From an uncultured beta proteobacterium (GTDB lineage: Bacteria > Pseudomonadota > Gammaproteobacteria > Burkholderiales > Burkholderiaceae_C), in contig CAIUDG010000002.1 in NCBI GenBank assembly GCA_903897925.1, positions 1 through 64,000 on the forward strand: a stretch of 64,000 nt of DNA. The letters run 5' to 3'. The notes below the pieces were generated by a model. That model searched no databases, was not told where the DNA came from, and saw nothing but the letters and a program-made list of their open reading frames with translations. The position numbers and the translations under genes are program-made. This document shows, piece by piece, positions 1 through 64,000 of this stretch. Numbering within the stretch: position 1 is the first letter of the stretch; each line of letters starts with the position of its first letter.

Positions 1-173
1 CCATGATTTTGCTGGTGGCCCGGCTGGTGCGCGGGTTTCGCTGCGATGGCTTCTGGACAGCCTTGTGGGCCAGCGTTTTTGTTGGCCTGCTGAGCATCGT
101 CATTGAGTCTTTGCTGGCGCACTCGGACCAGGGCGCCATTGCGCCCATGCCGCACAGCGGCCTGTGGTTGTAG
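1..173 (+). CDS. phage-holin-like small membrane protein, C-terminal part
   Basis: The left edge cuts this gene; about 57 C-terminal residues are visible, ending at the TAG at 171-173. The fragment has a basic stretch followed by a hydrophobic helix (roughly ALWASVFVGLLSIVIESLL) and a short polar tail. This resembles the last membrane segment of the four-helix holin-like family (YvlD/superfamily IV type, PF04020), small inner-membrane proteins of unknown role that are usually not part of a phage. No prophage genes are visible beside it. The family call rests on a fragment only. Confidence 0.5.
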   Translation, partial: MILLVARLVRGFRCDGFWTALWASVFVGLLSIVIESLLAHSDQGAIAPMPHSGLWL

Positions 174-190
174 CGGCGGCGCCAGGCGCC

Positions 191-1342
191 TTAATTCATG
201 ATCCGGCCATCGGCGCCGATCACGCTGATTTCAACGTAGTGGGAGCCGGAGTTGCTGCCGGTGGGAAAGTTGACTTGGTAGCCGCCCAGGTCAAACGGAC
301 CGCTGCGCAGCGCTTTGATCAGCGCGTCACGGGTGAATGTGGGCGCGGCCCGTTCCAGGGCGGCCGTTACCAACTTGGCGTTGATATAGCCTTCCAGTCC
401 GTAATAGGAAATTTCGGCGCCCTTGGCGTAGTGGTTAATTGTCTGTTTGTATTCGCGGGCAATTTTGGTGCGGTCGCTCCACGGGTGCGGAATCACCTGG
501 GCGACCTGGATGCCGCGTGCCATGTCCTTGCCCAGGTCGGCAATCAGCTGGTCGGTACCAACCGGTGACAAGGCGATGAAATAGGTTTGTTCGCTGACCG
601 GCTTCATCTGCTTGACGAAGGCGGCAGAGGCTTGGGCCAGCGCCACCAGCACAATGGCTTGTGGCTTGGCTTTGGAGATTTCTGCCACTGCCGGCTCCAG
701 GGCTACCGAGTTGCGTGGCACCGAGGCGGCCGCCACCAGTTCGATCTTGGACTGGCTCAGGGCTGCTTTCACGCCTTTAAGGCCGGCCTGCCCGAAGGCA
801 TCGTCCTGGTACAGCACGGCAATGCGCTTGAGACCGACGGTGAGCAGGCTGCGGATGATGGCGGCAGTTTCGTCGCCGTAGCTGGCGCGCAGGTGAAATA
901 TGTTGGGGTTGGGCGGATCGCGCAGCATTTCGGCGCCGCTGATGGTGCCAATCAGGGGAATGCTGTAGGTGTCCAGCAGGGGCAACACGGCGGCGCTGGA
1001 GGCCGAGCCATAAAACGCCATCAGGGCAAAGGCATGGTCGCTGGTGATGAGTTGCTTGGCGTTGGCCACCGCACGGTCGACCTCGTAGCCGTCGTCCCGG
1101 GCGACCAGTTTGAGCAGGTGGCCGCGCACGCCACCGCCTTCGTTGACCTTGGCAAAATAGGCCTCCACGCCTTCGCGCATCTGGCGGCCATAGGCGCCGT
1201 TGGGGCCGGACATCGGGGCGGACATGCCCAGGACAATCGGTTCGTCGTTATGCGCGGTGGGGCCGGCAAGGGCTATTATCTGCAGCGCACAGAGTGCCAC
1301 TGCGGCGATGAGTTGCTTGCCAATCTGTGGAACACGCGGCAT
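191..1342 (-). CDS. ABC transporter substrate-binding protein, branched-chain amino acid type
   Basis: A 383-residue periplasmic binding protein of the Peripla_BP_6 (LivJ/LivK-like) family. The start at 1342 is preferred over the more upstream open frame because an AGGA-type ribosome site lies just before it and it begins a good signal peptide (basic start, hydrophobic core to about residue 30). The mature part opens with the typical LGMSAPMSGPNGAYG strand-loop and carries the alternating alpha/beta repeats of two lobes. No permease or ATPase gene is adjacent. It is divergently arranged with a chemoreceptor gene, so it may feed a shared transporter or act as a ligand-presenting protein for chemotaxis; the latter is inference. 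Ligand unknown. Confidence 0.85.
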   Translation of the reverse strand: MPRVPQIGKQLIAAVALCALQIIALAGPTAHNDEPIVLGMSAPMSGPNGAYGRQMREGVEAYFAKVNEGGGVRGHLLKLVARDDGYEVDRAVANAKQLITSDHAFALMAFYGSASSAAVLPLLDTYSIPLIGTISGAEMLRDPPNPNIFHLRASYGDETAAIIRSLLTVGLKRIAVLYQDDAFGQAGLKGVKAALSQSKIELVAAASVPRNSVALEPAVAEISKAKPQAIVLVALAQASAAFVKQMKPVSEQTYFIALSPVGTDQLIADLGKDMARGIQVAQVIPHPWSDRTKIAREYKQTINHYAKGAEISYYGLEGYINAKLVTAALERAAPTFTRDALIKALRSGPFDLGGYQVNFPTGSNSGSHYVEISVIGADGRIMN

Positions 1343-1617
1343 GTTGAAGTCCTCGTTGACGGTTTTGAACTGTTCATTCGGTCCAGGCGCAGCCAGTATG
1401 CAGGACGGCGCGCTTTGGATCAGCGCTGCAGGCGCAGTCCGGCAGTGTGCCGGATAGTACCTGCTGGTGGCCAGCGCCGTGTCGATCCAGTAAAAATATT
1501 TGGTATTTTTTGGGCTTGCAAGCCCGCTATATGCGGGCGTTGCGGCGGGAAGCCTGACTATGCTATTTATTGCCACATGAAGTGCGGATAATGGCGTCAA
1601 AGGGAAATAAGACCGCT

Positions 1618-3618
1618 ATGACTACCAGCAACGAGATGAGTTCACAACTGCAGAGTTTTCTGGCTGCCCCAGAGAGCAAGGACGTGCCGACTTCGGCTTT
1701 TTCCGCGCATGGTATCTGGGCCCCCGGTGTGCGCCTGATGCGCAGCCTGCAGTTTGTGTCCAAGGCGGTGCTGATTTGTCTGATGTTCCTGATTCCACTG
1801 GGCTGGACCACCTGGTCGCTGTACTCTTCCAAGCTGCAGGGCATTGATTTTTCGACCCGCGAACAACAGGGCCTGGTGTACGTGCGGGCCTTGGCGCCGC
1901 TGCTGGATGCGACGCAGCAGCTGCGTGCCCAGGCTTACCGTTCGGGCGCCAGTCTGGAGGCTTCGCGCGGCGGCTGGCAGGCGGCGAGTGAGCACCTCGG
2001 ACCAACCCAGGCCGCGCTGGGCGACTTGCTCGGCGTGGGCAAGGCCTATGCCGCGTTCCAGTCCAGCGCTGCTGGCAGTTTCCAGGGCCTCAGCGCTGCG
2101 CAGGCAGCAGCCACGCTGACGCAGCAGATGAAGGCGCTGCTGGCCTTGCAGGACCAGGTGACGGAAAGTGCCAATCTGGCGCAGGACCCGGATGTGGATT
2201 CATTTCACCTGATCGATGCCGTGCTGTTGCGCCAGCCGCAGATTGTCGAGGCGCTGGCGCATTCGCGTGACATGGCGCTGCAGGTGGGCAGTGGCGTGGC
2301 GTTGACGCCCGAGCAATACCAGCAGATGTCGGATGCGCTGGCGCTTGCCGAGGTGCAGCTGCAGACCCTGCGCGGAGACATCGACAAAGCGGTGGCCAGC
2401 CAGCCGGAGTTGGCCAGCAAAATCGATGCGCGCAATGTCTTTAGTGACACCCAGGCTTATTTTGACTGGTTGCGCAAGTCGGTATTGCAGACCCGCGAGG
2501 TGTCCGTGCAAGCGCCCTCAACCTGGGTCGATGCGGCCGAAAAAGCCATCAACAGCCAGCACGCGCTGGCGCAAAGTCTGCTCGGCGAACTGGATGTGTT
2601 GCTGGAGGCGCGCCTCGCCTCGATGCGGCGGGACTTGTCGGTCACCACCGGTATTCTGGTCTTCGGCGTGCTGCTGGCGGGCTATTTGTTCTACAGTTTT
2701 TTCCTGGTGACGCGGGGCGGTTTGCAGCTGATCAGCGGGCACTTGCAGGAAATGGCCGAGGGCGATCTGCGCTCGCCACCAGGCAAGCCCTGGGGCAAGG
2801 ACGAGCCGGCGCGGGTGATTGTTGACTTGCGCACGGCCTACGATTCGCTGCACACCTTGATTCGCAAAGTGCGCCACTCGGCCAATGCGCTGAATTCCGC
2901 CAGTGAGGAAATTTCGGCGTCCAGCGTGGACCTGTCCGGTCGGACCGAGTCGGCGGCGCGCTCGCTGGAGCAGCAGGCGCTGGCGATGGACAACATTGGC
3001 ACCACGGTGCGCGCCACTGCGGAGCGCGCCATGATGGCAGCTACTTTCGCCCAGGACAATGCCCATGTGGCGGAGAACGGGGGCCGGGTGTTCGAGGAGG
3101 TGGTCAGCACGATGCGCGAGATCCAGACTTCGTCATCGCAAATCGGCGACATCATCGGCGTGATCGACGGCATTGCTTTTCAAACCAATATCCTGGCGCT
3201 GAACGCCGCCGTAGAAGCCGCGCGGGCTGGCGAGTCCGGCCGTGGTTTTGCGGTGGTGGCTGCGGAAGTGCGCAGTCTGGCCGGGCGCAGCGCCACGGCG
3301 GCGCAGGAGATCAAGTCCCTGATTGCCGCCAGTGTGGCCAAGGTGGAGGGCGGCACCAAGGTGGTGGAGCAGGCCGGTGGGTCGATGCACGAAGTGGTTA
3401 CCAATGCGCGCCAGATCAACCAGTTTCTGTCGGAAATTTCGGTCGCAGCGCGTGCGCAGGCCGAGAGCGTGGACTCGGTCGGCCAGTCGATCCAGGAGCT
3501 GGACAAGAGCACCCAGAAAAATGCCACGCTGGTGGGTGAAACCACCTCGGCCGCCACGGTGCTGGCGACCTTGGCTACTGCCTTGCAGGAAGAAGTGGCA
3601 AATTTCAAGGTGGCCTGA
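1618..3618 (+). CDS. methyl-accepting chemotaxis protein (MCP 1)
   Basis: A 666-residue chemoreceptor. From the start at 1618 there is a cytoplasmic N-tail of about 45 residues, TM1 around 47-68, a large (about 270-residue) mostly helical, Gln/Ala-rich periplasmic sensor region, TM2 around 340-362, a HAMP linker and the signalling coiled coil. The hairpin tip ([20 protein letters not shown]) sits near residue 518. It lacks the C-terminal WxTF pentapeptide seen on the other two receptors in this window. In-frame ATGs at 1570 and 1591 are alternative starts; none has a strong ribosome site. The divergent neighbour encodes a periplasmic binding protein, a common pairing. Ligand unknown. Confidence 0.92.
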   Translation: MTTSNEMSSQLQSFLAAPESKDVPTSAFSAHGIWAPGVRLMRSLQFVSKAVLICLMFLIPLGWTTWSLYSSKLQGIDFSTREQQGLVYVRALAPLLDATQQLRAQAYRSGASLEASRGGWQAASEHLGPTQAALGDLLGVGKAYAAFQSSAAGSFQGLSAAQAAATLTQQMKALLALQDQVTESANLAQDPDVDSFHLIDAVLLRQPQIVEALAHSRDMALQVGSGVALTPEQYQQMSDALALAEVQLQTLRGDIDKAVASQPELASKIDARNVFSDTQAYFDWLRKSVLQTREVSVQAPSTWVDAAEKAINSQHALAQSLLGELDVLLEARLASMRRDLSVTTGILVFGVLLAGYLFYSFFLVTRGGLQLISGHLQEMAEGDLRSPPGKPWGKDEPARVIVDLRTAYDSLHTLIRKVRHSANALNSASEEISASSVDLSGRTESAARSLEQQALAMDNIGTTVRATAERAMMAATFAQDNAHVAENGGRVFEEVVSTMREIQTSSSQIGDIIGVIDGIAFQTNILALNAAVEAARAGESGRGFAVVAAEVRSLAGRSATAAQEIKSLIAASVAKVEGGTKVVEQAGGSMHEVVTNARQINQFLSEISVAARAQAESVDSVGQSIQELDKSTQKNATLVGETTSAATVLATLATALQEEVANFKVA

Positions 3619-3664
3619 CCGGCGCCCGGGGCGTGCTACCGTCGCCGTTCCGAAAAGGTAATTC

Positions 3665-4522
3665 ATGAAGCCCGGTCTGACACGCACCTTCCCTTTGTTC
3701 TTTGTATTGCTCTGGTCTACCGGTTTTATCGGTGCCCGGCTCGGTCTGCCGCACACCGAACCCCTGACCTTTCTGTTGCTGCGCTACCTGGTAGTGCTGG
3801 CGTGCATGGGCCTGATCGCCGTGGTTTCGCGCGCGCCCTGGCCGCGCGGGCTGCGCACCTGGTGGCATATCGGCGTCGCCGGCATGCTGGTGCATGGCAT
3901 CTATCTGGGTGGCGTGTTCATTGCCATTTCGCAGGGCTTGCCGGCGGGTGTTGCTAGTCTGGTGGTGAGTGTGCAGCCACTGCTGACGGCGGTGGCGGCG
4001 GGCGGTCTGCTTGGCGCCGCGGTGTTGCCACGGCAGTGGCTGGGCCTGTTGCTGGGGCTGGGCGGCGTGGCCCTGGTGGTGTATGGCAAGCTCGGTGCCG
4101 AATTTTCGCTGCATGCGCTATGGCCGGCCATTGTGGCGCTGCTGGGCATCACCGCCGGCACCTTGTACCAGAAGCGCTTTTGTCCGGCCTTTGACTGGCG
4201 TACCGGCGCCGTAGCGCAGTTTTTACCCGTGGCGGTGGCGACCTGGCTGGCGGCCCTGGTGTTCGAAGACTTCCGGGTCGAGTGGACTGGCGAGCTGGTG
4301 TTCGCACTCGGATGGCTGGTGCTGGTGCTGTCAATAGGTGCTGTCAGCTTGCTGAACTGGCTGATCCGCCACAGCAGTGCGGTGAATGTGGCCAGTCTGT
4401 TTTACCTGGTGCCGCCGTGTACAGCGCTGTTTGCCTGGGCGCTGTTTGGCGACACTTTTTCCGGTCTGGCGCTGCTCGGCATGGGCCTGGCGGTGTGGGG
4501 TGTGTACCTGGCGCGCAAATAG
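3665..4522 (+). CDS. EamA/DMT-family transporter
   Basis: A 285-residue integral membrane protein with about ten hydrophobic segments arranged as two EamA repeats (drug/metabolite transporter superfamily). The N-terminal signature PLFFVLLWSTGFIGARLGLP is typical of the first helix. Family members usually export small metabolites or amino acids across the inner membrane, but the substrate cannot be read from sequence. It begins 46 bases after MCP 1 on the same strand, with an AAGG-type site upstream of the ATG; co-transcription with the receptor is possible but unproven. Length is usual for the family. Confidence 0.9.
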   Translation: MKPGLTRTFPLFFVLLWSTGFIGARLGLPHTEPLTFLLLRYLVVLACMGLIAVVSRAPWPRGLRTWWHIGVAGMLVHGIYLGGVFIAISQGLPAGVASLVVSVQPLLTAVAAGGLLGAAVLPRQWLGLLLGLGGVALVVYGKLGAEFSLHALWPAIVALLGITAGTLYQKRFCPAFDWRTGAVAQFLPVAVATWLAALVFEDFRVEWTGELVFALGWLVLVLSIGAVSLLNWLIRHSSAVNVASLFYLVPPCTALFAWALFGDTFSGLALLGMGLAVWGVYLARK

Positions 4523-4549
4523 CTTGCGCCGCGGCATGGGGGCCTTGCC

Positions 4550-5191
4550 TTAAGCCTGGCCGGGCAGCGTAATCAGCTGGGCCAGCGGCAGGTCCGGCGG
4601 GGCCTGGTAGTCCGCCAGCACCCAGATCCGGTCGCTCTGGCCGCAGGCCTGCGCCAGCAGCTGGCGCACCACCTGGACCGAACGCTGGTCCAGCGCCGCA
4701 AAAACCTGTTCCAGCAAAGTCAGTCGGGCGCCACTGGCGGCAGCGGCGGCCAGCAACAGCTTGCGTTTGCTGCCGGTGGAAAGCATATAGAGCTGTTTCT
4801 CCTGGTGCGGCAGCAGGCCCAGGGTGTCCAGTAGCGTGGCCCACAGCGCCTGGTTGAAGCGCGGATAGCGTTGTTGCACCGCCTGGTGCCATTGGCGCAC
4901 GCTCAAGGCATCGGGTCCAGTGTCGGCTGGCTCGGCATAAAACACCTGGCTGGCGTCCATGGCTGCCAGCGCTATGCCGTCCAGTTGCAGGGTGCCGGAC
5001 TGTGCTTGCAGGGTGCCTGCCAGTAGACGCAACAGGCTGGTCTTGCCGCTGCCGTCGTCGCCCTGCACCACGGTCAGGCCAGGGCCGATGCGCAGCGAAA
5101 GGTGTTGCAGCAGCGGGCGCCCGGGATAGCCAAAGCAGAGTCCTTGGATTTCGAGCAGTGGGGGCGCCACGGTGGACGCGGGGTTGGGCAT
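4550..5191 (-). CDS. orphan ABC transporter ATP-binding protein, CcmA-like
   Basis: A 213-residue ATPase whose size and layout resemble CcmA, the heme-exporter ATPase of cytochrome c maturation. Walker A is GDDGSGKT (residues 44-51), and the signature loop reads LSTGSKRKL instead of LSGGQ, as CcmA-type proteins often do. The Walker B stretch RLTLLEQ carries Glu where Asp is usual. No ccmB/ccmC permease or other cytochrome-maturation gene is nearby. Its stop lies 27 bases from the convergent EamA gene, and its start is just downstream of the ybgC-like gene on the same strand. The family call is solid; the partner and substrate are unknown, and a non-transport role is possible. Confidence 0.75.
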   Translation of the reverse strand: MPNPASTVAPPLLEIQGLCFGYPGRPLLQHLSLRIGPGLTVVQGDDGSGKTSLLRLLAGTLQAQSGTLQLDGIALAAMDASQVFYAEPADTGPDALSVRQWHQAVQQRYPRFNQALWATLLDTLGLLPHQEKQLYMLSTGSKRKLLLAAAAASGARLTLLEQVFAALDQRSVQVVRQLLAQACGQSDRIWVLADYQAPPDLPLAQLITLPGQA

Positions 5192-5201
5192 GGCGCCTGG
5201 C

Positions 5202-5612
5202 CTAGCTGCTCAGCAGCGCTAGCAAATGGTCCGGCATGCGCCGTGGGCGCAGCGTCAGGGCATCGACGCAGCCGACCCGGACCCGGCCTTCGGCCAGCAA
5301 GGTGTCACCGCGCCAGGCCTGCTGGTCCAGCTCCATTGACGCCTTGCCCTGGCTGCGAACCTGAACCGAGACCTGTAAGGCGTCGTCCAGCCTGGCCGAG
5401 GCGCGGTAGCGGATCTGCACTTCGGTCACGACAAAGAGGCACTGGAATTCGCTTTGCAGCAGGCTTTGCTGGATGCCCTTGCTGCGCAGCCATTCGGTAC
5501 GCGCGCGTTCGAAAAATTTCAGGTAATTGGCATAAAACACCACGCCGCCGGCGTCGGTGTCTTCCCAATAGACGCGCATCGGAAACGGGTTGTGCAGCGG
5601 GGGCATCGGCAT
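5202..5612 (-). CDS. ybgC: YbgC/FadM-family acyl-CoA thioesterase
   Basis: A hotdog-fold thioesterase of about 136 residues. The motif YWEDTDAGGVVFYANYLKFFE near the N-terminus contains the catalytic Asp of the YbgC/4-hydroxybenzoyl-CoA thioesterase group. The ATG at 5612 (or 5606) is chosen because the hotdog domain starts right after it; the open frame reaches further upstream but that part has no homologous look and overlaps the neighbouring gene. YbgC proteins hydrolyse short or medium acyl-CoAs and often sit with tol-pal, but no tol-pal genes are here. It follows a small uncharacterised gene by 14 bases and may be co-transcribed with it and the CcmA-like ATPase. Confidence 0.82.
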   Translation of the reverse strand: MPMPPLHNPFPMRVYWEDTDAGGVVFYANYLKFFERARTEWLRSKGIQQSLLQSEFQCLFVVTEVQIRYRASARLDDALQVSVQVRSQGKASMELDQQAWRGDTLLAEGRVRVGCVDALTLRPRRMPDHLLALLSS

Positions 5613-5626
5613 GGCTGCGCAGAAAC

Positions 5627-6121
5627 TTAGAAGTCGATCGGCAGCGGGGTTGGCAGGTCTTCGTCCAGATAAAGGCTGTATTCGTCCCAGACCCCTTCGC
5701 CATAGTGCTTGTCGCACAGGGCTTCGATGTCGGCCAGCGTGATGAACAGGGTGCTGTACATCTGGTCGTAATAAAACGGCTCGGAGCTGCCGTTGGCCAG
5801 GTCTTCTTCAAAGTGGTAGCCGTGGACCCAGACGCGCTTGCCGGCGTAGCGCGCTTCAAAGGCGGCTTTGCGTTTCTGGTATTCGGCTTCCTCGTACTCG
5901 TCGCCGCTGACGCGACGCAAGTGGTAGACATTGCCATGCATGGGGTGTGCCGGGTCGAGCTGCATGTCGATCGATTGCCAGTCAGCGGAAATCTGCAGTG
6001 CCACATTGGCGAGCTGTTCGGGCGTGATGTCGCCTTCCCAGTGCACCACTTCGATGCAGCGGGATTGGCCGACTTCACCGTCCCAAATACTGGCGCTGTG
6101 TTTCATGGTTTTAGGATGCAT
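5627..6121 (-). CDS. uncharacterised acidic protein, 164 aa
   Basis: I do not recognise the family. The protein is soluble, acidic and rich in aromatic residues (Trp, Tyr), with no signal peptide or membrane segment. The ATG at 6121 has an AGGGA ribosome site about nine bases upstream; an internal ATG at 6106 has none. Acidic, Tyr-rich clusters lie near residues 70-80 (DEYEEAEYQ) and in the C-terminal part (YDQMYSTLFITLADIEALCD and a DEYSLYLDEDLP tail). It is the first gene of a likely minus-strand set with the ybgC-like thioesterase and the ATPase. Coding reality is supported by codon use, the ribosome site and tight spacing. Confidence 0.7.
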   Translation of the reverse strand: MHPKTMKHSASIWDGEVGQSRCIEVVHWEGDITPEQLANVALQISADWQSIDMQLDPAHPMHGNVYHLRRVSGDEYEEAEYQKRKAAFEARYAGKRVWVHGYHFEEDLANGSSEPFYYDQMYSTLFITLADIEALCDKHYGEGVWDEYSLYLDEDLPTPLPIDF

Positions 6122-6243
6122 ACCGGTGTTCCCTGGTGGTTGGATGGCGCCTTTCGCCCGGATGGCAGAAGGCTTGGTAAATAGGAGCGCTAAGCCCTGG
6201 ATAATAGCCGTGCGCGGCAGGGTGCCGAAACTGAAGGAACGAA

Positions 6244-7443
6244 ATGGACGCAGACATCATCATTGTGGGCGGCGGGCCGGCCGGGCTGAGCCTGGCCAAG
6301 TCGCTCAGCGGACGCCAGCTGCAGATTGTGCTGATTGAGCAGCAAGCACTGGCCCAGCTCGAAGCGCCTGGCTTCGATGGACGCGAAATTGCATTGACCC
6401 AGCACTCCGCAGCCTTGATGAAAGAACTCGGGTTGTGGGACCTGATCGCGCCGCAGGCGATTGCGCCTTTGCGTGATGCCAAGGTGATGGATGGACCGGC
6501 CTTGTTCTCCATGGTGATTGGCCACGAGCTGGGCAGCCGCCCGGAGCTGGGCTGGCTGGTGTCAAATCACCTGATTCGCCAGGCCGCATTCCAGGCCGTG
6601 CAGCAGGCCATTCAGGCGCACCAGGACATCACGCTGATCACCGGCGAAAAAGTGACCGAAGTACGGGCCGATGCGGATGACGCTGGCGTTACGTTGGGCG
6701 ATGGCCGCACACTGCGCGCACGCCTGGTGATTGCGGCAGACAGCCGGTTTTCCACCACGCGGCGCGCCATGGGCATTTCGGCCCAGATGCATGACTTCGG
6801 CAAGAACATGCTGGTCTGCTGCATGACCCATGACAAGCCGCACGACTTTGCTGCCTGGGAGTGGTTTGGCTACGGCCAGACGCTGGCCTTGCTGCCGATG
6901 AATCCCGACCCGCTGACGCAGGCGCACCGCGCTTCGGTGGTGATCACGCTGTCAAGCCGCGAGATCGAACGCCTGGTGCAGCTGGATGAGGCGGCGTTCA
7001 ATCTGGAGGTGGCGCAGCGCTTCAGCCAGCGTCTGGGTGGCATGCGCCTGGTCAGTACACGGCATTCCTATCCGCTGGTGTCGGTGTTTCCGGATCGTTT
7101 GGTGGCGACACGCTTTGCCTGCGCCGGCGATGCCGCGGTGGGCATGCACCCGGTGACGGCGCACGGGTTCAATTTTGGCTTGCTCAGTGTCGAAGGCCTG
7201 ACCCGGGAAATTTCGCTGGCGCAGTCGGCCGGCACCGACATCGGTGCGCCGGCGGTGCTGCGCCGCTACGAGCGTGGCCAGAAGCGCGCCACGCTGCCGC
7301 TGTACTGGATGACGCGCCTGGTGATCGAAATTTATACCCGTGACTCGACGCCGGCGAAACTGGTGCGTGCCGCCTTGCTGCGCCTGAGTGACCGCATGGT
7401 GCCGCTGAAAAAATCGATTGCCCTGTCGTTGTCGGGCATGTAG
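6244..7443 (+). CDS. ubiM: UbiM-like FAD-dependent ubiquinone-biosynthesis hydroxylase
   Basis: A 399-residue class A flavoprotein monooxygenase of the UbiH/UbiF/COQ6 family. It shows the N-terminal dinucleotide fold VGGGPAG (residues 8-14), the mid-protein DSRFSTTRR equivalent of the DG motif, and the second FAD motif GDAAVGMHPVTAHGFNFGL. The segment AWEWFGYGQTLALLPM is what I associate with UbiM, a broad-range ring hydroxylase found in Neisseria and many Burkholderiales. It would hydroxylate a prenylated quinone precursor at the membrane. The ATG at 6244 has a GAAGGAA site upstream. It is flanked by opposite-strand genes, so it is probably a single-gene unit. UbiH/UbiF assignment is the alternative. 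Confidence 0.78.
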   Translation: MDADIIIVGGGPAGLSLAKSLSGRQLQIVLIEQQALAQLEAPGFDGREIALTQHSAALMKELGLWDLIAPQAIAPLRDAKVMDGPALFSMVIGHELGSRPELGWLVSNHLIRQAAFQAVQQAIQAHQDITLITGEKVTEVRADADDAGVTLGDGRTLRARLVIAADSRFSTTRRAMGISAQMHDFGKNMLVCCMTHDKPHDFAAWEWFGYGQTLALLPMNPDPLTQAHRASVVITLSSREIERLVQLDEAAFNLEVAQRFSQRLGGMRLVSTRHSYPLVSVFPDRLVATRFACAGDAAVGMHPVTAHGFNFGLLSVEGLTREISLAQSAGTDIGAPAVLRRYERGQKRATLPLYWMTRLVIEIYTRDSTPAKLVRAALLRLSDRMVPLKKSIALSLSGM

Positions 7444-7457
7444 CGGCGGCGGCCGGT

Positions 7458-9509
7458 TCAGAGATTGCGCATCGACAAGGTTGCGTGTCTCTCCAGGCCC
7501 AGCATCAGCAGGAAGATCAGCACCAGGCGCGGCACCTGCGTGAAGTGAATCTCGGTGCCGCTGCTTTCCCGTGCTTTGGTCCAGTTGAAAATGGCGTTGG
7601 CGGCGCTGAAGTCAATGCGCCGCAGCAGTGCACAGGACACGGTGAGCAACTGGGCTTTTTCCGCAGCGGCGCGCAGACTCTGCAGCGCCTGCGTGGCGTC
7701 GCCACAGATGTCGCCGATAAGCGCGCAGCTGGCCAGACCGCTGTTGCCAGTTTTGCTGCTGTCGGCCTGGGCAGGAGCCGATGGTGCCGGGGTGGCCGCT
7801 TGTCCGAACAGGTTGTCGAAGTCGAGCGCCGCTTCTGGAATGTCTTCCACCAGGGTGCACTGCACTGTGCTTGGATTGGGCGGGGATACCTCAAAGGCAA
7901 CGCAGTAATCCAGGGCCAGATTTTCAAACGCTTCGGACTGGCGCAGGATGCTCAATACGTCCATGTGCATGCGCCACCAGATTTCGTCTTCCCGTTTCGC
8001 CGCCTGGTGGGTGTGCAGGCCCAGGCTCTGTGTGAGCGCTTCCACGCCGACCCACTCCAGCCGGACCGGCGTGTTGCACCAGGTTTGCACCAGCTTGGAC
8101 AGCGTGGTTGCGGCATTGGCTTCGATATTTCGGAGTCCGTTCCAGTCGATGCGGCAGGTATTGCCACTGCCGATTTCGATTTGCAGCTGCGCCAGTGCGA
8201 TGTTGTTGAGGGTGGCCGGGCATTTCCAGGCCGATTTTCTGGATGTCGTGGGCGGCGTCGCGGGCGTGGCGGTGGCGGGCGCACTGGCACCTGGCGCGGC
8301 CAGTTGTTCCGGGATGGAGAACCATTCTGCCGGTGAGCGGCCAACGCGCTCGGCGTAATCCATGGCGGTGACTTCAAACAGGCTTTGCTGTCCGGTGGCG
8401 CGGTAGACGTCGAACAGGGCGAAGGTCAGCAGTTCAATTTCGCTGCCATCCAGACGCTGGCCTTTGAGGGTTGTCAGCAGCAATTCCTCGGCCTTGCCGA
8501 AATCGCCCTCGGAGTAGCAAATGGCGGCATCGCGCAGGCACTCTTCAATCTGGCTGGCCGGCGCCGACTCAATCACGGTGGCCTGCTCTGCAGTGAAGGC
8601 GGGCGCAGCCAGGGTTGACGTCGCCGCGGGTTCGTCCATGGTGAAGTCGAGCGTGAATTCCAGGGCCTCGGAGGCCTGTGGCGTGGCGACCGGTGGCGCG
8701 GCTGGCGCTGGGGTGGCTGCCGGGGTCTCCATGGTGAAGTCGAGTGTGAACTCGATGCTGTCCGGGGCAGGGGCGGGGCTGCTGGTCGTGCTGGGTAGCG
8801 GTTTGGCTGCGGCAGCCTGGGGCGGCGCCGGCTTGTCCATGGTGAAGTCCAGCGAGAGATCCAGTGCCTGTGGTGGCGCAGGGGCCGCTGCCGGTTTCAG
8901 TGCTGGTGCTGGTGCTGGTGCGGGTGCAGGCCTCAGTGCTGGCGTTGGAGTTTGTGCCGGAGAGCTTGCTGTGGCTGTCGCTGCTTTTGTCAGTGGCGTC
9001 AGATCAGTGAAGTCGAGATCAAAGTCCTCGTCGGGTGGTGGTGGCGCGCTGGGTGCGGGGGCCGGCTTGGCCGGCGCGGTGGCAGCAGCGGCGCTTGCGC
9101 TTGCGGTTGAGGCAGCGGGGCGTGCATTCGCTGGGGCATTGCGCGCGCCACTGGACGCGCCACCCCACCACTGTTCCAGCTGGGCTTCCGCGACATTGAT
9201 TTTTTGCAGCGTGGAGGCGCGGTTGCTGGCGTTGAGTGTGGAGCCGGGCGCCGATAGCGAGGGGCGCGGCGGGTCCTGATCGGTCAGGCCTTGGGCGCTG
9301 CGCCGGGTTTTTATGATGCTGCGCAGGTCTTTGAATTCCCGTTCGCGGATGGCGTCGTCGCGCTTTTTCAGTTTGGCCTGGGTCTTGAGCGAGGCTTCCG
9401 ACTCGGCGGCACGGCTTGATTTGGTCGACGGTTGTGCGTCTTCGTCGCTGCCTCTTTCCCGAAAGAACGAGGCAACTTTGGACAGCAGGGAATCGCTCTT
9501 CGTCTCCAT
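7458..9509 (-). CDS. large STAS-domain protein with acidic repeat motifs
   Basis: A 683-residue soluble protein without signal peptide. Order: a charged N-terminal region with a Lys/Arg-rich helix (about 40-75), an Ala/Pro-rich low-complexity region (about 120-300) carrying four copies of an acidic-hydrophobic motif of the type LDFTMD, a helical repeat resembling a TPR pair (about 310-390), another linker, and two anti-sigma-antagonist (STAS)-like folds near 430-510 and 590-683. The last contains CALLRRIDFSAANAIFNW. STAS modules bind partners or nucleotides and often act as regulatory switches. The linker composition recalls polar hub proteins such as FimV, but homology is not shown. It starts near the acyltransferase gene on the other strand. 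Function unknown. Confidence 0.75.
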   Translation of the reverse strand: METKSDSLLSKVASFFRERGSDEDAQPSTKSSRAAESEASLKTQAKLKKRDDAIREREFKDLRSIIKTRRSAQGLTDQDPPRPSLSAPGSTLNASNRASTLQKINVAEAQLEQWWGGASSGARNAPANARPAASTASASAAAATAPAKPAPAPSAPPPPDEDFDLDFTDLTPLTKAATATASSPAQTPTPALRPAPAPAPAPALKPAAAPAPPQALDLSLDFTMDKPAPPQAAAAKPLPSTTSSPAPAPDSIEFTLDFTMETPAATPAPAAPPVATPQASEALEFTLDFTMDEPAATSTLAAPAFTAEQATVIESAPASQIEECLRDAAICYSEGDFGKAEELLLTTLKGQRLDGSEIELLTFALFDVYRATGQQSLFEVTAMDYAERVGRSPAEWFSIPEQLAAPGASAPATATPATPPTTSRKSAWKCPATLNNIALAQLQIEIGSGNTCRIDWNGLRNIEANAATTLSKLVQTWCNTPVRLEWVGVEALTQSLGLHTHQAAKREDEIWWRMHMDVLSILRQSEAFENLALDYCVAFEVSPPNPSTVQCTLVEDIPEAALDFDNLFGQAATPAPSAPAQADSSKTGNSGLASCALIGDICGDATQALQSLRAAAEKAQLLTVSCALLRRIDFSAANAIFNWTKARESSGTEIHFTQVPRLVLIFLLMLGLERHATLSMRNL
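8635..8858. repeat. three spaced copies of a 22-23-base repeat inside the STAS-protein gene
   Basis: Near-identical blocks beginning TCCATGGTGAAGTC occur at 8635-8656, 8728-8750 and 8836-8858, with a fourth diverged copy near 9005-9030. On the coding (minus) strand they encode the LDFTMD-type acidic motif. They are separated by variable Ala/Pro-coding linkers, which suggests duplication of a short linear binding motif and not a mobile repeat. Confidence 0.8.
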
Positions 9510-9638
9510 GGCTCAGTTTACAACGGTAAAACGCATAGTGGCTGCGGGCGTGATAGGTAAGATGTCGGTACTTTAAGACAAACAATGCCCGCAACGGCGA
9601 GGTTGCAGGGTATGGATGAAATTTGATTGGTTCTAAAC

Positions 9639-10553
9639 ATGTTGCGTGTCCTGCCGCCCCCGCTACGGGGGGCTTTGTCTTTCCTGGTGCTGACGATAAA
9701 TACCCTTTTCTGGTGTTTCCTGTTATTCATTCTGTCGCTGTTCAAATTGTTGTTGCCGCTGGATGCGGTGCGCCAGCGTCTGGATCCGCTGATCAATGCC
9801 ATCGCGACGGCCTGGATTTCTTGCAACAGTGCCTGGATGCGGCACGCCAGTCCATCCGTCTGGCGCGTTGAAGGGGTCGATGCGCTACGCTACAACGACT
9901 GGTATCTGGTGAATTGCAATCATCAGTCGTGGGTGGACATTTTCGTCTTACAACATGCGCTGAACCGCCGCGTTCCCCTGCTCAAGTTCTTTCTTAAGCA
10001 TGAGCTGATTTATATCCCAGTGATCGGGTTGGCCTGGTGGGCGCTGGATTTTCCGTTCATGAAGCGCCATTCGCGCAGCGCTTTGCGCAAAAATCCGAAT
10101 CTGCGCAACGAGGACCGGGAAAGTGCCCGCCGGGCCTGCGCCAAGTTTGCCCGGGTGCCGACTTCGGTGATGAATTTTGCCGAAGGAACCCGGTTTACCG
10201 CAGAAAAGCACCAGGCCCAGGAGGCGCCTTACCAGCATTTGCTCAAACCCAAGGCTGGGGCGATGGCGATGGCGCTGGGCGCCATGGGAGCGCAATTCCA
10301 TTCCATGCTGGATGCCACTATTGCCTATCCGGATGGGGTGCCCTCGTTCTGGGAGTACCTGTGCGGAAAACCATTTCGCGTGGTGTTGCGCGTGCGTCCG
10401 GTTGAAATCCCACTGGAATTCTGCACCGGCGACTATGAAGCCGACCGCGCTATGCGCAAATCCTTCCATCGCTGGCTGGACGCGATCTGGGCCGGCAAAG
10501 ACCAGGAACTGGCCCAGATGCTGGCCCAGGAGCGCGGCGCCCAGACTGAGTAG
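9639..10553 (+). CDS. lysophospholipid/1-acylglycerol-3-phosphate acyltransferase family protein
   Basis: A 304-residue membrane-bound acyltransferase of the PlsC/LPLAT superfamily (YihG-like). A hydrophobic N-terminal segment lies at about 10-40. The catalytic block I is CNHQSWVD (H-x4-D), and block III reads NFAEGTRFT, with Ala in place of the usual Pro in FPEGTR but with Glu, Gly and Arg kept. Such enzymes acylate lysophospholipids or related acceptors on the cytoplasmic face of the inner membrane. The ATG at 9639 is chosen over an upstream TTG; the ribosome site is weak. It stands alone between two minus-strand genes. The exact acceptor cannot be given. Confidence 0.88.
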   Translation: MLRVLPPPLRGALSFLVLTINTLFWCFLLFILSLFKLLLPLDAVRQRLDPLINAIATAWISCNSAWMRHASPSVWRVEGVDALRYNDWYLVNCNHQSWVDIFVLQHALNRRVPLLKFFLKHELIYIPVIGLAWWALDFPFMKRHSRSALRKNPNLRNEDRESARRACAKFARVPTSVMNFAEGTRFTAEKHQAQEAPYQHLLKPKAGAMAMALGAMGAQFHSMLDATIAYPDGVPSFWEYLCGKPFRVVLRVRPVEIPLEFCTGDYEADRAMRKSFHRWLDAIWAGKDQELAQMLAQERGAQTE

Positions 10554-10575
10554 CCTGGGTGCCGCCAGGGCTGCT

Positions 10576-11826
10576 TCAGGGCGCCTCGGGCAGCAGGATG
10601 TTCTGGCCGATGCTGAACTGGTAGTCGCGGAAGATGTGTTCGGCGCTGAGTTCCTGGTAGCTGCCATCGGCCAGGCGGCGCGTGGTGTCTTTCAGGCGGT
10701 AGGTGGTGCTGCCGCAGGTCCAGCAGTTGTAATTGCGCATGTGCGTGCACAGGCAGGTTTTGTCTTGCACCGAAATATTCTTGCCGTCCGGGTGGATGGC
10801 GATCTGCGCGTTGTAGGCGTTGATATAGGCGCAGTTGCCGGAGCCGTCCAGCAGGTAGCCATAGGCTTCGCAGTTGGGGCGAATGCCGGACCCAATGGCC
10901 GGCGTGCTCTTGAGCATGCGCATGGGGTAGCCGGTGGGTGAAATGGTGTTTACCAGGATGTCTTCCTCGCTGGCGCGGAAGTATTCCTGTTTGACCTTGC
11001 TCGGCAGACCACATTCGTTGGCGACGGTGAAGCGGGTGGCGACCTGGATTGCGGCAGCGCCGTTTTCCATGAACGAGACAGCGTCGCCGCCGGTAAAGAT
11101 GCCGCCAGCGGCGATCAGGGGAATCGCGAGCTGCTCGGTTTTCAGAAACTGGGCCACTTCGGCCACGATGGTGGCCAGGTCGTATTGCGCCCAGTCCATG
11201 CCGAAGCCGAGGTGGCCACCGGCCAGCGGGCCTTCGATGACGACAAAATCGGGCAGGCGGTTCAGCCGTGCCGTCTTGCGCAGGAACAGTTGCAGTGCGC
11301 GCACCGAGGACACGATGATGCCCAGCTTGGCATCGCGAAAGCGCGGGTGGTCGGCCATCAGGGCGAAGGAGCCCAGGTGCAGGCCGGCGCTCAGGGTGAT
11401 GCCGTCAATGCCGGCGTCGAGTGCCGAGTTCAGCCGCACCTGCAGGGTCTCGCGCGGGCCGTTCATGGTCAGCTTTTCCATGCAGTTGATGAAAATCATG
11501 CCGTCGCCGCGTTTGGCCTGCATGGTTTCACCGACGTGCAGCTTGGTGGCTTCGGCCAGCCGGCCGAGGTCGAACTGGACGATACTTTTGTCCGAGTTGT
11601 CGATGTTGTGCTTGTAGAGTTTGGTTTTTTCTTTGACGAAAGAGGTGTCAAAGCGCCGGTCCGACACGTCTTGCACCATGGCGTCGGAGATGTGGCCGAT
11701 GCCGCCTAGCCGCGCCGCTTCCAGTGCCAGTTCCGCCGTGGAGATGTCTACACCCATCCCGCCAATGATGATTGGTACCAATTCCTTGTTACCAAAGTGC
11801 AGGCGGAAATCGTCTAGTCTTTTCAT
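10576..11826 (-). CDS. nitronate monooxygenase-like flavoenzyme with Cys-rich C-terminus
   Basis: A 416-residue FMN-dependent TIM-barrel protein of the nitronate monooxygenase/2-nitropropane dioxygenase group. Recognisable are the N-terminal IIIGGMGVDIS strand, the loop VVIEGPLAGGHLGFG with the family's conserved His, and the phosphate-binding AAGGIFTGGDAVSFMENGA. The C-terminal 110 residues are unusual: cysteines occur as single residues and then as C-L-C followed seven residues later by CWTC, a likely metal or iron-sulfur site. The ATG at 11826 is preferred to an upstream TTG. Nitronate oxidation is the textbook activity, but many members are enoyl reductases or quinone reductases, so the substrate is open. 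Confidence 0.82.
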   Translation of the reverse strand: MKRLDDFRLHFGNKELVPIIIGGMGVDISTAELALEAARLGGIGHISDAMVQDVSDRRFDTSFVKEKTKLYKHNIDNSDKSIVQFDLGRLAEATKLHVGETMQAKRGDGMIFINCMEKLTMNGPRETLQVRLNSALDAGIDGITLSAGLHLGSFALMADHPRFRDAKLGIIVSSVRALQLFLRKTARLNRLPDFVVIEGPLAGGHLGFGMDWAQYDLATIVAEVAQFLKTEQLAIPLIAAGGIFTGGDAVSFMENGAAAIQVATRFTVANECGLPSKVKQEYFRASEEDILVNTISPTGYPMRMLKSTPAIGSGIRPNCEAYGYLLDGSGNCAYINAYNAQIAIHPDGKNISVQDKTCLCTHMRNYNCWTCGSTTYRLKDTTRRLADGSYQELSAEHIFRDYQFSIGQNILLPEAP

Positions 11827-12128
11827 TGCAATCTCAATAAAGGGCGGCAATCAGCCACCGGCCGATGCCGCTACGGGGGTGTCAAGCGGGGGACAAAGGA
11901 TAAACGCTAAATGGTATCGCAAATGGGCGATTGAATTTACAGGCGTTGAAACTTCTACCGTTCTCTCAGCGTTTTAATGGGTGACCAGGGCGGGCGCGGT
12001 TTCGACCGGGCGCTGCGTCGCTCTGGGCGCTATAACCGGGTAGCATAGCCGCGGTACGGGACGGGCTTCCTGCGCTGGATCAAGAGCGTTGTAGTCTGTA
12101 CTGGTGAAATTGGCAAGTGGGAGTAAAA
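11827..12128. other. 302-base intergenic region
   Basis: This gap separates the divergently transcribed flavoenzyme gene and the SSB-like gene, so it must hold both promoters. I see no open frame with coding character, no tRNA or structured RNA that I recognise, and no convincing -35/-10 pair. A GGGAG ribosome site lies just before the ATG at 12129. Confidence 0.6.
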
Positions 12129-12446
12129 ATGATCGAAGGCATGGTCGCGGGCAAGGTGTTTGGTGACCCGGAAGCGCGCCGGGGCAAGGGCGATAGCGAG
12201 TTCGTGGTGGCCAAAGTGCGCGCCCAAAACAATGATGCAGAAGTGGTCATCGTCAATGTGATCGTTTTTGCGGCGGAGCTGGGCGCGGCTTTGCTGGATC
12301 TGCGTGACGGCGATGCGGTGGCGCTGGTGGGCAGTTTGTCGCCCAAGGTCTGGTCCGACAAGCAGGGCAATACCCGCGCCGCGCTGGACATGGTGGCGAC
12401 GCGCATGCTGGCGGCGGGTGTAGAGCAGAAGGAGGAGCAACGATGA
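12129..12446 (+). CDS. small single-stranded-DNA-binding (SSB-like) OB-fold protein
   Basis: A 105-residue protein with the SSB/PriB-type OB-fold pattern: a start strand MIEGMVAGKVFGDPE, a strand VVIVNVIVFA, the turn LRDGDAVALVGSLSPKVW and the strand RAALDMVATRML. It is much shorter than housekeeping SSB and lacks the acidic DDDIPF-type tail, ending in EQKEEQR. It could bind single-stranded DNA as an accessory SSB, but no replication, recombination or plasmid gene is nearby. The GGGAG site supports the start at 12129. Its stop overlaps the ATG of the next gene (ATGA), indicating translational coupling with the aldo/keto reductase. Confidence 0.7.
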   Translation: MIEGMVAGKVFGDPEARRGKGDSEFVVAKVRAQNNDAEVVIVNVIVFAAELGAALLDLRDGDAVALVGSLSPKVWSDKQGNTRAALDMVATRMLAAGVEQKEEQR

Positions 12447-13459
12447 ATACAACGATGGTGCAACGCGCGCTGGGGCCGTTTCAGGTCAGTGCGATCGGTC
12501 TGGGCTGCATGAACCTGAGCCACGCCTACGGTGCGCCGGTCGCCCCCGAACAGGGTGAACGCGTGTTGCTGGCGGCACTGGATGCCGGGGTGACGCTGCT
12601 GGATACCGCCACTCTGTATGGGTTTGGCGCCAACGAAAGCCTGGTCGGCCGGGTGCTGAAGCCGCACCGCAACCGCTTTGTGCTGGCCAGCAAATGCGGT
12701 ATGTCCGGTGTGGACGTGCATGGCGACGGCAAGTTGGTGCGCGTGATCGATGGCCGTCCGGCGACCCTGCGCCAGCAGTGTGAAGACAGCCTGCGGCGGC
12801 TGCAGACCGACGTCATTGATCTGTATTACCTGCACCGCTGGGACAAGCAGGTGCCTATCGAAGACAGTGTAGGCGCCCTGAGCGACCTGGTGCAGGCGGG
12901 CAAGATTCGCAGCATTGGTTTGTCCGAAGTCAGTGCCGATACCTTGCGCCGGGCCCATGCGGTGCATCCGGTGGCGGCGCTGCAGTCCGAGTATTCGCTG
13001 TGGACCCGCAATCCGGAAATTGCCGTGCTGCAGGCGTGCCGTGCGCTGGGCGTGGCTTTCGTCGCTTTCAGCCCGGTGGCGCGTGGTTTCCTGTGCGGTG
13101 AACTGAACGACGTCAGCGCGCTGGATGCGAAAGACATCCGGCGCAGCATGCCGCGCTTTGCTGCCGACAACTACGCCGCCAATTTGCCGCTGCTGGAGCC
13201 GTACCGGGCCCTGGCGCAAGAGCTTGGCTGCAGTCCGGCACAGTTGGCACTGGCCTGGCTGCTGCACAAGGCGCCGCACATCATTCCTATTCCGGGCACC
13301 ACCAGTGTGGCGCATTTGCAGGATGACCTGGGCGCGGTCGGGGTCGCACTGAGTGCTGCGCAGATGCAGCGCCTGGAGTCCCTGATTCACGACCAGAACG
13401 TCGCTGGTGCGCGCTACAACCCGCAAGGGTGCAGCGAGGTCGATACCGAATCGTTCTGA
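12443..13459 (+). CDS. aldo/keto reductase
   Basis: A 338-residue NAD(P)H-dependent oxidoreductase of the AKR superfamily, YajO/Tas-like group. The catalytic tetrad is visible: Asp and Tyr in [14 protein letters not shown], Lys in LASKCG, and His in YYLHRWD. The barrel continues through [14 protein letters not shown] and ends with the cofactor-binding [13 protein letters not shown] region. These enzymes reduce aldehydes or ketones in the cytoplasm; the substrate here is unknown. It overlaps the SSB-like gene by four bases and precedes the LLM flavoenzyme gene, forming an apparent operon. Confidence 0.93.
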
Positions 13460-13476
13460 ACCCCAGCGAGGTGCCT

Positions 13477-14487
13477 GTGACTACTCAGCCTGTCAAGACA
13501 AGTCTGTCGATGCTCGATCTGGTAGCGGTGCGCGAGGGCGGCAGCGTGAGCGACGCGATCGCCATCAGCCTGCAAACCGCGCAGCATGTGGAGCGGCTTG
13601 GTTTTTCCCGTTACTGGTTGGCGGAACACCACAATATGCCCGGCCTGGCCTGTTCGGCGACGGCGATTCTGGTGGCGCACATTGCCGCCGGTACGCGCCA
13701 GATGCGGGTTGGTGCCGGCGGCATCATGTTGCCCAACCACGCGCCCCTGGTGGTGGCGGAAGCCTTTGGCACGCTGGCGGCCTTGTACCCCGGTCGGATC
13801 GACCTGGGACTGGGGCGGGCCCCGGGCACCGACCCGGTGACGATGCGGGCGCTGCGCCGCAACCGGGTGGAAACCGAGGAAGATTTTCCGCGCGAAGTGG
13901 CCGAATTGCAGCGTTTGCTGGGGCCGGTGCAGCCTGGCCAGCAACTGATTGCCAGTCCCGGCGCCGGCAGCCAGGTGCCGATTTGGTTGCTCGGTTCGAG
14001 CCTGTTTTCGGCACGGCTGGCGGCGGCGCGGGGTTTGCCGTACGCCTTTGCCTCGCATTTCGCGCCGCGCCAGCTGCTGGATGCGGTGGCCTTGTACCGC
14101 AGCCAATTTGTGGCGGCGCAGCCAGGTGACCGGCCACGCGTGATTGTCGGCGTGCCGCTGGTGGCGGCGGACACCGACGCCGAGGCCCAGTTGCTGGCCA
14201 GCAGCGTGTTCCAGCGTGTCTCCGGCATAGTGCGTGGCGAGCGCCGCCCGCTGCAAGCGCCGGTGGCTGGATTCCTGGAAGGCCGCCCGGCAAACGAGCT
14301 GGCGGCGATCCAGCAATTTCTGGCCATGGCGGTGATTGGTGGGCCGCAAAAAGTGGCCCAGGAGTTTTTGCAAATTGTGGACATGACGCAAGCCGACGAG
14401 CTGATGCTGGTCTGCGATATTTTTGACCCGGTGCGGCGCCTGCAGGCGCTGGATATCGCCGCTTCTGTAATGCAGGCCCTGCCATGA
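13477..14487 (+). CDS. LLM-class flavin-dependent oxidoreductase
   Basis: A 336-residue luciferase-like monooxygenase of the group carrying [11 protein letters not shown] near the N-terminus, where the His pair and following helix are characteristic. The segments [14 protein letters not shown] and [12 protein letters not shown] are further family marks. The GTG at 13477 is preferred because a GCGAGG site lies about five bases before it; a GTG at 13471 is possible. Members use FMNH2 or F420 to act on diverse small molecules; this one resembles the widely distributed bacterial FMN group (YhbW-like) whose substrate is not known. It overlaps the next gene by four bases (ATGA). Confidence 0.88.
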
Positions 14488-14936
14488 GTTTTCCGCTGGA
14501 CACTGATACCATTTCCCACGGCATTCAACTGGCGGTGGCGCCGGTGTTTCTGCTGACTGCCGTGTCCGGCATGATTGCCACGGTGGCGGGGCGCCTGGCG
14601 CGCATTATTGACCGGGCGCGCGTGGTCGAAGCGCGTCTGCACAGTTCGGACCCTGTTGCCACCGGCGCAATCTGGCACGAGCTGGGCGAGTTGCGCACGC
14701 GCGGCCACCTGGCCAATTCTTCGATTGCCTTGCTGACCTTGTGCGCGTTTCTGATCGGCGCCACCATCGTGGTGCTGTTCCTCGGGGAAACCACCGATTT
14801 GCAGATGCGCAAGCTGGCGGTGGTCAGTTTTCTGGCCGGGGTGGTCTGCTTCATGCTGGCCTTGGGTTGCTTCCTGGTGGAAACCTATATCGCCACGCGC
14901 TTGCTGAACTTCGGCAAAAACCATGTTCCGCGCTGA
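14484..14936 (+). CDS. DUF2721 membrane protein
   Basis: A 150-residue inner-membrane protein with one hydrophobic helix near residues 14-34 and two more near 75-97 and 108-132, separated by a charged cytoplasmic-looking loop ([17 protein letters not shown]). This layout matches DUF2721, a family without known function. Its start overlaps the LLM gene stop and its 3-prime end overlaps the start of the DUF1800 gene by 14 bases, so it is translated in the middle of a tight operon. Confidence 0.85.
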
Positions 14937-16488
14937 ACCCTGGCTGGCCCTGACACTGGCCGGCGCCTTGTGCGGCTGTGCCGACAGCGCCAGGGCGCCG
15001 ACGCCGGCAGCGCTAGCTGTTCCGGCGGCCGCAGCGGTGCCGGCGTTGGCGCCGGCCGCGGCCTACCCGGTCTTGAATCGCCTCAGCTGGGGCGCCAGCA
15101 CCAGCAGCATGGCGGCCTTGAGTGCACAGGGTTGGCCGGCCTACTTGCGTGGCCAGTTGTATCCGGCGCCGTTGCGGTTGAACCCGGAGGCGCAGCGCCA
15201 GATCGATGCCATGCGCATCGCCAAGACACCCGTGCTGCCGCTGGTGCAGGCACTGGAGCAGCAGCGCAAGGAAGCCGACGCCCAGACCAATGACGACGCC
15301 AAGAAGGCGGCGCAGCAGGCTTACCAGCAGGCCTTGAATGCCTTGCAGCGCGAGGCCAGTTCGCGCCATCTGTTGCGCGCCTTGTATTCGCCGAACCAGG
15401 TACAGGAGCAGATGGTCTGGTTCTGGCTCAACCATTTCAGCGTGCACCAGGGCAAGGGCAATCTGCGCGCGCTGCTGGGGGACTATGAGGAGTCGGCGAT
15501 TCGCCCGTACGCACTGGGGCACTTCCGTGACCTGCTTGGCGCCGTGGCGCTGCACCCGGCCATGCTGCGCTATCTGGACAACGAACAAAATGCGCTGGGC
15601 CATTTGAACGAAAACTTTGCGCGCGAGCTGATGGAGTTGCACACGCTGGGCGTTGGTGCCGGTTACAGCCAGAACGACGTGCAAGAGCTGGCGCGTGTGC
15701 TGACCGGTGTCGGCATCAACCAGGGCACGGCGCAGCCCGGCCTGAAGAAGGAATGGCAGCCGCTGTATGTGCGGCGTGGCCTGTTCGAGTTCAATCCGGC
15801 GCGCCACGACTTTGCCGCCAAGACCCTGCTGGGTAAGCCGATCCGGGGCCAGGGTCTGGGTGAACTCGACGAAGCGCTGGACCGGCTGGCGAACCATCCG
15901 GCAACGGCGCGCTTTGTCTGTACCAAGCTGGCCCGTTTCTGGCTGGCCGACGAGGTGCCGCCCGGTCTGGTGCAGGGCATGGCGGCGGTGTTTGAGCGCA
16001 GCCACGGGGACATCGCGGCGGTGCTGGAGCGGTTGTTCAGTGCGCCCGAGTTTCTGGTCGCCACACCGCGAAAGTTCAAGGACCCGATGCGCTATGTGGT
16101 GTCGGCAGTGCGGCTGGCCTATGACCAGAAAGTGGTTTTGAATACCGGGCCGATGCTGAACTGGCTCAACCGCATGGGCGAACCGCTGTATGGGCGCCTG
16201 ACACCGGACGGTTATCCGCTGGACAGCAGTGCCTGGGCCAGCCCGGGCCAGATGGCCACACGTTTTGAAATCGCCAAGGCGATTGGTTCCGGCAGCGCCG
16301 GCCTGTTCAAGGTGGACGGACCGCAAGGCCAGGAGCGCGCGGCGTTCCCGCAGCTGGCCAATGCGCTGTATTACCAGTCGATCGCAAAAACCCTGGCACC
16401 GGCCACGGTGCAGGCGCTGGACCAGGCAGTGTCACCGCAGGAGTGGAACAGCTTCCTGTTGTCGGCGCCGGAAATGATGTCGAGGTAG
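14923..16488 (+). CDS. DUF1800 family putative lipoprotein
   Basis: A 521-residue secreted protein. The N-terminus LALTLAGALCGCADS gives a signal peptide ending in a lipobox-like Cys, so it is probably lipid-anchored and periplasmic or outer-membrane. The body shows DUF1800 hallmarks: WFWLNHFSVHQGKG, FARELMELHTLGVGAGYSQ and VLTGVG. DUF1800 proteins are almost always encoded next to DUF1501 proteins, as here, and are suspected to work together at the envelope; the reaction is unknown. An Ala/Gln-rich helical insert occurs around 90-125. It is followed after only three bases by the DUF1501 gene. Confidence 0.9.
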   Translation: MFRAEPWLALTLAGALCGCADSARAPTPAALAVPAAAAVPALAPAAAYPVLNRLSWGASTSSMAALSAQGWPAYLRGQLYPAPLRLNPEAQRQIDAMRIAKTPVLPLVQALEQQRKEADAQTNDDAKKAAQQAYQQALNALQREASSRHLLRALYSPNQVQEQMVWFWLNHFSVHQGKGNLRALLGDYEESAIRPYALGHFRDLLGAVALHPAMLRYLDNEQNALGHLNENFARELMELHTLGVGAGYSQNDVQELARVLTGVGINQGTAQPGLKKEWQPLYVRRGLFEFNPARHDFAAKTLLGKPIRGQGLGELDEALDRLANHPATARFVCTKLARFWLADEVPPGLVQGMAAVFERSHGDIAAVLERLFSAPEFLVATPRKFKDPMRYVVSAVRLAYDQKVVLNTGPMLNWLNRMGEPLYGRLTPDGYPLDSSAWASPGQMATRFEIAKAIGSGSAGLFKVDGPQGQERAAFPQLANALYYQSIAKTLAPATVQALDQAVSPQEWNSFLLSAPEMMSR

Positions 16489-16491
16489 ACC

Positions 16492-17679
16492 ATGCAACGC
16501 CGCAAACTTCTGGCTTCTTCCTTGTTGCTGCCCCTGGGCTGGGGCCAGGCCCAGTTGCACGCGGCGGACCACCGCAGCGGCGGGCGTTTTCTGCTGGTAT
16601 TTCTGCGCGGCGGCTATGACGCGGCCAGTCTGCTGGTGCCGGTGTCGAGCAGTTTTTACTATGCGTCGCGGCCCGACATTGCAATTGCCAAGCCCTCCGA
16701 TGACCTGGCTTCGGCCTTGCCGCTGACCAGTGACTGGGGCTTGCATCCGGCGCTGCGTGACAGCCTGTACCCGCTGTACAAAAGTGGCGAACTGGCGTTT
16801 GTGCCGTTTGCCGGGACCGATGACCTGAGTCGCAGCCATTTTGAAACCCAGGACAGCATCGAGCGCGGTCTGCCAGCCGATGCCCATGGCCGCTACAACT
16901 CCGGTTTCCTGAATCGCCTGGCGGGCGTTGTCCAGGGTTGTTCGGCGATGGCTTTCACGGACCAACTGCCGACCATCTTCCAGGGTGCGCTGAACATTCC
17001 CAACGCCGGACTGAAGTCGATCGCCAAACCCTCGGTCGATGCACGCCAAAGCGCCGTTATCGCTTCGATGTACCAGGGCACGCCGCTGGCGGCAACGGTG
17101 CAGGAAGGTTTTTCCGTGCGCGCCGAAGTGCAGCGCGAGCTGGCCGCCGAAATGGAAGCGGCGAGCCGCAACGCCATCAGCGCCAAGGGCTTTGAGCTGG
17201 AGGCCCGGCGCATCGCCAAACTGATGCGCGAGGATTACCAGCTCGGCTTTGTGGATGTGGGCGGCTGGGACACACACGTCGGCCAGGGTGCCGCCACCGG
17301 CTATCTGGCCAGCCGCTTCGATGAGTTGGGGCGCGGCCTGGCGGCCTTTGCCCAGGAAATGGGCGCGGCCTGGAAAGACACCACGGTGCTGGTACTGAGC
17401 GAGTTCGGACGCACCTTCCGGCAGAACGGCAACCGCGGCACCGACCACGGCCACGGCTCGGTCTACTGGGTGCTGGGTGGCAGCGTGCGCGGCGGCCGTG
17501 TCGTTGGCGAACAGGTGGCGCTGGAGCGCGCCAACCTGCTGCAGGACCGCGACTATCCGGTGCGCAATGGCTACCGGGAATTGCTGGGCGGCCTGCTGCA
17601 GCGCCAGTATGGACTGAGCGCGGCGCAGCTGGAGCAGGTATTCCCCGGCGCCCGGCCGCGTGATCTCGGCCTGCTGTGA
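16492..17679 (+). CDS. DUF1501 family protein with twin-arginine-like leader
   Basis: A 395-residue exported protein. It begins MQRRKLLASSLLLPLG, an RR-type leader compatible with Tat export. Internal motifs DVGGWDTHVGQG and LSEFGRTFRQNG followed by TDHGHG place it in the DUF1501 family, which shares the alkaline-phosphatase/sulfatase-like metal-site arrangement of Asp and His residues. It is the partner of the DUF1800 gene directly upstream. Expected location is the periplasm; activity and substrate are not established. It is the last gene of the run that begins with the SSB-like gene and converges on the MetX-like hydrolase. Confidence 0.9.
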   Translation: MQRRKLLASSLLLPLGWGQAQLHAADHRSGGRFLLVFLRGGYDAASLLVPVSSSFYYASRPDIAIAKPSDDLASALPLTSDWGLHPALRDSLYPLYKSGELAFVPFAGTDDLSRSHFETQDSIERGLPADAHGRYNSGFLNRLAGVVQGCSAMAFTDQLPTIFQGALNIPNAGLKSIAKPSVDARQSAVIASMYQGTPLAATVQEGFSVRAEVQRELAAEMEAASRNAISAKGFELEARRIAKLMREDYQLGFVDVGGWDTHVGQGAATGYLASRFDELGRGLAAFAQEMGAAWKDTTVLVLSEFGRTFRQNGNRGTDHGHGSVYWVLGGSVRGGRVVGEQVALERANLLQDRDYPVRNGYRELLGGLLQRQYGLSAAQLEQVFPGARPRDLGLL

Positions 17680-17689
17680 GCCCAGTTCC

Positions 17690-18907
17690 TCAGCGCGTGA
17701 GGAAAGCGCGAATCGTCTCTGCCGCCTGACCAATCAGGAACACGCCGTCGAGGTGGCCGCCGTCACCCTGGATTTCAAAGGTTTCAACCACATTGCCCTG
17801 GGCTTTGAGTTGCGCGGTGGCTTTTCTGGAATAGTCCGGAAACAGCAGCAGGTCTGACTTGGCGGGCACGAACAGAATTTTGGCCTTGATGCGTTTCAAG
17901 CCCTCTTCGAGGGTGGCGGTCTGGCCGACGCGGAACAACTGGTTGGCCCGGACCAGGTACAGAAATGAGTTGGCATCGGCCTGCTGGGCGCGCGCCGCGC
18001 TGACCTTGGCAAAGCTGTCTTCGATGGCGAATTGGTTGCTCCAGGCATCCAGTGGGTTTTTGTCGGCGGCGGCCCAGCGCCGGCCATAGGTGCTTTCGGC
18101 CCAGCCATAGTTGCGCGAGGACAGGGTCACCAGCTTCAGGGCTTCGGCCAGTCCCTGCAGCGGCGCTTCCTTGCCGTAGTAGTTGCCCTGGTTCCATTTC
18201 GGGTCGCTCAGGATCGGTGCCGCCCAGGCGCCCAGGGTTTCGATCAGGTAGGGGTTGGCTTCAACGCCGCCCGGGATCACCGGGATCACGCGCTCCACCA
18301 TGTCCGGGTAGGACGCGGCCCATTCCATGGCTTGCAAGGAACCCATCGAGGCGCCGATCACCGCCTGCAGCTTTTTCACGCCCAGGGAATCGAGCAGGGC
18401 CTTCTGGGTGTTGACAAAGTCGCGGATGGTGACGATGGGAAAGCCCATGCCGTATTCCTTGCCGGTGTCCGGATTGATGGATGCCGGCCCGGTGGTAACC
18501 ACGTGGGGCGCCCCGGGGCTGAGGTTGACCAGGGTGTCGGCCGCCACCACGAAATATTTGTCGGTGTCTATGGCTTTGCCGGAACCGATGATGCTGTCCC
18601 AGTAGCCCGGGGCCGCGTCGCTGGCGGCATAGCGGCCGGCGGCATGCGAGTTGCCGGAGAAGAAATGGGCAATGAAGATGGCGTTGTTGCCCTGTGCGTT
18701 CAAGGTGCCATAGGTTTCATAACCGATGCGCACGTCTTTGATGGTCTTGCCGCCCACCGTGGTCAGTTGCTGCATCTGGAAAGTCTTTTTTTCCACCGGG
18801 GCGTCGTAGGCCCAGACGGCGCTCAGGCAGCCCAGACCGAGGGCCAGGCTCAGGGCCCAGCGGGTGAGGGCGCGCGGGGTGGTTCGGCGGGTGGCGGCAG
18901 CTGGCAT
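17690..18907 (-). CDS. secreted alpha/beta hydrolase of the homoserine O-acetyltransferase (MetX) fold
   Basis: A 405-residue protein with the MetX-type alpha/beta-hydrolase core: the early strand VRIGYETYGTLNAQG, the HFFSGNSHAAGR region, the nucleophile elbow GASMGS, the acid in LFVPAKSDLLLFPD and the His in GDGGHLDGVF. Unlike cytosolic MetX it has an N-terminal signal peptide (basic start, hydrophobic LSLALGLGCLSAVWA), so it should be periplasmic. That argues against a role in methionine synthesis and for an esterase or transacylase acting on an external substrate. No met genes are nearby. It ends 11 bases from the convergent DUF1501 gene. Confidence 0.82.
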   Translation of the reverse strand: MPAAATRRTTPRALTRWALSLALGLGCLSAVWAYDAPVEKKTFQMQQLTTVGGKTIKDVRIGYETYGTLNAQGNNAIFIAHFFSGNSHAAGRYAASDAAPGYWDSIIGSGKAIDTDKYFVVAADTLVNLSPGAPHVVTTGPASINPDTGKEYGMGFPIVTIRDFVNTQKALLDSLGVKKLQAVIGASMGSLQAMEWAASYPDMVERVIPVIPGGVEANPYLIETLGAWAAPILSDPKWNQGNYYGKEAPLQGLAEALKLVTLSSRNYGWAESTYGRRWAAADKNPLDAWSNQFAIEDSFAKVSAARAQQADANSFLYLVRANQLFRVGQTATLEEGLKRIKAKILFVPAKSDLLLFPDYSRKATAQLKAQGNVVETFEIQGDGGHLDGVFLIGQAAETIRAFLTR

Positions 18908-19137
18908 GGAAGATTCACCTTTCAGAGAGCGTTGCAGAAGGCGCCACCTTATGCGTCTGTCGGCCCGCGCGTCAATCGGTTCCTACCCTAGCGCCTGAGC
19001 GGCAGCAACCGTGGCCACTTTTGGCTGCGCCGATTTCCTCCGCCCAGATGCTTTGGAGCGGTGGATTGCCCACTTCATCCGGCACAGCAGTCTAGGGTAA
19101 ACACTTAAAAAATAGCCAGGAAATGCGCTTGTTTTAG

Positions 19138-19150
19138 TTATTTTAAATAA
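19138..19150. promoter_or_regulatory. AT-rich palindrome upstream of the phenylpropanoid cluster
   Basis: The 13-base sequence TTATTTTAAATAA is a perfect palindrome with six-base arms around one central base, inside a locally AT-rich patch of otherwise GC-rich DNA. It lies 33 bases before the first ATG of the cluster. MarR-family regulators usually bind such short AT-rich palindromes and a MarR gene ends this cluster, so it is a candidate operator; the link is inference. Confidence 0.45.
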
Positions 19151-19182
19151 TCATAATTGGGCCTCGACACGAGGAATTGAGC

Positions 19183-19965
19183 ATGACCCATAAAGACATT
19201 CAGCTGGAGATCTGCGGCGCTGAAAAGCAAATTGCAGTGATCCGCTTGACCCGCGCAAAAAAGCGCAACGCCATCAACGACAGCCTGATCCTGGCGATAC
19301 GCGAGCACTTTGAAAAGCTGCCCTCCAGCGTGCGCGCAGCGGTGATTGACGGTGACGGAGAACACTTCTGCGCCGGCCTGGATTTGTCCGAATTGCAAGA
19401 GCGTGATGCCGGGCAAGGTCTGCTGCATTCGCGCATGTGGCATGCCGCGCTCGAGCGGGTGCAATACGGCCCGGTGCCAGTGATTGCCGCCCTGCACGGC
19501 GCCGTGGTCGGCGGTGGACTGGAATTGGCCAGCGCCTGTCACATCCGGGTTGCGGACGAAACCACGTTTTACGCCTTGCCGGAAGGTTCCCGCGGCATCT
19601 TCGTCGGCGGCGGCGGCGCGGTGCGCATTCCGCGCCTGATTGGCGCCGCGCGCATGACCGACATGATGCTCACCGGCCGCGTGTACAGCGCGCAAGAAGG
19701 CGAACGCGTTGGCATGGCGCAGTACCTGGTGCCGACCGGCACCGCCTTCAGCAAGGCCATGGAGCTGGCCGAGCGCATTGCCACCAATGCACCGCTGACC
19801 AATTACGCGCTGATGCATGCCTTGCCACGCATTGCCGAACAACCCGCAGACCAGGGATTTTTTACCGAAGCCATGATGGCCGCGATCGCCCAAAGCGCCC
19901 CAGAGGCCAAGCAGCGTGTGCAGGCCTTCCTGGCCGGTAAAGCCGAAAAAGTGCAGAAAAAATAG
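19183..19965 (+). CDS. crotonase/enoyl-CoA hydratase family protein
   Basis: A 260-residue crotonase-fold enzyme opening the phenylpropanoid cluster. The oxyanion-hole segments are CAGLDLSEL (63-71) and GAVVGGGLELAS (107-118). The two Glu positions used by classical hydratases are both present: Glu114 in GGLELAS and Glu134 in LPEGSRG. Feruloyl-CoA hydratase-lyase (HCHL) enzymes are known to replace the first with Ser, so this protein looks hydratase-type; the likely substrate is a hydroxycinnamoyl-CoA or its analogue. The ATG at 19183 has a GAGG site eight bases before it. It is followed by feruloyl-CoA synthase after 24 bases. Confidence 0.88.
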   Translation: MTHKDIQLEICGAEKQIAVIRLTRAKKRNAINDSLILAIREHFEKLPSSVRAAVIDGDGEHFCAGLDLSELQERDAGQGLLHSRMWHAALERVQYGPVPVIAALHGAVVGGGLELASACHIRVADETTFYALPEGSRGIFVGGGGAVRIPRLIGAARMTDMMLTGRVYSAQEGERVGMAQYLVPTGTAFSKAMELAERIATNAPLTNYALMHALPRIAEQPADQGFFTEAMMAAIAQSAPEAKQRVQAFLAGKAEKVQKK

Positions 19966-19989
19966 CACCCGGCGTCGAGGAGACAAGAC

Positions 19990-21855
19990 ATGACAACAAC
20001 ACACCGCTACCGAGCGCTGAACTTCGGCGTCACGCGTGGCGTGGTCAGCGAAGGCGCGCAGGGCGTGCAGTATTTGCGCGCCGAACAGGCGCTGGAACCC
20101 TTCGTGCCACGCATGACCGACCGGCTGATCCACTGGGCCCAGAGCGTGCCCGAGCGCAGCTGGATGGCGCAGCGCGTGCGCCGTGCCGATGGCAGCAGCG
20201 GGGACGAATGGCGCCATATCACTTATGCACAGGCACTGGCCAGCGCACGCAACATCGCGCAGGCCCTGCTGGCCCGTGGCCTGGATGCCGAACGCCCGGT
20301 GCTGATCCTCAGCGAAAACGATTTGAACCACGCACTGCTGGCGCTGGGTTGCATGCTGGCCGGGGTCCCCTGGAGTCCGGTGTCGCCGGCCTATTCGACG
20401 ATCAGCACCGACTATTCCAAGCTGCGCCATGTGCACGACACATTGACACCGGGACTGGTATTTGCCAGCAATGGCACGCGTTATGGCAAGGCGATCCAGG
20501 CCATCATTCCTGCCGACGTGGAAGTGGTGCTGGTGCAGGGCAGCCTGGAGGGGCGTGCCAGCACACCTTTCGCCACATTGCTGGACACCGCCGCGACCGA
20601 CGCAGTGGACGCGGCCATAGCCGCCACCGGCCCGGACACCATTGTCAAATTCCTGTTCACCAGCGGCTCCACCAAGTTGCCCAAGGCGGTGATCAACACG
20701 CAGAGCATGTGGTGCGCCAACCAGCAGCAGATGCGCCAATCGATGCCGGTGCTGACCGAAACGCCGCCGGTGCTGGTGGACTGGTTGCCGTGGAACCATA
20801 CCTTTGGTGGCAACCACAATTTTGGTCTGGTGCTGTACAACGGCGGCACCCTGTACATCGACGAGGGCAAACCGGTGCCGGCGCTGATCGGCGAGACCTT
20901 GCGCAACCTGCGCGAGGTGGCGCCGACGGTGTACTTCAATGTGCCGACCGGCTTTGAAGCAATCGCTGCGGCGATGCAGACCGACCTGGTGTTGCGCCAA
21001 AACTTTCTCAGCCAGGTGCGCATGTTTTTCTACGCCGGTGCGTCGCTGGCGCAGCCGGTGTGGGACAGCCTGTTTGCCAGCGCCGAGGCCCAGATCGGCG
21101 AACGCATTGTGATGACCAGCGGACTCGGCATGACCGAATCCGGCCCGTTTGGCATCTTTTCGACCAACCCGGAAGTCCGCGCCGGTGATCTGGGTTTGCC
21201 GGCCCCCGGCATGGAACTCAAGCTGGTGCCCTCCGAGGGCAAGACCGAAGTGCGTTACCGTGGCCCCAACATCACGCCCGGCTACTGGCGTGCGGCGCAG
21301 GAAACCGCCGCGCACTTTGACGCAGACGGGTTCTTCAAGACCGGTGACGCGGTGCAGTGGATTGATGCCAGCAACGTGCATCTCGGACTGCGCTTTGACG
21401 GCCGCATCGCAGAAGACTTCAAACTGGCCACCGGCACCTTTGTCAGCGTTGGTCCCTTGCGCGCAAAAATCATTGCGGCGGGTGCGCCTTACGTGCAAGA
21501 CGTGGTGCTGACCGGTCTGGACATGCACGAAGTTGGCGCCATGGTGTTTCCCCAGGTCGCGGCCTGCCGTGCCCTGAGCGGCCTGCCCGCCAGTGCCGCA
21601 GTGCCGGAGGTGCTGGCGTCGGCACCGGTGCAGGCTTATTTTCAGAATCTGCTGAACACCCTGGCGGCAACCGCCACCGGCAGTGCCAACCGCATTGCCC
21701 GGCTCTGCCTGCTCGACCAGGCGGCGTCGCTGGACCTAGGCGAGATCACCGACAAGGGCTCGATCAACCAGCGCGCCGTGCTGACCCAGCGCAAGGCCAC
21801 GGTGCTGGCCCTGCATGCCGGCGCACTGCCGCATGCGCTGCAACCCACGGTCTGA
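19990..21855 (+). CDS. fcs: feruloyl-CoA synthase-like acyl-CoA ligase
   Basis: A 621-residue adenylate-forming enzyme. The ATP loop FTSGSTKLPKAV is near residue 223, the A5-type region MTSGLGMTESGPFG follows, and the hinge-side motif GYWR...FFKTGDAVQW is present near 430-455. Overall it matches the longer Fcs group that activates ferulate, p-coumarate and caffeate to CoA thioesters with ATP, in the cytoplasm. Its position between a crotonase and a thiolase, and upstream of an importer, supports a role as the entry step of phenylpropanoid breakdown. The AGGAGA site before the ATG is good. Exact substrate range is inferred from family and context. Confidence 0.88.
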   Translation: MTTTHRYRALNFGVTRGVVSEGAQGVQYLRAEQALEPFVPRMTDRLIHWAQSVPERSWMAQRVRRADGSSGDEWRHITYAQALASARNIAQALLARGLDAERPVLILSENDLNHALLALGCMLAGVPWSPVSPAYSTISTDYSKLRHVHDTLTPGLVFASNGTRYGKAIQAIIPADVEVVLVQGSLEGRASTPFATLLDTAATDAVDAAIAATGPDTIVKFLFTSGSTKLPKAVINTQSMWCANQQQMRQSMPVLTETPPVLVDWLPWNHTFGGNHNFGLVLYNGGTLYIDEGKPVPALIGETLRNLREVAPTVYFNVPTGFEAIAAAMQTDLVLRQNFLSQVRMFFYAGASLAQPVWDSLFASAEAQIGERIVMTSGLGMTESGPFGIFSTNPEVRAGDLGLPAPGMELKLVPSEGKTEVRYRGPNITPGYWRAAQETAAHFDADGFFKTGDAVQWIDASNVHLGLRFDGRIAEDFKLATGTFVSVGPLRAKIIAAGAPYVQDVVLTGLDMHEVGAMVFPQVAACRALSGLPASAAVPEVLASAPVQAYFQNLLNTLAATATGSANRIARLCLLDQAASLDLGEITDKGSINQRAVLTQRKATVLALHAGALPHALQPTV

Positions 21856-21881
21856 CCCATTTTTGTAAAAGGAACTAGCCC

Positions 21882-23132
21882 ATGGCTACCAAAGGATTTT
21901 TTAACGCGTTTGAAGACGTCTGGATGCTCGACGGCATGCGCACGCCCATGGTCGACTACTGCGGTGCGCTCGGCCACATTTCGCCGACCGACCTCGGCAT
22001 CAAGGCCGCCCGCGCCGCGCTGCAACGCGCTGCAGTGTCGCCGCTGCACGTGAATTCGGTGCTGGCTGGCAATATGGCGCCGGGCGACTATGAGCAGTTC
22101 ATGCTGCCGCGCCACATTGGTCTGTATGCCGGCGTGCCGCAGGACGTGCCAGCGCTCATGGCGCAGCGCATCTGCGGCACCGGCTTTGAATTGTTCCGCC
22201 AGGCGGGCGAACAGATTCAGAGCCAGACCGCCGATGTCGCCCTGGTGGTCGGCGCCGAATCGATGACGCGCAATCCCATTGCCTCGTTCACGCACCGCAA
22301 CGGCTTCAAGCTGGGTGCGCCGGTCGAATTCAAAGACTTCCTGTGGGAAGCCTTGAACGACTCGGCGGCGGGCATCAACATGATCCAGACCGCCGAAAAT
22401 CTGGCGCGCAAATACGGCATCACGCGCGACGAAGTGGACGCCTTTGCTGCCGATTCCTTCGCCAAGGCGGTGGCGGCACAAGCCAGCGGTTTTCTGGCCG
22501 GTGAAATCGTGCCGGTGATCAGCGAATCTTTTGCGCTCGAAGGCTATGCCACACGCGGCATCAAGCTGCAGGGCAAGATCAGCGAAGTGGCCCTCGACAC
22601 GCATGCACGGCCCTCGCCGATCGAAGTGCTGGCCAAGCTGCGCAGTGTCTATCCGGGTGGCGTGCAGACCGGCGGCAACAGCTCGGCGCTGGTCGACGCT
22701 GCGGCCGCTGCGGTGGTAGCTTCTGGTGCCTATGTGCGCGCCGAAGGCAAGACTCCATTGGCGCGCGTGGTCGCCGCCGCAGTGGTCGGCGTGCCACCGG
22801 AAATTATGGGCATCGGTCCAGCCCCGGCGATCCGCTTGCTGCTGGAGCGCGCCGGTTTGTCGCTGGACGCCATTGGGCGATTTGAAATCAACGAAGCGCA
22901 GGGGGCGCAAACCCTGGCGGTCGGACGGGAGCTGGGCCTGGACTTGAGCAAGCTGAACGTAAATGGCGGCGCAATTGCGCTGGGCCATCCGCTGGCCGCC
23001 ACCGGGGTGCGCCTGACGCTGACGCTGGCGCGCGAAATGCAGCGCAGCGGTGTGCGCTACGGTGTCTCCAGTGCCTGCATTGGCGGTGGCCAGGGCATTG
23101 CCCTGCTGCTGGAAAACCCGGCAGCGAAATAA
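21882..23132 (+). CDS. thiolase family (acetyl-CoA acyltransferase-like) enzyme
   Basis: A 416-residue thiolase. The nucleophilic Cys is Cys98 in MAQRICGTGFELF, the catalytic His lies in NGGAIALGHPLAATGVR, and the second Cys is in SSACIGGGQGIALL. These are the three active-site elements of degradative and biosynthetic thiolases. In this cluster it would cleave an aromatic beta-ketoacyl-CoA to acetyl-CoA and an aroyl-CoA. The ATG follows AAAAGGAACTAGCCC, an adequate ribosome site. Substrate is inferred from context. Confidence 0.9.
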   Translation: MATKGFFNAFEDVWMLDGMRTPMVDYCGALGHISPTDLGIKAARAALQRAAVSPLHVNSVLAGNMAPGDYEQFMLPRHIGLYAGVPQDVPALMAQRICGTGFELFRQAGEQIQSQTADVALVVGAESMTRNPIASFTHRNGFKLGAPVEFKDFLWEALNDSAAGINMIQTAENLARKYGITRDEVDAFAADSFAKAVAAQASGFLAGEIVPVISESFALEGYATRGIKLQGKISEVALDTHARPSPIEVLAKLRSVYPGGVQTGGNSSALVDAAAAAVVASGAYVRAEGKTPLARVVAAAVVGVPPEIMGIGPAPAIRLLLERAGLSLDAIGRFEINEAQGAQTLAVGRELGLDLSKLNVNGGAIALGHPLAATGVRLTLTLAREMQRSGVRYGVSSACIGGGQGIALLLENPAAK

Positions 23133-23177
23133 GCCCGCACCGCGCCTGAATAACGCGACCTAACAAGAGAACCCGCA

Positions 23178-23597
23178 ATGAGCAAAACCGTGGTCTATGA
23201 AGTGCAGGTGATGTTTGGCGACTGTGACCCCGCCGGCATCGTCTTCTTTCCCAATTTTTCCAAATGGATGGACGCCTCCTCGCTGAATTTTTTTGTCCAA
23301 TGCGGCGTGCTGCCCTGGCGTGAACTGGTCAAGGTGAACGGCATCATCGGCACGCCGCTGCTGGAAATCAACACCAAGTTTTCGCGCCCGGCAACCTATG
23401 GTGAAACCCTGCAGATCCACACCAGCGTACAGGAGTGGCGCGACAAGGTATTCATTCACCGCCACGTGGTCAAGCGTGGTGACGAGGTCTTGTGCGAAGG
23501 CACCGAAGTGCGTGCCTTTTGCGTGCGCGTGCCGGAGAACCCAGACCGCATCAAATCGATTCCCGTGCCCGCCGACATCAAGGCATTGTGCAGCTGA
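23178..23597 (+). CDS. 4-hydroxybenzoyl-CoA-type thioesterase
   Basis: A 139-residue hotdog thioesterase. The segment VMFGDCDPAGIVFFPNFSKWMD contains Asp17, the catalytic Asp of the Pseudomonas-type 4-hydroxybenzoyl-CoA thioesterases. It likely releases the free aromatic acid and CoA from the aroyl-CoA made by the thiolase; if so, the route ends in vanillate- or 4-hydroxybenzoate-type acids. It lies 45 bases after the thiolase gene and 37 before the binding-protein gene. A general proofreading thioesterase is the alternative. Confidence 0.85.
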   Translation: MSKTVVYEVQVMFGDCDPAGIVFFPNFSKWMDASSLNFFVQCGVLPWRELVKVNGIIGTPLLEINTKFSRPATYGETLQIHTSVQEWRDKVFIHRHVVKRGDEVLCEGTEVRAFCVRVPENPDRIKSIPVPADIKALCS

Positions 23598-23634
23598 TTT
23601 TTCGCAGACCACCCAACCATAACGAGGAGACATT

Positions 23635-24768
23635 ATGAAAATTGCATTCAAGGCGCTGGCCCTGGCCACAGGCGCGGTGCTGTCGGGCATGGCAGTTGCC
23701 GACGTCACCATTGGCGTCAGCATTCCGCTGACCGGACCGGCCTCCAATCTGGGCATTTCGATGAAGAATGAAATCGCCCTGTGGCCGGACAAAATCGGCG
23801 CTGAAAAACTCAAGGTGATCGTGCTCGACGACGCCACTGACCCGACCAGCGGCGTAAAAAACACACGCCGTCTGGTGAGTGAAGACAAGGTCGACGTAAT
23901 TGTGGGTTCTGCCGCGACACCGGTTGGCATTGCCATGGCCGACGTGGCCATGGAAAGCAAGACCGTGCAACTGGCCGCCACCCCCATTGGCCTGCCCCCG
24001 GGCAAAGACGCCTGGACCTTCCGCATGCCGCAGTCGAACGACGTGATGGCCTATGCCATGGTCGCCCACATGAAGAAAATGGGCGTCAAGACAGTCGGCT
24101 TCCTGGGCTACACCGATGCCTACGGTGAGCAGTGGCTCAAGGCCTTCACCAGCGAAGGTGAGAAGCAGGGCATCAAGATCATTGCCAGCGAACGCTTTTC
24201 GCGTACTGACACCAGCGTCACCGCGCAAGCCCTCAAGCTCAGCGCCGCCAATCCGGATGCGATGCTGGTAGTGGCCTCGGGCAGCGGTGCCGCCATGCCG
24301 GAGATGGCCATTCTGGACCGCGGTTACAAGGGCAAGATTTACCAGACCCATGCGGCAGCCACCAAAGACCTGATGCGCGTTGGCGGCAAGGCAATGGAAG
24401 GCACCTATGTGGTTTCCGGTCCGGTGATTGCGCCGGCCCAGCTGCCGGACAGCAACCCGTCGAAAAAGCTCGCGGTCGAATTCATGCAGAAATACGACGC
24501 GGCCTACGGTGCCGGTACCCACAACCAGTTTGCCGGCCACGCCCATGACGTGATGCTGGTGCTGGAAAAGGCGGTGCCCCTGGCACTGAAGAAGGCCAAG
24601 CCCGGCACGCCCGAATTCCGCGCTGCGCTCAAAGACGCGTTGGAAACCATGGGCCGCACCGTGGTCGCGCACGGCGTGCTGAACTGGACGCGTGAAGACC
24701 ACTGGGGTTATGTGAACGAAACCGGTGTGGTCGTCAAAGTGGTTGGCGGCGACTGGAAGATCGAGTAA
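23635..24768 (+). CDS. ABC transporter substrate-binding protein of the phenylpropanoid cluster
   Basis: A 377-residue Peripla_BP_6 protein with a clear signal peptide (about residues 1-22, ending GMAVA-D). The mature start VTIGVSIPLTGPASNLG is typical of LivJ-like receptors. The strong GAGGAGA ribosome site agrees with the need for many copies of a binding protein. Together with the next three genes it forms a complete branched-chain-amino-acid-type importer; in aromatic-degrading bacteria such importers often take up aromatic acids. The ligand is therefore probably a hydroxycinnamate or phenylpropanoate, by context only. Confidence 0.9.
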   Translation: MKIAFKALALATGAVLSGMAVADVTIGVSIPLTGPASNLGISMKNEIALWPDKIGAEKLKVIVLDDATDPTSGVKNTRRLVSEDKVDVIVGSAATPVGIAMADVAMESKTVQLAATPIGLPPGKDAWTFRMPQSNDVMAYAMVAHMKKMGVKTVGFLGYTDAYGEQWLKAFTSEGEKQGIKIIASERFSRTDTSVTAQALKLSAANPDAMLVVASGSGAAMPEMAILDRGYKGKIYQTHAAATKDLMRVGGKAMEGTYVVSGPVIAPAQLPDSNPSKKLAVEFMQKYDAAYGAGTHNQFAGHAHDVMLVLEKAVPLALKKAKPGTPEFRAALKDALETMGRTVVAHGVLNWTREDHWGYVNETGVVVKVVGGDWKIE

Positions 24769-24780
24769 GGACGCCGCGCC

Positions 24781-25821
24781 ATGGACTCCACGATTGCCAG
24801 CATCCTGCTGCTCGATGGTCTGACCAACGGGGCGATCTACGCCCTGCTGGGGCTGGCCACGGTACTGGTATTTACGGTCACGCGGGTGATCTTCATTCCG
24901 CAAGGGGAGTTTGTGGCCTATGGCGCACTGACACTGGCGATTCTGCAAACCGGCAAGGTGCCGGGCACGGTCTGGCTGCTGTTGTGCATGGCGGTGCTGG
25001 CGGCGCTGATGGAGCTGTTCAGCCGCTGGCAGCACCACCGCAACCTGAAGGCGGCTGTCAAGTCGGCCGGGCGGGTGCTGCTGGTGCCGGTGGCGATTGC
25101 CTTGCTCACGGTGTGGGCGGCGCCGCAGCAGTTTCCCATGCCGGTGCAGGCCTTGCTGAGCGTGCTGATTGTCACCAGCTTCGGCCCGCTGATTTACCGG
25201 GTGGCGTTTCAGTCGCTGGAGTCGGCCACACCGCTGGTGTTGCTGATTGTGTCGGTTGGTGTGCACTTCGCCATGACGGGCCTGGGCTTGCTGTTCTTCG
25301 GTGCCGAGGGCTACCGCAATCCGTCTTTCTGGGATGCGCGTTTTGACCTGGGTCCGGTGGCATTGAGTGGGCAGACGGTGATTATTTTTGCCTGCTCGCT
25401 GGCCCTGATTGTTTTTCTTTGGTTGTTCTTCGAACGCTCTCTGATGGGCAAGGCCCTGCGCGCTACCGCCGTGAACCGGCTGGGTGCGCGCCTGATGGGT
25501 ATTTCCACGCACAGCTCGGGGCAGCTGGCGTTTGCCATGGCCGCGCTGATAGGCGCACTGTCGGGTTTGCTGATCGGTCCTTCGACCACGGTGTTTTATG
25601 ACTCCGGCTTTCTGATCGGACTGAAAGGCTTTGTCGCCGCCGTGGTGGCCGGCCTGTCCAGTTATCCGGGCGCGCTGCTGGGCGCCTTGTTCGTCGGGGG
25701 CGTGGAGTCTTTCGGCTCGTATTGGGCCAGTTCATTCAAGGAAGTCATTGTGTTCACCATGATTCTTCCGGTCTTGCTGTGGCGCTCGATGCAAAGCGGT
25801 CATTCGGACGAGGAGCATTGA
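24781..25821 (+). CDS. branched-chain-type ABC transporter permease (LivH-like)
   Basis: A 346-residue membrane protein with about eight hydrophobic segments, starting [23 protein letters not shown], the usual opening of LivH permeases. It includes [31 protein letters not shown], the conserved region near the C-terminus. It begins 12 bases after the binding-protein gene and ends just before the fused permease-ATPase (one base gap), so translation is probably coupled. A somewhat longer central loop (about residues 75-115) than typical LivH is visible. Confidence 0.92.
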
Positions 25822-25822
25822 G

Positions 25823-27589
25823 ATGGCAAGTCATGGAATTCGCTGGGCAGCGTTGGCGCTGCTGGTACTGGCGCTGGCACTGCTGCCGCTGCCGGACTTC
25901 TGGATTACCCAGCTCAACTACATCGGTCTGTACAGCCTGGTGTGTCTGGGCCTGGTGCTGTTAACCGGTGTCGCCGGGCTGACCTCCTTCGGTCAGGCCG
26001 CTTTTGTCGGCATCGGCGCCTATACCAGCGGCTGGTTCACGCTGAACCTGGGCCTGTCGCCCTGGCTGACGCTGTTCATTGGGCTGGCCTTTACCGTGGT
26101 CTCGGCGCTGATTGTGGGCGGCATCACGCTGCGCATGTCGGGCCACTACCTGCCGCTGGCCACCATCGCCTGGGGCCTGTCGCTGTACTACCTGATGGGC
26201 AACCTGGACGTGCTGGGCAAATACGATGGACTGCTGGGATTGCCGAGCATCACTTTTCTGGTTTGGGACCTGGGCCAGGGGCGCGGCTTTTTTGTGTTGA
26301 CATGGGGCCTGGTGCTGGCGGCGGCGGCGGCCATGCTGTTGCTGCTGGATTCGCGCCCGGGCCGGGCCATGCGCTCGCTGCGCAATGGCACCCAGATGGC
26401 CGAGGCCATGGGCGTCAACACGCTGCGCTACAAGATTGTGATATTTGTGCTGGCGGCGGCACTGGCCTCGATTTCGGGCTGGCTGTTCGCGCATTTCCAG
26501 CGTTCCATCAATCCCTCGCCGTTTGGCCTGAAGATGGGTATCGAATACCTGTTCATGACGGTGGTCGGTGGTGTGGGCCAGGTTTGGGGTGCCGTCACCG
26601 GCGCCTTGCTGACCAAGCTGATGGAAGACCAGCTGCAGGTTTTGCTGCCGAGGTTGATTGGCACCAGTGGCAGCTATGAGGTGATTGTGTTCGGCGTGCT
26701 GCTGGTGTGCATGCTGAAGTTCCTGCCGGACGGTTTGTGGTCGCTGGTGCAGCGCAAGCTGCCGCGCAAGCAGCGTGTGGTGGATTGGACCCAGGCCGCG
26801 GCCTTGCCGCAGCGCAGCCAGCCGGCCGCCGGTGAGGTGGTGCTGGATGTGCAGGCGATTCGCAAAAAGTTCGGCGGGCTGCTGGCGGTCAATGACATCA
26901 GCTTTCAGATCCGGGCCGGCCAGATTGTGGGACTGATCGGACCCAACGGTGCCGGCAAGTCCACCACCTTCAACCTGATCACCGGCGTGCTCGGTCTGAG
27001 CGCTGGCAAAGTGTTCTTTCGTGGTGAAGCCGTCAGTGGCTTGCCTTCGCGCGAAATTGCCCGGCGCGGCATGTCGCGCACTTTCCAGCACGTCAAGATG
27101 ATTCCGGACATGACGGTGCTGGAGAACGTGGCGCTAGGCACCCATTTGCGTGGCCGCAAGGGTGTGTTCGCTGCCATGGCGCGTTTCAATCGGGTCGAGG
27201 AACAGCAGTTGCTGCGTGAAGCGCAACGCCAGCTCGAGCGCGTGGGCATGGGCCAGTACCTGCACGAGCAGGCCGGCAACCTGGCCATGGGACCCCAGCG
27301 CCTGATGGAAATCGCCCGTGCCCTGTGTACCGACCCGGCGCTGCTGCTGCTGGACGAACCGGCGGCCGGTCTGCGCCACCAGGAAAAGCAAGACCTGGCG
27401 GGCGTGCTGCGCCAGCTGCAGGGCGAGGGCGTCAGCATCCTGCTGGTCGAACACGACATGGGCCTGGTGATGGACGTTTGCGAGCACCTGGTGGTGATGG
27501 AGTTTGGCACCTTGCTGACCGAAGGCACGCCACTCGAAATTCAGAACAGTCCGCAGGTGCGCGCCGCGTACCTGGGCACCGAACATTAA
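25823..27589 (+). CDS. fused branched-chain-type ABC permease and ATPase (LivM-LivG)
   Basis: A 588-residue fusion. Residues 1 to about 320 form a LivM-like permease with multiple membrane helices (VCLGLVLLTGVAGLTSFGQAAFVGIGAYTSGW is its family segment, shown here only as a landmark near 35-70). Residues about 335-588 form a LivG-like ATPase: Walker A GPNGAGKST near 373, a MGPQRLMEIARAL signature region where LSxGQ is usual, and Walker B LLLLDEPAAGL. The permease C-terminal tail runs directly into the ATPase without a stop. Such fusions are known in some proteobacterial Liv-type systems. It pairs with LivH- and LivF-like neighbours. Confidence 0.92.
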   Translation: MASHGIRWAALALLVLALALLPLPDFWITQLNYIGLYSLVCLGLVLLTGVAGLTSFGQAAFVGIGAYTSGWFTLNLGLSPWLTLFIGLAFTVVSALIVGGITLRMSGHYLPLATIAWGLSLYYLMGNLDVLGKYDGLLGLPSITFLVWDLGQGRGFFVLTWGLVLAAAAAMLLLLDSRPGRAMRSLRNGTQMAEAMGVNTLRYKIVIFVLAAALASISGWLFAHFQRSINPSPFGLKMGIEYLFMTVVGGVGQVWGAVTGALLTKLMEDQLQVLLPRLIGTSGSYEVIVFGVLLVCMLKFLPDGLWSLVQRKLPRKQRVVDWTQAAALPQRSQPAAGEVVLDVQAIRKKFGGLLAVNDISFQIRAGQIVGLIGPNGAGKSTTFNLITGVLGLSAGKVFFRGEAVSGLPSREIARRGMSRTFQHVKMIPDMTVLENVALGTHLRGRKGVFAAMARFNRVEEQQLLREAQRQLERVGMGQYLHEQAGNLAMGPQRLMEIARALCTDPALLLLDEPAAGLRHQEKQDLAGVLRQLQGEGVSILLVEHDMGLVMDVCEHLVVMEFGTLLTEGTPLEIQNSPQVRAAYLGTEH

Positions 27590-27603
27590 AGGAGGCACAC
27601 GCT

Positions 27604-28338
27604 ATGCGTACGCCCGTGCTTCGCATCCAGCAACTGCGCGCCGGCTATGGCCGCGCCGAAGTGCTGCACGGTATTGACCTGCACCTGGAACAGGGCAGTG
27701 TCATTACCGTCATCGGTCCCAACGGGGCTGGCAAATCGACCCTGCTCAACACCCTGATGGGCATTTTGCCGAGCCAGGGCACGATCGAACTTGATGGCCA
27801 GCCGATCCAGTCGCTGACGCTGGAAGAGCGCGTCATGCGCGGTATTGCGCTGGTGCCGGAAAAGCGCGAACTGTTTGGCACCATGCCGGTGGAAGACAAC
27901 CTGCTGCTCGGCGGCTACCGCCAGATGCGCCTGGCGAATGCCTTCTGGCGCGACCGCCTGGAGGCGGTGTACGCCCTGTTTCCGCGCCTGAAAGAGCGCC
28001 GCATGCAGCTGGCCGGCACCATGTCCGGGGGCGAACGCCAGATGCTGGCGGTGGGCCGCTCGCTGATGTCGGGGCCAAGCGTGCTGATGCTTGACGAGCC
28101 CAGCCTGGGCCTGGCGCCGCTGATCGTCAACGAAATTTTCAGCATCATCGAGCGCCTGCGCGAAACCGGCGTCAGCATCATTTTGGTGGAGCAAAATGCG
28201 CGTGCCGCGCTGGCGGTGGCCGACTATGCCTATGTGCTGGAAATGGGCGAGGTCGGACTGCACGGCCCGGCGGCCGACCTGGCCCAGGACCCGCGCGTGA
28301 TCGACACCTACCTGGGTGCGGCCAAGAAAAGCGGCTGA
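27604..28338 (+). CDS. branched-chain-type ABC transporter ATPase (LivF-like)
   Basis: A 244-residue ATPase. Walker A is GPNGAGKST, the signature is MSGGERQML, and Walker B is VLMLDEPSLGLAP. The end of the protein (VADYAYVLEMGEVGLHGPAADL) is typical of LivF. The ATG at 27604 has a very strong AAAGGAGG site eight bases upstream, which decides this start over the longer open frame. It is the second nucleotide-binding subunit of the importer and completes the set with the fused LivM-LivG protein. Confidence 0.93.
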   Translation: MRTPVLRIQQLRAGYGRAEVLHGIDLHLEQGSVITVIGPNGAGKSTLLNTLMGILPSQGTIELDGQPIQSLTLEERVMRGIALVPEKRELFGTMPVEDNLLLGGYRQMRLANAFWRDRLEAVYALFPRLKERRMQLAGTMSGGERQMLAVGRSLMSGPSVLMLDEPSLGLAPLIVNEIFSIIERLRETGVSIILVEQNARAALAVADYAYVLEMGEVGLHGPAADLAQDPRVIDTYLGAAKKSG

Positions 28339-28395
28339 CACCTGAGAACACAGAAGAACACCGAAAAAGATAGAAAAAGACAGAAGAAGACCGCG

Positions 28396-30111
28396 ATGAA
28401 TGCCTACCAACCCCGTACCGAAGACATGCACTGGCTGCTGAACCAGGTGCTGCAAGGCGCCAGCCAACTGCAGGTGCTGCCCCCGTTTGCTGAGCTCGAT
28501 GCCGATTTGGTGGCCCAGGTGCTGGACGAAGCCGGCAAGTTCGTTGGCGCGGTGGTGGCGCCGCTGAACCGCACTGGCGATGAAATCGGGTGCCAGTGGA
28601 AAGATGGCCAAGTCACCACGCCGCCGGGCTTTCGCGCCGCCTACCAGGCGTTCTGGCAGGCCGGCTGGCCAGCGCTGTCTGCCGCGCCGGAAGATGGCGG
28701 CCAGGGTTTGCCGGCGGTGCTGGAAGCCATGTTGTACGAAATGCTGAGCGCCGCCAACCACGGCTGGACCATGGCGCCAGGTCTGCTGCATGGCGCCTAC
28801 GAGTGCCTGAAGCACCACGGCAGCGACGAACTCAAGGCGCGCTATCTGGCCAGAATCGCCAGCGGCGAATGGCTGGCCACCATGTGCCTGACCGAAGCCC
28901 ACGCGGGCAGTGACCTCGGTCTGGTGCGCACCAAAGCGGTGGCCCAGGCCGACGGCAGCTACCAAATCAGCGGCAGCAAAATTTTCATCTCCGGCGGCGA
29001 ACATGATTTGAGCGACAACATCGTGCACCTGGTGCTGGCACGCCTGCCGGACGCCCCGCCGGGGCCGAAAGGCTTGTCACTGTTTCTGCTGCCGAAGTTG
29101 TATGACGATGGCCGGCGCAGCGAAGTGCATTGCGAGCGCATCGAAGAAAAAATGGGCCTGCATGGCAGCCCGACCTGCGTGCTGCGCTTTGATGCCGCCA
29201 CCGGCTGGATCATCGGCGCGCCCGGCAAGGGCTTGAACGCCATGTTCGTCATGATGAATGCGGCGCGCCTGCACGTGGCGCTGCAAGGCATCGGTTTGCT
29301 CGATGCCGCCTGGCAAAAGGCCGACGCCTACGCCCAGGAGCGGCGCCAGATGCGCGCGCCGGTGCGCAGCAACCCAGACGCTGAGGCCGATCTGATTGCC
29401 GAACACCCGGCACTGCGGCGCATTCTGGACACCCAACGCGCCTGGATTGACGGCGGCCGCGTGCTGGCCTACCGCACGGCGCTGGAACTCGACATCGCCA
29501 AACACCACGCCGATGGCGCGCGCCGGGCCCAGGCGCAGCGCTGGTGCAGCTTGGTCACGCCAGTCATGAAAGCCGCCTTCACGCAGCAGGCCTTTTACGG
29601 CGGCAGCGAGTGCCTGCAGGTGTTCGGTGGCCACGGCTATGTGCGCGAATGGGGCGTGGAACAGCATGTGCGTGACGCCCGGGTGGCCATGATTTATGAA
29701 GGCACCAACGAAATCCAGGCAATCGATTTGCTGGTGCGCAAGGTATTGCCCGATGGCGCAGTGGCCTTGTGCGCTCTTTTGCAGGACCTGCGCCAGGGCT
29801 TGGACCCTGCGCTGGCGGCGCCGGCGCAGTTGCTGGGCCGGATCGAGGCAGTGCAGGCCATGACGCAGCAATTGCTGGCCGCCGCCAAAGACCAGCACAG
29901 CCTGGCCTTCTGGGTTGCCGATGACTACCTGCGCCTGCTGGCGCTGGTGCTGCTGGACTGGGCTTGGCTTCAGATCCAGCGCGCCGCGCCTGTCGACGCG
30001 GTGCGCTGGCACCAGCCGGCGCAGGCTTTGCAGCGCTGGGTGATGCCGGAACTGGATCTGCGTCTGGGCATCATCGCCCGGGCCCTTACCGGGCAACACA
30101 GCCATGGCTAA
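28396..30111 (+). CDS. acyl-CoA dehydrogenase, long form
   Basis: A 571-residue FAD-dependent acyl-CoA dehydrogenase. The mid-domain FAD/substrate segment MCLTEAHAGSDLGLVRTKA and the active-site region FGGHGYVREWGVEQHVRDARVAMIYEGTNEIQ (landmark near residues 410-440) are clear; the Glu in YEGTNEIQ is the usual catalytic base. It is longer than classical members and carries an extra C-terminal helical domain, like the group with an Acyl-CoA_dh_C extension. In this cluster it may oxidise a saturated phenylpropanoyl-CoA to the cinnamoyl-CoA, widening the substrate range. Its 3-prime end overlaps the MarR gene by eight bases. Confidence 0.9.
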   Translation: MNAYQPRTEDMHWLLNQVLQGASQLQVLPPFAELDADLVAQVLDEAGKFVGAVVAPLNRTGDEIGCQWKDGQVTTPPGFRAAYQAFWQAGWPALSAAPEDGGQGLPAVLEAMLYEMLSAANHGWTMAPGLLHGAYECLKHHGSDELKARYLARIASGEWLATMCLTEAHAGSDLGLVRTKAVAQADGSYQISGSKIFISGGEHDLSDNIVHLVLARLPDAPPGPKGLSLFLLPKLYDDGRRSEVHCERIEEKMGLHGSPTCVLRFDAATGWIIGAPGKGLNAMFVMMNAARLHVALQGIGLLDAAWQKADAYAQERRQMRAPVRSNPDAEADLIAEHPALRRILDTQRAWIDGGRVLAYRTALELDIAKHHADGARRAQAQRWCSLVTPVMKAAFTQQAFYGGSECLQVFGGHGYVREWGVEQHVRDARVAMIYEGTNEIQAIDLLVRKVLPDGAVALCALLQDLRQGLDPALAAPAQLLGRIEAVQAMTQQLLAAAKDQHSLAFWVADDYLRLLALVLLDWAWLQIQRAAPVDAVRWHQPAQALQRWVMPELDLRLGIIARALTGQHSHG

Positions 30112-30565
30112 CCCACGCAACCCCGCCGCGCCGGAAGGCGACAAAGTCGACACCCGGCTGCTGGAGTCGCTGCTCGGCTACAACGCGCGGCGCACCTCGC
30201 TGCTGGCGATTGATGTGTTTCTGCAGCACATGGGCGAATTCGGACTGCGGCCGGTCGATTTTTCCGTGGCCTCGCTGATTTTGCACAACCCCGGCATCAC
30301 CTCGCGCCAGCTGTGCGACGTGCTCGGGCTGCTGCCACCGAACCTGGTTGGCCTGCTGAAAGACCTGGAGCAGCGCGGACTGATCGTCCGCCGTCCGCAT
30401 CCGCTGGATGGCCGGGCGCTCGGCCTGTACGCCACCGACGAAGGCCAGACGTTGGTGCGCGCGGCCGAGAAAAAAGTCACCAGCCTGGAGGCGCAGATTG
30501 CATCACGCCTCAGCGCCGACGAACGCAAGACGCTGATACGGCTATTGAAAAAGGTTTACCTGTAA
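30104..30565 (+). CDS. MarR-family transcriptional regulator
   Basis: A 153-residue winged-helix protein. The helix-turn-helix is in NPGITSRQLCDVLGLLPPNLVGLLKDLEQRGLI and the wing carries RRPHPLDGRALGLYATDEG; both match MarR regulators. Its start overlaps the acyl-CoA dehydrogenase stop, so it is co-expressed with the cluster and probably controls it by feedback. MarR-type regulators of hydroxycinnamate genes (FerC/CouR-like) are usually released by the CoA thioester; by analogy the ligand here may be a hydroxycinnamoyl-CoA. The AT-rich palindrome before the first gene is a candidate target. Confidence 0.88.
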   Translation: MANPRNPAAPEGDKVDTRLLESLLGYNARRTSLLAIDVFLQHMGEFGLRPVDFSVASLILHNPGITSRQLCDVLGLLPPNLVGLLKDLEQRGLIVRRPHPLDGRALGLYATDEGQTLVRAAEKKVTSLEAQIASRLSADERKTLIRLLKKVYL

Positions 30566-30652
30566 CCCCCGTGGCGCGTACTTTTCCGGGGCGCGCCTGT
30601 ATTCCTGCACGCCGCCCTGGTGCGGTGTTAGGGAAGGCCAGCCAGCGCTGCT

Positions 30653-31615
30653 TTAGCGGCTGCCGGCGGTTTGCATTTCGAGCTGGTTGCGCAGAATTTC
30701 CAGGCGTTCTTTCCAGGCCCGGCGCTCGTCCGGTGTGCGGCCCTTGAGGATGCGAAAGCGCCGCAGATCGGGCTCGGACGGGCTCCAGAAGTCGTCACGC
30801 ACCGCCACTTCGAGTTCGCCTGCTATGGAGCGGATGTCGGCGCCGGCCAGGGTCGTGTGCACTGTGCGGCGGCCCGAATGCAGTGTGATGCGGCCATCGC
30901 CATTCAAGTCGATAAACCACAGAATGCCGCCTTTTTCATCGAGTCCGATTTCGCTCGAGATGCCGCTGAAGCCGGCGTTCTTGCGCCATAGCGCGACCTG
31001 GGCTTCGGGATTCAGTTCCGAGCCGTTTCGGGCTGCGTTGCTGGCGGCTTTCTTGGCGGCGGCGGCTTCCGCAGCGGCCTGGGCTTCGGCTTCGGCTTGG
31101 GCCCGGGCCTCGTCTTGCTGCGCTTTGCGCTCTTCCAGTTTTTCGATCCAGATAGCGGTCTGGTTGGAAAATTGCTCAAAGTCTGCCGCCACTTTGCGCG
31201 CTACGTGGTCGATGCGCAGTTGCGAGTGGGTGTTGGTGGCGTCGAAAAACAGGCTGCAGTAACCGGTGGCCTGCTGGCCTTCCTTGCCCGGAACCTTGTG
31301 CACTTCGGGCGCAACTTTGATGCGCAGGCCGATTGCGTCGAAGGTGGCGCTGAGCGCGCCCTGGGTTACCTTGGGCGGGCTTTGTTTGTCGGGTTGCTGG
31401 CTGTAGTGGCCACGCGCGGTCTGAACGATGACGCGTTCCTTGTTGCGTTGCATTTCGACTTGCAGGCCGCGCGCCACAAAGCGCAATCCGCCGTTCACCA
31501 CCAGAACCTCGGTGCGTTCCAGCCAGGCGATGTATTCCATGACCAGATAGCCGATCACCAGCAGCGCCGTGACGGCGCCCAAACCCCACCAGATCGAGTC
31601 GTTCAATGCATTCAT
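30653..31615 (-). CDS. uncharacterised membrane-anchored protein with coiled coil and calcium-loop-like motif
   Basis: I do not recognise the family. The 320-residue protein begins with a single membrane helix (about 9-28, WWGLGAVTALLVIGYLVMEY) followed by a beta-rich soluble domain, an Ala/Glu/Lys-rich coiled coil (about 165-195, EARAQAEAEAQAAAEAAAAK) and a C-terminal domain. Near residue 230-240 is DLNGDGRIT, which looks like an EF-hand or dockerin calcium-binding loop. The tail is rich in Arg/Glu helices. It is a single-gene unit between the MarR gene (convergent) and the DUF2892 region. A role at the envelope is likely; nothing more can be said. Confidence 0.7.
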   Translation of the reverse strand: MNALNDSIWWGLGAVTALLVIGYLVMEYIAWLERTEVLVVNGGLRFVARGLQVEMQRNKERVIVQTARGHYSQQPDKQSPPKVTQGALSATFDAIGLRIKVAPEVHKVPGKEGQQATGYCSLFFDATNTHSQLRIDHVARKVAADFEQFSNQTAIWIEKLEERKAQQDEARAQAEAEAQAAAEAAAAKKAASNAARNGSELNPEAQVALWRKNAGFSGISSEIGLDEKGGILWFIDLNGDGRITLHSGRRTVHTTLAGADIRSIAGELEVAVRDDFWSPSEPDLRRFRILKGRTPDERRAWKERLEILRNQLEMQTAGSR

Positions 31616-31675
31616 TTTTTATCGGCGGCCGGCCAGGTGCCGCGCCGAATCAAATTATGCATGCGGAACATGAAA

Positions 31676-31710
31676 AAACGGGGGCCGCACCCCAAAGGTG
31701 TGGCCCCCGT
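31676..31710 (-). terminator. rho-independent terminator after the DUF2892 gene
   Basis: The arms ACGGGGGCC (31678-31686) and GGCCCCCGT (31702-31710) pair perfectly, with an inner CACC/GGTG extension around a short loop. The run of six A at 31673-31678 reads as a U-tract on the minus strand directly after the hairpin, so this terminates minus-strand transcription from the DUF2892 gene at 31741-31932. Confidence 0.88.
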
Positions 31711-31740
31711 TGTGGCGATGGAATTCGCGTGCCGTGCCGT

Positions 31741-31932
31741 TCAGTGCTTGGTCGAGCAGGTGTTCAGCCCGAGCATGGCATACGGCGGGCACCAGCCGAT
31801 GGCGCCGGTGGCCAGCGGCACCAGACCAAGCCAGCCCCACCAGCCAACGGTGCCGGTGGCGGCCAGGCCGACCAGCGCCACACCGGCGACGATACGTACG
31901 ATGCGGTCCAAGCCGCCTACATTGGATTTCAT
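31741..31932 (-). CDS. DUF2892 (YgaP transmembrane-type) small membrane protein
   Basis: A 63-residue protein with two hydrophobic segments separated by a short turn: a basic Asp/Arg start, RIVAGVALVGLAATG, then LGLVPLATGAIGWCPPYAMLG. This matches DUF2892, the membrane part of YgaP-type rhodaneses, here without a rhodanese domain. The conserved Cys in GWCP and a second near the C-terminus are visible. The ATG at 31932 has an AAAGGA site. It lies about 100 bases downstream of a Crp/Fnr regulator on the same strand and is followed by a strong terminator. Confidence 0.9.
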   Translation of the reverse strand: MKSNVGGLDRIVRIVAGVALVGLAATGTVGWWGWLGLVPLATGAIGWCPPYAMLGLNTCSTKH

Positions 31933-32035
31933 AGCATTCCTTTCAGTTTCAACAAGTTGCAGTCCTGGCGCCATTAGAGGGCGATTGCGCGGCGTTGTCT
32001 GTGACGGAAGTCACACACAGCCAGCCGACGCCACT

Positions 32036-32704
32036 TCAGGGGCGGCTGCGCTCGCTGCTGTGGGCGCGCAGGGCGGCGCTGTCCAAAATGCGGATGCGTT
32101 CGCGTGACAAAGCCACCCAGCCTTCGCCTTCAAAGCGTTTCAGCAGGCGCGTGACCATTTCCCGGACGGTGCCGATTTCGTCGGCCAGGCGCTGGTGCGT
32201 GGTGGCGACTTCCGGGCCGTGGCCGAGCAGGGCGGCGGCCAGACGCTGGTCGAGCCGGGAGAAGGCGACGGCATCAATCAGACTGGTCAGGTCCGCCAGA
32301 CGGTCGGAAAACAGGCCCAGAATGCTGTCGCGAAAGGCGCTGTCGTCAAGCCAGTGCGCGAAACTGGCCGGGTCGATCATGCGCAGCGTGGTTGGCCCGA
32401 CGCTGACGCCGCGCCCGGTCAGCGGTTGCTGGCGGAACAGGCAGGCACTGGAAACCAGACAGATTTCTCCTGGGACGACGCGGTACAACTCAATCGAACG
32501 CCCGTCGCCGGAATTGCGCGACACCTTGACCTCGCCCTGCAGCACCAGCGGAAAGCCCTGGCAGGGCGCGTTTTCTTCGAACAGCAACTGGCCGTTTGGA
32601 ACCTGCAGCAGGGGCGCGCTGCGTTCGATCTGTTGCAGGCTCGGCTGCACGCGGCGCAGCGCCGGGTACAGCGCCAGGAGGTCCGCTTCCATGCCGATGT
32701 CCAT
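32036..32704 (-). CDS. Crp/Fnr-family transcriptional regulator
   Basis: A 222-residue regulator with an N-terminal cyclic-nucleotide-type beta-barrel (GQLLFEENAPCQGFPLVLQG near 36-56) and a C-terminal Crp-type helix-turn-helix (THQRLADEIGTVREMVTRLL near 168-188). Cys residues in the barrel (APCQG, GEICLV, SACLF) could be redox-responsive, but an FNR-type iron-sulfur Cys cluster at the N-terminus is absent. Immediately downstream on the same strand is the DUF2892 gene, its likely target or partner; this regulator-DUF2892 pairing is common in proteobacteria. Internal Met5 at 32692 is an alternative start. Confidence 0.88.
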   Translation of the reverse strand: MDIGMEADLLALYPALRRVQPSLQQIERSAPLLQVPNGQLLFEENAPCQGFPLVLQGEVKVSRNSGDGRSIELYRVVPGEICLVSSACLFRQQPLTGRGVSVGPTTLRMIDPASFAHWLDDSAFRDSILGLFSDRLADLTSLIDAVAFSRLDQRLAAALLGHGPEVATTHQRLADEIGTVREMVTRLLKRFEGEGWVALSRERIRILDSAALRAHSSERSRP

Positions 32705-32722
32705 GGTGCCGGTCTGGCGCGC

Positions 32723-34444
32723 TTAAAAGGTATCCCAGCCGTCGGCGTCGGCGACGCTTGCTGCGGCCGGCGCAGGCGCCGCTTTGGCGGCTGGCTTCAT
32801 CGCCGGCAGCGCATTCGCAGGGCGGGCCTGCGGCCGCGCCAGTGGCGTTGCTGTGCGCTGCACCGGGGCGGCCGGGCGGGCGCGCGGGCGCGCTGCGCTG
32901 GGCAGCGGCGCGCTCGGGCTGTTGCCGCCCAGCTTGAACACCGACACTGCATGCACCAGGTCGTTGGTCTGGGCTTTCAGACTGCCCGCAGCGGCGGCCA
33001 TTTGTTCCACCAGTGCGGCATTTTGCTGCGTCGTCTGGTCCATATGGGTAACGGCTTCGCCCACCTGCTGCACGCCGGTGGCCTGGGCTTTGCTGGCGGC
33101 GTCAATTTCACCCATGATGGTGGTTACCTGGCGAATCGCACCGACCACTTCGCTCATGGTCTGTCCGGCCTGATCGACCAAGGTGGAACCCTGTTCCACG
33201 CGCTCCACACTGGCACCGATCAGGCTCTTGATTTCTTTGGCTGCGTCGGCCGAGCGGCCGGCCAGGCTGCGCACTTCCGATGCCACCACCGCAAAGCCGC
33301 GGCCCTGCTCTCCGGCGCGTGCGGCTTCGACCGCGGCGTTCAGCGCCAGGATGTTGGTCTGGAACGCGATGCCGTCGATCACGCCGATGATGTCGTAAAT
33401 ACGGCGCGACGAGTCATTGATGTCCTTCATGGTGGCCACCACCTGGCCCACTACTTCGCCGCCTTGTGCGGCAACCAGCGAGGCATTCAGTGCCAGCTGG
33501 TTGGCATGGCGTGCGTTATCGGCGTTTTGCCGCACTTGCGTGCCCAGGGTGTCGGAAGACGCGGCGGTTTGTTGCAGCGCGCTGGCCTGGCGTTCGGTGC
33601 GGTCGCTCAGGTCCTGGCTGCCGGCGGCAATCTCGTCGGTGGCGGTGGCAATCTGCGCCGCCGAGTTGCGCACGCCGCTGACCAGGCTCTTGAGTGCGTC
33701 CTGCATTTGCGCCATGACGCCCATCAGGCTGGAACTGCCGCCCTGGTTCGGCACCACGGAGCTGAGGTTGCCGGCGGCAATGCTTTCCAGCGTGCGCCGG
33801 GCGTCGGACGGGTCGCCGCCCAGTTCGCTTTTGACCGTGGCCAGCAGGCGGATATTCAGAAAAATGGCGATCGCCGTGGCCAGCACGGAAATGCCGATGG
33901 ACCACTGAACTGCCAGTTCACTCCAGTGGTTGACCTGGTCGTGCACCTGGCTGGAATTTTTTGCTGCGGCTTCGCGCAGCTTCAGCAGCGCAGCGCGCAG
34001 TTCGCGCCAGGCCGGGGTTTCTTCCTTGTTCAGGATGGCAATGGCCTCGGTGCCGGATTTGACTTCCGCCAGCACCTTTTCCTGTGCCGCGGCGTGCCGG
34101 CTGCGCAAAGCCGCGAGTTCGCTCACGCCGCTTTGCAGATTGCCACCGGCGCTGGCCTCCAGCGTTGCCGCAGTGGCCTTGTCATAGTCTTGCTGCGCCT
34201 TTTGGAAGTTTTCCATCGCTTTGGGGTTGCTCGGGTCCAGCACCACATTGCGCAGCGCCTGGCCCATTTGCAGCCCCTGGGCATACATTTCTGACAGCCC
34301 GCGTTCGACCTTTTGCTCGGTGTTGAGGTACTGGTCGAACGCGCTGCGGGTGTGGCTGAGCGAACCGACACTGGCCGCCAGCCCGACGATGAACAGAACA
34401 ACAGGGCCGAGGGCGAATAAAACGATTTTTGCGCTGAATTTCAT
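32723..34444 (-). CDS. methyl-accepting chemotaxis protein (MCP 2) with C-terminal pentapeptide
   Basis: A 573-residue chemoreceptor of the Tsr-like four-helix-bundle class. TM1 is near 5-25, a periplasmic four-helix sensor (about 150 residues) follows, TM2 is near 190-210, then HAMP and the signalling coiled coil with the tip [20 protein letters not shown]. After an Ala/Pro/Arg-rich flexible tail the protein ends GWDTF, the tether to which CheR and CheB bind. The ATG at 34444 has a GGGAG site; the preceding TTG is not used. A flagellar-type promoter candidate lies upstream at 34529-34554. Confidence 0.93.
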
Positions 34445-34528
34445 CAACGATCTCCCGAGTGGTTAGGACGCCAGCGGCGGCGCGCGATGTGGCCGTTGCG
34501 TAGTCGTCCATGATACCCACGCGAGTAT

Positions 34529-34554
34529 CGATCGGGAGAAATATCCCGCCTTTA
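34529..34554 (-). promoter_or_regulatory. candidate sigma-28-type promoter for MCP 2
   Basis: Read on the minus strand, TAAA (34551-34554) is followed after 14 bases by CCCGATCG (34529-34536). The flagellar sigma-28 consensus is TAAA, 15 bases, GCCGATAA, so the core CCGAT and the TAAA box match with spacing one base short. The position, about 85 bases before the MCP 2 start, is reasonable for a chemotaxis gene. Confidence 0.4.
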
Positions 34555-34567
34555 TTCGCGGCGCGTA

Positions 34568-34960
34568 TCAGTCTGCCTTGACCGCCAGAATGGGGCAGGA
34601 AATAGTCAGCAGAATTTCCTGTGCCATGCTGCCAAGCAGCAATTTGCCGACCGGCGAGCGCCGGCGCAGGCCGATAACCAGCAACGACACTTGGCGCAGA
34701 TCGACCAGTTCGGCGATTTCGTCGATGGCGTTTCTGCCACGCACAAATTGCTTGAACTCGGCTTTCAATCCGCTGTTGGCCAGCAGTTGCTCGACGCGTT
34801 CGACATCCTGCACGTCGGCGCGTGCCGGGTCATCACCGCTGCCGCCGGGCGTGGCATTGACCACCAGCAGGGGCAGGTTGCGCTCCTTGGCATATTCGAT
34901 GCCCTTGTCCAGGGCTGCCTGGCCTTCCGGGCGGGGTACGTAGGCTACCAATACGGTCAT
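34568..34960 (-). CDS. universal stress protein (UspA family)
   Basis: A 130-residue Usp-domain protein: starts MTVLVAYVPRPEGQAAL, then an alternating alpha/beta fold, and ends with VIGLRRRSPVGKLLLGSMAQEILLTISCPILAV. This last segment is the nucleotide-binding region, but the usual G-x2-G-x9-G-[ST] lacks its second Gly (Arg instead), so ATP binding may be altered. A GAGAGA site precedes the ATG. It is divergent from boxB with a 218-base intergenic region that contains repeats; shared regulation is possible. Confidence 0.9.
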   Translation of the reverse strand: MTVLVAYVPRPEGQAALDKGIEYAKERNLPLLVVNATPGGSGDDPARADVQDVERVEQLLANSGLKAEFKQFVRGRNAIDEIAELVDLRQVSLLVIGLRRRSPVGKLLLGSMAQEILLTISCPILAVKAD

Positions 34961-35075
34961 GAATCTCTCTCCTTGGTGTAGTCGTTGCGCGAGGGCAAAG
35001 CCAAATCATAGTGGGGTTGGCGGCGCTTTGTGAAGGAATCGGCGGCGCCGAAAAAATAGCGGCTTTATTGATCTG

Positions 35076-35089
35076 GCGCAACCTTGTGC
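35076..35089. promoter_or_regulatory. imperfect palindrome upstream of boxB
   Basis: GCGCAACCTTGTGC forms an inverted repeat (GCxCAA / TTGxGC arms around CC), 25 bases before the direct repeats at 35101-35130 and about 100 bases before the boxB start. It could be an operator for a regulator of boxB or of the divergent stress-protein gene. Confidence 0.3.
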
Positions 35090-35100
35090 GGATATTGTGA

Positions 35101-35130
35101 AATATAGTACACACACGCAATATAGTGCAT
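35101..35130. promoter_or_regulatory. direct repeats upstream of boxB, candidate operator
   Basis: AATATAGTACAC (35101-35112) and AATATAGTGCAT (35119-35130) repeat with an 18-base period, and each contains a TATAGT that could serve as a -10 box. The second copy includes TGCA, the core reported for BoxR/BzdR-type regulators of benzoyl-CoA genes. Location 49-78 bases before the boxB start fits a promoter-operator; regulator identity is inference. Confidence 0.45.
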
Positions 35131-35178
35131 TTGCGTATAAACACCCGATATCCGTACTTTCATTCAATGGAGACATAC

Positions 35179-36669
35179 ATGGCACAGGACGACACCCTCA
35201 CGGAAGACCGCGAGTCCATCGATAACGACAAATTTGTAGAAGTCAGCTACGCCGATTCGATCCCCAACAACGTAGGCCTGTCTTCCGACCGGCAATTGCT
35301 GCGTGCGCTGGAAAGTTGGCATCCGAACTACATCGACTGGTGGAAAGACATGGGCCCGGAAGGCTTCCAGGACGCCGATGTCTATCTGCGCACGGCGGTC
35401 GGGGTGGACCCGGCCGGCTGGGCCAAGTTTGGTTATGTGAAGATGCCCGACTACCGCTGGGGCATCCTGCTGGCGCCGCAAGTTGAAGGCCGCACCATTC
35501 CCTGCGGTCGCCACAAGGGCGAGCCGGTGTGGCAGGAAGTGCCGGGCGAATACCGTTCGCTGCTGCGCCGTCTGATCGTGGTGCAGGGCGATACCGAGCC
35601 GGCCTCGGTGGAACAGCAGCGCTACCTGGGTGCCACCGCGCCGAGCCTGTACGACATGCGCAACCTGTTCCAGGTGAATGTGGAAGAAGGCCGCCACCTG
35701 TGGGCCATGGTCTATCTGCTGGTCAAGCACTTCGGCAAGGATGGCCGTGAAGAAGCCCAGGCCCTGCTGGAACGCCGCAGCGGCCAGAAGGACAATCCGC
35801 GCATTCTGGGCGCCTTCAATGAGCTCACCCCGGACTGGCTGAGCTTCTTCATGTTCACCTATTTCACCGACCGCGACGGCAAAATGCAGCTCGCGGCACT
35901 GGCCGAGTCCGGCTTCGACCCTCTGAGCCGCAGCTGCCGCTTCATGCTGACCGAAGAGGCACACCATCTGTTTGTCGGCGAAACCGGCGTGGGCCGCACC
36001 ATTGAGGCCACCTGCGCCGCCATGGTCAAGGCCGGCATCACCGACCCTTACGATACCGAAGCCATTCGCAAGCTCGGCGTGGTGGACCTGCCGCTGCTGC
36101 AGCGCAAGGCCAACTTCCACATGTCGGTGACGCGCGACCTGTTTGGCAGCGAAATTTCCAGCAATGGCGCCGAAGCCTTCAGCTCGGGCCTGAAAGGCCG
36201 CTTCAACGAAGCCAAGCTCAGCGATGACCACCAGCTGCAGGACAGCACCTACAAAGTCACCAGCGTGGTCGACGGCAAACTGGTCGACGCCGATGTGCCG
36301 GCATTGCGCGCCATCAACTGCCGCCTGCTCGACGATTACATTGCCGACTGCCAGGGCGGCATCGACCGCTGGAACAAAACCATCGAAAAAGCCGGCATCC
36401 AGTTCCAGATGAAGCAGCCGTACAAAGGCTTCAACCGCAAAATCGGTGAATTCGCCGGACACCGCATCAGCCCCGATGGTGTGCTGCTGGGCGAAGCCGA
36501 CTGGGCGGCACAGAAGGGCAACTGGCTGCCCAACGACAGCGACATGGAATTCATCAACTCGCTGATGAAAGCCAGCCACGGACCCGGCGAATATGCCAGC
36601 TGGATAGCTCCTCCGCGCATGGGTATCAACCAGCAGCCGGTCGACTACGAGTACGTCAAGATCGCCTGA
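35179..36669 (+). CDS. boxB: benzoyl-CoA 2,3-epoxidase subunit BoxB
   Basis: A 496-residue diiron oxygenase closely matching BoxB: blocks WWKDMGPEGF, VYLRTAVGVDPAGWAKFGYVKM, RWGILLAPQ, QGDTEPASVEQQR and FQVNVEEGRHLWAM are near-copies of the known protein. The ExxH iron-ligand motifs are EGRH (near 170) and EAHH in MLTEEAHHLFVGE (near 260). BoxB, with the reductase BoxA, converts benzoyl-CoA to its 2,3-epoxide in the aerobic box pathway. The N-terminus is about 20-30 residues longer than the typical protein. No boxA, boxC or regulator gene is adjacent. The start at 35179 has GGAGA upstream; ATG 35167 is an alternative. Confidence 0.93.
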   Translation: MAQDDTLTEDRESIDNDKFVEVSYADSIPNNVGLSSDRQLLRALESWHPNYIDWWKDMGPEGFQDADVYLRTAVGVDPAGWAKFGYVKMPDYRWGILLAPQVEGRTIPCGRHKGEPVWQEVPGEYRSLLRRLIVVQGDTEPASVEQQRYLGATAPSLYDMRNLFQVNVEEGRHLWAMVYLLVKHFGKDGREEAQALLERRSGQKDNPRILGAFNELTPDWLSFFMFTYFTDRDGKMQLAALAESGFDPLSRSCRFMLTEEAHHLFVGETGVGRTIEATCAAMVKAGITDPYDTEAIRKLGVVDLPLLQRKANFHMSVTRDLFGSEISSNGAEAFSSGLKGRFNEAKLSDDHQLQDSTYKVTSVVDGKLVDADVPALRAINCRLLDDYIADCQGGIDRWNKTIEKAGIQFQMKQPYKGFNRKIGEFAGHRISPDGVLLGEADWAAQKGNWLPNDSDMEFINSLMKASHGPGEYASWIAPPRMGINQQPVDYEYVKIA

Positions 36670-36684
36670 CGCGGGCGCCGGATA

Positions 36685-36721
36685 GCGGCAACAACCCGAA
36701 CCGAATGCGGGTTGTTGCCGC
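36685..36721. terminator. strong hairpin after boxB
   Basis: GCGGCAACAACCC (36685-36697) pairs perfectly with GGGTTGTTGCCGC (36709-36721), extended by one more G-C pair around a nine-base loop. It starts 15 bases after the boxB stop. The following bases lack a clear U-run, so it may be an mRNA 3-prime stabiliser or a weak terminator separating boxB from the HiPIP gene. Confidence 0.6.
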
Positions 36722-36841
36722 CTAAACTTGACTTGCATCAGGAAACTACAAATTCCTGGAAAACAAGGCCCGCATGTAAGAGACAAGCAACCTTGGCGTG
36801 GCTATACTGCCGGCCAAGATCAACCCTACTGGAATTAATCC

Positions 36842-37144
36842 ATGTCAAATCGTCGCGAATTCATTGTTCAGTTTGGCCTCGGAAGCAGCGCACTGCTGGC
36901 AAGCCAGGCTTTTGCCCAAGCCATGGTTGCTGATGCCGATCCGCAAGCTGCTGCGCTGGGCTACCACGCTGACGGCAGCAAGACCGACAAATCCAAGTTC
37001 CCCAAGTACGCTGCCGATCAGCATTGCGGTACTTGCGCTCTGTTCCAGGGCAAGGCTGGTGACAAGTCCGGTGGCTGCCCACTGTTCGCCGGCAAGCAGG
37101 TGTCTGCTAACGGCTGGTGCAGCGCTTACGCCAAGAAGGGCTAA
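36842..37144 (+). CDS. high-potential iron-sulfur protein (HiPIP)
   Basis: A 100-residue precursor. It begins MSNRREFIVQFGLGSSALLA, a Tat-type leader, with a likely cleavage after AQA near residue 27. The mature domain has the four Cys that hold the 4Fe-4S cluster: Cys62 and Cys65 in HCGTC, Cys79 in GGCPLF and Cys93 in GWCSAY. HiPIPs are periplasmic electron carriers working at high potential, often between the cytochrome bc1 complex and terminal oxidases or reductases. A TATACT box at 36803-36808 may be its -10 element. It sits alone behind boxB, separated by a hairpin. Confidence 0.95.
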   Translation: MSNRREFIVQFGLGSSALLASQAFAQAMVADADPQAAALGYHADGSKTDKSKFPKYAADQHCGTCALFQGKAGDKSGGCPLFAGKQVSANGWCSAYAKKG

Positions 37145-37165
37145 GTAGCGACTGCGGGACTGCGT

Positions 37166-37486
37166 TTGTCTGACGATTACCAAATCGAGATACCGCAGTC
37201 CTTCATTGCGTTATTCATGGCAGCGGGCCGCGCCAAGCCGTCCCTGCCGCGTGCCGAATTGGCACAGCGCTACGAGCTGTGTGAAGATTTGGCTCATATG
37301 CTCACAGCCACAGCCCAAGAGATGCTGCACGGCTTGGGAATTACCGAAGCCGATGTGTTGCAGCGCTGTTATCAGGGCCTGTGTACCGAACCGGCGGTGG
37401 TTTCCGTGGCAGAAGCCGGCTGGGTTATCTGCCGGCTGGCCGAGTTGAGCGCCTGGCCCTTGCCAGTGTCCTTGTTGTCGGCCTGA
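37166..37486 (+). CDS. small conserved Burkholderiales protein of unknown function
   Basis: A 106-residue soluble protein, starting at a TTG (MSDDYQIEIPQSFIALF); no ATG lies nearer than codon 18. The middle RYELCEDLAHMLTATAQEML and the C-terminal VSVAEAGWVICRLAEL are helical. I have the impression of similar small proteins, sometimes labelled as chaperone-like ATPases, next to rsmI in this order, but no nucleotide-binding motif is visible, so that label should not be trusted. It begins 21 bases after the HiPIP stop and converges with rsmI. Confidence 0.65.
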   Translation: MSDDYQIEIPQSFIALFMAAGRAKPSLPRAELAQRYELCEDLAHMLTATAQEMLHGLGITEADVLQRCYQGLCTEPAVVSVAEAGWVICRLAELSAWPLPVSLLSA

Positions 37487-37513
37487 GCACCGGAACCTTT
37501 TCCCTTCCCTTTG

Positions 37514-38413
37514 CTATTGTTTTTTCAGTTCCAGTGCGCGTTCGTACAGTGCATTGCGCGACTGTCCGGTAATTTCGGCGGCCAGCTTGACGGCTGTTTT
37601 CAGCGGCAATTCGGCCAGTAACAGGGTCAGCACGCGCAGATCCTGGCCGGCTTCTTCGCTGGGCGGCGCGCCATGCAGAACCAGTGCAAACTCGCCGCGC
37701 AGATGGTTGGCATCCTGTGCCAGCCAGGCCGGAAAATCGGCCGCTGCCAGCGTCACGATGTCTTCAAACTGTTTGGTCAACTCGCGGCCAACGGTCAGCG
37801 GCCGCCGGCCCAGCACTGCCAGCGCGCCGGCCAGCGCTTCAATGCGGTGCGGCGCCTCCAGCAGCAGCACGGCGCGCTGTTCTGCTGCCAGGGCCTGCAC
37901 GGCGCTGGCCCGTTCGGCAGCCTTGCTCGACAAAAAACCCTGAAAAATGAAGCCCTTGTCCGACAACACGCCGGCCACCGACAGCAGGCAGGTCACGCTG
38001 CTGGCGCCCGGCAGTGGAATGCAGCGCAGTCCTTGGGCGGCGACGCTGGAGGCCAGCCGCGCACCGGGGTCGCTGATGCCGGGCGTACCGGCGTCGCTGA
38101 CATAGGCTACGCGCAGGCCCTGGCGCAGGCGTTCAAGCACCAACAGGGTGGCCTCGGCTTCGTTGTGTTGGTGCAGTGCCAGCAACTGCTGGCTGGTTTT
38201 GTCGATGCCGTAGGCGCGCAGCATTTGCTGGGTGTGGCGGGTGTCTTCACAAGCCACCACGTCGGCCAGTTCCAGTACATGCAGGGCACGCAGGCTGATG
38301 TCAGCCAGGTTGCCGATCGGTGTTGCCACCACATAGAGCGCGCCTTGCGGATAATGCTGCGCAGCCGCAGCCTCGCGCGCTGCGGCACGGGCAGAAGCAA
38401 ATGACACGCTCAT
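37514..38413 (-). CDS. rsmI: 16S rRNA (cytidine1402-2'-O)-methyltransferase RsmI
   Basis: A 299-residue SAM-dependent methyltransferase of the tetrapyrrole-methylase fold. The N-terminal GALYVVATPIGNLADISLRAL, the EDTRHTQQML segment and the SDAGTPGISDPG loop are diagnostic of RsmI, which methylates the ribose of C1402 in 16S rRNA and fine-tunes decoding. The C-terminal helical part ends GQSRNALYERALELKK, as usual. The ATG at 38413 has an AGGA site nine bases upstream. Divergent from yraN, with only 12 bases between starts. Confidence 0.96.
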   Translation of the reverse strand: MSVSFASARAAAREAAAAQHYPQGALYVVATPIGNLADISLRALHVLELADVVACEDTRHTQQMLRAYGIDKTSQQLLALHQHNEAEATLLVLERLRQGLRVAYVSDAGTPGISDPGARLASSVAAQGLRCIPLPGASSVTCLLSVAGVLSDKGFIFQGFLSSKAAERASAVQALAAEQRAVLLLEAPHRIEALAGALAVLGRRPLTVGRELTKQFEDIVTLAAADFPAWLAQDANHLRGEFALVLHGAPPSEEAGQDLRVLTLLLAELPLKTAVKLAAEITGQSRNALYERALELKKQ

Positions 38414-38425
38414 GGTGAACTTTCC

Positions 38426-38800
38426 TTGTTGAATTCAAAAACCGGCACCAGCAAACAGATTGGCGACGCGGCGGAAGATGCTGCGTTGGATTATCTGCAG
38501 CAGCAGGGCTTGCAATTGTTGCAGCGCAATTATCGAACGCCGGGGCGCGGTGGCGGCGAAATTGACCTGATCATGCGCGGCCGCGACGGCACCCTGGTGT
38601 TTGTCGAGGTGCGTGCCCGCGTGCGCAGCGAGTTCGGCGGCGCAGCGGCCAGCATCGGCGCCAGCAAACGCCGGCGCATCGTGCGTGCGGCGCAGCACTA
38701 TTTACTGGCTTGCGTAAAGTTGCCGCCATGCCGCTTTGACGTGGTGCTGGTAGAGCCGCATGGGCTGCAATGGTTGCCAGCGGCCTTTGACGCGCAGTAA
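38426..38800 (+). CDS. yraN: YraN family (UPF0102) putative endonuclease
   Basis: A 124-residue protein with the UPF0102 pattern: GDAAEDAALDYLQQQGL, RNYRTPGRGGGEIDLIMR and VFVEVRARVRSEFGGAAASI. The E-x-D and E-V-R/K residues resemble a restriction-endonuclease/Holliday-resolvase-like active site. The only usable starts are TTG at 38426 or 38429, because an in-frame stop lies at 38402-38404 and no ATG or GTG falls in between; the ribosome site is weak. An opposite-facing promoter for rsmI overlaps this spot. Its biological role is unsettled. Confidence 0.88.
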   Translation: MLNSKTGTSKQIGDAAEDAALDYLQQQGLQLLQRNYRTPGRGGGEIDLIMRGRDGTLVFVEVRARVRSEFGGAAASIGASKRRRIVRAAQHYLLACVKLPPCRFDVVLVEPHGLQWLPAAFDAQ

Positions 38801-38876
38801 CGACTGCTAACAAACACGGGAGTCCCTTGGTGCTTGCAGGTCTGTCAATCCGCGGCGGGCCGGGTATCATCCGCCT

Positions 38877-39476
38877 ATGCTGGAACAACGAATTCAACAA
38901 CACTTTATCGACAGCGCCGACCTGAAGTACCAGGCCGCCGAAGTCCTGAGCAAACCCATCGCCGCAGCCGTTCAGGCCGTGCTGGCCTGTGTCACCAGCG
39001 GCGGCAAGGTGCTGGCCTGCGGTAATGGCGGCTCGGCCGCTGACGCACAGCACTTTTCGGCGGAGTTTATTGGCCGCTTCGAACGCGAGCGCCCGGAACT
39101 GGCGGCAATTGCACTGACCACCGACAGCTCCATCCTGACGGCCATTGGCAACGATTACGACTTCAGCGTGATTTTTTCGCGCCAGGTGCGCGCTCTGGGC
39201 CAGCCGGGTGACGTGTTGGTGGCGATTTCCACCAGTGGCAATTCTGCCAATGTGCTGGCCGCCATCGAGGCCGCGCATGAGCGTGAAATGGTGGTCATCG
39301 GCCTGAGCGGACGTGGCGGCGGCAAGATGAACCAGGCTTTGCGCGATACCGATGTGCACATCTGTGTGCCGCACGAACGCACCGCGCGGGTGCAGGAAGT
39401 GCATATTCTGGCCCTGCATTGCATTTGTGATGCGGTTGATGCCCAGCTCCTGGGCGATCAGGAAAGTTCCACATGA
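38877..39476 (+). CDS. gmhA: SIS-domain phosphoheptose isomerase (GmhA/DiaA-like)
   Basis: A 199-residue single SIS-domain protein. The phosphosugar-binding loop ACGNGGSAADAQHFSAE (near 47-63) and VAISTSGNSANVLAAIEAA (near 115-133) are typical for GmhA, which isomerises sedoheptulose 7-phosphate for lipopolysaccharide heptose. In this genomic position (between yraN and a BON lipoprotein) the relative may instead be the DnaA-interacting DiaA type; sequence alone does not separate them. Its stop overlaps the next start by four bases. Confidence 0.85.
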   Translation: MLEQRIQQHFIDSADLKYQAAEVLSKPIAAAVQAVLACVTSGGKVLACGNGGSAADAQHFSAEFIGRFERERPELAAIALTTDSSILTAIGNDYDFSVIFSRQVRALGQPGDVLVAISTSGNSANVLAAIEAAHEREMVVIGLSGRGGGKMNQALRDTDVHICVPHERTARVQEVHILALHCICDAVDAQLLGDQESST

Positions 39477-40111
39477 AGCGTTTGTTGTGCCAGGCGGCGG
39501 CTGTATCGGCCGTGTTGTTGTGCTTGTCCGGCCTGGGCGGCTGCGTGCCGCTGCTGTTCGGCGGCGCCGTCACCACGGCCTTTGTCGCCACCGACCGGCG
39601 TACCTCCGGCATGGTGCTGGAAGACAACAATATTCAGCTCAAGGCCGGTGCCCGCATTGCGGATGTTCTGGGTGAGCGCGGCCACGTCAATGTCACCAGC
39701 TACAACCTGCGGGTGTTGTTAACCGGCGAGGTGCCCAGCGCCCAGGACAAGGCACTGGTCGAGCAGACCGTGATGAATGTCGATAGTGTGCGCGGTGTCT
39801 ACAACGAACTGGAAGTGCTTGGTAACTCTACCCTGTCGCAGCGCTCTTCCGACGCTTTGGTGTCAACCCGGGTCAAAGGCGCACTGATCGATGCGCGGGA
39901 CCTGATTTCCAACGCCTTCAAGGTGGTCACCGAGCGCGGTACCGTCTATGTGCTGGGCCGCGTTACCAAGCGGGAGGCCGCTCGGGCCACCGAAATCATC
40001 CGCTCTGCCGACGGCGTGCAGCGCCTGGTTTTGTACTGGGAAGTCATCAGCGAAGACGAATTGGCACGCATGCTGCCAACGCCTCCCGCCTCCGACGCCA
40101 AACGCCCCTGA
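39473..40111 (+). CDS. BON-domain outer-membrane lipoprotein (DolP/YraP-like)
   Basis: A 212-residue lipoprotein: basic start, hydrophobic core and the lipobox LSGLGGC (Cys near residue 24). Two BON domains follow: the first around 70-125 (VTSYNLRVLLTGEVPSAQDKA) and the second around 135-200 (DARDLISNAFKVVTERGTVYVLGRV). DolP-type proteins sit in the outer membrane, bind anionic phospholipids and support envelope integrity. It is translationally coupled to the SIS-domain gene (ATGA overlap), the same order as in Escherichia coli diaA-dolP. Confidence 0.92.
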   Translation: MKRLLCQAAAVSAVLLCLSGLGGCVPLLFGGAVTTAFVATDRRTSGMVLEDNNIQLKAGARIADVLGERGHVNVTSYNLRVLLTGEVPSAQDKALVEQTVMNVDSVRGVYNELEVLGNSTLSQRSSDALVSTRVKGALIDARDLISNAFKVVTERGTVYVLGRVTKREAARATEIIRSADGVQRLVLYWEVISEDELARMLPTPPASDAKRP

Positions 40112-40171
40112 GCCGCGCAGTTGCAGGCCGCCGGGCTGGGCTGCTGCGCCCGCCCAGCCTTGCTTTGCACC

Positions 40172-41098
40172 TTATTTCAGGCGTTTGATCAGGCTGCTGG
40201 TGTCCCAGCGCTGGCCACCCATCTGCTGCACATCGGCATAAAACTGATCGACCAGGGCCGTCACCGGCAGCCGGGCGCCGTTGCGCTTGGCTTCGTCGAG
40301 CACCAGGCCCAGATCCTTGCGCATCCAGTCCACCGCAAAGCCGAAGTCGAATTTGTCGGCGACCATGGTTTTTCCGCGGTTGTCGAGTTGCCAGCTCTGT
40401 GCGGCACCTTTGCCAATCACATCCAGCACCTGGTTCATGTCGAGCCCGGCGCGCTGGCCAAAGGCGATCGCCTCGGACAGGCCTTGCACCAAGCCGGCAA
40501 TGCAGATCTGGTTGACCATCTTGGCTAGTTGACCGGCACCGCTGTCGCCCAGGTGGGTGAAGGCGCGTGAAAATGCCATGGCGATGGGTTCGGCGGCCTG
40601 GAATGCAGCCAGATCGCCGCCGCACATCACGGTCAGCAGGCCGTTCTGGGCGCCAGCCTGGCCGCCAGATACCGGCGCGTCGACAAACTGCAGTCCGGCC
40701 TGGTTGCAGGCTGCTGCCAGTTCGCGGGCTACGCTGGCGCTGGCGGTGGTGTGGTCGACAAAAATGCTGCCACGGCGCATGCCGGCAAAAGCGCCGTTTT
40801 CGCCCAGGGTGACGCTGCGCAAATCATCGTCATTGCCAACACAGCAAAACACAAAATCGGCGTTTTCCGCGGCCTGGCGCGGGCTGGCTGCGCTTTGCTG
40901 CGCTCCGCAGGCGCTGGCGGCATCGGCAAATTCGGCACACCAGGCCTGGGCTTTGGCGGCGTTGCGGTTGTACACCGTGACCTGGTGGCCGGCGCGCGCC
41001 AGGTGGCCGGCCATGGGATAGCCCATGACACCCAGGCCAAGAAAGGCCACTTTGGCGGGGCTGCTGGGGAGGTAGGTTTTGCTGTGGATGGAAGACAT
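40172..41098 (-). CDS. 3-hydroxyisobutyrate dehydrogenase-like NAD(P)-dependent oxidoreductase
   Basis: A 308-residue beta-hydroxyacid dehydrogenase. The Rossmann motif GLGVMGYPMAGHLARAGH is followed by the substrate loop DAPVSGGQAGAQNG and the catalytic Lys in GAGQLAKMVNQICIAG. Members oxidise or reduce 3-hydroxyisobutyrate, tartronate semialdehyde (GarR/GlxR) or related acids; the substrate cannot be chosen from sequence. The start at 41098 is three bases from the pilU stop, so it may be transcribed with the pilT-pilU genes, an unusual companion. Confidence 0.9.
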   Translation of the reverse strand: MSSIHSKTYLPSSPAKVAFLGLGVMGYPMAGHLARAGHQVTVYNRNAAKAQAWCAEFADAASACGAQQSAASPRQAAENADFVFCCVGNDDDLRSVTLGENGAFAGMRRGSIFVDHTTASASVARELAAACNQAGLQFVDAPVSGGQAGAQNGLLTVMCGGDLAAFQAAEPIAMAFSRAFTHLGDSGAGQLAKMVNQICIAGLVQGLSEAIAFGQRAGLDMNQVLDVIGKGAAQSWQLDNRGKTMVADKFDFGFAVDWMRKDLGLVLDEAKRNGARLPVTALVDQFYADVQQMGGQRWDTSSLIKRLK

Positions 41099-41101
41099 AA
41101 A

Positions 41102-42238
41102 TTACATGATGGAAAGGCCTTCGGTGCCGGCACTCAGGTTTTGTGCCTTGCCACGCTGGCTGTTGAGTTTGATCTGCAAGCGCAGATCGTTGAGCGAATC
41201 GGCATTGCGCAGCGCATCTTCGTAGGAAATGGCATTGCTTTCGTAGAGGTCAAACAGCGCCTGGTCAAAGGTCTGCATGCCCATATTGCGGCTTTTCTTC
41301 ATGATCTCCTTGATTTCCGAGACCTCGCCTTTGAAGATCAGGTCGGAAATCAGGGGTGAATTGATCATGACTTCCACCGCCGCCACCCGGCCCTTGCCGT
41401 CCTGTTTCGGAATCAGGCGCTGCGACACCATGGCCTTCAGATTGAGCGACAGATCCATCAGCAACTGGCTGTGCCGGTCTTCCGGGAAAAAGTTGATGAT
41501 GCGGTCCAGCGCCTGGTTGGCGCTGTTGGCATGCAGGGTGGCCAGCACCAGATGCCCGGTTTCGGCAAACGACACCGCGTGCTCCATGGTTTCGCGGTCG
41601 CGCAATTCGCCCATCAGGATCACATCCGGCGCCTGGCGCAGGGTGTTCTTCAGGGCCGAGGTCCAGCTGTCCGTATCCAGACCGATTTCGCGCTGGGTGA
41701 TCACGCAATTTTTGTGCGGATGGACAAACTCGATTGGGTCCTCGATTGTGATGATGTGGCCCCAGGAGTTTTCATTGCGCCAGTCGACCATGGCGGCCAG
41801 TGTGGTCGACTTGCCGGAGCCGGTTGAGCCGACCAGGATGCACAAACCGCGCTTGGCCAGGACAATGTCTTTCAGGCACTGTGGCACGCCCAGACTGTCG
41901 ATGCTGGGCAGTTGTGCCGGGATGACCCGCAGCACCAGTCCGACCTTGCCCTGCTGCACAAACACATTGACCCGAAAGCGCCCGATGCTCGGGGGCGAGA
42001 TGGCGAAGTTGCCTTCCTTGGTGCGTTCGAACTCGGCCACCTGCTTGTCATTCATGATCGAGCGCGCCAGCGCCAGCGTGTGCAGCGCATTCAATGGCTG
42101 CGGCGAGACCTTGGTGATACGGCCGTCCACCTTGATCGCGGGTGGAAAGTCTGCCGTGATGAACAGGTCGCTGCCATTGCGGCTGACCATCAGTTTGAGC
42201 AGGTCATTGATGAATTTTGTTGCCTGGTCGCGTTCCAT
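41102..42238 (-). CDS. pilU: type IV pilus retraction ATPase PilU
   Basis: A 378-residue hexameric ATPase of the PilT family. Walker A is GSTGSGKSTTLAAM, the Asp box contains IEDPIEFVH, the Walker B region is PDVILMGELRDRETME, and the His box carries LVLATLHANSANQALDRIINFFP. The N-terminal domain (DLFITADFPPAIKVDG) and an extended C-terminus are those of PilU, the accessory retraction motor acting with PilT at the pilus base. The ATG at 42238 is fixed by a strong AGGAGG site; the open frame extends upstream without support. It follows pilT after about 105 bases. Confidence 0.95.
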   Translation of the reverse strand: MERDQATKFINDLLKLMVSRNGSDLFITADFPPAIKVDGRITKVSPQPLNALHTLALARSIMNDKQVAEFERTKEGNFAISPPSIGRFRVNVFVQQGKVGLVLRVIPAQLPSIDSLGVPQCLKDIVLAKRGLCILVGSTGSGKSTTLAAMVDWRNENSWGHIITIEDPIEFVHPHKNCVITQREIGLDTDSWTSALKNTLRQAPDVILMGELRDRETMEHAVSFAETGHLVLATLHANSANQALDRIINFFPEDRHSQLLMDLSLNLKAMVSQRLIPKQDGKGRVAAVEVMINSPLISDLIFKGEVSEIKEIMKKSRNMGMQTFDQALFDLYESNAISYEDALRNADSLNDLRLQIKLNSQRGKAQNLSAGTEGLSIM

Positions 42239-42344
42239 GTACGTTCCTCCTGATGGGGCCCGCCCGGGGCCCAAAATCCCATTGTTGCGTGGGCTTGTGA
42301 CAGTGGCGGTGGCCTGGCAGCAGCAGGCCGCGGCGCCGCCGGGC

Positions 42345-43388
42345 TCAACCCGGGAAATTCTCCGGAATCTTGGCCTTGCCGCGTGCTTCGCTGGAACTGA
42401 TCATATTGCGCTTGACCAAGTCGGACAGATTCTGATCCAGGGTTTGCATGCCGACGCTGTTACCGGTCTGGATGCTGGAATACATCTGCGCGACTTTGCC
42501 CTCGCGAATCAGGTTGCGTATGGCGCTGGTGCCGAGCATGATTTCATGGGCCGCTATGCGGCCCTGGCCGTCTTTGGTTTTGCACAAGGTTTGCGAGATC
42601 ACGGCCTGCAGCGACTCGGACAACATGGCGCGCACCATTTCTTTTTCTTCTGCCGGAAACACGTCGATGATGCGGTCGATGGTTTTGGCGGCGCTGGAGG
42701 TGTGCAGCGTGCCGAACACCAGGTGACCGGTTTCCGAGGCGGTCATGGCCAGGCGGATGGTTTCCAGGTCGCGCATTTCGCCGACCAGAATGGCGTCCGG
42801 GTCTTCCCGCAGTGCCGAGCGCAGGGCGGCAGCGAAAGACTGGGTATGCGGACCGACCTCGCGTTGGTTGACCAGGCATTTTTTCGATTCGTGCACGAAC
42901 TCAATCGGGTCTTCCACCGTCAGAATGTGGCCGAATTCGGTTTCGTTGAGGTAGTTCACCATTGCCGCCAGCGTGGTTGACTTGCCAGAACCGGTCGGGC
43001 CGGTGACCAGTACCAGGCCGCGCGGGCGCAAGGCCAGGTCGGCAAAAATGCGCGGCGCGTTGAGTTGTTCCAGGGTCAGAATCTTGCTGGGAATGGTTCG
43101 AAACACGGCGCCAGCGCCACGCTGGTGGTTGAAGGCGTTGACCCGGAAGCGCGCCAGTCCGTCGATTTCAAAGGAGAAGTCGATCTCCAGAAATTCTTCA
43201 AAGTGCTTGCGCTGGGTGTCGTTCATGATGTCGTACACCATGGCATGCACTTGCTTGTGGTCCAGTGCTTCGACATTGATGCGGCGCACGTCGCCGTGCA
43301 CGCGGATCATGGGCGGCAAACCAGCCGAGAGGTGCAAGTCAGAGGCTTTGTTCTTGACGCTAAAGGCCAACAATTGGGTAATGTCCAC
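42345..43388 (-). CDS. pilT: type IV pilus twitching motility ATPase PilT
   Basis: A 347-residue retraction ATPase. It starts MDITQLLAFSVKNKASDLHLSAG, the classic PilT opening, and has Walker A GPTGSGKSTTLAAMVNY, LVGEMRDLETIRLA and LVFGTLHTSSAAKTIDRIID. The AIRNLIREGK motif near the C-terminus is present. PilT drives pilus disassembly for twitching and DNA uptake at the inner-membrane platform. It is divergent from yggS with 59 bases between starts, a widely conserved arrangement, and upstream of pilU. Confidence 0.97.
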   Translation of the reverse strand: MDITQLLAFSVKNKASDLHLSAGLPPMIRVHGDVRRINVEALDHKQVHAMVYDIMNDTQRKHFEEFLEIDFSFEIDGLARFRVNAFNHQRGAGAVFRTIPSKILTLEQLNAPRIFADLALRPRGLVLVTGPTGSGKSTTLAAMVNYLNETEFGHILTVEDPIEFVHESKKCLVNQREVGPHTQSFAAALRSALREDPDAILVGEMRDLETIRLAMTASETGHLVFGTLHTSSAAKTIDRIIDVFPAEEKEMVRAMLSESLQAVISQTLCKTKDGQGRIAAHEIMLGTSAIRNLIREGKVAQMYSSIQTGNSVGMQTLDQNLSDLVKRNMISSSEARGKAKIPENFPG

Positions 43389-43447
43389 GGAATCCTCGCT
43401 GGGGTGAATAGGCTGGGGCTGTGTTGGTTTGGTACGCTCGGGGGATT

Positions 43448-44140
43448 ATGACCATGATTGTCGACAACCTCCAGCGGGTGCGGTCCCGAATTGTGCAAGC
43501 CTGTAGTGCTTGTGGCCGCAGTGAACAGGAGGTAGTGTTGCTGGCTGTCTCCAAGACCTTTGGCGCCGCCGCTGTGCGCGAGGCTTACGCTGCCGGCCAA
43601 ACCGCGTTTGGCGAAAATTACATCCAGGAGGCGGTGGAAAAGATCGCCGCGCTGGCCGACTTGCCGCTGCAATGGCATTGCATTGGCCCGATCCAGAGCA
43701 ACAAGACGCGCCTGGTGGCGCAACACTTTGACTGGGCGCATACGGTGGACCGGTTTAAGACGGCACAGCGCCTGAATGATCAGCGCCCGCCGGAGCGCGC
43801 CGCGCTGAATGTCTGCATCCAAGTCAACATCGATGGCGGGCCAACCAAGGCGGGCGTGGCACCGACCGAGGTGCTGGCGCTGGCCCAGCAAATTGCCGGA
43901 CTGCCGCGCCTGCGTCTGCGTGGATTGATGACGATTCCCGAACCAGCGGCCGATTTTGCAGCGGCGTGCGCGGTGCACCAGCGGACCCGGCAACTGTTTG
44001 ATGCGCTGCAGTCCAGCGGTCTGGCGCTGGACACCTTGTCGATGGGAATGAGCGCTGACCTGGAAGCCGCCGTGCAGTGCGGCAGCAGCATGGTGCGTAT
44101 CGGCAGCGCCATTTTTGGCGGGCGCCAGTACCCGGCCTGA
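43448..44140 (+). CDS. yggS: YggS-family pyridoxal-phosphate homeostasis protein
   Basis: A 230-residue alanine-racemase-fold PLP protein. The PLP Lys is in LLAVSKTFG, followed by FGENYIQEAVEK, WHCIGPIQSNKTR and, near the end, LDTLSMGMSADLEAAVQCGSSMVRIGSAIFG; all are hallmarks of YggS/PROSC proteins, which buffer intracellular PLP and affect amino-acid pools. ATGs at 43448 and 43454 are both possible; the open frame upstream of them is not needed. Next to pilT on the other strand. Confidence 0.95.
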   Translation: MTMIVDNLQRVRSRIVQACSACGRSEQEVVLLAVSKTFGAAAVREAYAAGQTAFGENYIQEAVEKIAALADLPLQWHCIGPIQSNKTRLVAQHFDWAHTVDRFKTAQRLNDQRPPERAALNVCIQVNIDGGPTKAGVAPTEVLALAQQIAGLPRLRLRGLMTIPEPAADFAAACAVHQRTRQLFDALQSSGLALDTLSMGMSADLEAAVQCGSSMVRIGSAIFGGRQYPA

Positions 44141-44155
44141 GGCAGGCGCAGGTTC

Positions 44156-44641
44156 CTAGCCCAGCTTCAGGTGGGTGCTGTTCTTGATTTCGTCCATCAC
44201 GGTGTAGCTGCGGGTTTCACGCACGCCGGGCAACTGCCACAGCACGCCAGCAGCAAAGTCGCGATAGGCGGCGATGTCGGCGACGCGGATTTTGAGCAGG
44301 TAATCAAAGGCGCCGGCCACCATATGGCATTCCATGATCTGGGCCTGCAGCTGCACTGCGGCTTTGAAGTCTTCCATTCGGCTGGGGCTGCTGCGGTCGA
44401 CCACGACTTCGACAAAAACCGTCATGGCTGCATTCAATTGCAGCGGATTCAGGCGCGCTTCATAGCCCAGGATGTAGCCGTCTTTGGTCAGGCGCTGCAC
44501 ACGGGCCAGCACCGCGGTGGGTGACAAGGCTACGCTTTCAGCCAGTTTGAGATTGGAAATGCGCCCGTCTTCCTGCAGGCAGTGCAGGATTTTCAGGTCG
44601 ATGCGGTCTAATCCGCTGAAAAGTGGTGTGGGGTTGCTCAT
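44156..44641 (-). CDS. Lrp/AsnC-family regulator, probable proline-catabolism regulator
   Basis: A 161-residue Lrp-type regulator: the helix-turn-helix is in RIDLKILHCLQEDGRISNLKLAESVALSPTAV (landmark near 12-43), and the C-terminal RAM domain carries ECHMVAGAFDYLLKIRV and ends GVRETRSYTVMDEIK. The ATG at 44641 starts the conserved domain; the long upstream extension reads through the intergenic region. It is divergent from putA. Lrp-like PutR proteins are known to activate putA in response to proline, so that role is likely here; direct evidence is positional. Confidence 0.85.
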   Translation of the reverse strand: MSNPTPLFSGLDRIDLKILHCLQEDGRISNLKLAESVALSPTAVLARVQRLTKDGYILGYEARLNPLQLNAAMTVFVEVVVDRSSPSRMEDFKAAVQLQAQIMECHMVAGAFDYLLKIRVADIAAYRDFAAGVLWQLPGVRETRSYTVMDEIKNSTHLKLG

Positions 44642-44828
44642 GACTGGGGCGCATGTTAAAGGAAACTTACGAACCCCAACGCCAAGTGTGAAAAAAGGCT
44701 CTCCTGATGAAATGGGTTCATTGGTCGATTTGGCAGACTTAGCTGCTAGTTGGCTGGAGAATATCGGCGAACAATTCGTTGTTCCCTGGGTGAATATGTG
44801 ACTTTCGACTAAATTCAGCGGAGGTGCC

Positions 44829-47816
44829 ATGCCAACACAGCAATATTTGCCGACGCCCTACCGTTCCGAGGCGGCGGTACTGGCCCCGATGCTGGCGGCC
44901 CTGCACGGCGCGCTGGACTGGAGCGGTGTGCAGCAATGCGCCAGGCCCTGGATTGTCGCGGTGCGCCAGCATCCTTCGGCGTTCTGGAAGCTGGAGCAGT
45001 TGTTGCAGGAATATCCGCTGTCCAGTGCCGAGGGCCTGGCCCTGATGCGCCTGGCCGAGGCCTTGTTGCGCGTGCCTGACACACCGAGCGCGATCGCGCT
45101 GCTTGCCGATCAACTGGCGCGGCCGGCGTTTAGCAGTTCGGGCCAGGCAGTGCCGGGGCGTTGGTCGCGCCGGGCGATCGGCCTGGCCAAGCAGCATCTG
45201 CCGGTGCCCGCCGGTTCGGAGGCGCCGGCGGACGCTGTGCCACTGGGCGCGCGCGCCGTACTGGCGGCCAGTTTGCGGGCTTTGCAGCTGTTGGGCCGGC
45301 AGTTTGTACTGGGCCAGACGCTGGGCCAGGCGCGGCACAAGGCGCAGCAGCTGCGCCAGTCGCAGGGTGCAAGGTTGCGCTTTTCCTACGACATGCTGGG
45401 TGAAGGTGCGCGCACCGAGGCCGATGCCTTGGATTACCTGCAGCGCTATGCGGCAGCCCTGGAGTCGCTGGCGTGGGAGGCGGGCGCGGCGGCGCCGGAG
45501 CTGAAGGACGGCCTGTCGATCAAGCTCAGCGCCCTGCATCCGCGTTATGAAGATGTGCAGCGCGAGCGCGTGATGCGGGAACTGCTGCCACGCGTCTGGT
45601 CCTTGTGTGAAACCGCAGCGCGCGCCAACCTCAACCTGACGCTGGACGCCGAGGAGGTGGATCGGCTGGAGTTGTCGCTGGCGCTGTTGGAGGCCCTGCT
45701 ACAGCGTGTGGCGCAGCATTACCCGCAGTGGCGCGGTCTGGGCCTGGCCTTGCAGGCCTACCAGACGCGCGCGCTGGAGCTGACACAGCAGGTGATTGCG
45801 CTGGCGCGCAAGTACCGGGTGCGCCTGATGTGCCGGCTGGTCAAGGGCGCCTACTGGGACAGCGAAATCAAGCGCGCCCAGGAACTCGGGCTGGCGGCGT
45901 ATCCGGTATTCACCCACAAGCCGCACACCGATACCTCTTACCTGGCCTGTGCCCAGGCCCTGCTGGCAGCACCGGACGCCGTGTTTCCCCAGTTTGCCAG
46001 CCATAACGCAGTCACCATTGCGGCGGTGCTGCAGCTGGCCGAGCGCAGCGGCAGCGCGTTTGAACTGCAGCGCCTGCACGGCATGGGCGAAGGCGTTTAC
46101 CGCGAGGTACTGAAGAACCCGCGTCTGTCCTGCCGGGTTTACGCGCCGGTCGGGCGGCACCGGGATTTGCTGGCCTACCTGGTGCGGCGCTTGCTCGAAA
46201 ATGGCGCCAATTCATCCTTTGTGCAACAGCTCGGCGATGTGCGGCTGGACCCGGCGCAGCTGCTGACGTCGCCCTTGCAGCAAGTCGAAGCGGCGGCCTT
46301 GGCGTTGCCGCTCGATTTGTTTGGCGCGCCAACCGGCGGGCGCAACAACAGCCGGGGACTGGATTGGTCGCAGGCGCAGCTGCGCGCTGAGTTGCTGCAG
46401 GTGTATGCACAAACCGCGCTGCCAATGCAGACCGGTAGCACGCCGTCGGAACTCACCCAGGCACACGCCGCTGCGCAGGCGGCATTCGTGCCCTGGTGCA
46501 GCACGCCGGTGGCGCAGCGTGCGCGGGTGCTGCGGCGTGCGGCAGATTTGTTGCAAGAACAGTTGCCGCAGTTGGCGGCCTTGCTGGTGAAAGAGGCGCG
46601 CAAAACCTGGCTTGATGCGATCAGCGAAGTGCGCGAGGCGATGGATTTTTTGCGTTATTACGCCGATGAAGCAGAGCGCATTCAGCAGCCGCAGACCCTG
46701 ACCGGTGTGACCGGCGAGCGCAATACGCTGCTGCTGCGCGGCCGGGGCGTCTGGGTCTGCATCAGCCCGTGGAATTTTCCGCTGGCGATTTTTACCGGCC
46801 AGGTGGCGGCCGCACTGGCCACTGGCAATACCGTGCTGGCCAAGCCAGCCGAGCAGACGCCGGCGCTTGCGCAGGCGGCGGTCCGGCTGCTGCACGCCGC
46901 CGGCGTGCCGGCGGCGGCCTTGCACTGCCTGCCGGGCCCGGGCGACACGGTCGGCGCGGCGCTGGTGGCCATGCCGGCAATTGCCGGTGTGGTGTTTACC
47001 GGCTCCCAGGCGGTGGCAAAAACGATCCAGCGCGCACTGGCGGCGCAGGACGGGCCGATCATCCCGCTGATTGCCGAGACCGGGGGCATCAACGCCATGC
47101 TGGTGGACTCTACGGCGCTGCCGGAACAGGTGGTGGACGCAGTGCTGCAGAGTGCGTTCCGCTCGGCCGGACAACGCTGTTCGGCGCTGCGCCTGCTGTG
47201 CCTGCACCAAGCCATTGCCGATCCGGTGCTGACCATGCTGCAGGGCGCCGTCAGTTTGCTGGTGCTGGGCGACCCGGCGGACCCGGCGACCGACGTGGGA
47301 CCGGTGATTGACCGCGCCGCCCTGGGCACCTTGCAGCAGCAGATCCGGCAGCTGCAGTTGCACGCCCGGCCCGTGTTTGGTACGCAGTCCGTGGGCCGCC
47401 AGGCAGACGCCGACAGCGCCTGCCTGTTGCCACCGCAAGCCTATGAAATCGACGCCGTGGAGCGTGCCGACACCGAAATCTTTGGACCGGTGCTGCAGGT
47501 GCTGCGCTGGTCCGGCGATCCGGCGGCGTTGCTGGCTAAAATCAATGCCCTGGGTTACGGTCTGACGCTGGGCATTCAGACCCGCATTGACAGCCGGGCG
47601 CAGCAGCTCGCCGCTGCGGCGCGGGTTGGCAATGTGTATGTCAATCGCAATATGGTGGGCGCGGTGGTCGGGGTCCAGCCCTTTGGCGGTGAAGGCCTGA
47701 GTGGCACCGGGCCGAAGGCCGGTGGCCCGCATTATCTGTACCGCTTTTGCGCGGAACAGACCTTGACCGTGAACACCGCTGCCGCAGGCGGCAACGCCGC
47801 CTTGCTGGCAAGTTGA
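44829..47816 (+). CDS. putA: bifunctional proline dehydrogenase / L-glutamate gamma-semialdehyde dehydrogenase PutA
   Basis: A 995-residue two-step enzyme oxidising proline to glutamate. A helical N-terminal part is followed by the FAD-dependent PRODH barrel (about 160-450), with SIKLSALHPRYED, CRLVKGAYWDSEIKRAQ and YLVRRLLENGANSSFV. The aldehyde dehydrogenase (about 520-960) shows SPWNFPLAIFTGQVAAAL, the Glu in LIAETGGINAML and the catalytic Cys784 in SAGQRCSALRLL. There is no N-terminal ribbon-helix-helix domain, so it cannot repress itself; the divergent Lrp-type gene probably regulates it. It would act at the inner membrane, passing electrons to ubiquinone. Confidence 0.96.
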   Translation: MPTQQYLPTPYRSEAAVLAPMLAALHGALDWSGVQQCARPWIVAVRQHPSAFWKLEQLLQEYPLSSAEGLALMRLAEALLRVPDTPSAIALLADQLARPAFSSSGQAVPGRWSRRAIGLAKQHLPVPAGSEAPADAVPLGARAVLAASLRALQLLGRQFVLGQTLGQARHKAQQLRQSQGARLRFSYDMLGEGARTEADALDYLQRYAAALESLAWEAGAAAPELKDGLSIKLSALHPRYEDVQRERVMRELLPRVWSLCETAARANLNLTLDAEEVDRLELSLALLEALLQRVAQHYPQWRGLGLALQAYQTRALELTQQVIALARKYRVRLMCRLVKGAYWDSEIKRAQELGLAAYPVFTHKPHTDTSYLACAQALLAAPDAVFPQFASHNAVTIAAVLQLAERSGSAFELQRLHGMGEGVYREVLKNPRLSCRVYAPVGRHRDLLAYLVRRLLENGANSSFVQQLGDVRLDPAQLLTSPLQQVEAAALALPLDLFGAPTGGRNNSRGLDWSQAQLRAELLQVYAQTALPMQTGSTPSELTQAHAAAQAAFVPWCSTPVAQRARVLRRAADLLQEQLPQLAALLVKEARKTWLDAISEVREAMDFLRYYADEAERIQQPQTLTGVTGERNTLLLRGRGVWVCISPWNFPLAIFTGQVAAALATGNTVLAKPAEQTPALAQAAVRLLHAAGVPAAALHCLPGPGDTVGAALVAMPAIAGVVFTGSQAVAKTIQRALAAQDGPIIPLIAETGGINAMLVDSTALPEQVVDAVLQSAFRSAGQRCSALRLLCLHQAIADPVLTMLQGAVSLLVLGDPADPATDVGPVIDRAALGTLQQQIRQLQLHARPVFGTQSVGRQADADSACLLPPQAYEIDAVERADTEIFGPVLQVLRWSGDPAALLAKINALGYGLTLGIQTRIDSRAQQLAAAARVGNVYVNRNMVGAVVGVQPFGGEGLSGTGPKAGGPHYLYRFCAEQTLTVNTAAAGGNAALLAS

Positions 47817-47826
47817 GGTACTGGCT

Positions 47827-47867
47827 GCGGCGCTGAAGCTGCGGCTTCAGTGCGGCTTTAGCGCCGC
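47827..47867. terminator. compound hairpin between convergent putA and arginase genes
   Basis: Outer arms GCGGCGCT (47827-47834) and AGCGCCGC (47860-47867) are perfectly complementary, and an inner hairpin CTGAAGC / GCTTCAG (47833-47839 / 47844-47850) sits inside. It lies between two convergent stops and overlaps the last codons of the arginase gene. No U-tract is clear, so it is a candidate bidirectional terminator or 3-prime end stabiliser. Confidence 0.5.
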
Positions 47868-48772
47868 ATCAGAGTGCTTTTGCCGAACAGGGATTCGACC
47901 AGATCCACCGCCAGTTCGGCGGTGCGGTTGCGCAGATCCAGTGCCGGGTTGAGTTCCATGATGTCGAGCGAACCGAGTTGCCCGGTATCGGCAACCATTT
48001 CCATGCACAGCTGGGCTTCGCGGTAGCTCGGGCCGCCACGCACCGTAGTGCCAACGCCGGGCGCAATGTCGGGGTCGAGAAAGTCGACATCGAAACTGAC
48101 GTGTATATGGGTGTTGCCGTCGATGCCGGCGAGGGCCTGCTGCATGGTGGCGCGCATGCCGACTTCATCGATGTAGCGCATGTCAAACACCTCCAGCGCA
48201 TGCTGGTGCACCAGGCGTTTTTCGCCTTCGTCGACGCTGCGGATGCCAATCTGGCGGACGCAGTCGGCGGCGATGGCGGGTATCTGTGGACCCATGCCGA
48301 TCAACGCCGGCGGCCCCAGGCCGCACAGGCACGCCAGCGGCATGCCATGCAGATTGCCGCTCGGCGTGAGCTGCTGGGTGTTGAAGTCGGCATGGGCATC
48401 GAGCCAGAGCACGCGCAGTGTTTTGCCCTGGGCCTGGCAGTGGCGTGCCACGGCGCTGATGGAGCCGATCGCCAGGCAGTGGTCGCCGCCAAGCAGCAGC
48501 GGCAGGCGGGCCTGCTGCAATTCGCCCCAGACCGCTGCATGGACCAGCTGGTTCCAGCGCGTTACTTGGTCCAGGTGGCGGTAACCTGCGCTGGCCGGCT
48601 GCCAGGGATTGGCCGGGCCATTGAGATTGCCCAGGTCATGAACTTCCAGGCCACGCGCCTGCAAGGCCGCGGCCAGTTGCGCAACGCGCAAGGCTTCCGG
48701 GCCCATGCTGGCGCCACGGCTGCCGGCGCCAATGTCGGTCGGCGCGCCGATCAGGCTGATGGGGGTCTTCAT
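47858..48772 (-). CDS. rocF: arginase
   Basis: A 304-residue ureohydrolase. The manganese ligands are visible in GGDHCLAIG, WLDAHADFN and SFDVDFLDPD. The N-terminal IGAPTDIGAGSRGASMGPEALR is typical of arginases (as opposed to agmatinases). It hydrolyses arginine to ornithine and urea. The neighbours, putA converging on it and an aminotransferase divergent from it, suggest an amino-acid catabolism locus, with ornithine feeding toward proline or glutamate semialdehyde; no ornithine-processing gene is seen. Length is usual. Confidence 0.93.
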   Translation of the reverse strand: MKTPISLIGAPTDIGAGSRGASMGPEALRVAQLAAALQARGLEVHDLGNLNGPANPWQPASAGYRHLDQVTRWNQLVHAAVWGELQQARLPLLLGGDHCLAIGSISAVARHCQAQGKTLRVLWLDAHADFNTQQLTPSGNLHGMPLACLCGLGPPALIGMGPQIPAIAADCVRQIGIRSVDEGEKRLVHQHALEVFDMRYIDEVGMRATMQQALAGIDGNTHIHVSFDVDFLDPDIAPGVGTTVRGGPSYREAQLCMEMVADTGQLGSLDIMELNPALDLRNRTAELAVDLVESLFGKSTLMRR

Positions 48773-48895
48773 GGGGCTCCGAGTGTACGCAGATGCGGCG
48801 CGGCGCGGTAGTGGCCCGGTAGTGGCGGCGCCAGGCGGCGCTGGCCCATGCTAAGCTGATCGCCCATTTGACCCGATAACTCTGCGGAGACCAGC

Positions 48896-50050
48896 ATGCC
48901 AGGACTCGTACCCCACATTGATCCCGAAGGATTGCTCGAATTTTCGGTGGTTTATACCGACCGCGCGCTCAACCACATGTCGCAGCGCTTCCAGTCCGTC
49001 ATGAAAGACATCTCGGGCATTCTGAAAGAGGTGTACCGGGCGCCGTCGGTGGCGCTGGTGCCCGGCAGCGGCACTTTTGGCATGGAAGCCGTGGCGCGCC
49101 AGTTCGCCGGTGGCAAAAAAGTGCTGGTCATTCGCAACGGCTGGTTCAGCTACCGCTGGAGCCAGATTTTCGACATGGGCCAGATTCCGGCCCAAACCAC
49201 GGTGCTGAAGGCCCGCCGTGTCGGCACGCACAAGCAGGCGCCCTGGATTCCCTGCCCGATAGAAGAAGTGGTGGCCACCATCCGTGCCGAAAAGCCGGAT
49301 CTGGTGTTCGCCCCGCACGTGGAAACCGCCGCCGGCATGATCCTTCCCGACGACTACCTGCGTGCCGTGGCGCAGGCGGTGCATGAAGTTGGTGGACTGT
49401 TTGTGCTGGACTGCATTGCCTCAGGCGCAATGTGGGTCGATATGCAGGCCACCGGGGTCGACCTGCTGGTAACGGCGCCCCAAAAAGGCTGGAGTGGATC
49501 ACCTTGCTGCGCCATGGTGATGCTGAGTGCGCGTGCGCGCGCCGCTATCGACGCCACCACCAGTTCCAGTTTCGCCTGCGATCTGAAAAAGTGGCTGCAA
49601 ATCATGGAAGCCTATGAAAAGGGCGGCCATGCCTACCACGCCACCATGCCCACCGATGCGCTCACGCGCTTGCGTGAAGTGATGGTCGAGACGCGCGACT
49701 ACGGCTTTGAAAAAGTGCGCCAGGAACAGATCACCCTGGGCAGCAAGGTGCGCGCCCTGTTTGCCGAGCGCGGCATCGCCAGTGTGGCTGCCGAAGGCTT
49801 CCAGGCGCCGGGTGTGGTGGTCAGCTATACCGCCGATACCGATATCCACAACAGCAAGAAATTCCTGGCGCTGGGTTTGCAGACTGCCGCCGGGGTGCCG
49901 CTGCAGTGCGACGAACCGGCCGATTTCATGAGCTTTCGGGTCGGCTTGTTCGGTTTGGAAAAGTTGCACAACGTGGAGCGCAGCGTTGGCCACCTGGCGG
50001 CAGCGCTGGACGCCATGGGCATAGTGGCGCCGCAGGCGCAAGCCGCCTGA
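48896..50050 (+). CDS. class V aminotransferase, alanine-glyoxylate/serine-glyoxylate type
   Basis: A 384-residue PLP aminotransferase of the AGT/SPT group. The substrate/PLP region VALVPGSGTFGMEAVARQF and the PLP Lys in TAPQKGWSG are clear; FVLDCIASGAMWVDM holds the Asp facing the PLP nitrogen. Such enzymes transfer an amino group, often to glyoxylate giving glycine. The divergent start region toward arginase (about 120 bases) has GCGGAGA before the ATG. The convergent next gene encodes a glycolate oxidase-like protein, a functional match since that enzyme makes glyoxylate. Exact amino donor is unknown. Confidence 0.87.
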   Translation: MPGLVPHIDPEGLLEFSVVYTDRALNHMSQRFQSVMKDISGILKEVYRAPSVALVPGSGTFGMEAVARQFAGGKKVLVIRNGWFSYRWSQIFDMGQIPAQTTVLKARRVGTHKQAPWIPCPIEEVVATIRAEKPDLVFAPHVETAAGMILPDDYLRAVAQAVHEVGGLFVLDCIASGAMWVDMQATGVDLLVTAPQKGWSGSPCCAMVMLSARARAAIDATTSSSFACDLKKWLQIMEAYEKGGHAYHATMPTDALTRLREVMVETRDYGFEKVRQEQITLGSKVRALFAERGIASVAAEGFQAPGVVVSYTADTDIHNSKKFLALGLQTAAGVPLQCDEPADFMSFRVGLFGLEKLHNVERSVGHLAAALDAMGIVAPQAQAA

Positions 50051-50069
50051 ACGTGCGGCCCGGGCGCCG

Positions 50070-51566
50070 CTAGAAGCGTTCCAGCTCGGGGTACTTGAGC
50101 TGGCCGTTGCGGACCAGCATCTTGCCGTACTCGGCGCAGCGGTGCAGCGTGGGAATGACTTTGCCCGGGTTGAGCAGGCCGCGCGTGTCAAAGGCGTTTT
50201 TCAGCGCAAACATCTGGGCATTTTCGTCGGCCGAAAACTGCACGCACATGCTGTTGAGTTTTTCCACCCCGACGCCATGCTCGCCGGTGACGGTGCCGCC
50301 CATGGCGACACTGGTTTCCAGAATGTCGGCGCCAAACAGCTCGCAGCGGTGCAGCTGGTCCGGGTCATTGGCATCAAACAGAATCAGTGGATGCAAATTG
50401 CCGTCGCCGGCATGGAACACATTGCAGCAGCGCAGCGCATATTTTTTTTCCATTTCGGCAATTGCCAGCAGCATGTCGGCCAGGCGCTTGCGCGGAATGG
50501 TGCTGTCCATGCACATGTAGTCGGGGCTGATCCGGCCGGACGCCGGGAACGCATTTTTCCGCCCGCTCCAGAACCGCAGGCGTTCGGCCTCGCTGGTGCT
50601 GACGGTGAGCTGGGTGGCACCAGCGGCCGCCAGTATGCCCGACATGCGGGCAATTTCTTCTTCCACTTCCTCGGGGGTGCCGTCGCTTTCGCACAGCAAA
50701 ATGGCTTCGGCGTTGAGGTCGTAGCCGGCGTGGACATAGTCTTCCACGGCAATCGTCATGGCCTTGTCCATCATTTCCAGACCGGCCGGAATCACGCCCT
50801 GGGCAATGACCTGTGCGACCGCTTCGCCGGCTTTGCGCACATCGTCAAAGCTGGCCATGATGCAGCGTGCCAGCTGGGGCTTGGGGATCAGCTTGACGGT
50901 GACCTCGGTAATCACCGCCAGCATGCCTTCGCTGCCGACGACGACGCTCATCAGGTCGTAACCCGGGCCGTCCAGGGCATCACTGCCAATGGTGATGGGT
51001 GTGCCCTCCATGGTGAAGCCGCGCAGTTTCTGGATGTTGTGCAGCGTCAGCCCATATTTGAGGCAGTGCACGCCGCCGGAGTTTTCCGCCACGTTGCCAC
51101 CGATGGTGCAGGCAATCTGGCTGCTTGGGTCGGGCGCGTAATACAGGCCATAGGACGCGGCGGCTTCACTGATGGCCAGGTTGCGCACGCCGCATTCGAC
51201 CACGGCAGTGCGGCTGCGCAGGTCGATCGACTTGATTTTGTTGAACTTGGCCAGCGACAGGGTGAGTCCCAATGCGTGCGGCATGGCACCGCCGGACAGA
51301 CCGGTGCCGGCGCCGCGCGCCACGACCGGCACCTGCATGGCATGGCAGGCGGCCAGCACGCGGGAGACCTGCTCTTCGGTTTCCGGCAATGCCACCAGCA
51401 GCGGCCGCTGCCGGTAGGCGCTCAGGCCGTCGCACTCGTAGGGCGTGGTGTCTTCCGACTGGTAGAGCAGGGCATGGGCCGGCAAGTGCGGCTGCAAGGC
51501 CTGCAGCACCTGCTGCTGCAACGCAGCGCGTTGCTGGGGGGTATTCACGGCGGGGGGAGGGGTCAT
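50070..51566 (-). CDS. glcD: FAD-linked oxidase, glycolate/D-lactate oxidase subunit GlcD-like
   Basis: A 498-residue flavoprotein. The FAD-binding PCMH-type domain shows VVARGAGTGLSGGAMPHALG and IGGNVAENSGGVHCLKYGLT; the C-terminal cap has NVFHAGDGNLHPLILFD and EHGVGVEKL, both typical of the GlcD/D-lactate dehydrogenase group. It would oxidise glycolate, D-lactate or another 2-hydroxy acid to the keto acid. GlcE and GlcF genes are absent, so it may be a stand-alone D-2-hydroxyacid dehydrogenase or work with partners elsewhere. It converges with the aminotransferase, 19 bases apart. Confidence 0.88.
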   Translation of the reverse strand: MTPPPAVNTPQQRAALQQQVLQALQPHLPAHALLYQSEDTTPYECDGLSAYRQRPLLVALPETEEQVSRVLAACHAMQVPVVARGAGTGLSGGAMPHALGLTLSLAKFNKIKSIDLRSRTAVVECGVRNLAISEAAASYGLYYAPDPSSQIACTIGGNVAENSGGVHCLKYGLTLHNIQKLRGFTMEGTPITIGSDALDGPGYDLMSVVVGSEGMLAVITEVTVKLIPKPQLARCIMASFDDVRKAGEAVAQVIAQGVIPAGLEMMDKAMTIAVEDYVHAGYDLNAEAILLCESDGTPEEVEEEIARMSGILAAAGATQLTVSTSEAERLRFWSGRKNAFPASGRISPDYMCMDSTIPRKRLADMLLAIAEMEKKYALRCCNVFHAGDGNLHPLILFDANDPDQLHRCELFGADILETSVAMGGTVTGEHGVGVEKLNSMCVQFSADENAQMFALKNAFDTRGLLNPGKVIPTLHRCAEYGKMLVRNGQLKYPELERF

Positions 51567-51665
51567 AGGAGGTTCCTGCGCACAAGCCTCGCACTGTAGG
51601 GCAATCGCTGGCGCTGCAGTGTGAAGAAACTTCTCATGGCGTATGAATTGTTTTGACGTGGTGCT

Positions 51666-52553
51666 TCAGCCCATGGACTTGCGCAGCCAGTCGGAAAACG
51701 CCGCCACCTCCCAGCGGTCCATGGCGCCGGTGCGCCAGCACAGGTAGTGCGCATGCGGGCTGGGCAGGGTGCGCATGAAAACGTCGCTGGTGCCGAGCCG
51801 GACCAGCGAGCCATCTTCGAGCCAGGGCGCGCCCAGTTTCAGGCGCACCAGAGCAATGCCCATGCCGGCGGCGGCGCAGTCGCACATCAGGCCGATGTCG
51901 TTGAATTGGGAGCCGTCGATCGGCTCCGGCCAGTCCAGGTTGTTGGCCGCAAACCAGGTGCGCCAGGGCTCCAGCGGGCTGCGCAGCAAGGCCTCGCCTT
52001 CGAGGTCCAGTGCAGTGTGAAACGGGCCGTGTTCGCGCACGTAGGTGGGCGAGGCCAGTGGTGTGACCTCGTCCTTGGTCAGACAGACATATTCCATGTC
52101 GGCATAGCGACCGGCGCCAAAGCGCACCATCAGGTCGGCGTCTTCGGCCACCACGTCGAGCAGCGGGATGGAAACCTGCAGCGTCAGGTCAATTTCCGGG
52201 TAGGCGTCGGTGAACTGGCGCAGGCGCGGAATCAGCAGGCTGCGCGCAAAGGTCGGCGTCACGGCCAGGCGCAGCTTGCGTTTGCCGGGGGCGGCGGCGG
52301 AACTCGGGAATCGCTGCAGCGAGGTCAGGCCTTCGCGCACATGCGCGAGGTATTCGCTGCCTTCGGTGGTGAGTGAAAAATCGGCGCGTCCAAACAGCTT
52401 GGTGCCAATGATCTGTTCCAGCTGGCGCACCCGGTGGCTGACCGCGCTTGGGGTGACACACAGTTCTTCTGCGGCCTGGGTCACGCTGCGCAATCGCGCC
52501 AGCGCCTCAAAGGTCAGCAGACATTGAATGGGAGGAATACGTGCAGCGCTCAT
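51666..52553 (-). CDS. LysR-family regulator, GcvA-like
   Basis: A 295-residue LysR regulator. The N-terminal wHTH reads FEALARLRSVTQAAEELCVTPSAVSHRVRQLEQ and is of the GcvA-like subgroup; the effector domain carries DLMVRFGAGRYADMEY, RSPLEPWRTWFAANNLDW and GMGIALVRLKL. It lies between a GlcD-like gene (same strand, downstream) and psd (divergent). GcvA regulates glycine cleavage in enteric bacteria; with a glyoxylate/glycine-linked neighbourhood a related role is conceivable, but its targets are not shown. The start at 52553 lies close to the psd promoter region, so mutual regulation is possible. Confidence 0.88.
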   Translation of the reverse strand: MSAARIPPIQCLLTFEALARLRSVTQAAEELCVTPSAVSHRVRQLEQIIGTKLFGRADFSLTTEGSEYLAHVREGLTSLQRFPSSAAAPGKRKLRLAVTPTFARSLLIPRLRQFTDAYPEIDLTLQVSIPLLDVVAEDADLMVRFGAGRYADMEYVCLTKDEVTPLASPTYVREHGPFHTALDLEGEALLRSPLEPWRTWFAANNLDWPEPIDGSQFNDIGLMCDCAAAGMGIALVRLKLGAPWLEDGSLVRLGTSDVFMRTLPSPHAHYLCWRTGAMDRWEVAAFSDWLRKSMG

Positions 52554-52561
52554 GCCCTAAC

Positions 52562-52567
52562 TATAAT
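52562..52567 (+). promoter_or_regulatory. -10 box candidate for psd
   Basis: A perfect TATAAT lies in the 52-base gap between the LysR and psd starts, giving a transcription start near 52574 and a leader of about 30 bases before the psd ATG at 52606. The -35 position is poor, so activator dependence or another explanation is possible. Confidence 0.4.
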
Positions 52568-52605
52568 TCCGGACTCCCCCAGCAAATGTCCAACCCAGGA
52601 ACGCC

Positions 52606-53490
52606 ATGTTTGACCTCTTAGCGGTCCTGCCGCAGTATTTTTTGCCCAAACGCGCGCTGACCGTGTTTGCCGGCTGGGTCGCTGGCGCAGAGTGGGGCCG
52701 GCTGACCACGTTCATCATTGCCTGGTTTGTGCGGCGCTACCGCGTCAACATGGCGGAAGCGGCGAATGCCGATATTGGCGCCTATCCCAGCTTCAACCAG
52801 TTCTTTACCCGGGCCCTGCGCCCGGGCGCGCGTCCGCTGGCGCGGGCGCCTTTTGTCTGTCCGGTGGATGGCGCCATCAGCCAGTTCGGCCACATTGCCG
52901 CTGACCAGATTTTTCAGGCCAAGGGGCATCTTTACAGCACCACTGCGCTGGTTGGCGGTGATGGCGGTCTGGCTGCCGAGTTCGAAGACGGTAAATTTGC
53001 CACCATTTACCTCAGCCCGCGCGATTACCACCGCATTCACATGCCTTGTGACGGCAGCTTGCGCCGCATGATCTATGTGCCGGGGGCGCTGTTTTCCGTG
53101 AACCCAACCACCGCCCGGGGTGTGCCCGGCCTGTTTGCGCGCAATGAGCGGGTGGTGTGTGTGTTTGACTCGCCGCACGGCGCTTTTGTCATGACCCTGG
53201 TGGGCGCCACCATTGTCGGCAGCATGGCCACCACCTGGCATGGCGTGGTGAATCCGCCGCGCCCAGGGTATCTGCGTGACTGGCACTACGAGGCCGGCGA
53301 AGTGGTGTTGCGCCAGGGCGAAGAGATGGGCCGCTTTCTGCTGGGCTCGACCGTAGTGATGTTGTTTGCCAGTGGCAAGGTGGATTTCAACCCGACCTGG
53401 GCTCCGGCCACGCCGGTGTCCATGGGCAGCGTTATGGGTAGCGTGCCACGTTCGCATGGGCGCCGCCCCCGGGTGCCACGCCCGACCTGA
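52606..53490 (+). CDS. psd: phosphatidylserine decarboxylase
   Basis: A 294-residue proenzyme that makes phosphatidylethanolamine from phosphatidylserine at the inner membrane. The self-cleavage motif LGST is at 246-249, with Ser248 becoming the pyruvoyl group. Upstream landmarks are FVCPVDGAISQFGHI and YLSPRDYHRIHMPCDG, the His and Asp region of the active site. The C-terminus after LGST is longer than minimal (about 45 residues), ending in a basic Arg-rich tail. It is preceded by a divergent LysR gene. Confidence 0.94.
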   Translation: MFDLLAVLPQYFLPKRALTVFAGWVAGAEWGRLTTFIIAWFVRRYRVNMAEAANADIGAYPSFNQFFTRALRPGARPLARAPFVCPVDGAISQFGHIAADQIFQAKGHLYSTTALVGGDGGLAAEFEDGKFATIYLSPRDYHRIHMPCDGSLRRMIYVPGALFSVNPTTARGVPGLFARNERVVCVFDSPHGAFVMTLVGATIVGSMATTWHGVVNPPRPGYLRDWHYEAGEVVLRQGEEMGRFLLGSTVVMLFASGKVDFNPTWAPATPVSMGSVMGSVPRSHGRRPRVPRPT

Positions 53491-53530
53491 CTCGCCTTGG
53501 TGGCCCGGGGGCCGGGCACCTGCTGAATGG

Positions 53531-53842
53531 TTAGTGAATGAGTACCGGGTTTTGCGCCAGCTCGGCGTACTGCTCCAGCGTGTCTTCCACTTCTTCCTGG
53601 GTGGGCGTGTTCACTTGCCAGGCCTGGATGTGCTGTTGGAACAGTTCGGCCCAGGAGCCGTCCAGATAAACCTCTTTGCCGGAGCGCTTGTCCACGATTT
53701 CAAAGCCATGGCGCACCAGCATGGGCAGCGACTGCGCACCGAGTTCCGACTTGCTGGCGCCACTCGGGTGTTGCAGCTCCGATGCCGCGTTGGACAGCAT
53801 GTGGGTCACCGAGAAGGTGTCTGAATCGTAGAGTGTGTGCAT
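53531..53842 (-). CDS. DUF3567 family protein
   Basis: A 103-residue soluble protein starting MHTLYDSDTFSVTHM, which I associate with DUF3567, a family found mainly in Burkholderiales. The centre MLVRHGFEIVDKRSGKEVYLDG is a short beta-rich block and the C-terminus (EEVEDTLEQYAELAQ) is an acidic helix. The ATG at 53842 is chosen because the conserved start falls there; the open frame runs on upstream with no support. Ribosome site weak. Function unknown. Convergent with psd. Confidence 0.85.
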   Translation of the reverse strand: MHTLYDSDTFSVTHMLSNAASELQHPSGASKSELGAQSLPMLVRHGFEIVDKRSGKEVYLDGSWAELFQQHIQAWQVNTPTQEEVEDTLEQYAELAQNPVLIH

Positions 53843-53957
53843 GGCGTGGGTGTTCCAGGGTTGCTGGGCCAGAGGGTAGCTGGCCCGGATGAACTTCGAA
53901 CATGGGAGCAGGCTCGCGCAAAACAAGAGTAACAGGAATTCCCGGGCGGGATTGCAA

Positions 53958-54782
53958 TCAGTCCGGTTTTTGCGTCTTTTGCCACAGCAAGTCCACAAAG
54001 TTACCGCCGGCTTCGGTAATGCGGATGCGCACTGGCAGATAGGCCGTGGCCGGCGCCAGCCAGACTTCGATTTTCTGGTCGAACTGCGGATTGGCTTCTT
54101 TGGTCAGCTTGATGCTGCGCAGCCCGCCATCCGGGAATTCCAGGGTTTCCGGGGCGCTGACCTTGAATTCCCAGAGTTCGGCGCGGTGGCTGTCGGCGGC
54201 CTGGAACGTGATGCTGCTGCCGCTGCCATAGCGCTGTGGGTCGGCGCCGACCAGGGCGCTGAGCTGCAGCAGGGCGCTGAGCTTGTCCTGGGCGCCAGCC
54301 AGCAGCGGCAAATCGCCGTCGCCGGAGCTGAAACTGATGCGGTTTTTGTCCTGTTCAAAGTGCGTGACCAATTCCGGTCCGCGTGCCGTGTCGCCAAATC
54401 GGCTCGGCTGCAGGCCCTGGGCGCCCAGCGTGCCGGTGCTGGTCCAGGTGCGCACCCGAAAGCCCCAGGCCGAAATTTCCAGCCGTGCGTCGTAGTGACC
54501 GGCAGCGTGCGACCACTGCAAGGTGCCGCTGCCGGTGTAGCGCAGGAAGCCGCGATCCAGGCCATTGCCTTCGTAGTGCAGCTGCGCTGCTGGCGGGAAC
54601 AGATAGGCCTTCGCTGCCGGTGTGCTGTCGCTGCTGGCGGCCTGGCTGTCCAGGTGCCGGGCCCAGGGTGCTGCCGCGCCGCTGAGTTGCAGGCCCAGCG
54701 CCAGTGCGCTGAGCAGGGCCAGGAACTGGCGCGCGCGCGCGCGGCGCAGGCGGGACAACGGGGCGTGGCAGAAGTCAATCAT
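53958..54782 (-). CDS. DUF3108 family exported protein
   Basis: A 274-residue protein with an N-terminal signal-anchor or signal peptide (about 15-38, FLALLSALALGLQLSGA) and a mature beta-rich domain. Segments YEGNGLDRGFLRYTGSGTLQW and KVSAPETLEFPDGGLRSIKLTKE, and the end APATAYLPVRIRITEAGGNFVDLLW, match DUF3108, envelope proteins with an all-beta fold of unknown function. It is probably periplasmic. It is divergent from the fumarylacetoacetase-family gene, and its stop is 115 bases from the DUF3567 start. Confidence 0.85.
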   Translation of the reverse strand: MIDFCHAPLSRLRRARARQFLALLSALALGLQLSGAAAPWARHLDSQAASSDSTPAAKAYLFPPAAQLHYEGNGLDRGFLRYTGSGTLQWSHAAGHYDARLEISAWGFRVRTWTSTGTLGAQGLQPSRFGDTARGPELVTHFEQDKNRISFSSGDGDLPLLAGAQDKLSALLQLSALVGADPQRYGSGSSITFQAADSHRAELWEFKVSAPETLEFPDGGLRSIKLTKEANPQFDQKIEVWLAPATAYLPVRIRITEAGGNFVDLLWQKTQKPD

Positions 54783-54864
54783 GGAGTGGTCGGGCGCATG
54801 GGGCGCCGGGTAGGCGTGCTGACGGAATCAGTGTAATGGAAGGAAAAGCAGGGAAAATGCCGCC

Positions 54865-55905
54865 ATGAAACTTGCAACCTATAAAGACGGCTCGCGTGAC
54901 GGCCAGCTGGTGGTGGTCTCGCGTGACCTGAGCCAGGCCCACTTCGCAACCCACATCGCCAACCGCCTGCAAGCAGTGCTGGACGACTGGAATTACCTGT
55001 CGCCGCAATTGCAGGACATCTCCGACGCGCTCAATGCCGGGCGCGCCCGGCACCCGTTTCCATTCGACCCGGCACAGTGCATGGCGCCGCTGCCGCGCGC
55101 CTACCAATGGCTGCATGGCGTGGCCTACGTGCCGCACCTGGAGCTGCTGTGCCGCGCCGGTGGTCTGGAGCTGCCGGAGAATCTGCGGCGCGAACCGCGG
55201 CTTTACCAGGGCGCCAGCGACGACTTCATGGGCGCGCAGGATGCGCTGGTGTGTGGCAGTGAGGCCTTTGGCATCGATTTCGAGGGCCAGTTGGTGGTCG
55301 TCACCGGCGACGTGCCGCAGGGCTGCGCCGCCGACCGGGCCATTGACAGCGTGCGCCTGCTGATGCTGGGCAATCAGCTGCGCTTGCGCCATCTGGCGCC
55401 GGTGCCGGACTGGCTGGGCGGCAGTTTGCTGGATGCGCCCAGCACCGCTTTCAGTCCGGTGGCGGTGACGCCGGACGAGCTTGGCGAGGACTGGAGCCGG
55501 GGCCGGGTGCACCTGAACTTGCAGTGCAGCTGGAATGGCCGCAAGGTCGGCCAGTGCGAGGCGCAGACCGATATGGTGTTTCACTTCGGACAGCTGATCG
55601 CCCACGCCGCCAAGACGCGCCGGTTGCGCGCCGGCACCCTGCTGGGCAGCGGACCGGTGAGCAATCAGGGCAGTGAAAAGAAGGGCCAAAGCAGCTGGCC
55701 CAAGGGCTACAGCAGCATCGCCGAGAAGCGTGCCATGGAAATCGTGCAGGACGGCCAGGCCGCTACCGAGTACATGAAGTACGGCGACACCCTGCGCATC
55801 GAGATGAAGCAGGGCAACGGCCAAAGCGTGTTTGGCGCCATCGAACAGGAAGTCTGTTCGCCCGCTGACGCGCTGGAGGCCGCCGCAGCGGCTACGGGTG
55901 GCTGA
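54865..55905 (+). CDS. fumarylacetoacetate hydrolase family protein
   Basis: A 346-residue FAH-superfamily enzyme. The N-terminal MKLATYKDGSRDGQLVVVSRDL is the small domain; the catalytic and metal-ligand region includes EPRLYQGASDDFMGAQDA, GSEAFGIDFEGQLVVVTGDVP and VFHFGQLIAHAAKTRRL. FAH-family enzymes hydrolyse C-C bonds in beta-diketones or decarboxylate/isomerise ring-cleavage products of aromatic pathways; the size and sequence fit the long bacterial form often grouped with fumarylacetoacetase. Substrate not determined. The gene overlaps MarC tail-to-tail by 14 bases. Confidence 0.88.
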   Translation: MKLATYKDGSRDGQLVVVSRDLSQAHFATHIANRLQAVLDDWNYLSPQLQDISDALNAGRARHPFPFDPAQCMAPLPRAYQWLHGVAYVPHLELLCRAGGLELPENLRREPRLYQGASDDFMGAQDALVCGSEAFGIDFEGQLVVVTGDVPQGCAADRAIDSVRLLMLGNQLRLRHLAPVPDWLGGSLLDAPSTAFSPVAVTPDELGEDWSRGRVHLNLQCSWNGRKVGQCEAQTDMVFHFGQLIAHAAKTRRLRAGTLLGSGPVSNQGSEKKGQSSWPKGYSSIAEKRAMEIVQDGQAATEYMKYGDTLRIEMKQGNGQSVFGAIEQEVCSPADALEAAAAATGG

Positions 55906-56494
55906 GCTGGATGACGAAAATCTTGATGCCGCGCAGTATCATTTCGATCGCCACTGACACCAGCACCAGCCCCATCAGACGCTCTACCGCCATCACCAGG
56001 CGGTTGCCGATGATGCGTTGAATCCTTTCTGCAGAGACCAGCACCACGGCGCTGACCAGCATGGTGACGCACAGCGCGGCAATCCACTCCAGGCGCCGCT
56101 CTGGTTGCTGCGACACCAGCAACAGCACCGTGGCCAGCGCGCTCGGGCCGGCAATGGCGGGCACCGCCAGCGGCACGATCAGCGGCTCCACGGTTTGCTC
56201 CGGGTCTTCGCTGTGCGGCGGCGGGAACACCATACGCAGCGCGATCAGGAACAAGATCACGCCGCCACCGATCTGCAGCGCCAGCTCGCTCAGGTTCATT
56301 ACGCGCAGGAATTCCGCGCCGACGAACATGAAGGTCAGTAGCAACAGGAAGGCAATCATGATCTCGCGCAGGATGACCCAGGGCCGGCGCTTGGGCGCCA
56401 CATGGCGCAAGGCATTGGCAAAAATCGGAATGTTGCCGATCGGGTCGGTGATCAGAATCAGCAGTATGGTGGCCGAAGCAAAGGTGTAGTTCAT
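55892..56494 (-). CDS. MarC family integral membrane protein
   Basis: A 200-residue membrane protein with about six hydrophobic segments. The motif ILITDPIGNIPIFANAL near the N-terminus and PLAVPAIAGPSALATVLLL in the middle are the conserved features of the MarC/YhgN family. Despite the name, MarC proteins have no proven role in multiple antibiotic resistance and the substrate is unknown. Its stop is inside the end of the convergent fumarylacetoacetase-family gene; upstream it is divergent from phaM. Confidence 0.9.
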   Translation of the reverse strand: MNYTFASATILLILITDPIGNIPIFANALRHVAPKRRPWVILREIMIAFLLLLTFMFVGAEFLRVMNLSELALQIGGGVILFLIALRMVFPPPHSEDPEQTVEPLIVPLAVPAIAGPSALATVLLLVSQQPERRLEWIAALCVTMLVSAVVLVSAERIQRIIGNRLVMAVERLMGLVLVSVAIEMILRGIKIFVIQLSHP

Positions 56495-56602
56495 GGTGCG
56501 GGTGCCAGGAGGCCGGGCCTAGGATAGCAGTGCCGCGGCGGCTTGGGCAATGTCCGCAGCGCGGGGCAGATTATGTGTGGCAGATTTTTGCTAACGCTAT
56601 GG

Positions 56603-56622
56603 CGATGCGGTACAGTGCATCG
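56603..56622. promoter_or_regulatory. inverted repeat upstream of phaM
   Basis: CGATGC (56603-56608) and GCATCG (56617-56622) form an inverted repeat with an eight-base spacer, 44 bases before the phaM ATG. Such a position would suit a repressor operator, for example of a PHA regulator, but no binding protein can be assigned from the sequence. Confidence 0.3.
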
Positions 56623-56665
56623 GCATTCAACGCACATTGAACAACAACTATTTGGAGGAGACGCC

Positions 56666-57412
56666 ATGAGTACATCGGACACGGCAGGATTTGCGAAGTT
56701 TGTCCCGGGTTTTGACTTTTTGCAAAATCTGGCCAAGGGTGCCGGTGGCATTTCGCACATGCCCAATCTGGCCAACTGGGTGGCGCCGACCCTCAATGTG
56801 GAAGAACTCGACAAGCGCATTGAAGAGCTCAAGAATGTGCACTTCTGGCTGGAGCAGAATTCGCGCGCGCTGGCCGCCACGATCCAGGCACTGGAAGTGC
56901 AAAAAATGACCCTGGCCACGCTCAAGGGCATGAATTTCAATTTGGCCGACGTGGCCAATGCGCTCAAACCGCGCATGCCCGAAGCCACCACCGCTGCGGC
57001 GCGCCCACAGGCGGCGCCCGAGCCTGCCGCTGCGCCGGCGGCCGAGGCGCCCGCCGCTGCGGCGTCGGCAGACAAAGCCGCCACGCCGGAGGCTGGCGCG
57101 GACGGCGCCAAGGCGGCGCTGTCCGGAATGGTGGATCCGATCAAGCTCTGGGGTTCGCTGACCCAGCAGTTCCAGCAAATCGCCGCCACTGCCGTCAAGG
57201 AAGCCGCCAGCCAGGCGGTTGAAATGGAAAAGGCACGCAGTGCTGCCGCCGCCAAGGTGGCCAGTGCCGTGCAGGCGGCGGCCCCCGCAGCGGCCCCCAA
57301 GGCGGCGGCCCAGCGTGCCGCCACCAAGGCAACGGCGGCGCCTGCCAAGAAAGTGGCCGCCAAACGCGCCCCCAGTAGCAAGACCGCCGCGCGAAAGACG
57401 GCCGGGCGCTAG
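56666..57412 (+). CDS. phaM: PhaM family polyhydroxyalkanoate granule regulatory protein
   Basis: A 248-residue protein. The N-terminal part FAKFVPGFDFLQNL, LANWVAPTLNVEELDKRIEEL and FWLEQNSRALAATIQALEVQ is the PhaM domain that binds and activates PHB synthase. The C-terminal third is Ala-rich and highly basic (PAKKVAAKRAPSSKTAARK), a histone-H1-like DNA-binding tail that lets granules attach to the nucleoid. The GGAGGAG site fixes the ATG at 56666. It implies that this organism stores polyhydroxybutyrate. FIST and MCP 3 genes follow closely on the same strand. Confidence 0.92.
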   Translation: MSTSDTAGFAKFVPGFDFLQNLAKGAGGISHMPNLANWVAPTLNVEELDKRIEELKNVHFWLEQNSRALAATIQALEVQKMTLATLKGMNFNLADVANALKPRMPEATTAAARPQAAPEPAAAPAAEAPAAAASADKAATPEAGADGAKAALSGMVDPIKLWGSLTQQFQQIAATAVKEAASQAVEMEKARSAAAAKVASAVQAAAPAAAPKAAAQRAATKATAAPAKKVAAKRAPSSKTAARKTAGR

Positions 57413-57420
57413 GCGCGGCG

Positions 57421-58671
57421 ATGAAACTTTTTCCCTTTGGCCACGCCACGCATCCGCAGTGGCAGATGGCGGCCGCACTGACGCTGGCGCAGCTGCGCGC
57501 GCACATGGCCTTGCCGCAATACGCGTCGCATCCGACGCTGGCCTTGCTCTACATCACCGACCACTACGTTGCCGAGGCCCAGGACATTCTGGAATACCTG
57601 GCCGCGGAGTTGCCGCTGGTGACCGACTGGTCGGGCACGGTCGGGGTTGGCATTTGCGCCAACAATGTGGAATATTTTGACGAGCCGGCAATGGCGGTCA
57701 TGTTGCTGGATTTGCCGGCCGACCAATACCGGGTGTTTTCCGGCGTGTCCCCGCTGGGCCTGGCGTTCGAGGCGCACACCGCGCTGGTCCATGCCGACGG
57801 TGCCACCCCCGACATTGCCGAACTGGTCCATGAGCTGGCGCACCGTACCGATGCCGGATTTTTGTTTGGTGGTCTGGCTTCAAGCCGCTCCACCAGCGTC
57901 CAATTTGCCATTGCTGCGGACGGCAATATCAGCGGTCACGGCGCTGCCAGTGGGGTGTTTCGCGGTGGCTTGAGTGGCGTCGCCTTCAGTTCCTCTGTGC
58001 ACATGGTTTCGCGTGTGACCCAGGGATGTGCGCCAGTGGCGCCGGCGCGCTGCGTGACGCAGTCGGATCGCAATCTGATTCTTCGCCTGGACGACCAACC
58101 CGCCTTGCAGGTAATGCTGGCTGACCTGGGCATCAGCCTGGAGCAGCCGCAGCAGGCGCTGGAAGTGGTGCGCGCAACCCTGGTCGGACTGGCGCCGGCC
58201 AGCGGAACCCTGGTGCAGCAGACCGGCAATTTTGGTAACGACGTGTTGGTGCGCCACATCATTGGGCTCGATCCGGCACGCTCCGGGGTGGCCGTGGCCG
58301 ATCTGGTTGAGCAGGGCATGCATGCTGCCTTTTGCCGTCGCAATTTGCAGGCTGCGCGGGCGGACCTGGTGCGCATCTGTGCCGAAATCCGGGAAGAGCT
58401 GGAATCGGAAGAACTCTCCAGCGCCGGTGTCGTGCCGCAGGCGGACGCGGCCGCAACGGGCTGGCAAGCGGCGCGCCGTATCCTGGGCGCGGTGTATGTC
58501 AGTTGCACCGGGCGCGGCGGTCCGCATTTCGGTGCGCCCAGTGCCGAGTTGCAGTTGCTGCGCCGCACCCTGGGTGAGGTGCCGCTGGTGGGCTTTTTTG
58601 CCGCAGGAGAAATTGCCCACGACCGCCTTTATGGCTACACCGGCGTGTTGACGGTGTTTACCGATGTTTGA
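57421..58671 (+). CDS. FIST-domain sensor protein
   Basis: A 416-residue cytoplasmic protein with FIST N and FIST C domains, without membrane segments. Landmarks are WSGTVGVGICANNVEYFDEPA in the first half and ARRILGAVYVSCTGRGGPHFG and LVGFFAAGEIAHDRLYGYTGVLTVF near the end. FIST domains are thought to bind small ligands such as amino acids and occur with signalling modules. Eight bases separate it from phaM and 18 bases from a chemoreceptor gene, all on one strand, so a shared operon and a signalling partnership with MCP 3 are plausible. The ribosome site is weak, which fits translational coupling to phaM. Confidence 0.88.
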   Translation: MKLFPFGHATHPQWQMAAALTLAQLRAHMALPQYASHPTLALLYITDHYVAEAQDILEYLAAELPLVTDWSGTVGVGICANNVEYFDEPAMAVMLLDLPADQYRVFSGVSPLGLAFEAHTALVHADGATPDIAELVHELAHRTDAGFLFGGLASSRSTSVQFAIAADGNISGHGAASGVFRGGLSGVAFSSSVHMVSRVTQGCAPVAPARCVTQSDRNLILRLDDQPALQVMLADLGISLEQPQQALEVVRATLVGLAPASGTLVQQTGNFGNDVLVRHIIGLDPARSGVAVADLVEQGMHAAFCRRNLQAARADLVRICAEIREELESEELSSAGVVPQADAAATGWQAARRILGAVYVSCTGRGGPHFGAPSAELQLLRRTLGEVPLVGFFAAGEIAHDRLYGYTGVLTVFTDV

Positions 58672-58689
58672 CTCTTTTCAGGCGGGCCC

Positions 58690-60495
58690 ATGAAAAATAT
58701 CGATCTCAAAATATCCAGCTTGCTGGCCCTGGGGTTTGGCTTCCTGGCGCTGCTGATTGTGCTGATGGGGGCCAGCACCCTGTGGCGCACGTCCCAGGTG
58801 TCGGAGGCATTTGGCACGGTGATGGAGCAGCGCTATCCGAAGATCAGCAATCTGCACCACATCAATGACAACATGAGCGACGTGGCGCGCTACCAGCGCG
58901 ACGCTTTGCTGCTGTCGGACGCCGACGACATCAAAAAGTTGCTCGACCTGATGGCGGCGGCGCAAAAAGACAATACCGAGCGCATGGCGGTGCTGGCGAC
59001 TTCGCTGCAGTCCGAGCAGGGCAAGCAGTTGTTCGCCGCGATGCAGGACTTGCGCCAGCAGTTCATACCTTTGAATGAGCGCTTCATGGGGCAGATTCGC
59101 TCCGGCAACCAGGAGCTGGCCAAGATCGGTCTGCTGGCCGAACTGGGGCCGGTGGAGCTGAAATATTTTGACGCCATCAGCCAGCTGGTCAAATACCAGG
59201 AAGCGCAGATGCAGTCTGCCAAGGCCGAGGCTGCCGCTTCGGTGGCCTCCCTGCGCACCACCTTGCTTCTGACCGGCGGTTTCGGTTTGCTGGCCGCCAC
59301 CATTGCGGCCTTGCGCATCATGCGCGCGGTGACGGCGCCGATCCATGAGGCGGTGGAAGTGGCCCGTGCCGTGGCTGCTGGCGACCTGAGTTACCCCGTG
59401 CATGACGGGGGCAACAATGAAACCGGCAAATTGCTGGGCGCGCTCAAGGATATGCAGAGTGCGCTGGTGACTGTGGTGGCGAATGTGCGCAAGGGCTCGC
59501 AAAGCGTGGCCCTGGCCTCGGCGGAAATCGCCCAGGGCAACCAGGACCTGTCGGATCGCACCGAGCGCCAGGCCAGCGCGCTGCAGCAAACCGCGTCCTC
59601 TATGCACGCCCTGGATAGCCAGGTGCACCACAACGCCGACAGTGCCAAACAGGCGAACCAGCTGGCCCTGAATGCCTCGGATGTGGCGGTGCACGGAGGC
59701 GAAGTGGTCGGCCAGGTGGTGCAGACTATGCGCGAAATCAACGAAAGTTCGCGCCGCATTGCCGACATCATCAGCGTGATTGACGGCATTGCCTTTCAGA
59801 CCAACATCCTGGCGCTCAATGCTGCCGTCGAAGCGGCGCGTGCCGGCGAGCAAGGGCGCGGCTTTGCTGTGGTGGCCTCGGAAGTGCGCAGTCTGGCTGG
59901 GCGTTCCGCCGACGCGGCCAAGGAAATCAAGTCGCTGATCAATGCCAGTGTCGAGCGCGTCGAACGCGGCAGTGCCCAAGTGGACAAGGCGGGCGAAACC
60001 ATGAACGAGCTGGTGGCGGCGATCCGCCGCGTGACCGACATTATGGGCGAAATCAGTGCCGCCAGCAGCGAGCAGTCGGGTGCCGTGGCGCAGGTCGGCG
60101 CCACCGTGACGCAAATGGACCACACCACCCAGCAAAATGCCGCACTGGTGGAACAAATGGCCGCCGCTGCCGGGAGCTTGCGCAGCCAGGCCAGCGATCT
60201 GGTGCAGTCGGTGGCCATTTTCAAATGGGGTGCCGGCGCTGAGGTGCCGCTGCCGAACTCCGATAGCATGCGTTTGGCCAAGTCGGGCACGCGCGCCGCT
60301 GCCGGCGCCGAGCGGCGCGTTCTGGCCGCACCCGTGGCGAAGACGGCCACGCTGGCACGCCCAGCGAAAACGCCGGCCGCCGCCACCCCGGGCCGTACTG
60401 CTAAAGCGCCGACACCGGCCCAGCTGGCCAAGGCGCCGCAACTGGAAGCGCGGGCCCGGCCAGCGGCGGACGACGACGCCTGGGAAACCTTCTAA
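58690..60495 (+). CDS. methyl-accepting chemotaxis protein (MCP 3) with C-terminal pentapeptide
   Basis: A 601-residue chemoreceptor: TM1 near 10-32, a compact (about 150-residue) helical periplasmic sensor of the 4HB type, TM2 near 188-212, HAMP, then the coiled coil with tip [20 protein letters not shown] near 372. The tail is Ala/Pro-rich and ends DAWETF, matching the CheR/CheB-binding pentapeptide (NWETF-like). The signalling domain is very similar to that of MCP 2 but the sensor differs. It follows the FIST gene by 18 bases with an AGGCGGG-type site. Ligand unknown; a FIST input is a possibility. Confidence 0.94.
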
Positions 60496-60512
60496 CGCAG
60501 CATCGACGCCGG

Positions 60513-61751
<1,239 letters not shown>

Positions 61752-61769
61752 TCATTTCGGTGCCGGGAT

Positions 61770-62852
61770 TCAGGGCTGGCGTGCCAGCAGCATGGCGTCA
61801 CCATAGCTGAAAAAGTGGTATTGGTTGGCAATCGCTTCGCGGTACAGGGCGCGGATATGTTCGTAACCGGCAAAGGCACTGACCAGCATCATCAGGCTGG
61901 ACTTGGGTAGGTGGAAGTTGGTCAGCAGCAGATCGACGTGCTGGAACGCAAAGCCGGGCGTAATGAAGATGCGCGTGTCGCCCTGGGTCTGGCCGCTCTG
62001 GGCCCAGGACTCCAGGGTGCGTACGGTGGTGGTGCCGACCGCCACCACGCGTGCGCCGCGCGCCTTGCAGTCGGCAATCGCCTGCTGGGTTGCCGGCGGT
62101 ATGTCGTACCACTCGCTGTGCATCTGGTGCTCGGCCAGGTTTTCGGTCTTGACCGGCTGGAAGGTACCGGCGCCGACGTGCAGCGTGAGCTGGGCGCGCT
62201 GTACGCCCATGGCATTGAGCTGGTCCAGCAGCGCCTGGTCGAAGTGCAGTGCGGCGGTGGGCGCGGCCACGGCACCCGGGTTGCGCGCAAATACGGTCTG
62301 GTAGCGCTCGGCGTCTACTGCCGAATCGCTGTGCGTGATGTAGGGCGGCAGCGGTACATGGCCGTGGCGCTGCATCAGGGTGTAGGGATCGTCGCCCTGG
62401 TCATTTGACAGCACCAGGCGGAACAGCGGACCGCTGGCGTCGGGCCAGCGCCCGAGCAGGGTGGCGCTGAAGCCGTCGGTCGCGCCGGCGGCGCCGTGCA
62501 TGATCAGGGTGGTGCCGGGCTCCGGCTTCTTGCTGACGCGCATGTGGGCGGCCACCTGGTTGCCGCTGAGCACCCGTTCCACCAGCAGTTCGACCTTGCC
62601 GCCACTGGGCTTTTCACCAAACAGGCGCGCGTGCAGCACCTTGGTGTCGTTGAACACCAACAGGTCGCCGCGGCGCAGCAGCTGCGGCAGGTCGCGCACG
62701 ATGCGGTGCACCGGCGTGCTGCCGCTGCCATCGAGCAAGCGTGCGGCGCTGCGTTCGGCAGCCGGGTGTTGGGCGATCAGCGCAGGGGGAAGATCAAAGT
62801 CAAAGTCGCTTAGGCAATAGGCCTGCGGCGTGGCGGGAGATGTGTGGGGCAT
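61770..62852 (-). CDS. queA: S-adenosylmethionine:tRNA ribosyltransferase-isomerase
   Basis: A 360-residue QueA, which adds the epoxycyclopentane-precursor ribosyl group from SAM to preQ1-tRNA. Landmarks are [27 protein letters not shown], the [26 protein letters not shown] block, [28 protein letters not shown] and the C-terminal [19 protein letters not shown]; these are given as landmarks only. The ATG at 62852 starts the conserved domain. It is divergent from recG with 58 bases between starts and upstream of tgt. Confidence 0.95.
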
Positions 62853-62910
62853 TGTGCTTGAGGGTCGAACAAACCCGTACCAAGGAGTAAAGACAGGGCA
62901 GAATTGTCCC

Positions 62911-64000
62911 ATGTCTGACACCGTCCCCTCCGATCCCCCCGCCGCTGCACCCGCTGCCGCTGGCAAGCGGGCGGCCAAGACCTCTGTGAAGACAGCCGCG
63001 AAGGCCGACGCCAAGGGCAGCGCGGCGAGCCCGAAAACGGCGCTGCAGCTGGCGCTGGAGAAGCTGGGTTTGCGCCGCGATATCGACCTGGCGCTGCATT
63101 TGCCGCTGCGCTACGAAGACGAAACCCGCATTACCCGCCTGCGCGATGCCCGCGAAGGCGATCTGATCCAGATCGAGGCCCGGGTGATGGACTGTGAAGT
63201 GGCCTACCGGCCACGGCGTCAACTGGTGGTCAAGGTGGATGACGGCTCCGACAGCTGTACCCTGCGTTTTTTCAATTTCTATCCATCGCAGCAAAAAGCG
63301 CTGGCGGTGGGCACCCGCATCCGCGCGCGCGGTGAGGTCAAGGGCGGCTTTCTCGGCTGGACCATGTTGCACCCCAGCTGCAAGCCGGCGCGCGGCGACC
63401 TGCCAACTGCCCTGACGCCGATCTATCCGACCGTCGCCGGCCTGGGCCAATACTATTTGCGCCAGGCCGTGCTGGGCGGGCTGGCACGCGCCGAACTGTC
63501 CGACACCTTTGCGCCCGGCGACCTGATGGAACTCAATCCGCACGCCCTGTGGACCTTGCGCCAAGCCTTGCAGTTTCTGCACCATCCGACACCCGATGTT
63601 TCGCTGGCCACCCTGCAGGACCACAGCCACCCGGCCTGGCAGCGCCTGAAGGCCGAAGAGCTGCTGGCCCAGCAGCTGTCACAGCTGCAGAGCCGGCGCC
63701 TGCGCGCCACCCTGCGCGCGCCCCAGCTGGTAGAAGTGCCGGGTGGCACACTGCACCAGCGCTTGCTGGACGCGCTGCCATTCCCGCTCACGGCAGCGCA
63801 GCAGCGGGTCGGACGGGAAATCGCCGCCGACATGGCCCGCGCTTTGCCAATGCACCGTTTGTTGCAGGGCGATGTCGGTGCCGGCAAGACGGTGGTGGCG
63901 GCGCTGGCGGCCGCGGTGTGCATCGATGCCGGCTGGCAATGTGCGCTGATGGCGCCGACCGAAATTCTTGCCGAGCAGCATTTCCGCAAGCTGATCGGCT
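62911..64000 (+). CDS. recG: ATP-dependent DNA helicase RecG, N-terminal part
   Basis: The first 363 codons of recG are inside the window; the gene runs off the right edge. After an Ala/Lys-rich extension of about 35 residues, the wedge/OB domain is visible ([25 protein letters not shown] and RARGEVKGG), followed by the start of the helicase core with [10 protein letters not shown] (Q-motif region) and Walker [14 protein letters not shown], then [11 protein letters not shown] (motif Ia). RecG remodels stalled replication forks and branched recombination intermediates. It is divergent from queA. Truncation is from the window edge, not a mutation. Confidence 0.95.

Follow-up and report, generated by a model that had tools for sequence, protein, structure and literature searches.

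In Cupriavidus, PhaM activates PhaC1, links the granules to the nucleoid and distributes them to the daughter cells; passages of the review that summarizes this work also place the number of PHB granules per cell and their division among daughter cells under the control of PhaM, and state that the lysines of the PAKKA motifs matter in the C. necator protein (PMC9049629). FIST proteins are known from a different context. Those of the NosP type are heme-binding NO detectors that regulate a partner histidine kinase; in Burkholderia pseudomallei this kinase is NosK (PMC12570481), and the Legionella NosP controls NahK (PMC11237717; PMC8846402). The sequence-only reading of the DNA described here held that a signalling mechanism has yet to be worked out for FIST proteins. 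This does not stand for NosP, for which heme, NO and kinase are described (PMC12570481), and it stands in so far as a 2022 review still regards ligand binding and signal transfer by FIST as little understood (PMC8846402). The FIST domain of FBXO22 consists of three repeats, the third of which binds protein, and is reported to show no obvious ligand pocket (PMC11185555).

Here we describe a locus in which phaM is followed by a gene for a FIST protein and by a gene for a methyl-accepting chemotaxis protein (MCP). It lies in the window, the whole stretch of 64,000 nucleotides that was analysed, which belongs to the draft genome (4.18 Mb, 175 contigs) of an uncultured beta proteobacterium; the nearest named loci place this genome in the Rhodoferax neighbourhood of Comamonadaceae.

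Organization of the phaM locus

The features of the locus, in positions of the window, are the following.

56495..56665, + strand: leader between phaM and the divergently oriented marC (by eye)
56666..57412, + strand: phaM, polyhydroxyalkanoate granule protein, 248 aa (NF043076)
56774..56926, + strand: conserved core of PhaM (NF043076)
57421..58671, + strand: FIST protein, 416 aa, solo FIST_N plus FIST_C (PF08495, PF10442)
57535..58098, + strand: FIST_N domain (PF08495)
58102..58620, + strand: FIST_C domain (PF10442)
58690..60495, + strand: methyl-accepting chemotaxis protein, 601 aa, a lineage-specific neighbour outside the conserved pair
58702..59241, + strand: four-helix-bundle (4HB) sensor and membrane segments (PF12729)
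59317..59469, + strand: HAMP domain (PF00672)
59659..60126, + strand: MCP signalling domain (PF00015)
60478..60492, + strand: C-terminal AWETF (from the sequence)
60513..61724, − strand: tgt, convergent, closing the run (TIGR00430)

The genes phaM, FIST and MCP follow one another on the + strand with gaps of exactly 8 bases (phaM/FIST) and exactly 18 bases (FIST/MCP), and the convergent tgt lies 17 bases past the end of MCP. The compact run reported by the sequence-only reading was confirmed in its coordinates and in both gaps, and the gene identities proposed there (PhaM, a FIST protein, an MCP) are borne out by the profile matches given below.

The leader is the probable promoter region of phaM and carries, by eye, a GGAGGA ribosome site (56654-56659) ahead of the gene; no promoter-like site passed the scan in 56495..56665. 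Within the run, promoter-like sites on the + strand were found at 56808 (in phaM) and 57647 (in FIST), the whole scan having returned three sites versus 0.8 in shuffled sequences; these two sites could be internal promoters or chance matches. Neither the phaM/FIST nor the FIST/MCP junction holds a terminator-like site, and the scanned 7 kb contain six of them versus a shuffle mean of 6.3. One transcript across the run is likely, a grading kept at this level because of the promoter-like sites inside phaM and FIST.

PhaM and the FIST protein

The product of the first gene matches the NCBIfam PhaM core profile NF043076 with 87.2 bits (curated cut-off 38) and is the sole PhaM match in the genome, which also encodes the PHB synthase PhaC (two PhaC_N matches). 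Binding to PHB, PhaC and DNA would be expected of a PhaM protein; the C-terminus is, by eye, rich in lysine and alanine, with a PAKK stretch. Inspection by eye found no PhaM segment that is both exclusive and common to the families in which phaM is linked to FIST. Several candidate marks of the linkage were rejected: a second conserved PhaM motif of the WW..LQ.QF type is also present in families without FIST, the N-terminus peculiar to PhaM of one family (f1) is indistinguishable from kinship, and insertions in FIST track the f1 and f4 lineages, not the linkage (14 rows).

The second gene encodes a protein with FIST_N (93.1 bits, cut-off 23.2) and FIST_C (75.6 bits, cut-off 28.5) and no further Pfam match, which assigns it to the FIST family; many residues are invariant in the alignment, some of them polar. 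The structure was modelled with AlphaFold from 45 sequences, with a moderate mean pLDDT of 72. The best match of the model is FBXO22 (Foldseek E 7.6e-10), and superposition on four FBXO22 entries gave VIA Z values of 20.3-21.2 at 16-19% identity, showing that the model has the FIST fold; by sequence the match to FBXO22 is weak (E 0.016, residues 354-404). Cyanuric acid hydrolases and chorismatases rank next, with Z values of 9.1-10.6 over 227-241 residues. Taking the FBXO22 match together with the FBXO22 paper, protein binding would be a fair first guess for the solo FIST protein.

Two further FIST matches are present in the genome, three with that of the window, and from their gene setting both of these proteins appear NosP-like. 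At L174 (526-6408, contig C65 of the window's genome G000), FIST adjoins the gene for a hybrid histidine kinase with PAS and Hpt domains, behind which a response regulator of the HD type is encoded, and the FIST and kinase frames overlap if the first start codons are used; this is likely a NosP-type system of the genome. At L175 (4278-10165, contig C80), FIST, with a weaker FIST_N score, has a response regulator with an HD domain on one side and a hybrid kinase with several PAS domains on the other, which may be a NosP-like system that has diverged. In a tree of FIST proteins, which contained no named NosP sequence and in which the position of such long branches is unsure, the window FIST stands well apart from both (end branches of 5.7 and about 10). 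No gene run of the NosP type, that is, a histidine kinase with a c-di-GMP-type response regulator, was found at the window locus, where the neighbours are phaM, MCP and tgt. The best reading is that the window FIST is soluble, has the FIST fold and belongs to a different group from the NosP-like proteins.

Conservation of the phaM-FIST pair

Gene order was compared in 80 named loci, the best of 509 relatives found, a set that leans to close kin and in which genes were traced by similarity to those of the window only. FIST is preceded by PhaM in the same orientation in 78 of these 80 loci, so that the link between the two genes, which the sequence-only reading had drawn from spacing, proved far more conserved than one sequence could reveal. 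Among the genus loci examined for the gap, PhaM is likewise upstream of FIST in 78/80, the two sets sharing genomes and therefore not being independent. The two named exceptions have 152 and 377 bp of upstream sequence, and all four misses of both sets fall within 152-398 bp. The gap between phaM and FIST has a median of 29-30 nt in named and genus loci; it is at most 50 nt in 67 of the 78 named loci and reaches 796 nt in one, and overlaps, none longer than 4 nt, occur in 10/78 named and 6/78 genus loci.

A search of the 103 genomes of the genus gave FIST in 87 of them and PhaM in 90. The genus loci came from 84 genomes, 80 of which have a FIST match, leaving out seven FIST-bearing genomes and G081, which has PhaM and no FIST match. 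As to exceptions, G019, G025 and G064 retain PhaM without FIST, FIST is interrupted by stop codons in G024, and in G059 the absence of FIST means little because the sequence ends soon after PhaM.

In an even sample of 300 genomes across the order, PhaM is present in 173 and a FIST match in 85, the match being strong (E at most 1e-20) in 74 of these. Forty of the 74 strong loci were examined for the gap, and in 21 of them PhaM is directly upstream of FIST, at spacings between -7 and 188 nt; these belong to families f1 (nine), f9 (seven), f3 and f10 (two each) and f4 (one), so that the pair extends to four families of the sample besides that of the window, in which 10/10 genomes, the window's own counted, have it. 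On the FIST tree, with G196 scored as linked (PhaM beside), G110 (FIST without PhaM beside) ungrouped and the two paralogs of the window's genome excluded, the PhaM-linkage label requires 3 changes versus 14.2 when shuffled, none of 500 shuffles being as low. Both an early single gain followed by losses and gains in more than one lineage fit this distribution. PhaM and FIST also co-occur in the 300 genomes with an odds ratio of 2.9 (Fisher p 4e-4), which is no proof of association because kinship is uncorrected in this figure. The genes behind FIST vary widely in relatives (tgt, MCP and assorted others). The adjacency of phaM and FIST recurs far beyond chance, and phaM-FIST is well supported as a conserved gene pair; no report of it was found among the matches listed in open-licence PubMed Central.

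Each gene also occurs apart from the other. Of the 74 genomes in which a FIST of the window's group matches strongly, 18 have no PhaM match, and 19 of the 40 order loci have no PhaM upstream of FIST. A DUF599-type gene is near in eight of these 19 and a glutathione S-transferase (GST) gene in five, a single protein having been tested for each family name, and FIST with a DUF599-type gene is a second recurring neighbourhood. In loci of other families (L257, L260, L262, L264 and L266-L269) the DUF599-type membrane protein is encoded behind a FIST of the window's group, and in L260, L262 and L264 a GST gene also precedes FIST. Conversely, 117 of the 173 PhaM-bearing genomes of the order lack a strong FIST match; in family f7, which we would guess to be Cupriavidus-like, PhaM is present in 10/10 genomes and a FIST match in 0/10. 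Since FIST without PhaM and PhaM without FIST both occur, FIST is not granule-bound by definition.

The chemoreceptor gene behind FIST

The third gene product matches PF12729 (4HB), PF00672 (HAMP) and PF00015 (MCP signalling domain), all above cut-off; with it, the genome has 40 MCP matches. It ends in DDDAWETF, the AWETF of which we take to be a CheR/CheB tether-type pentapeptide; a W..F/Y end is found in 19 of the 21 neighbour MCP frames that reach a stop, that of the window included.

The phaM-FIST-MCP order, which was to be looked for in relatives, is kept as regards its first two genes and not as a trio: MCP is directly behind FIST in 10/80 named loci (L035-L041, L044, L056 and L058). The remaining 70 show none, though the sequence of some stops too early for a decision. 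Of 73 informative genus genomes, 34 have MCP behind FIST (two as remnants) and 39 show none there, some of these having just 1.3-1.8 kb downstream; five more are undecidable. These five short rows were kept in the genus FIST tree and outside the MCP counts, and the tree left out G024, whose FIST is interrupted by stops, and G042, with a row of 49 residues. In this tree the MCP-bearing genomes cluster in one part, and the MCP label takes 4 changes versus about 24 when shuffled, at least two of them forced by well-supported branches. The pattern fits one gain in a subclade, then losses; different MCP genes may instead have arrived repeatedly beside FIST. A later, lineage-specific addition behind phaM-FIST is the best explanation for the MCP gene.

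The neighbour MCPs resemble that of the window to very different degrees along their length. Identity in the signalling part is 71-80% for 17 of the 20 compared; in the other three (G002, G013 and G080) the frame is broken or incomplete. Some of the named loci repeat genus genomes. The sensor is 12-19% identical in 14 of the 20, 43-49% in four and 39% in G080, and the G013 remnant has no sensor. Over the same genomes FIST is 69-75% identical; the sensing end of the MCP thus differs, whereas FIST is little changed. In G019 (L234), phaM, MCP and tgt follow in order, FIST having been lost between phaM and MCP, and this locus can be viewed as a natural FIST deletion. MCP is reduced to a remnant in G013 and G080; the latter (L008) has lost most of the signalling domain and keeps the sensor part and the tether-type end in a frame of 279 residues. 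Six genus members (L185, L208 and L239-L242) have a tandem MCP pair behind FIST, followed by tgt in five; L239, without tgt, may end too soon.

Discussion

We tentatively propose, at somewhat below even chances, that phaM and FIST are an old tight pair, likely an operon, that MCP joined later, and that FIST is a partner of PhaM or of PhaM-PhaC which tunes granule initiation. Judging from the observed order and spacing, phaM and FIST would be co-transcribed as an operon and FIST would be made together with PhaM; it may then bind PhaM or the PhaM-PhaC initiation complex, and this binding would tune granule initiation, possibly in answer to a small ligand. The tie to PhaM would mean that an older protein is put to this use throughout a lineage. 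The conserved order with short gaps, the turnover of genes behind FIST, the presence of phaC and the fold match to the protein-binding FBXO22 domain speak for this reading. Against it count the FIST proteins of this group in genomes without a PhaM match, the retention of PhaM without FIST in G019, G025, G064 and all of f7, the want of a PhaM segment, by eye, confined to the FIST-linked families, and the promoter-like sites within phaM and FIST. That FIST is a dedicated PhaM regulator in Comamonadaceae and some related families, reading a cytosolic ligand or the state of a protein and timing and placing the start of PHB granules on the nucleoid, is a more specific version that we consider unlikely, if conceivable.

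The pair may instead have been kept by expression or ancestry only, FIST sharing the phaM promoter and having a role unrelated to granules, a doubtful yet serious possibility. The 18 of 74 strong-match genomes with FIST and no PhaM match, and the DUF599-type (8/19) and GST (5/19) genes near PhaM-less FIST, agree with such a role, but phaM-FIST stays in nearly every family genome examined while the genes downstream turn over, and we infer that neutral linkage is unlikely because it rarely outlasts such turnover. It is improbable that FIST is a NosP-type heme/NO sensor whose partner is encoded elsewhere. The solo FIST_N/FIST_C architecture is that of NosP, as far as the cited part of PMC12570481 goes, but no kinase or response regulator is encoded beside the window FIST, and the NosP-like setting in this genome is held by two other FIST genes very distant in sequence, long branches making this distance unsure.

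Both proposals of the sequence-only reading that involve the chemoreceptor lose ground when the distribution of the genes is considered. Its suggestion that FIST feeds intracellular status to the adjoining MCP could draw on the gap of just 18 bases and on the 34 of 73 informative genus genomes (two remnants among them) with MCP behind FIST; against it, 39 genus genomes and 70 of 80 named loci, some of them short, show no MCP beside FIST, G019 keeps MCP without FIST, and the MCP has a periplasmic sensor of its own that is highly divergent while FIST is about 70% identical. A relay of a cytosolic signal from FIST to MCP is therefore very improbable; FIST probably does not signal through the MCP, and a functional FIST-MCP unit was rejected as disfavoured by gene distribution. 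The idea that granule formation and taxis share expression is weak as well, this MCP being 1 of 40, patchy behind FIST and reduced to remnants in G013 and G080. We see hardly any chance that FIST is an enzyme with a fold of the cyanuric acid hydrolase or chorismatase type: such proteins are second-rank fold matches (Z 9.1-10.6) and the many invariant residues include polar ones, but the FBXO22 match is much stronger, the section of PMC11185555 cited describes neither enzyme activity nor a pocket for FBXO22, and the FIST model is moderate (mean pLDDT 72).

A partnership of FIST with PhaM remains our preferred reading. If a second protein is indeed kept beside PhaM across Comamonadaceae, work in hosts without FIST may hide a layer of control. 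The pair also offers a good point of entry to FIST proteins whose way of working appears to differ from that of NosP, and FIST as a PhaM regulator, if true, would be the first FIST found, in the open-licence literature, to be tied to a storage organelle and not to c-di-GMP or kinase signalling.

Comparison with known systems

The PhaM of the window resembles that of Cupriavidus necator in the PhaM core and the lysine-rich C-terminus and differs in having a FIST gene behind it. NosP, encoded with NosK/NahK and NosR/NarR, shares with the window FIST the solo FIST_N plus FIST_C architecture and a short gene run, but the neighbour of the window FIST is phaM instead of a histidine kinase. With FBXO22 the window FIST has the fold of the FIST domain in common, whereas it is bacterial and without an F-box. 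The MCP shares all domains and the tether-type C-terminus with 4HB-HAMP chemoreceptors that carry a CheR/CheB tether, and nothing in it is unusual among them.
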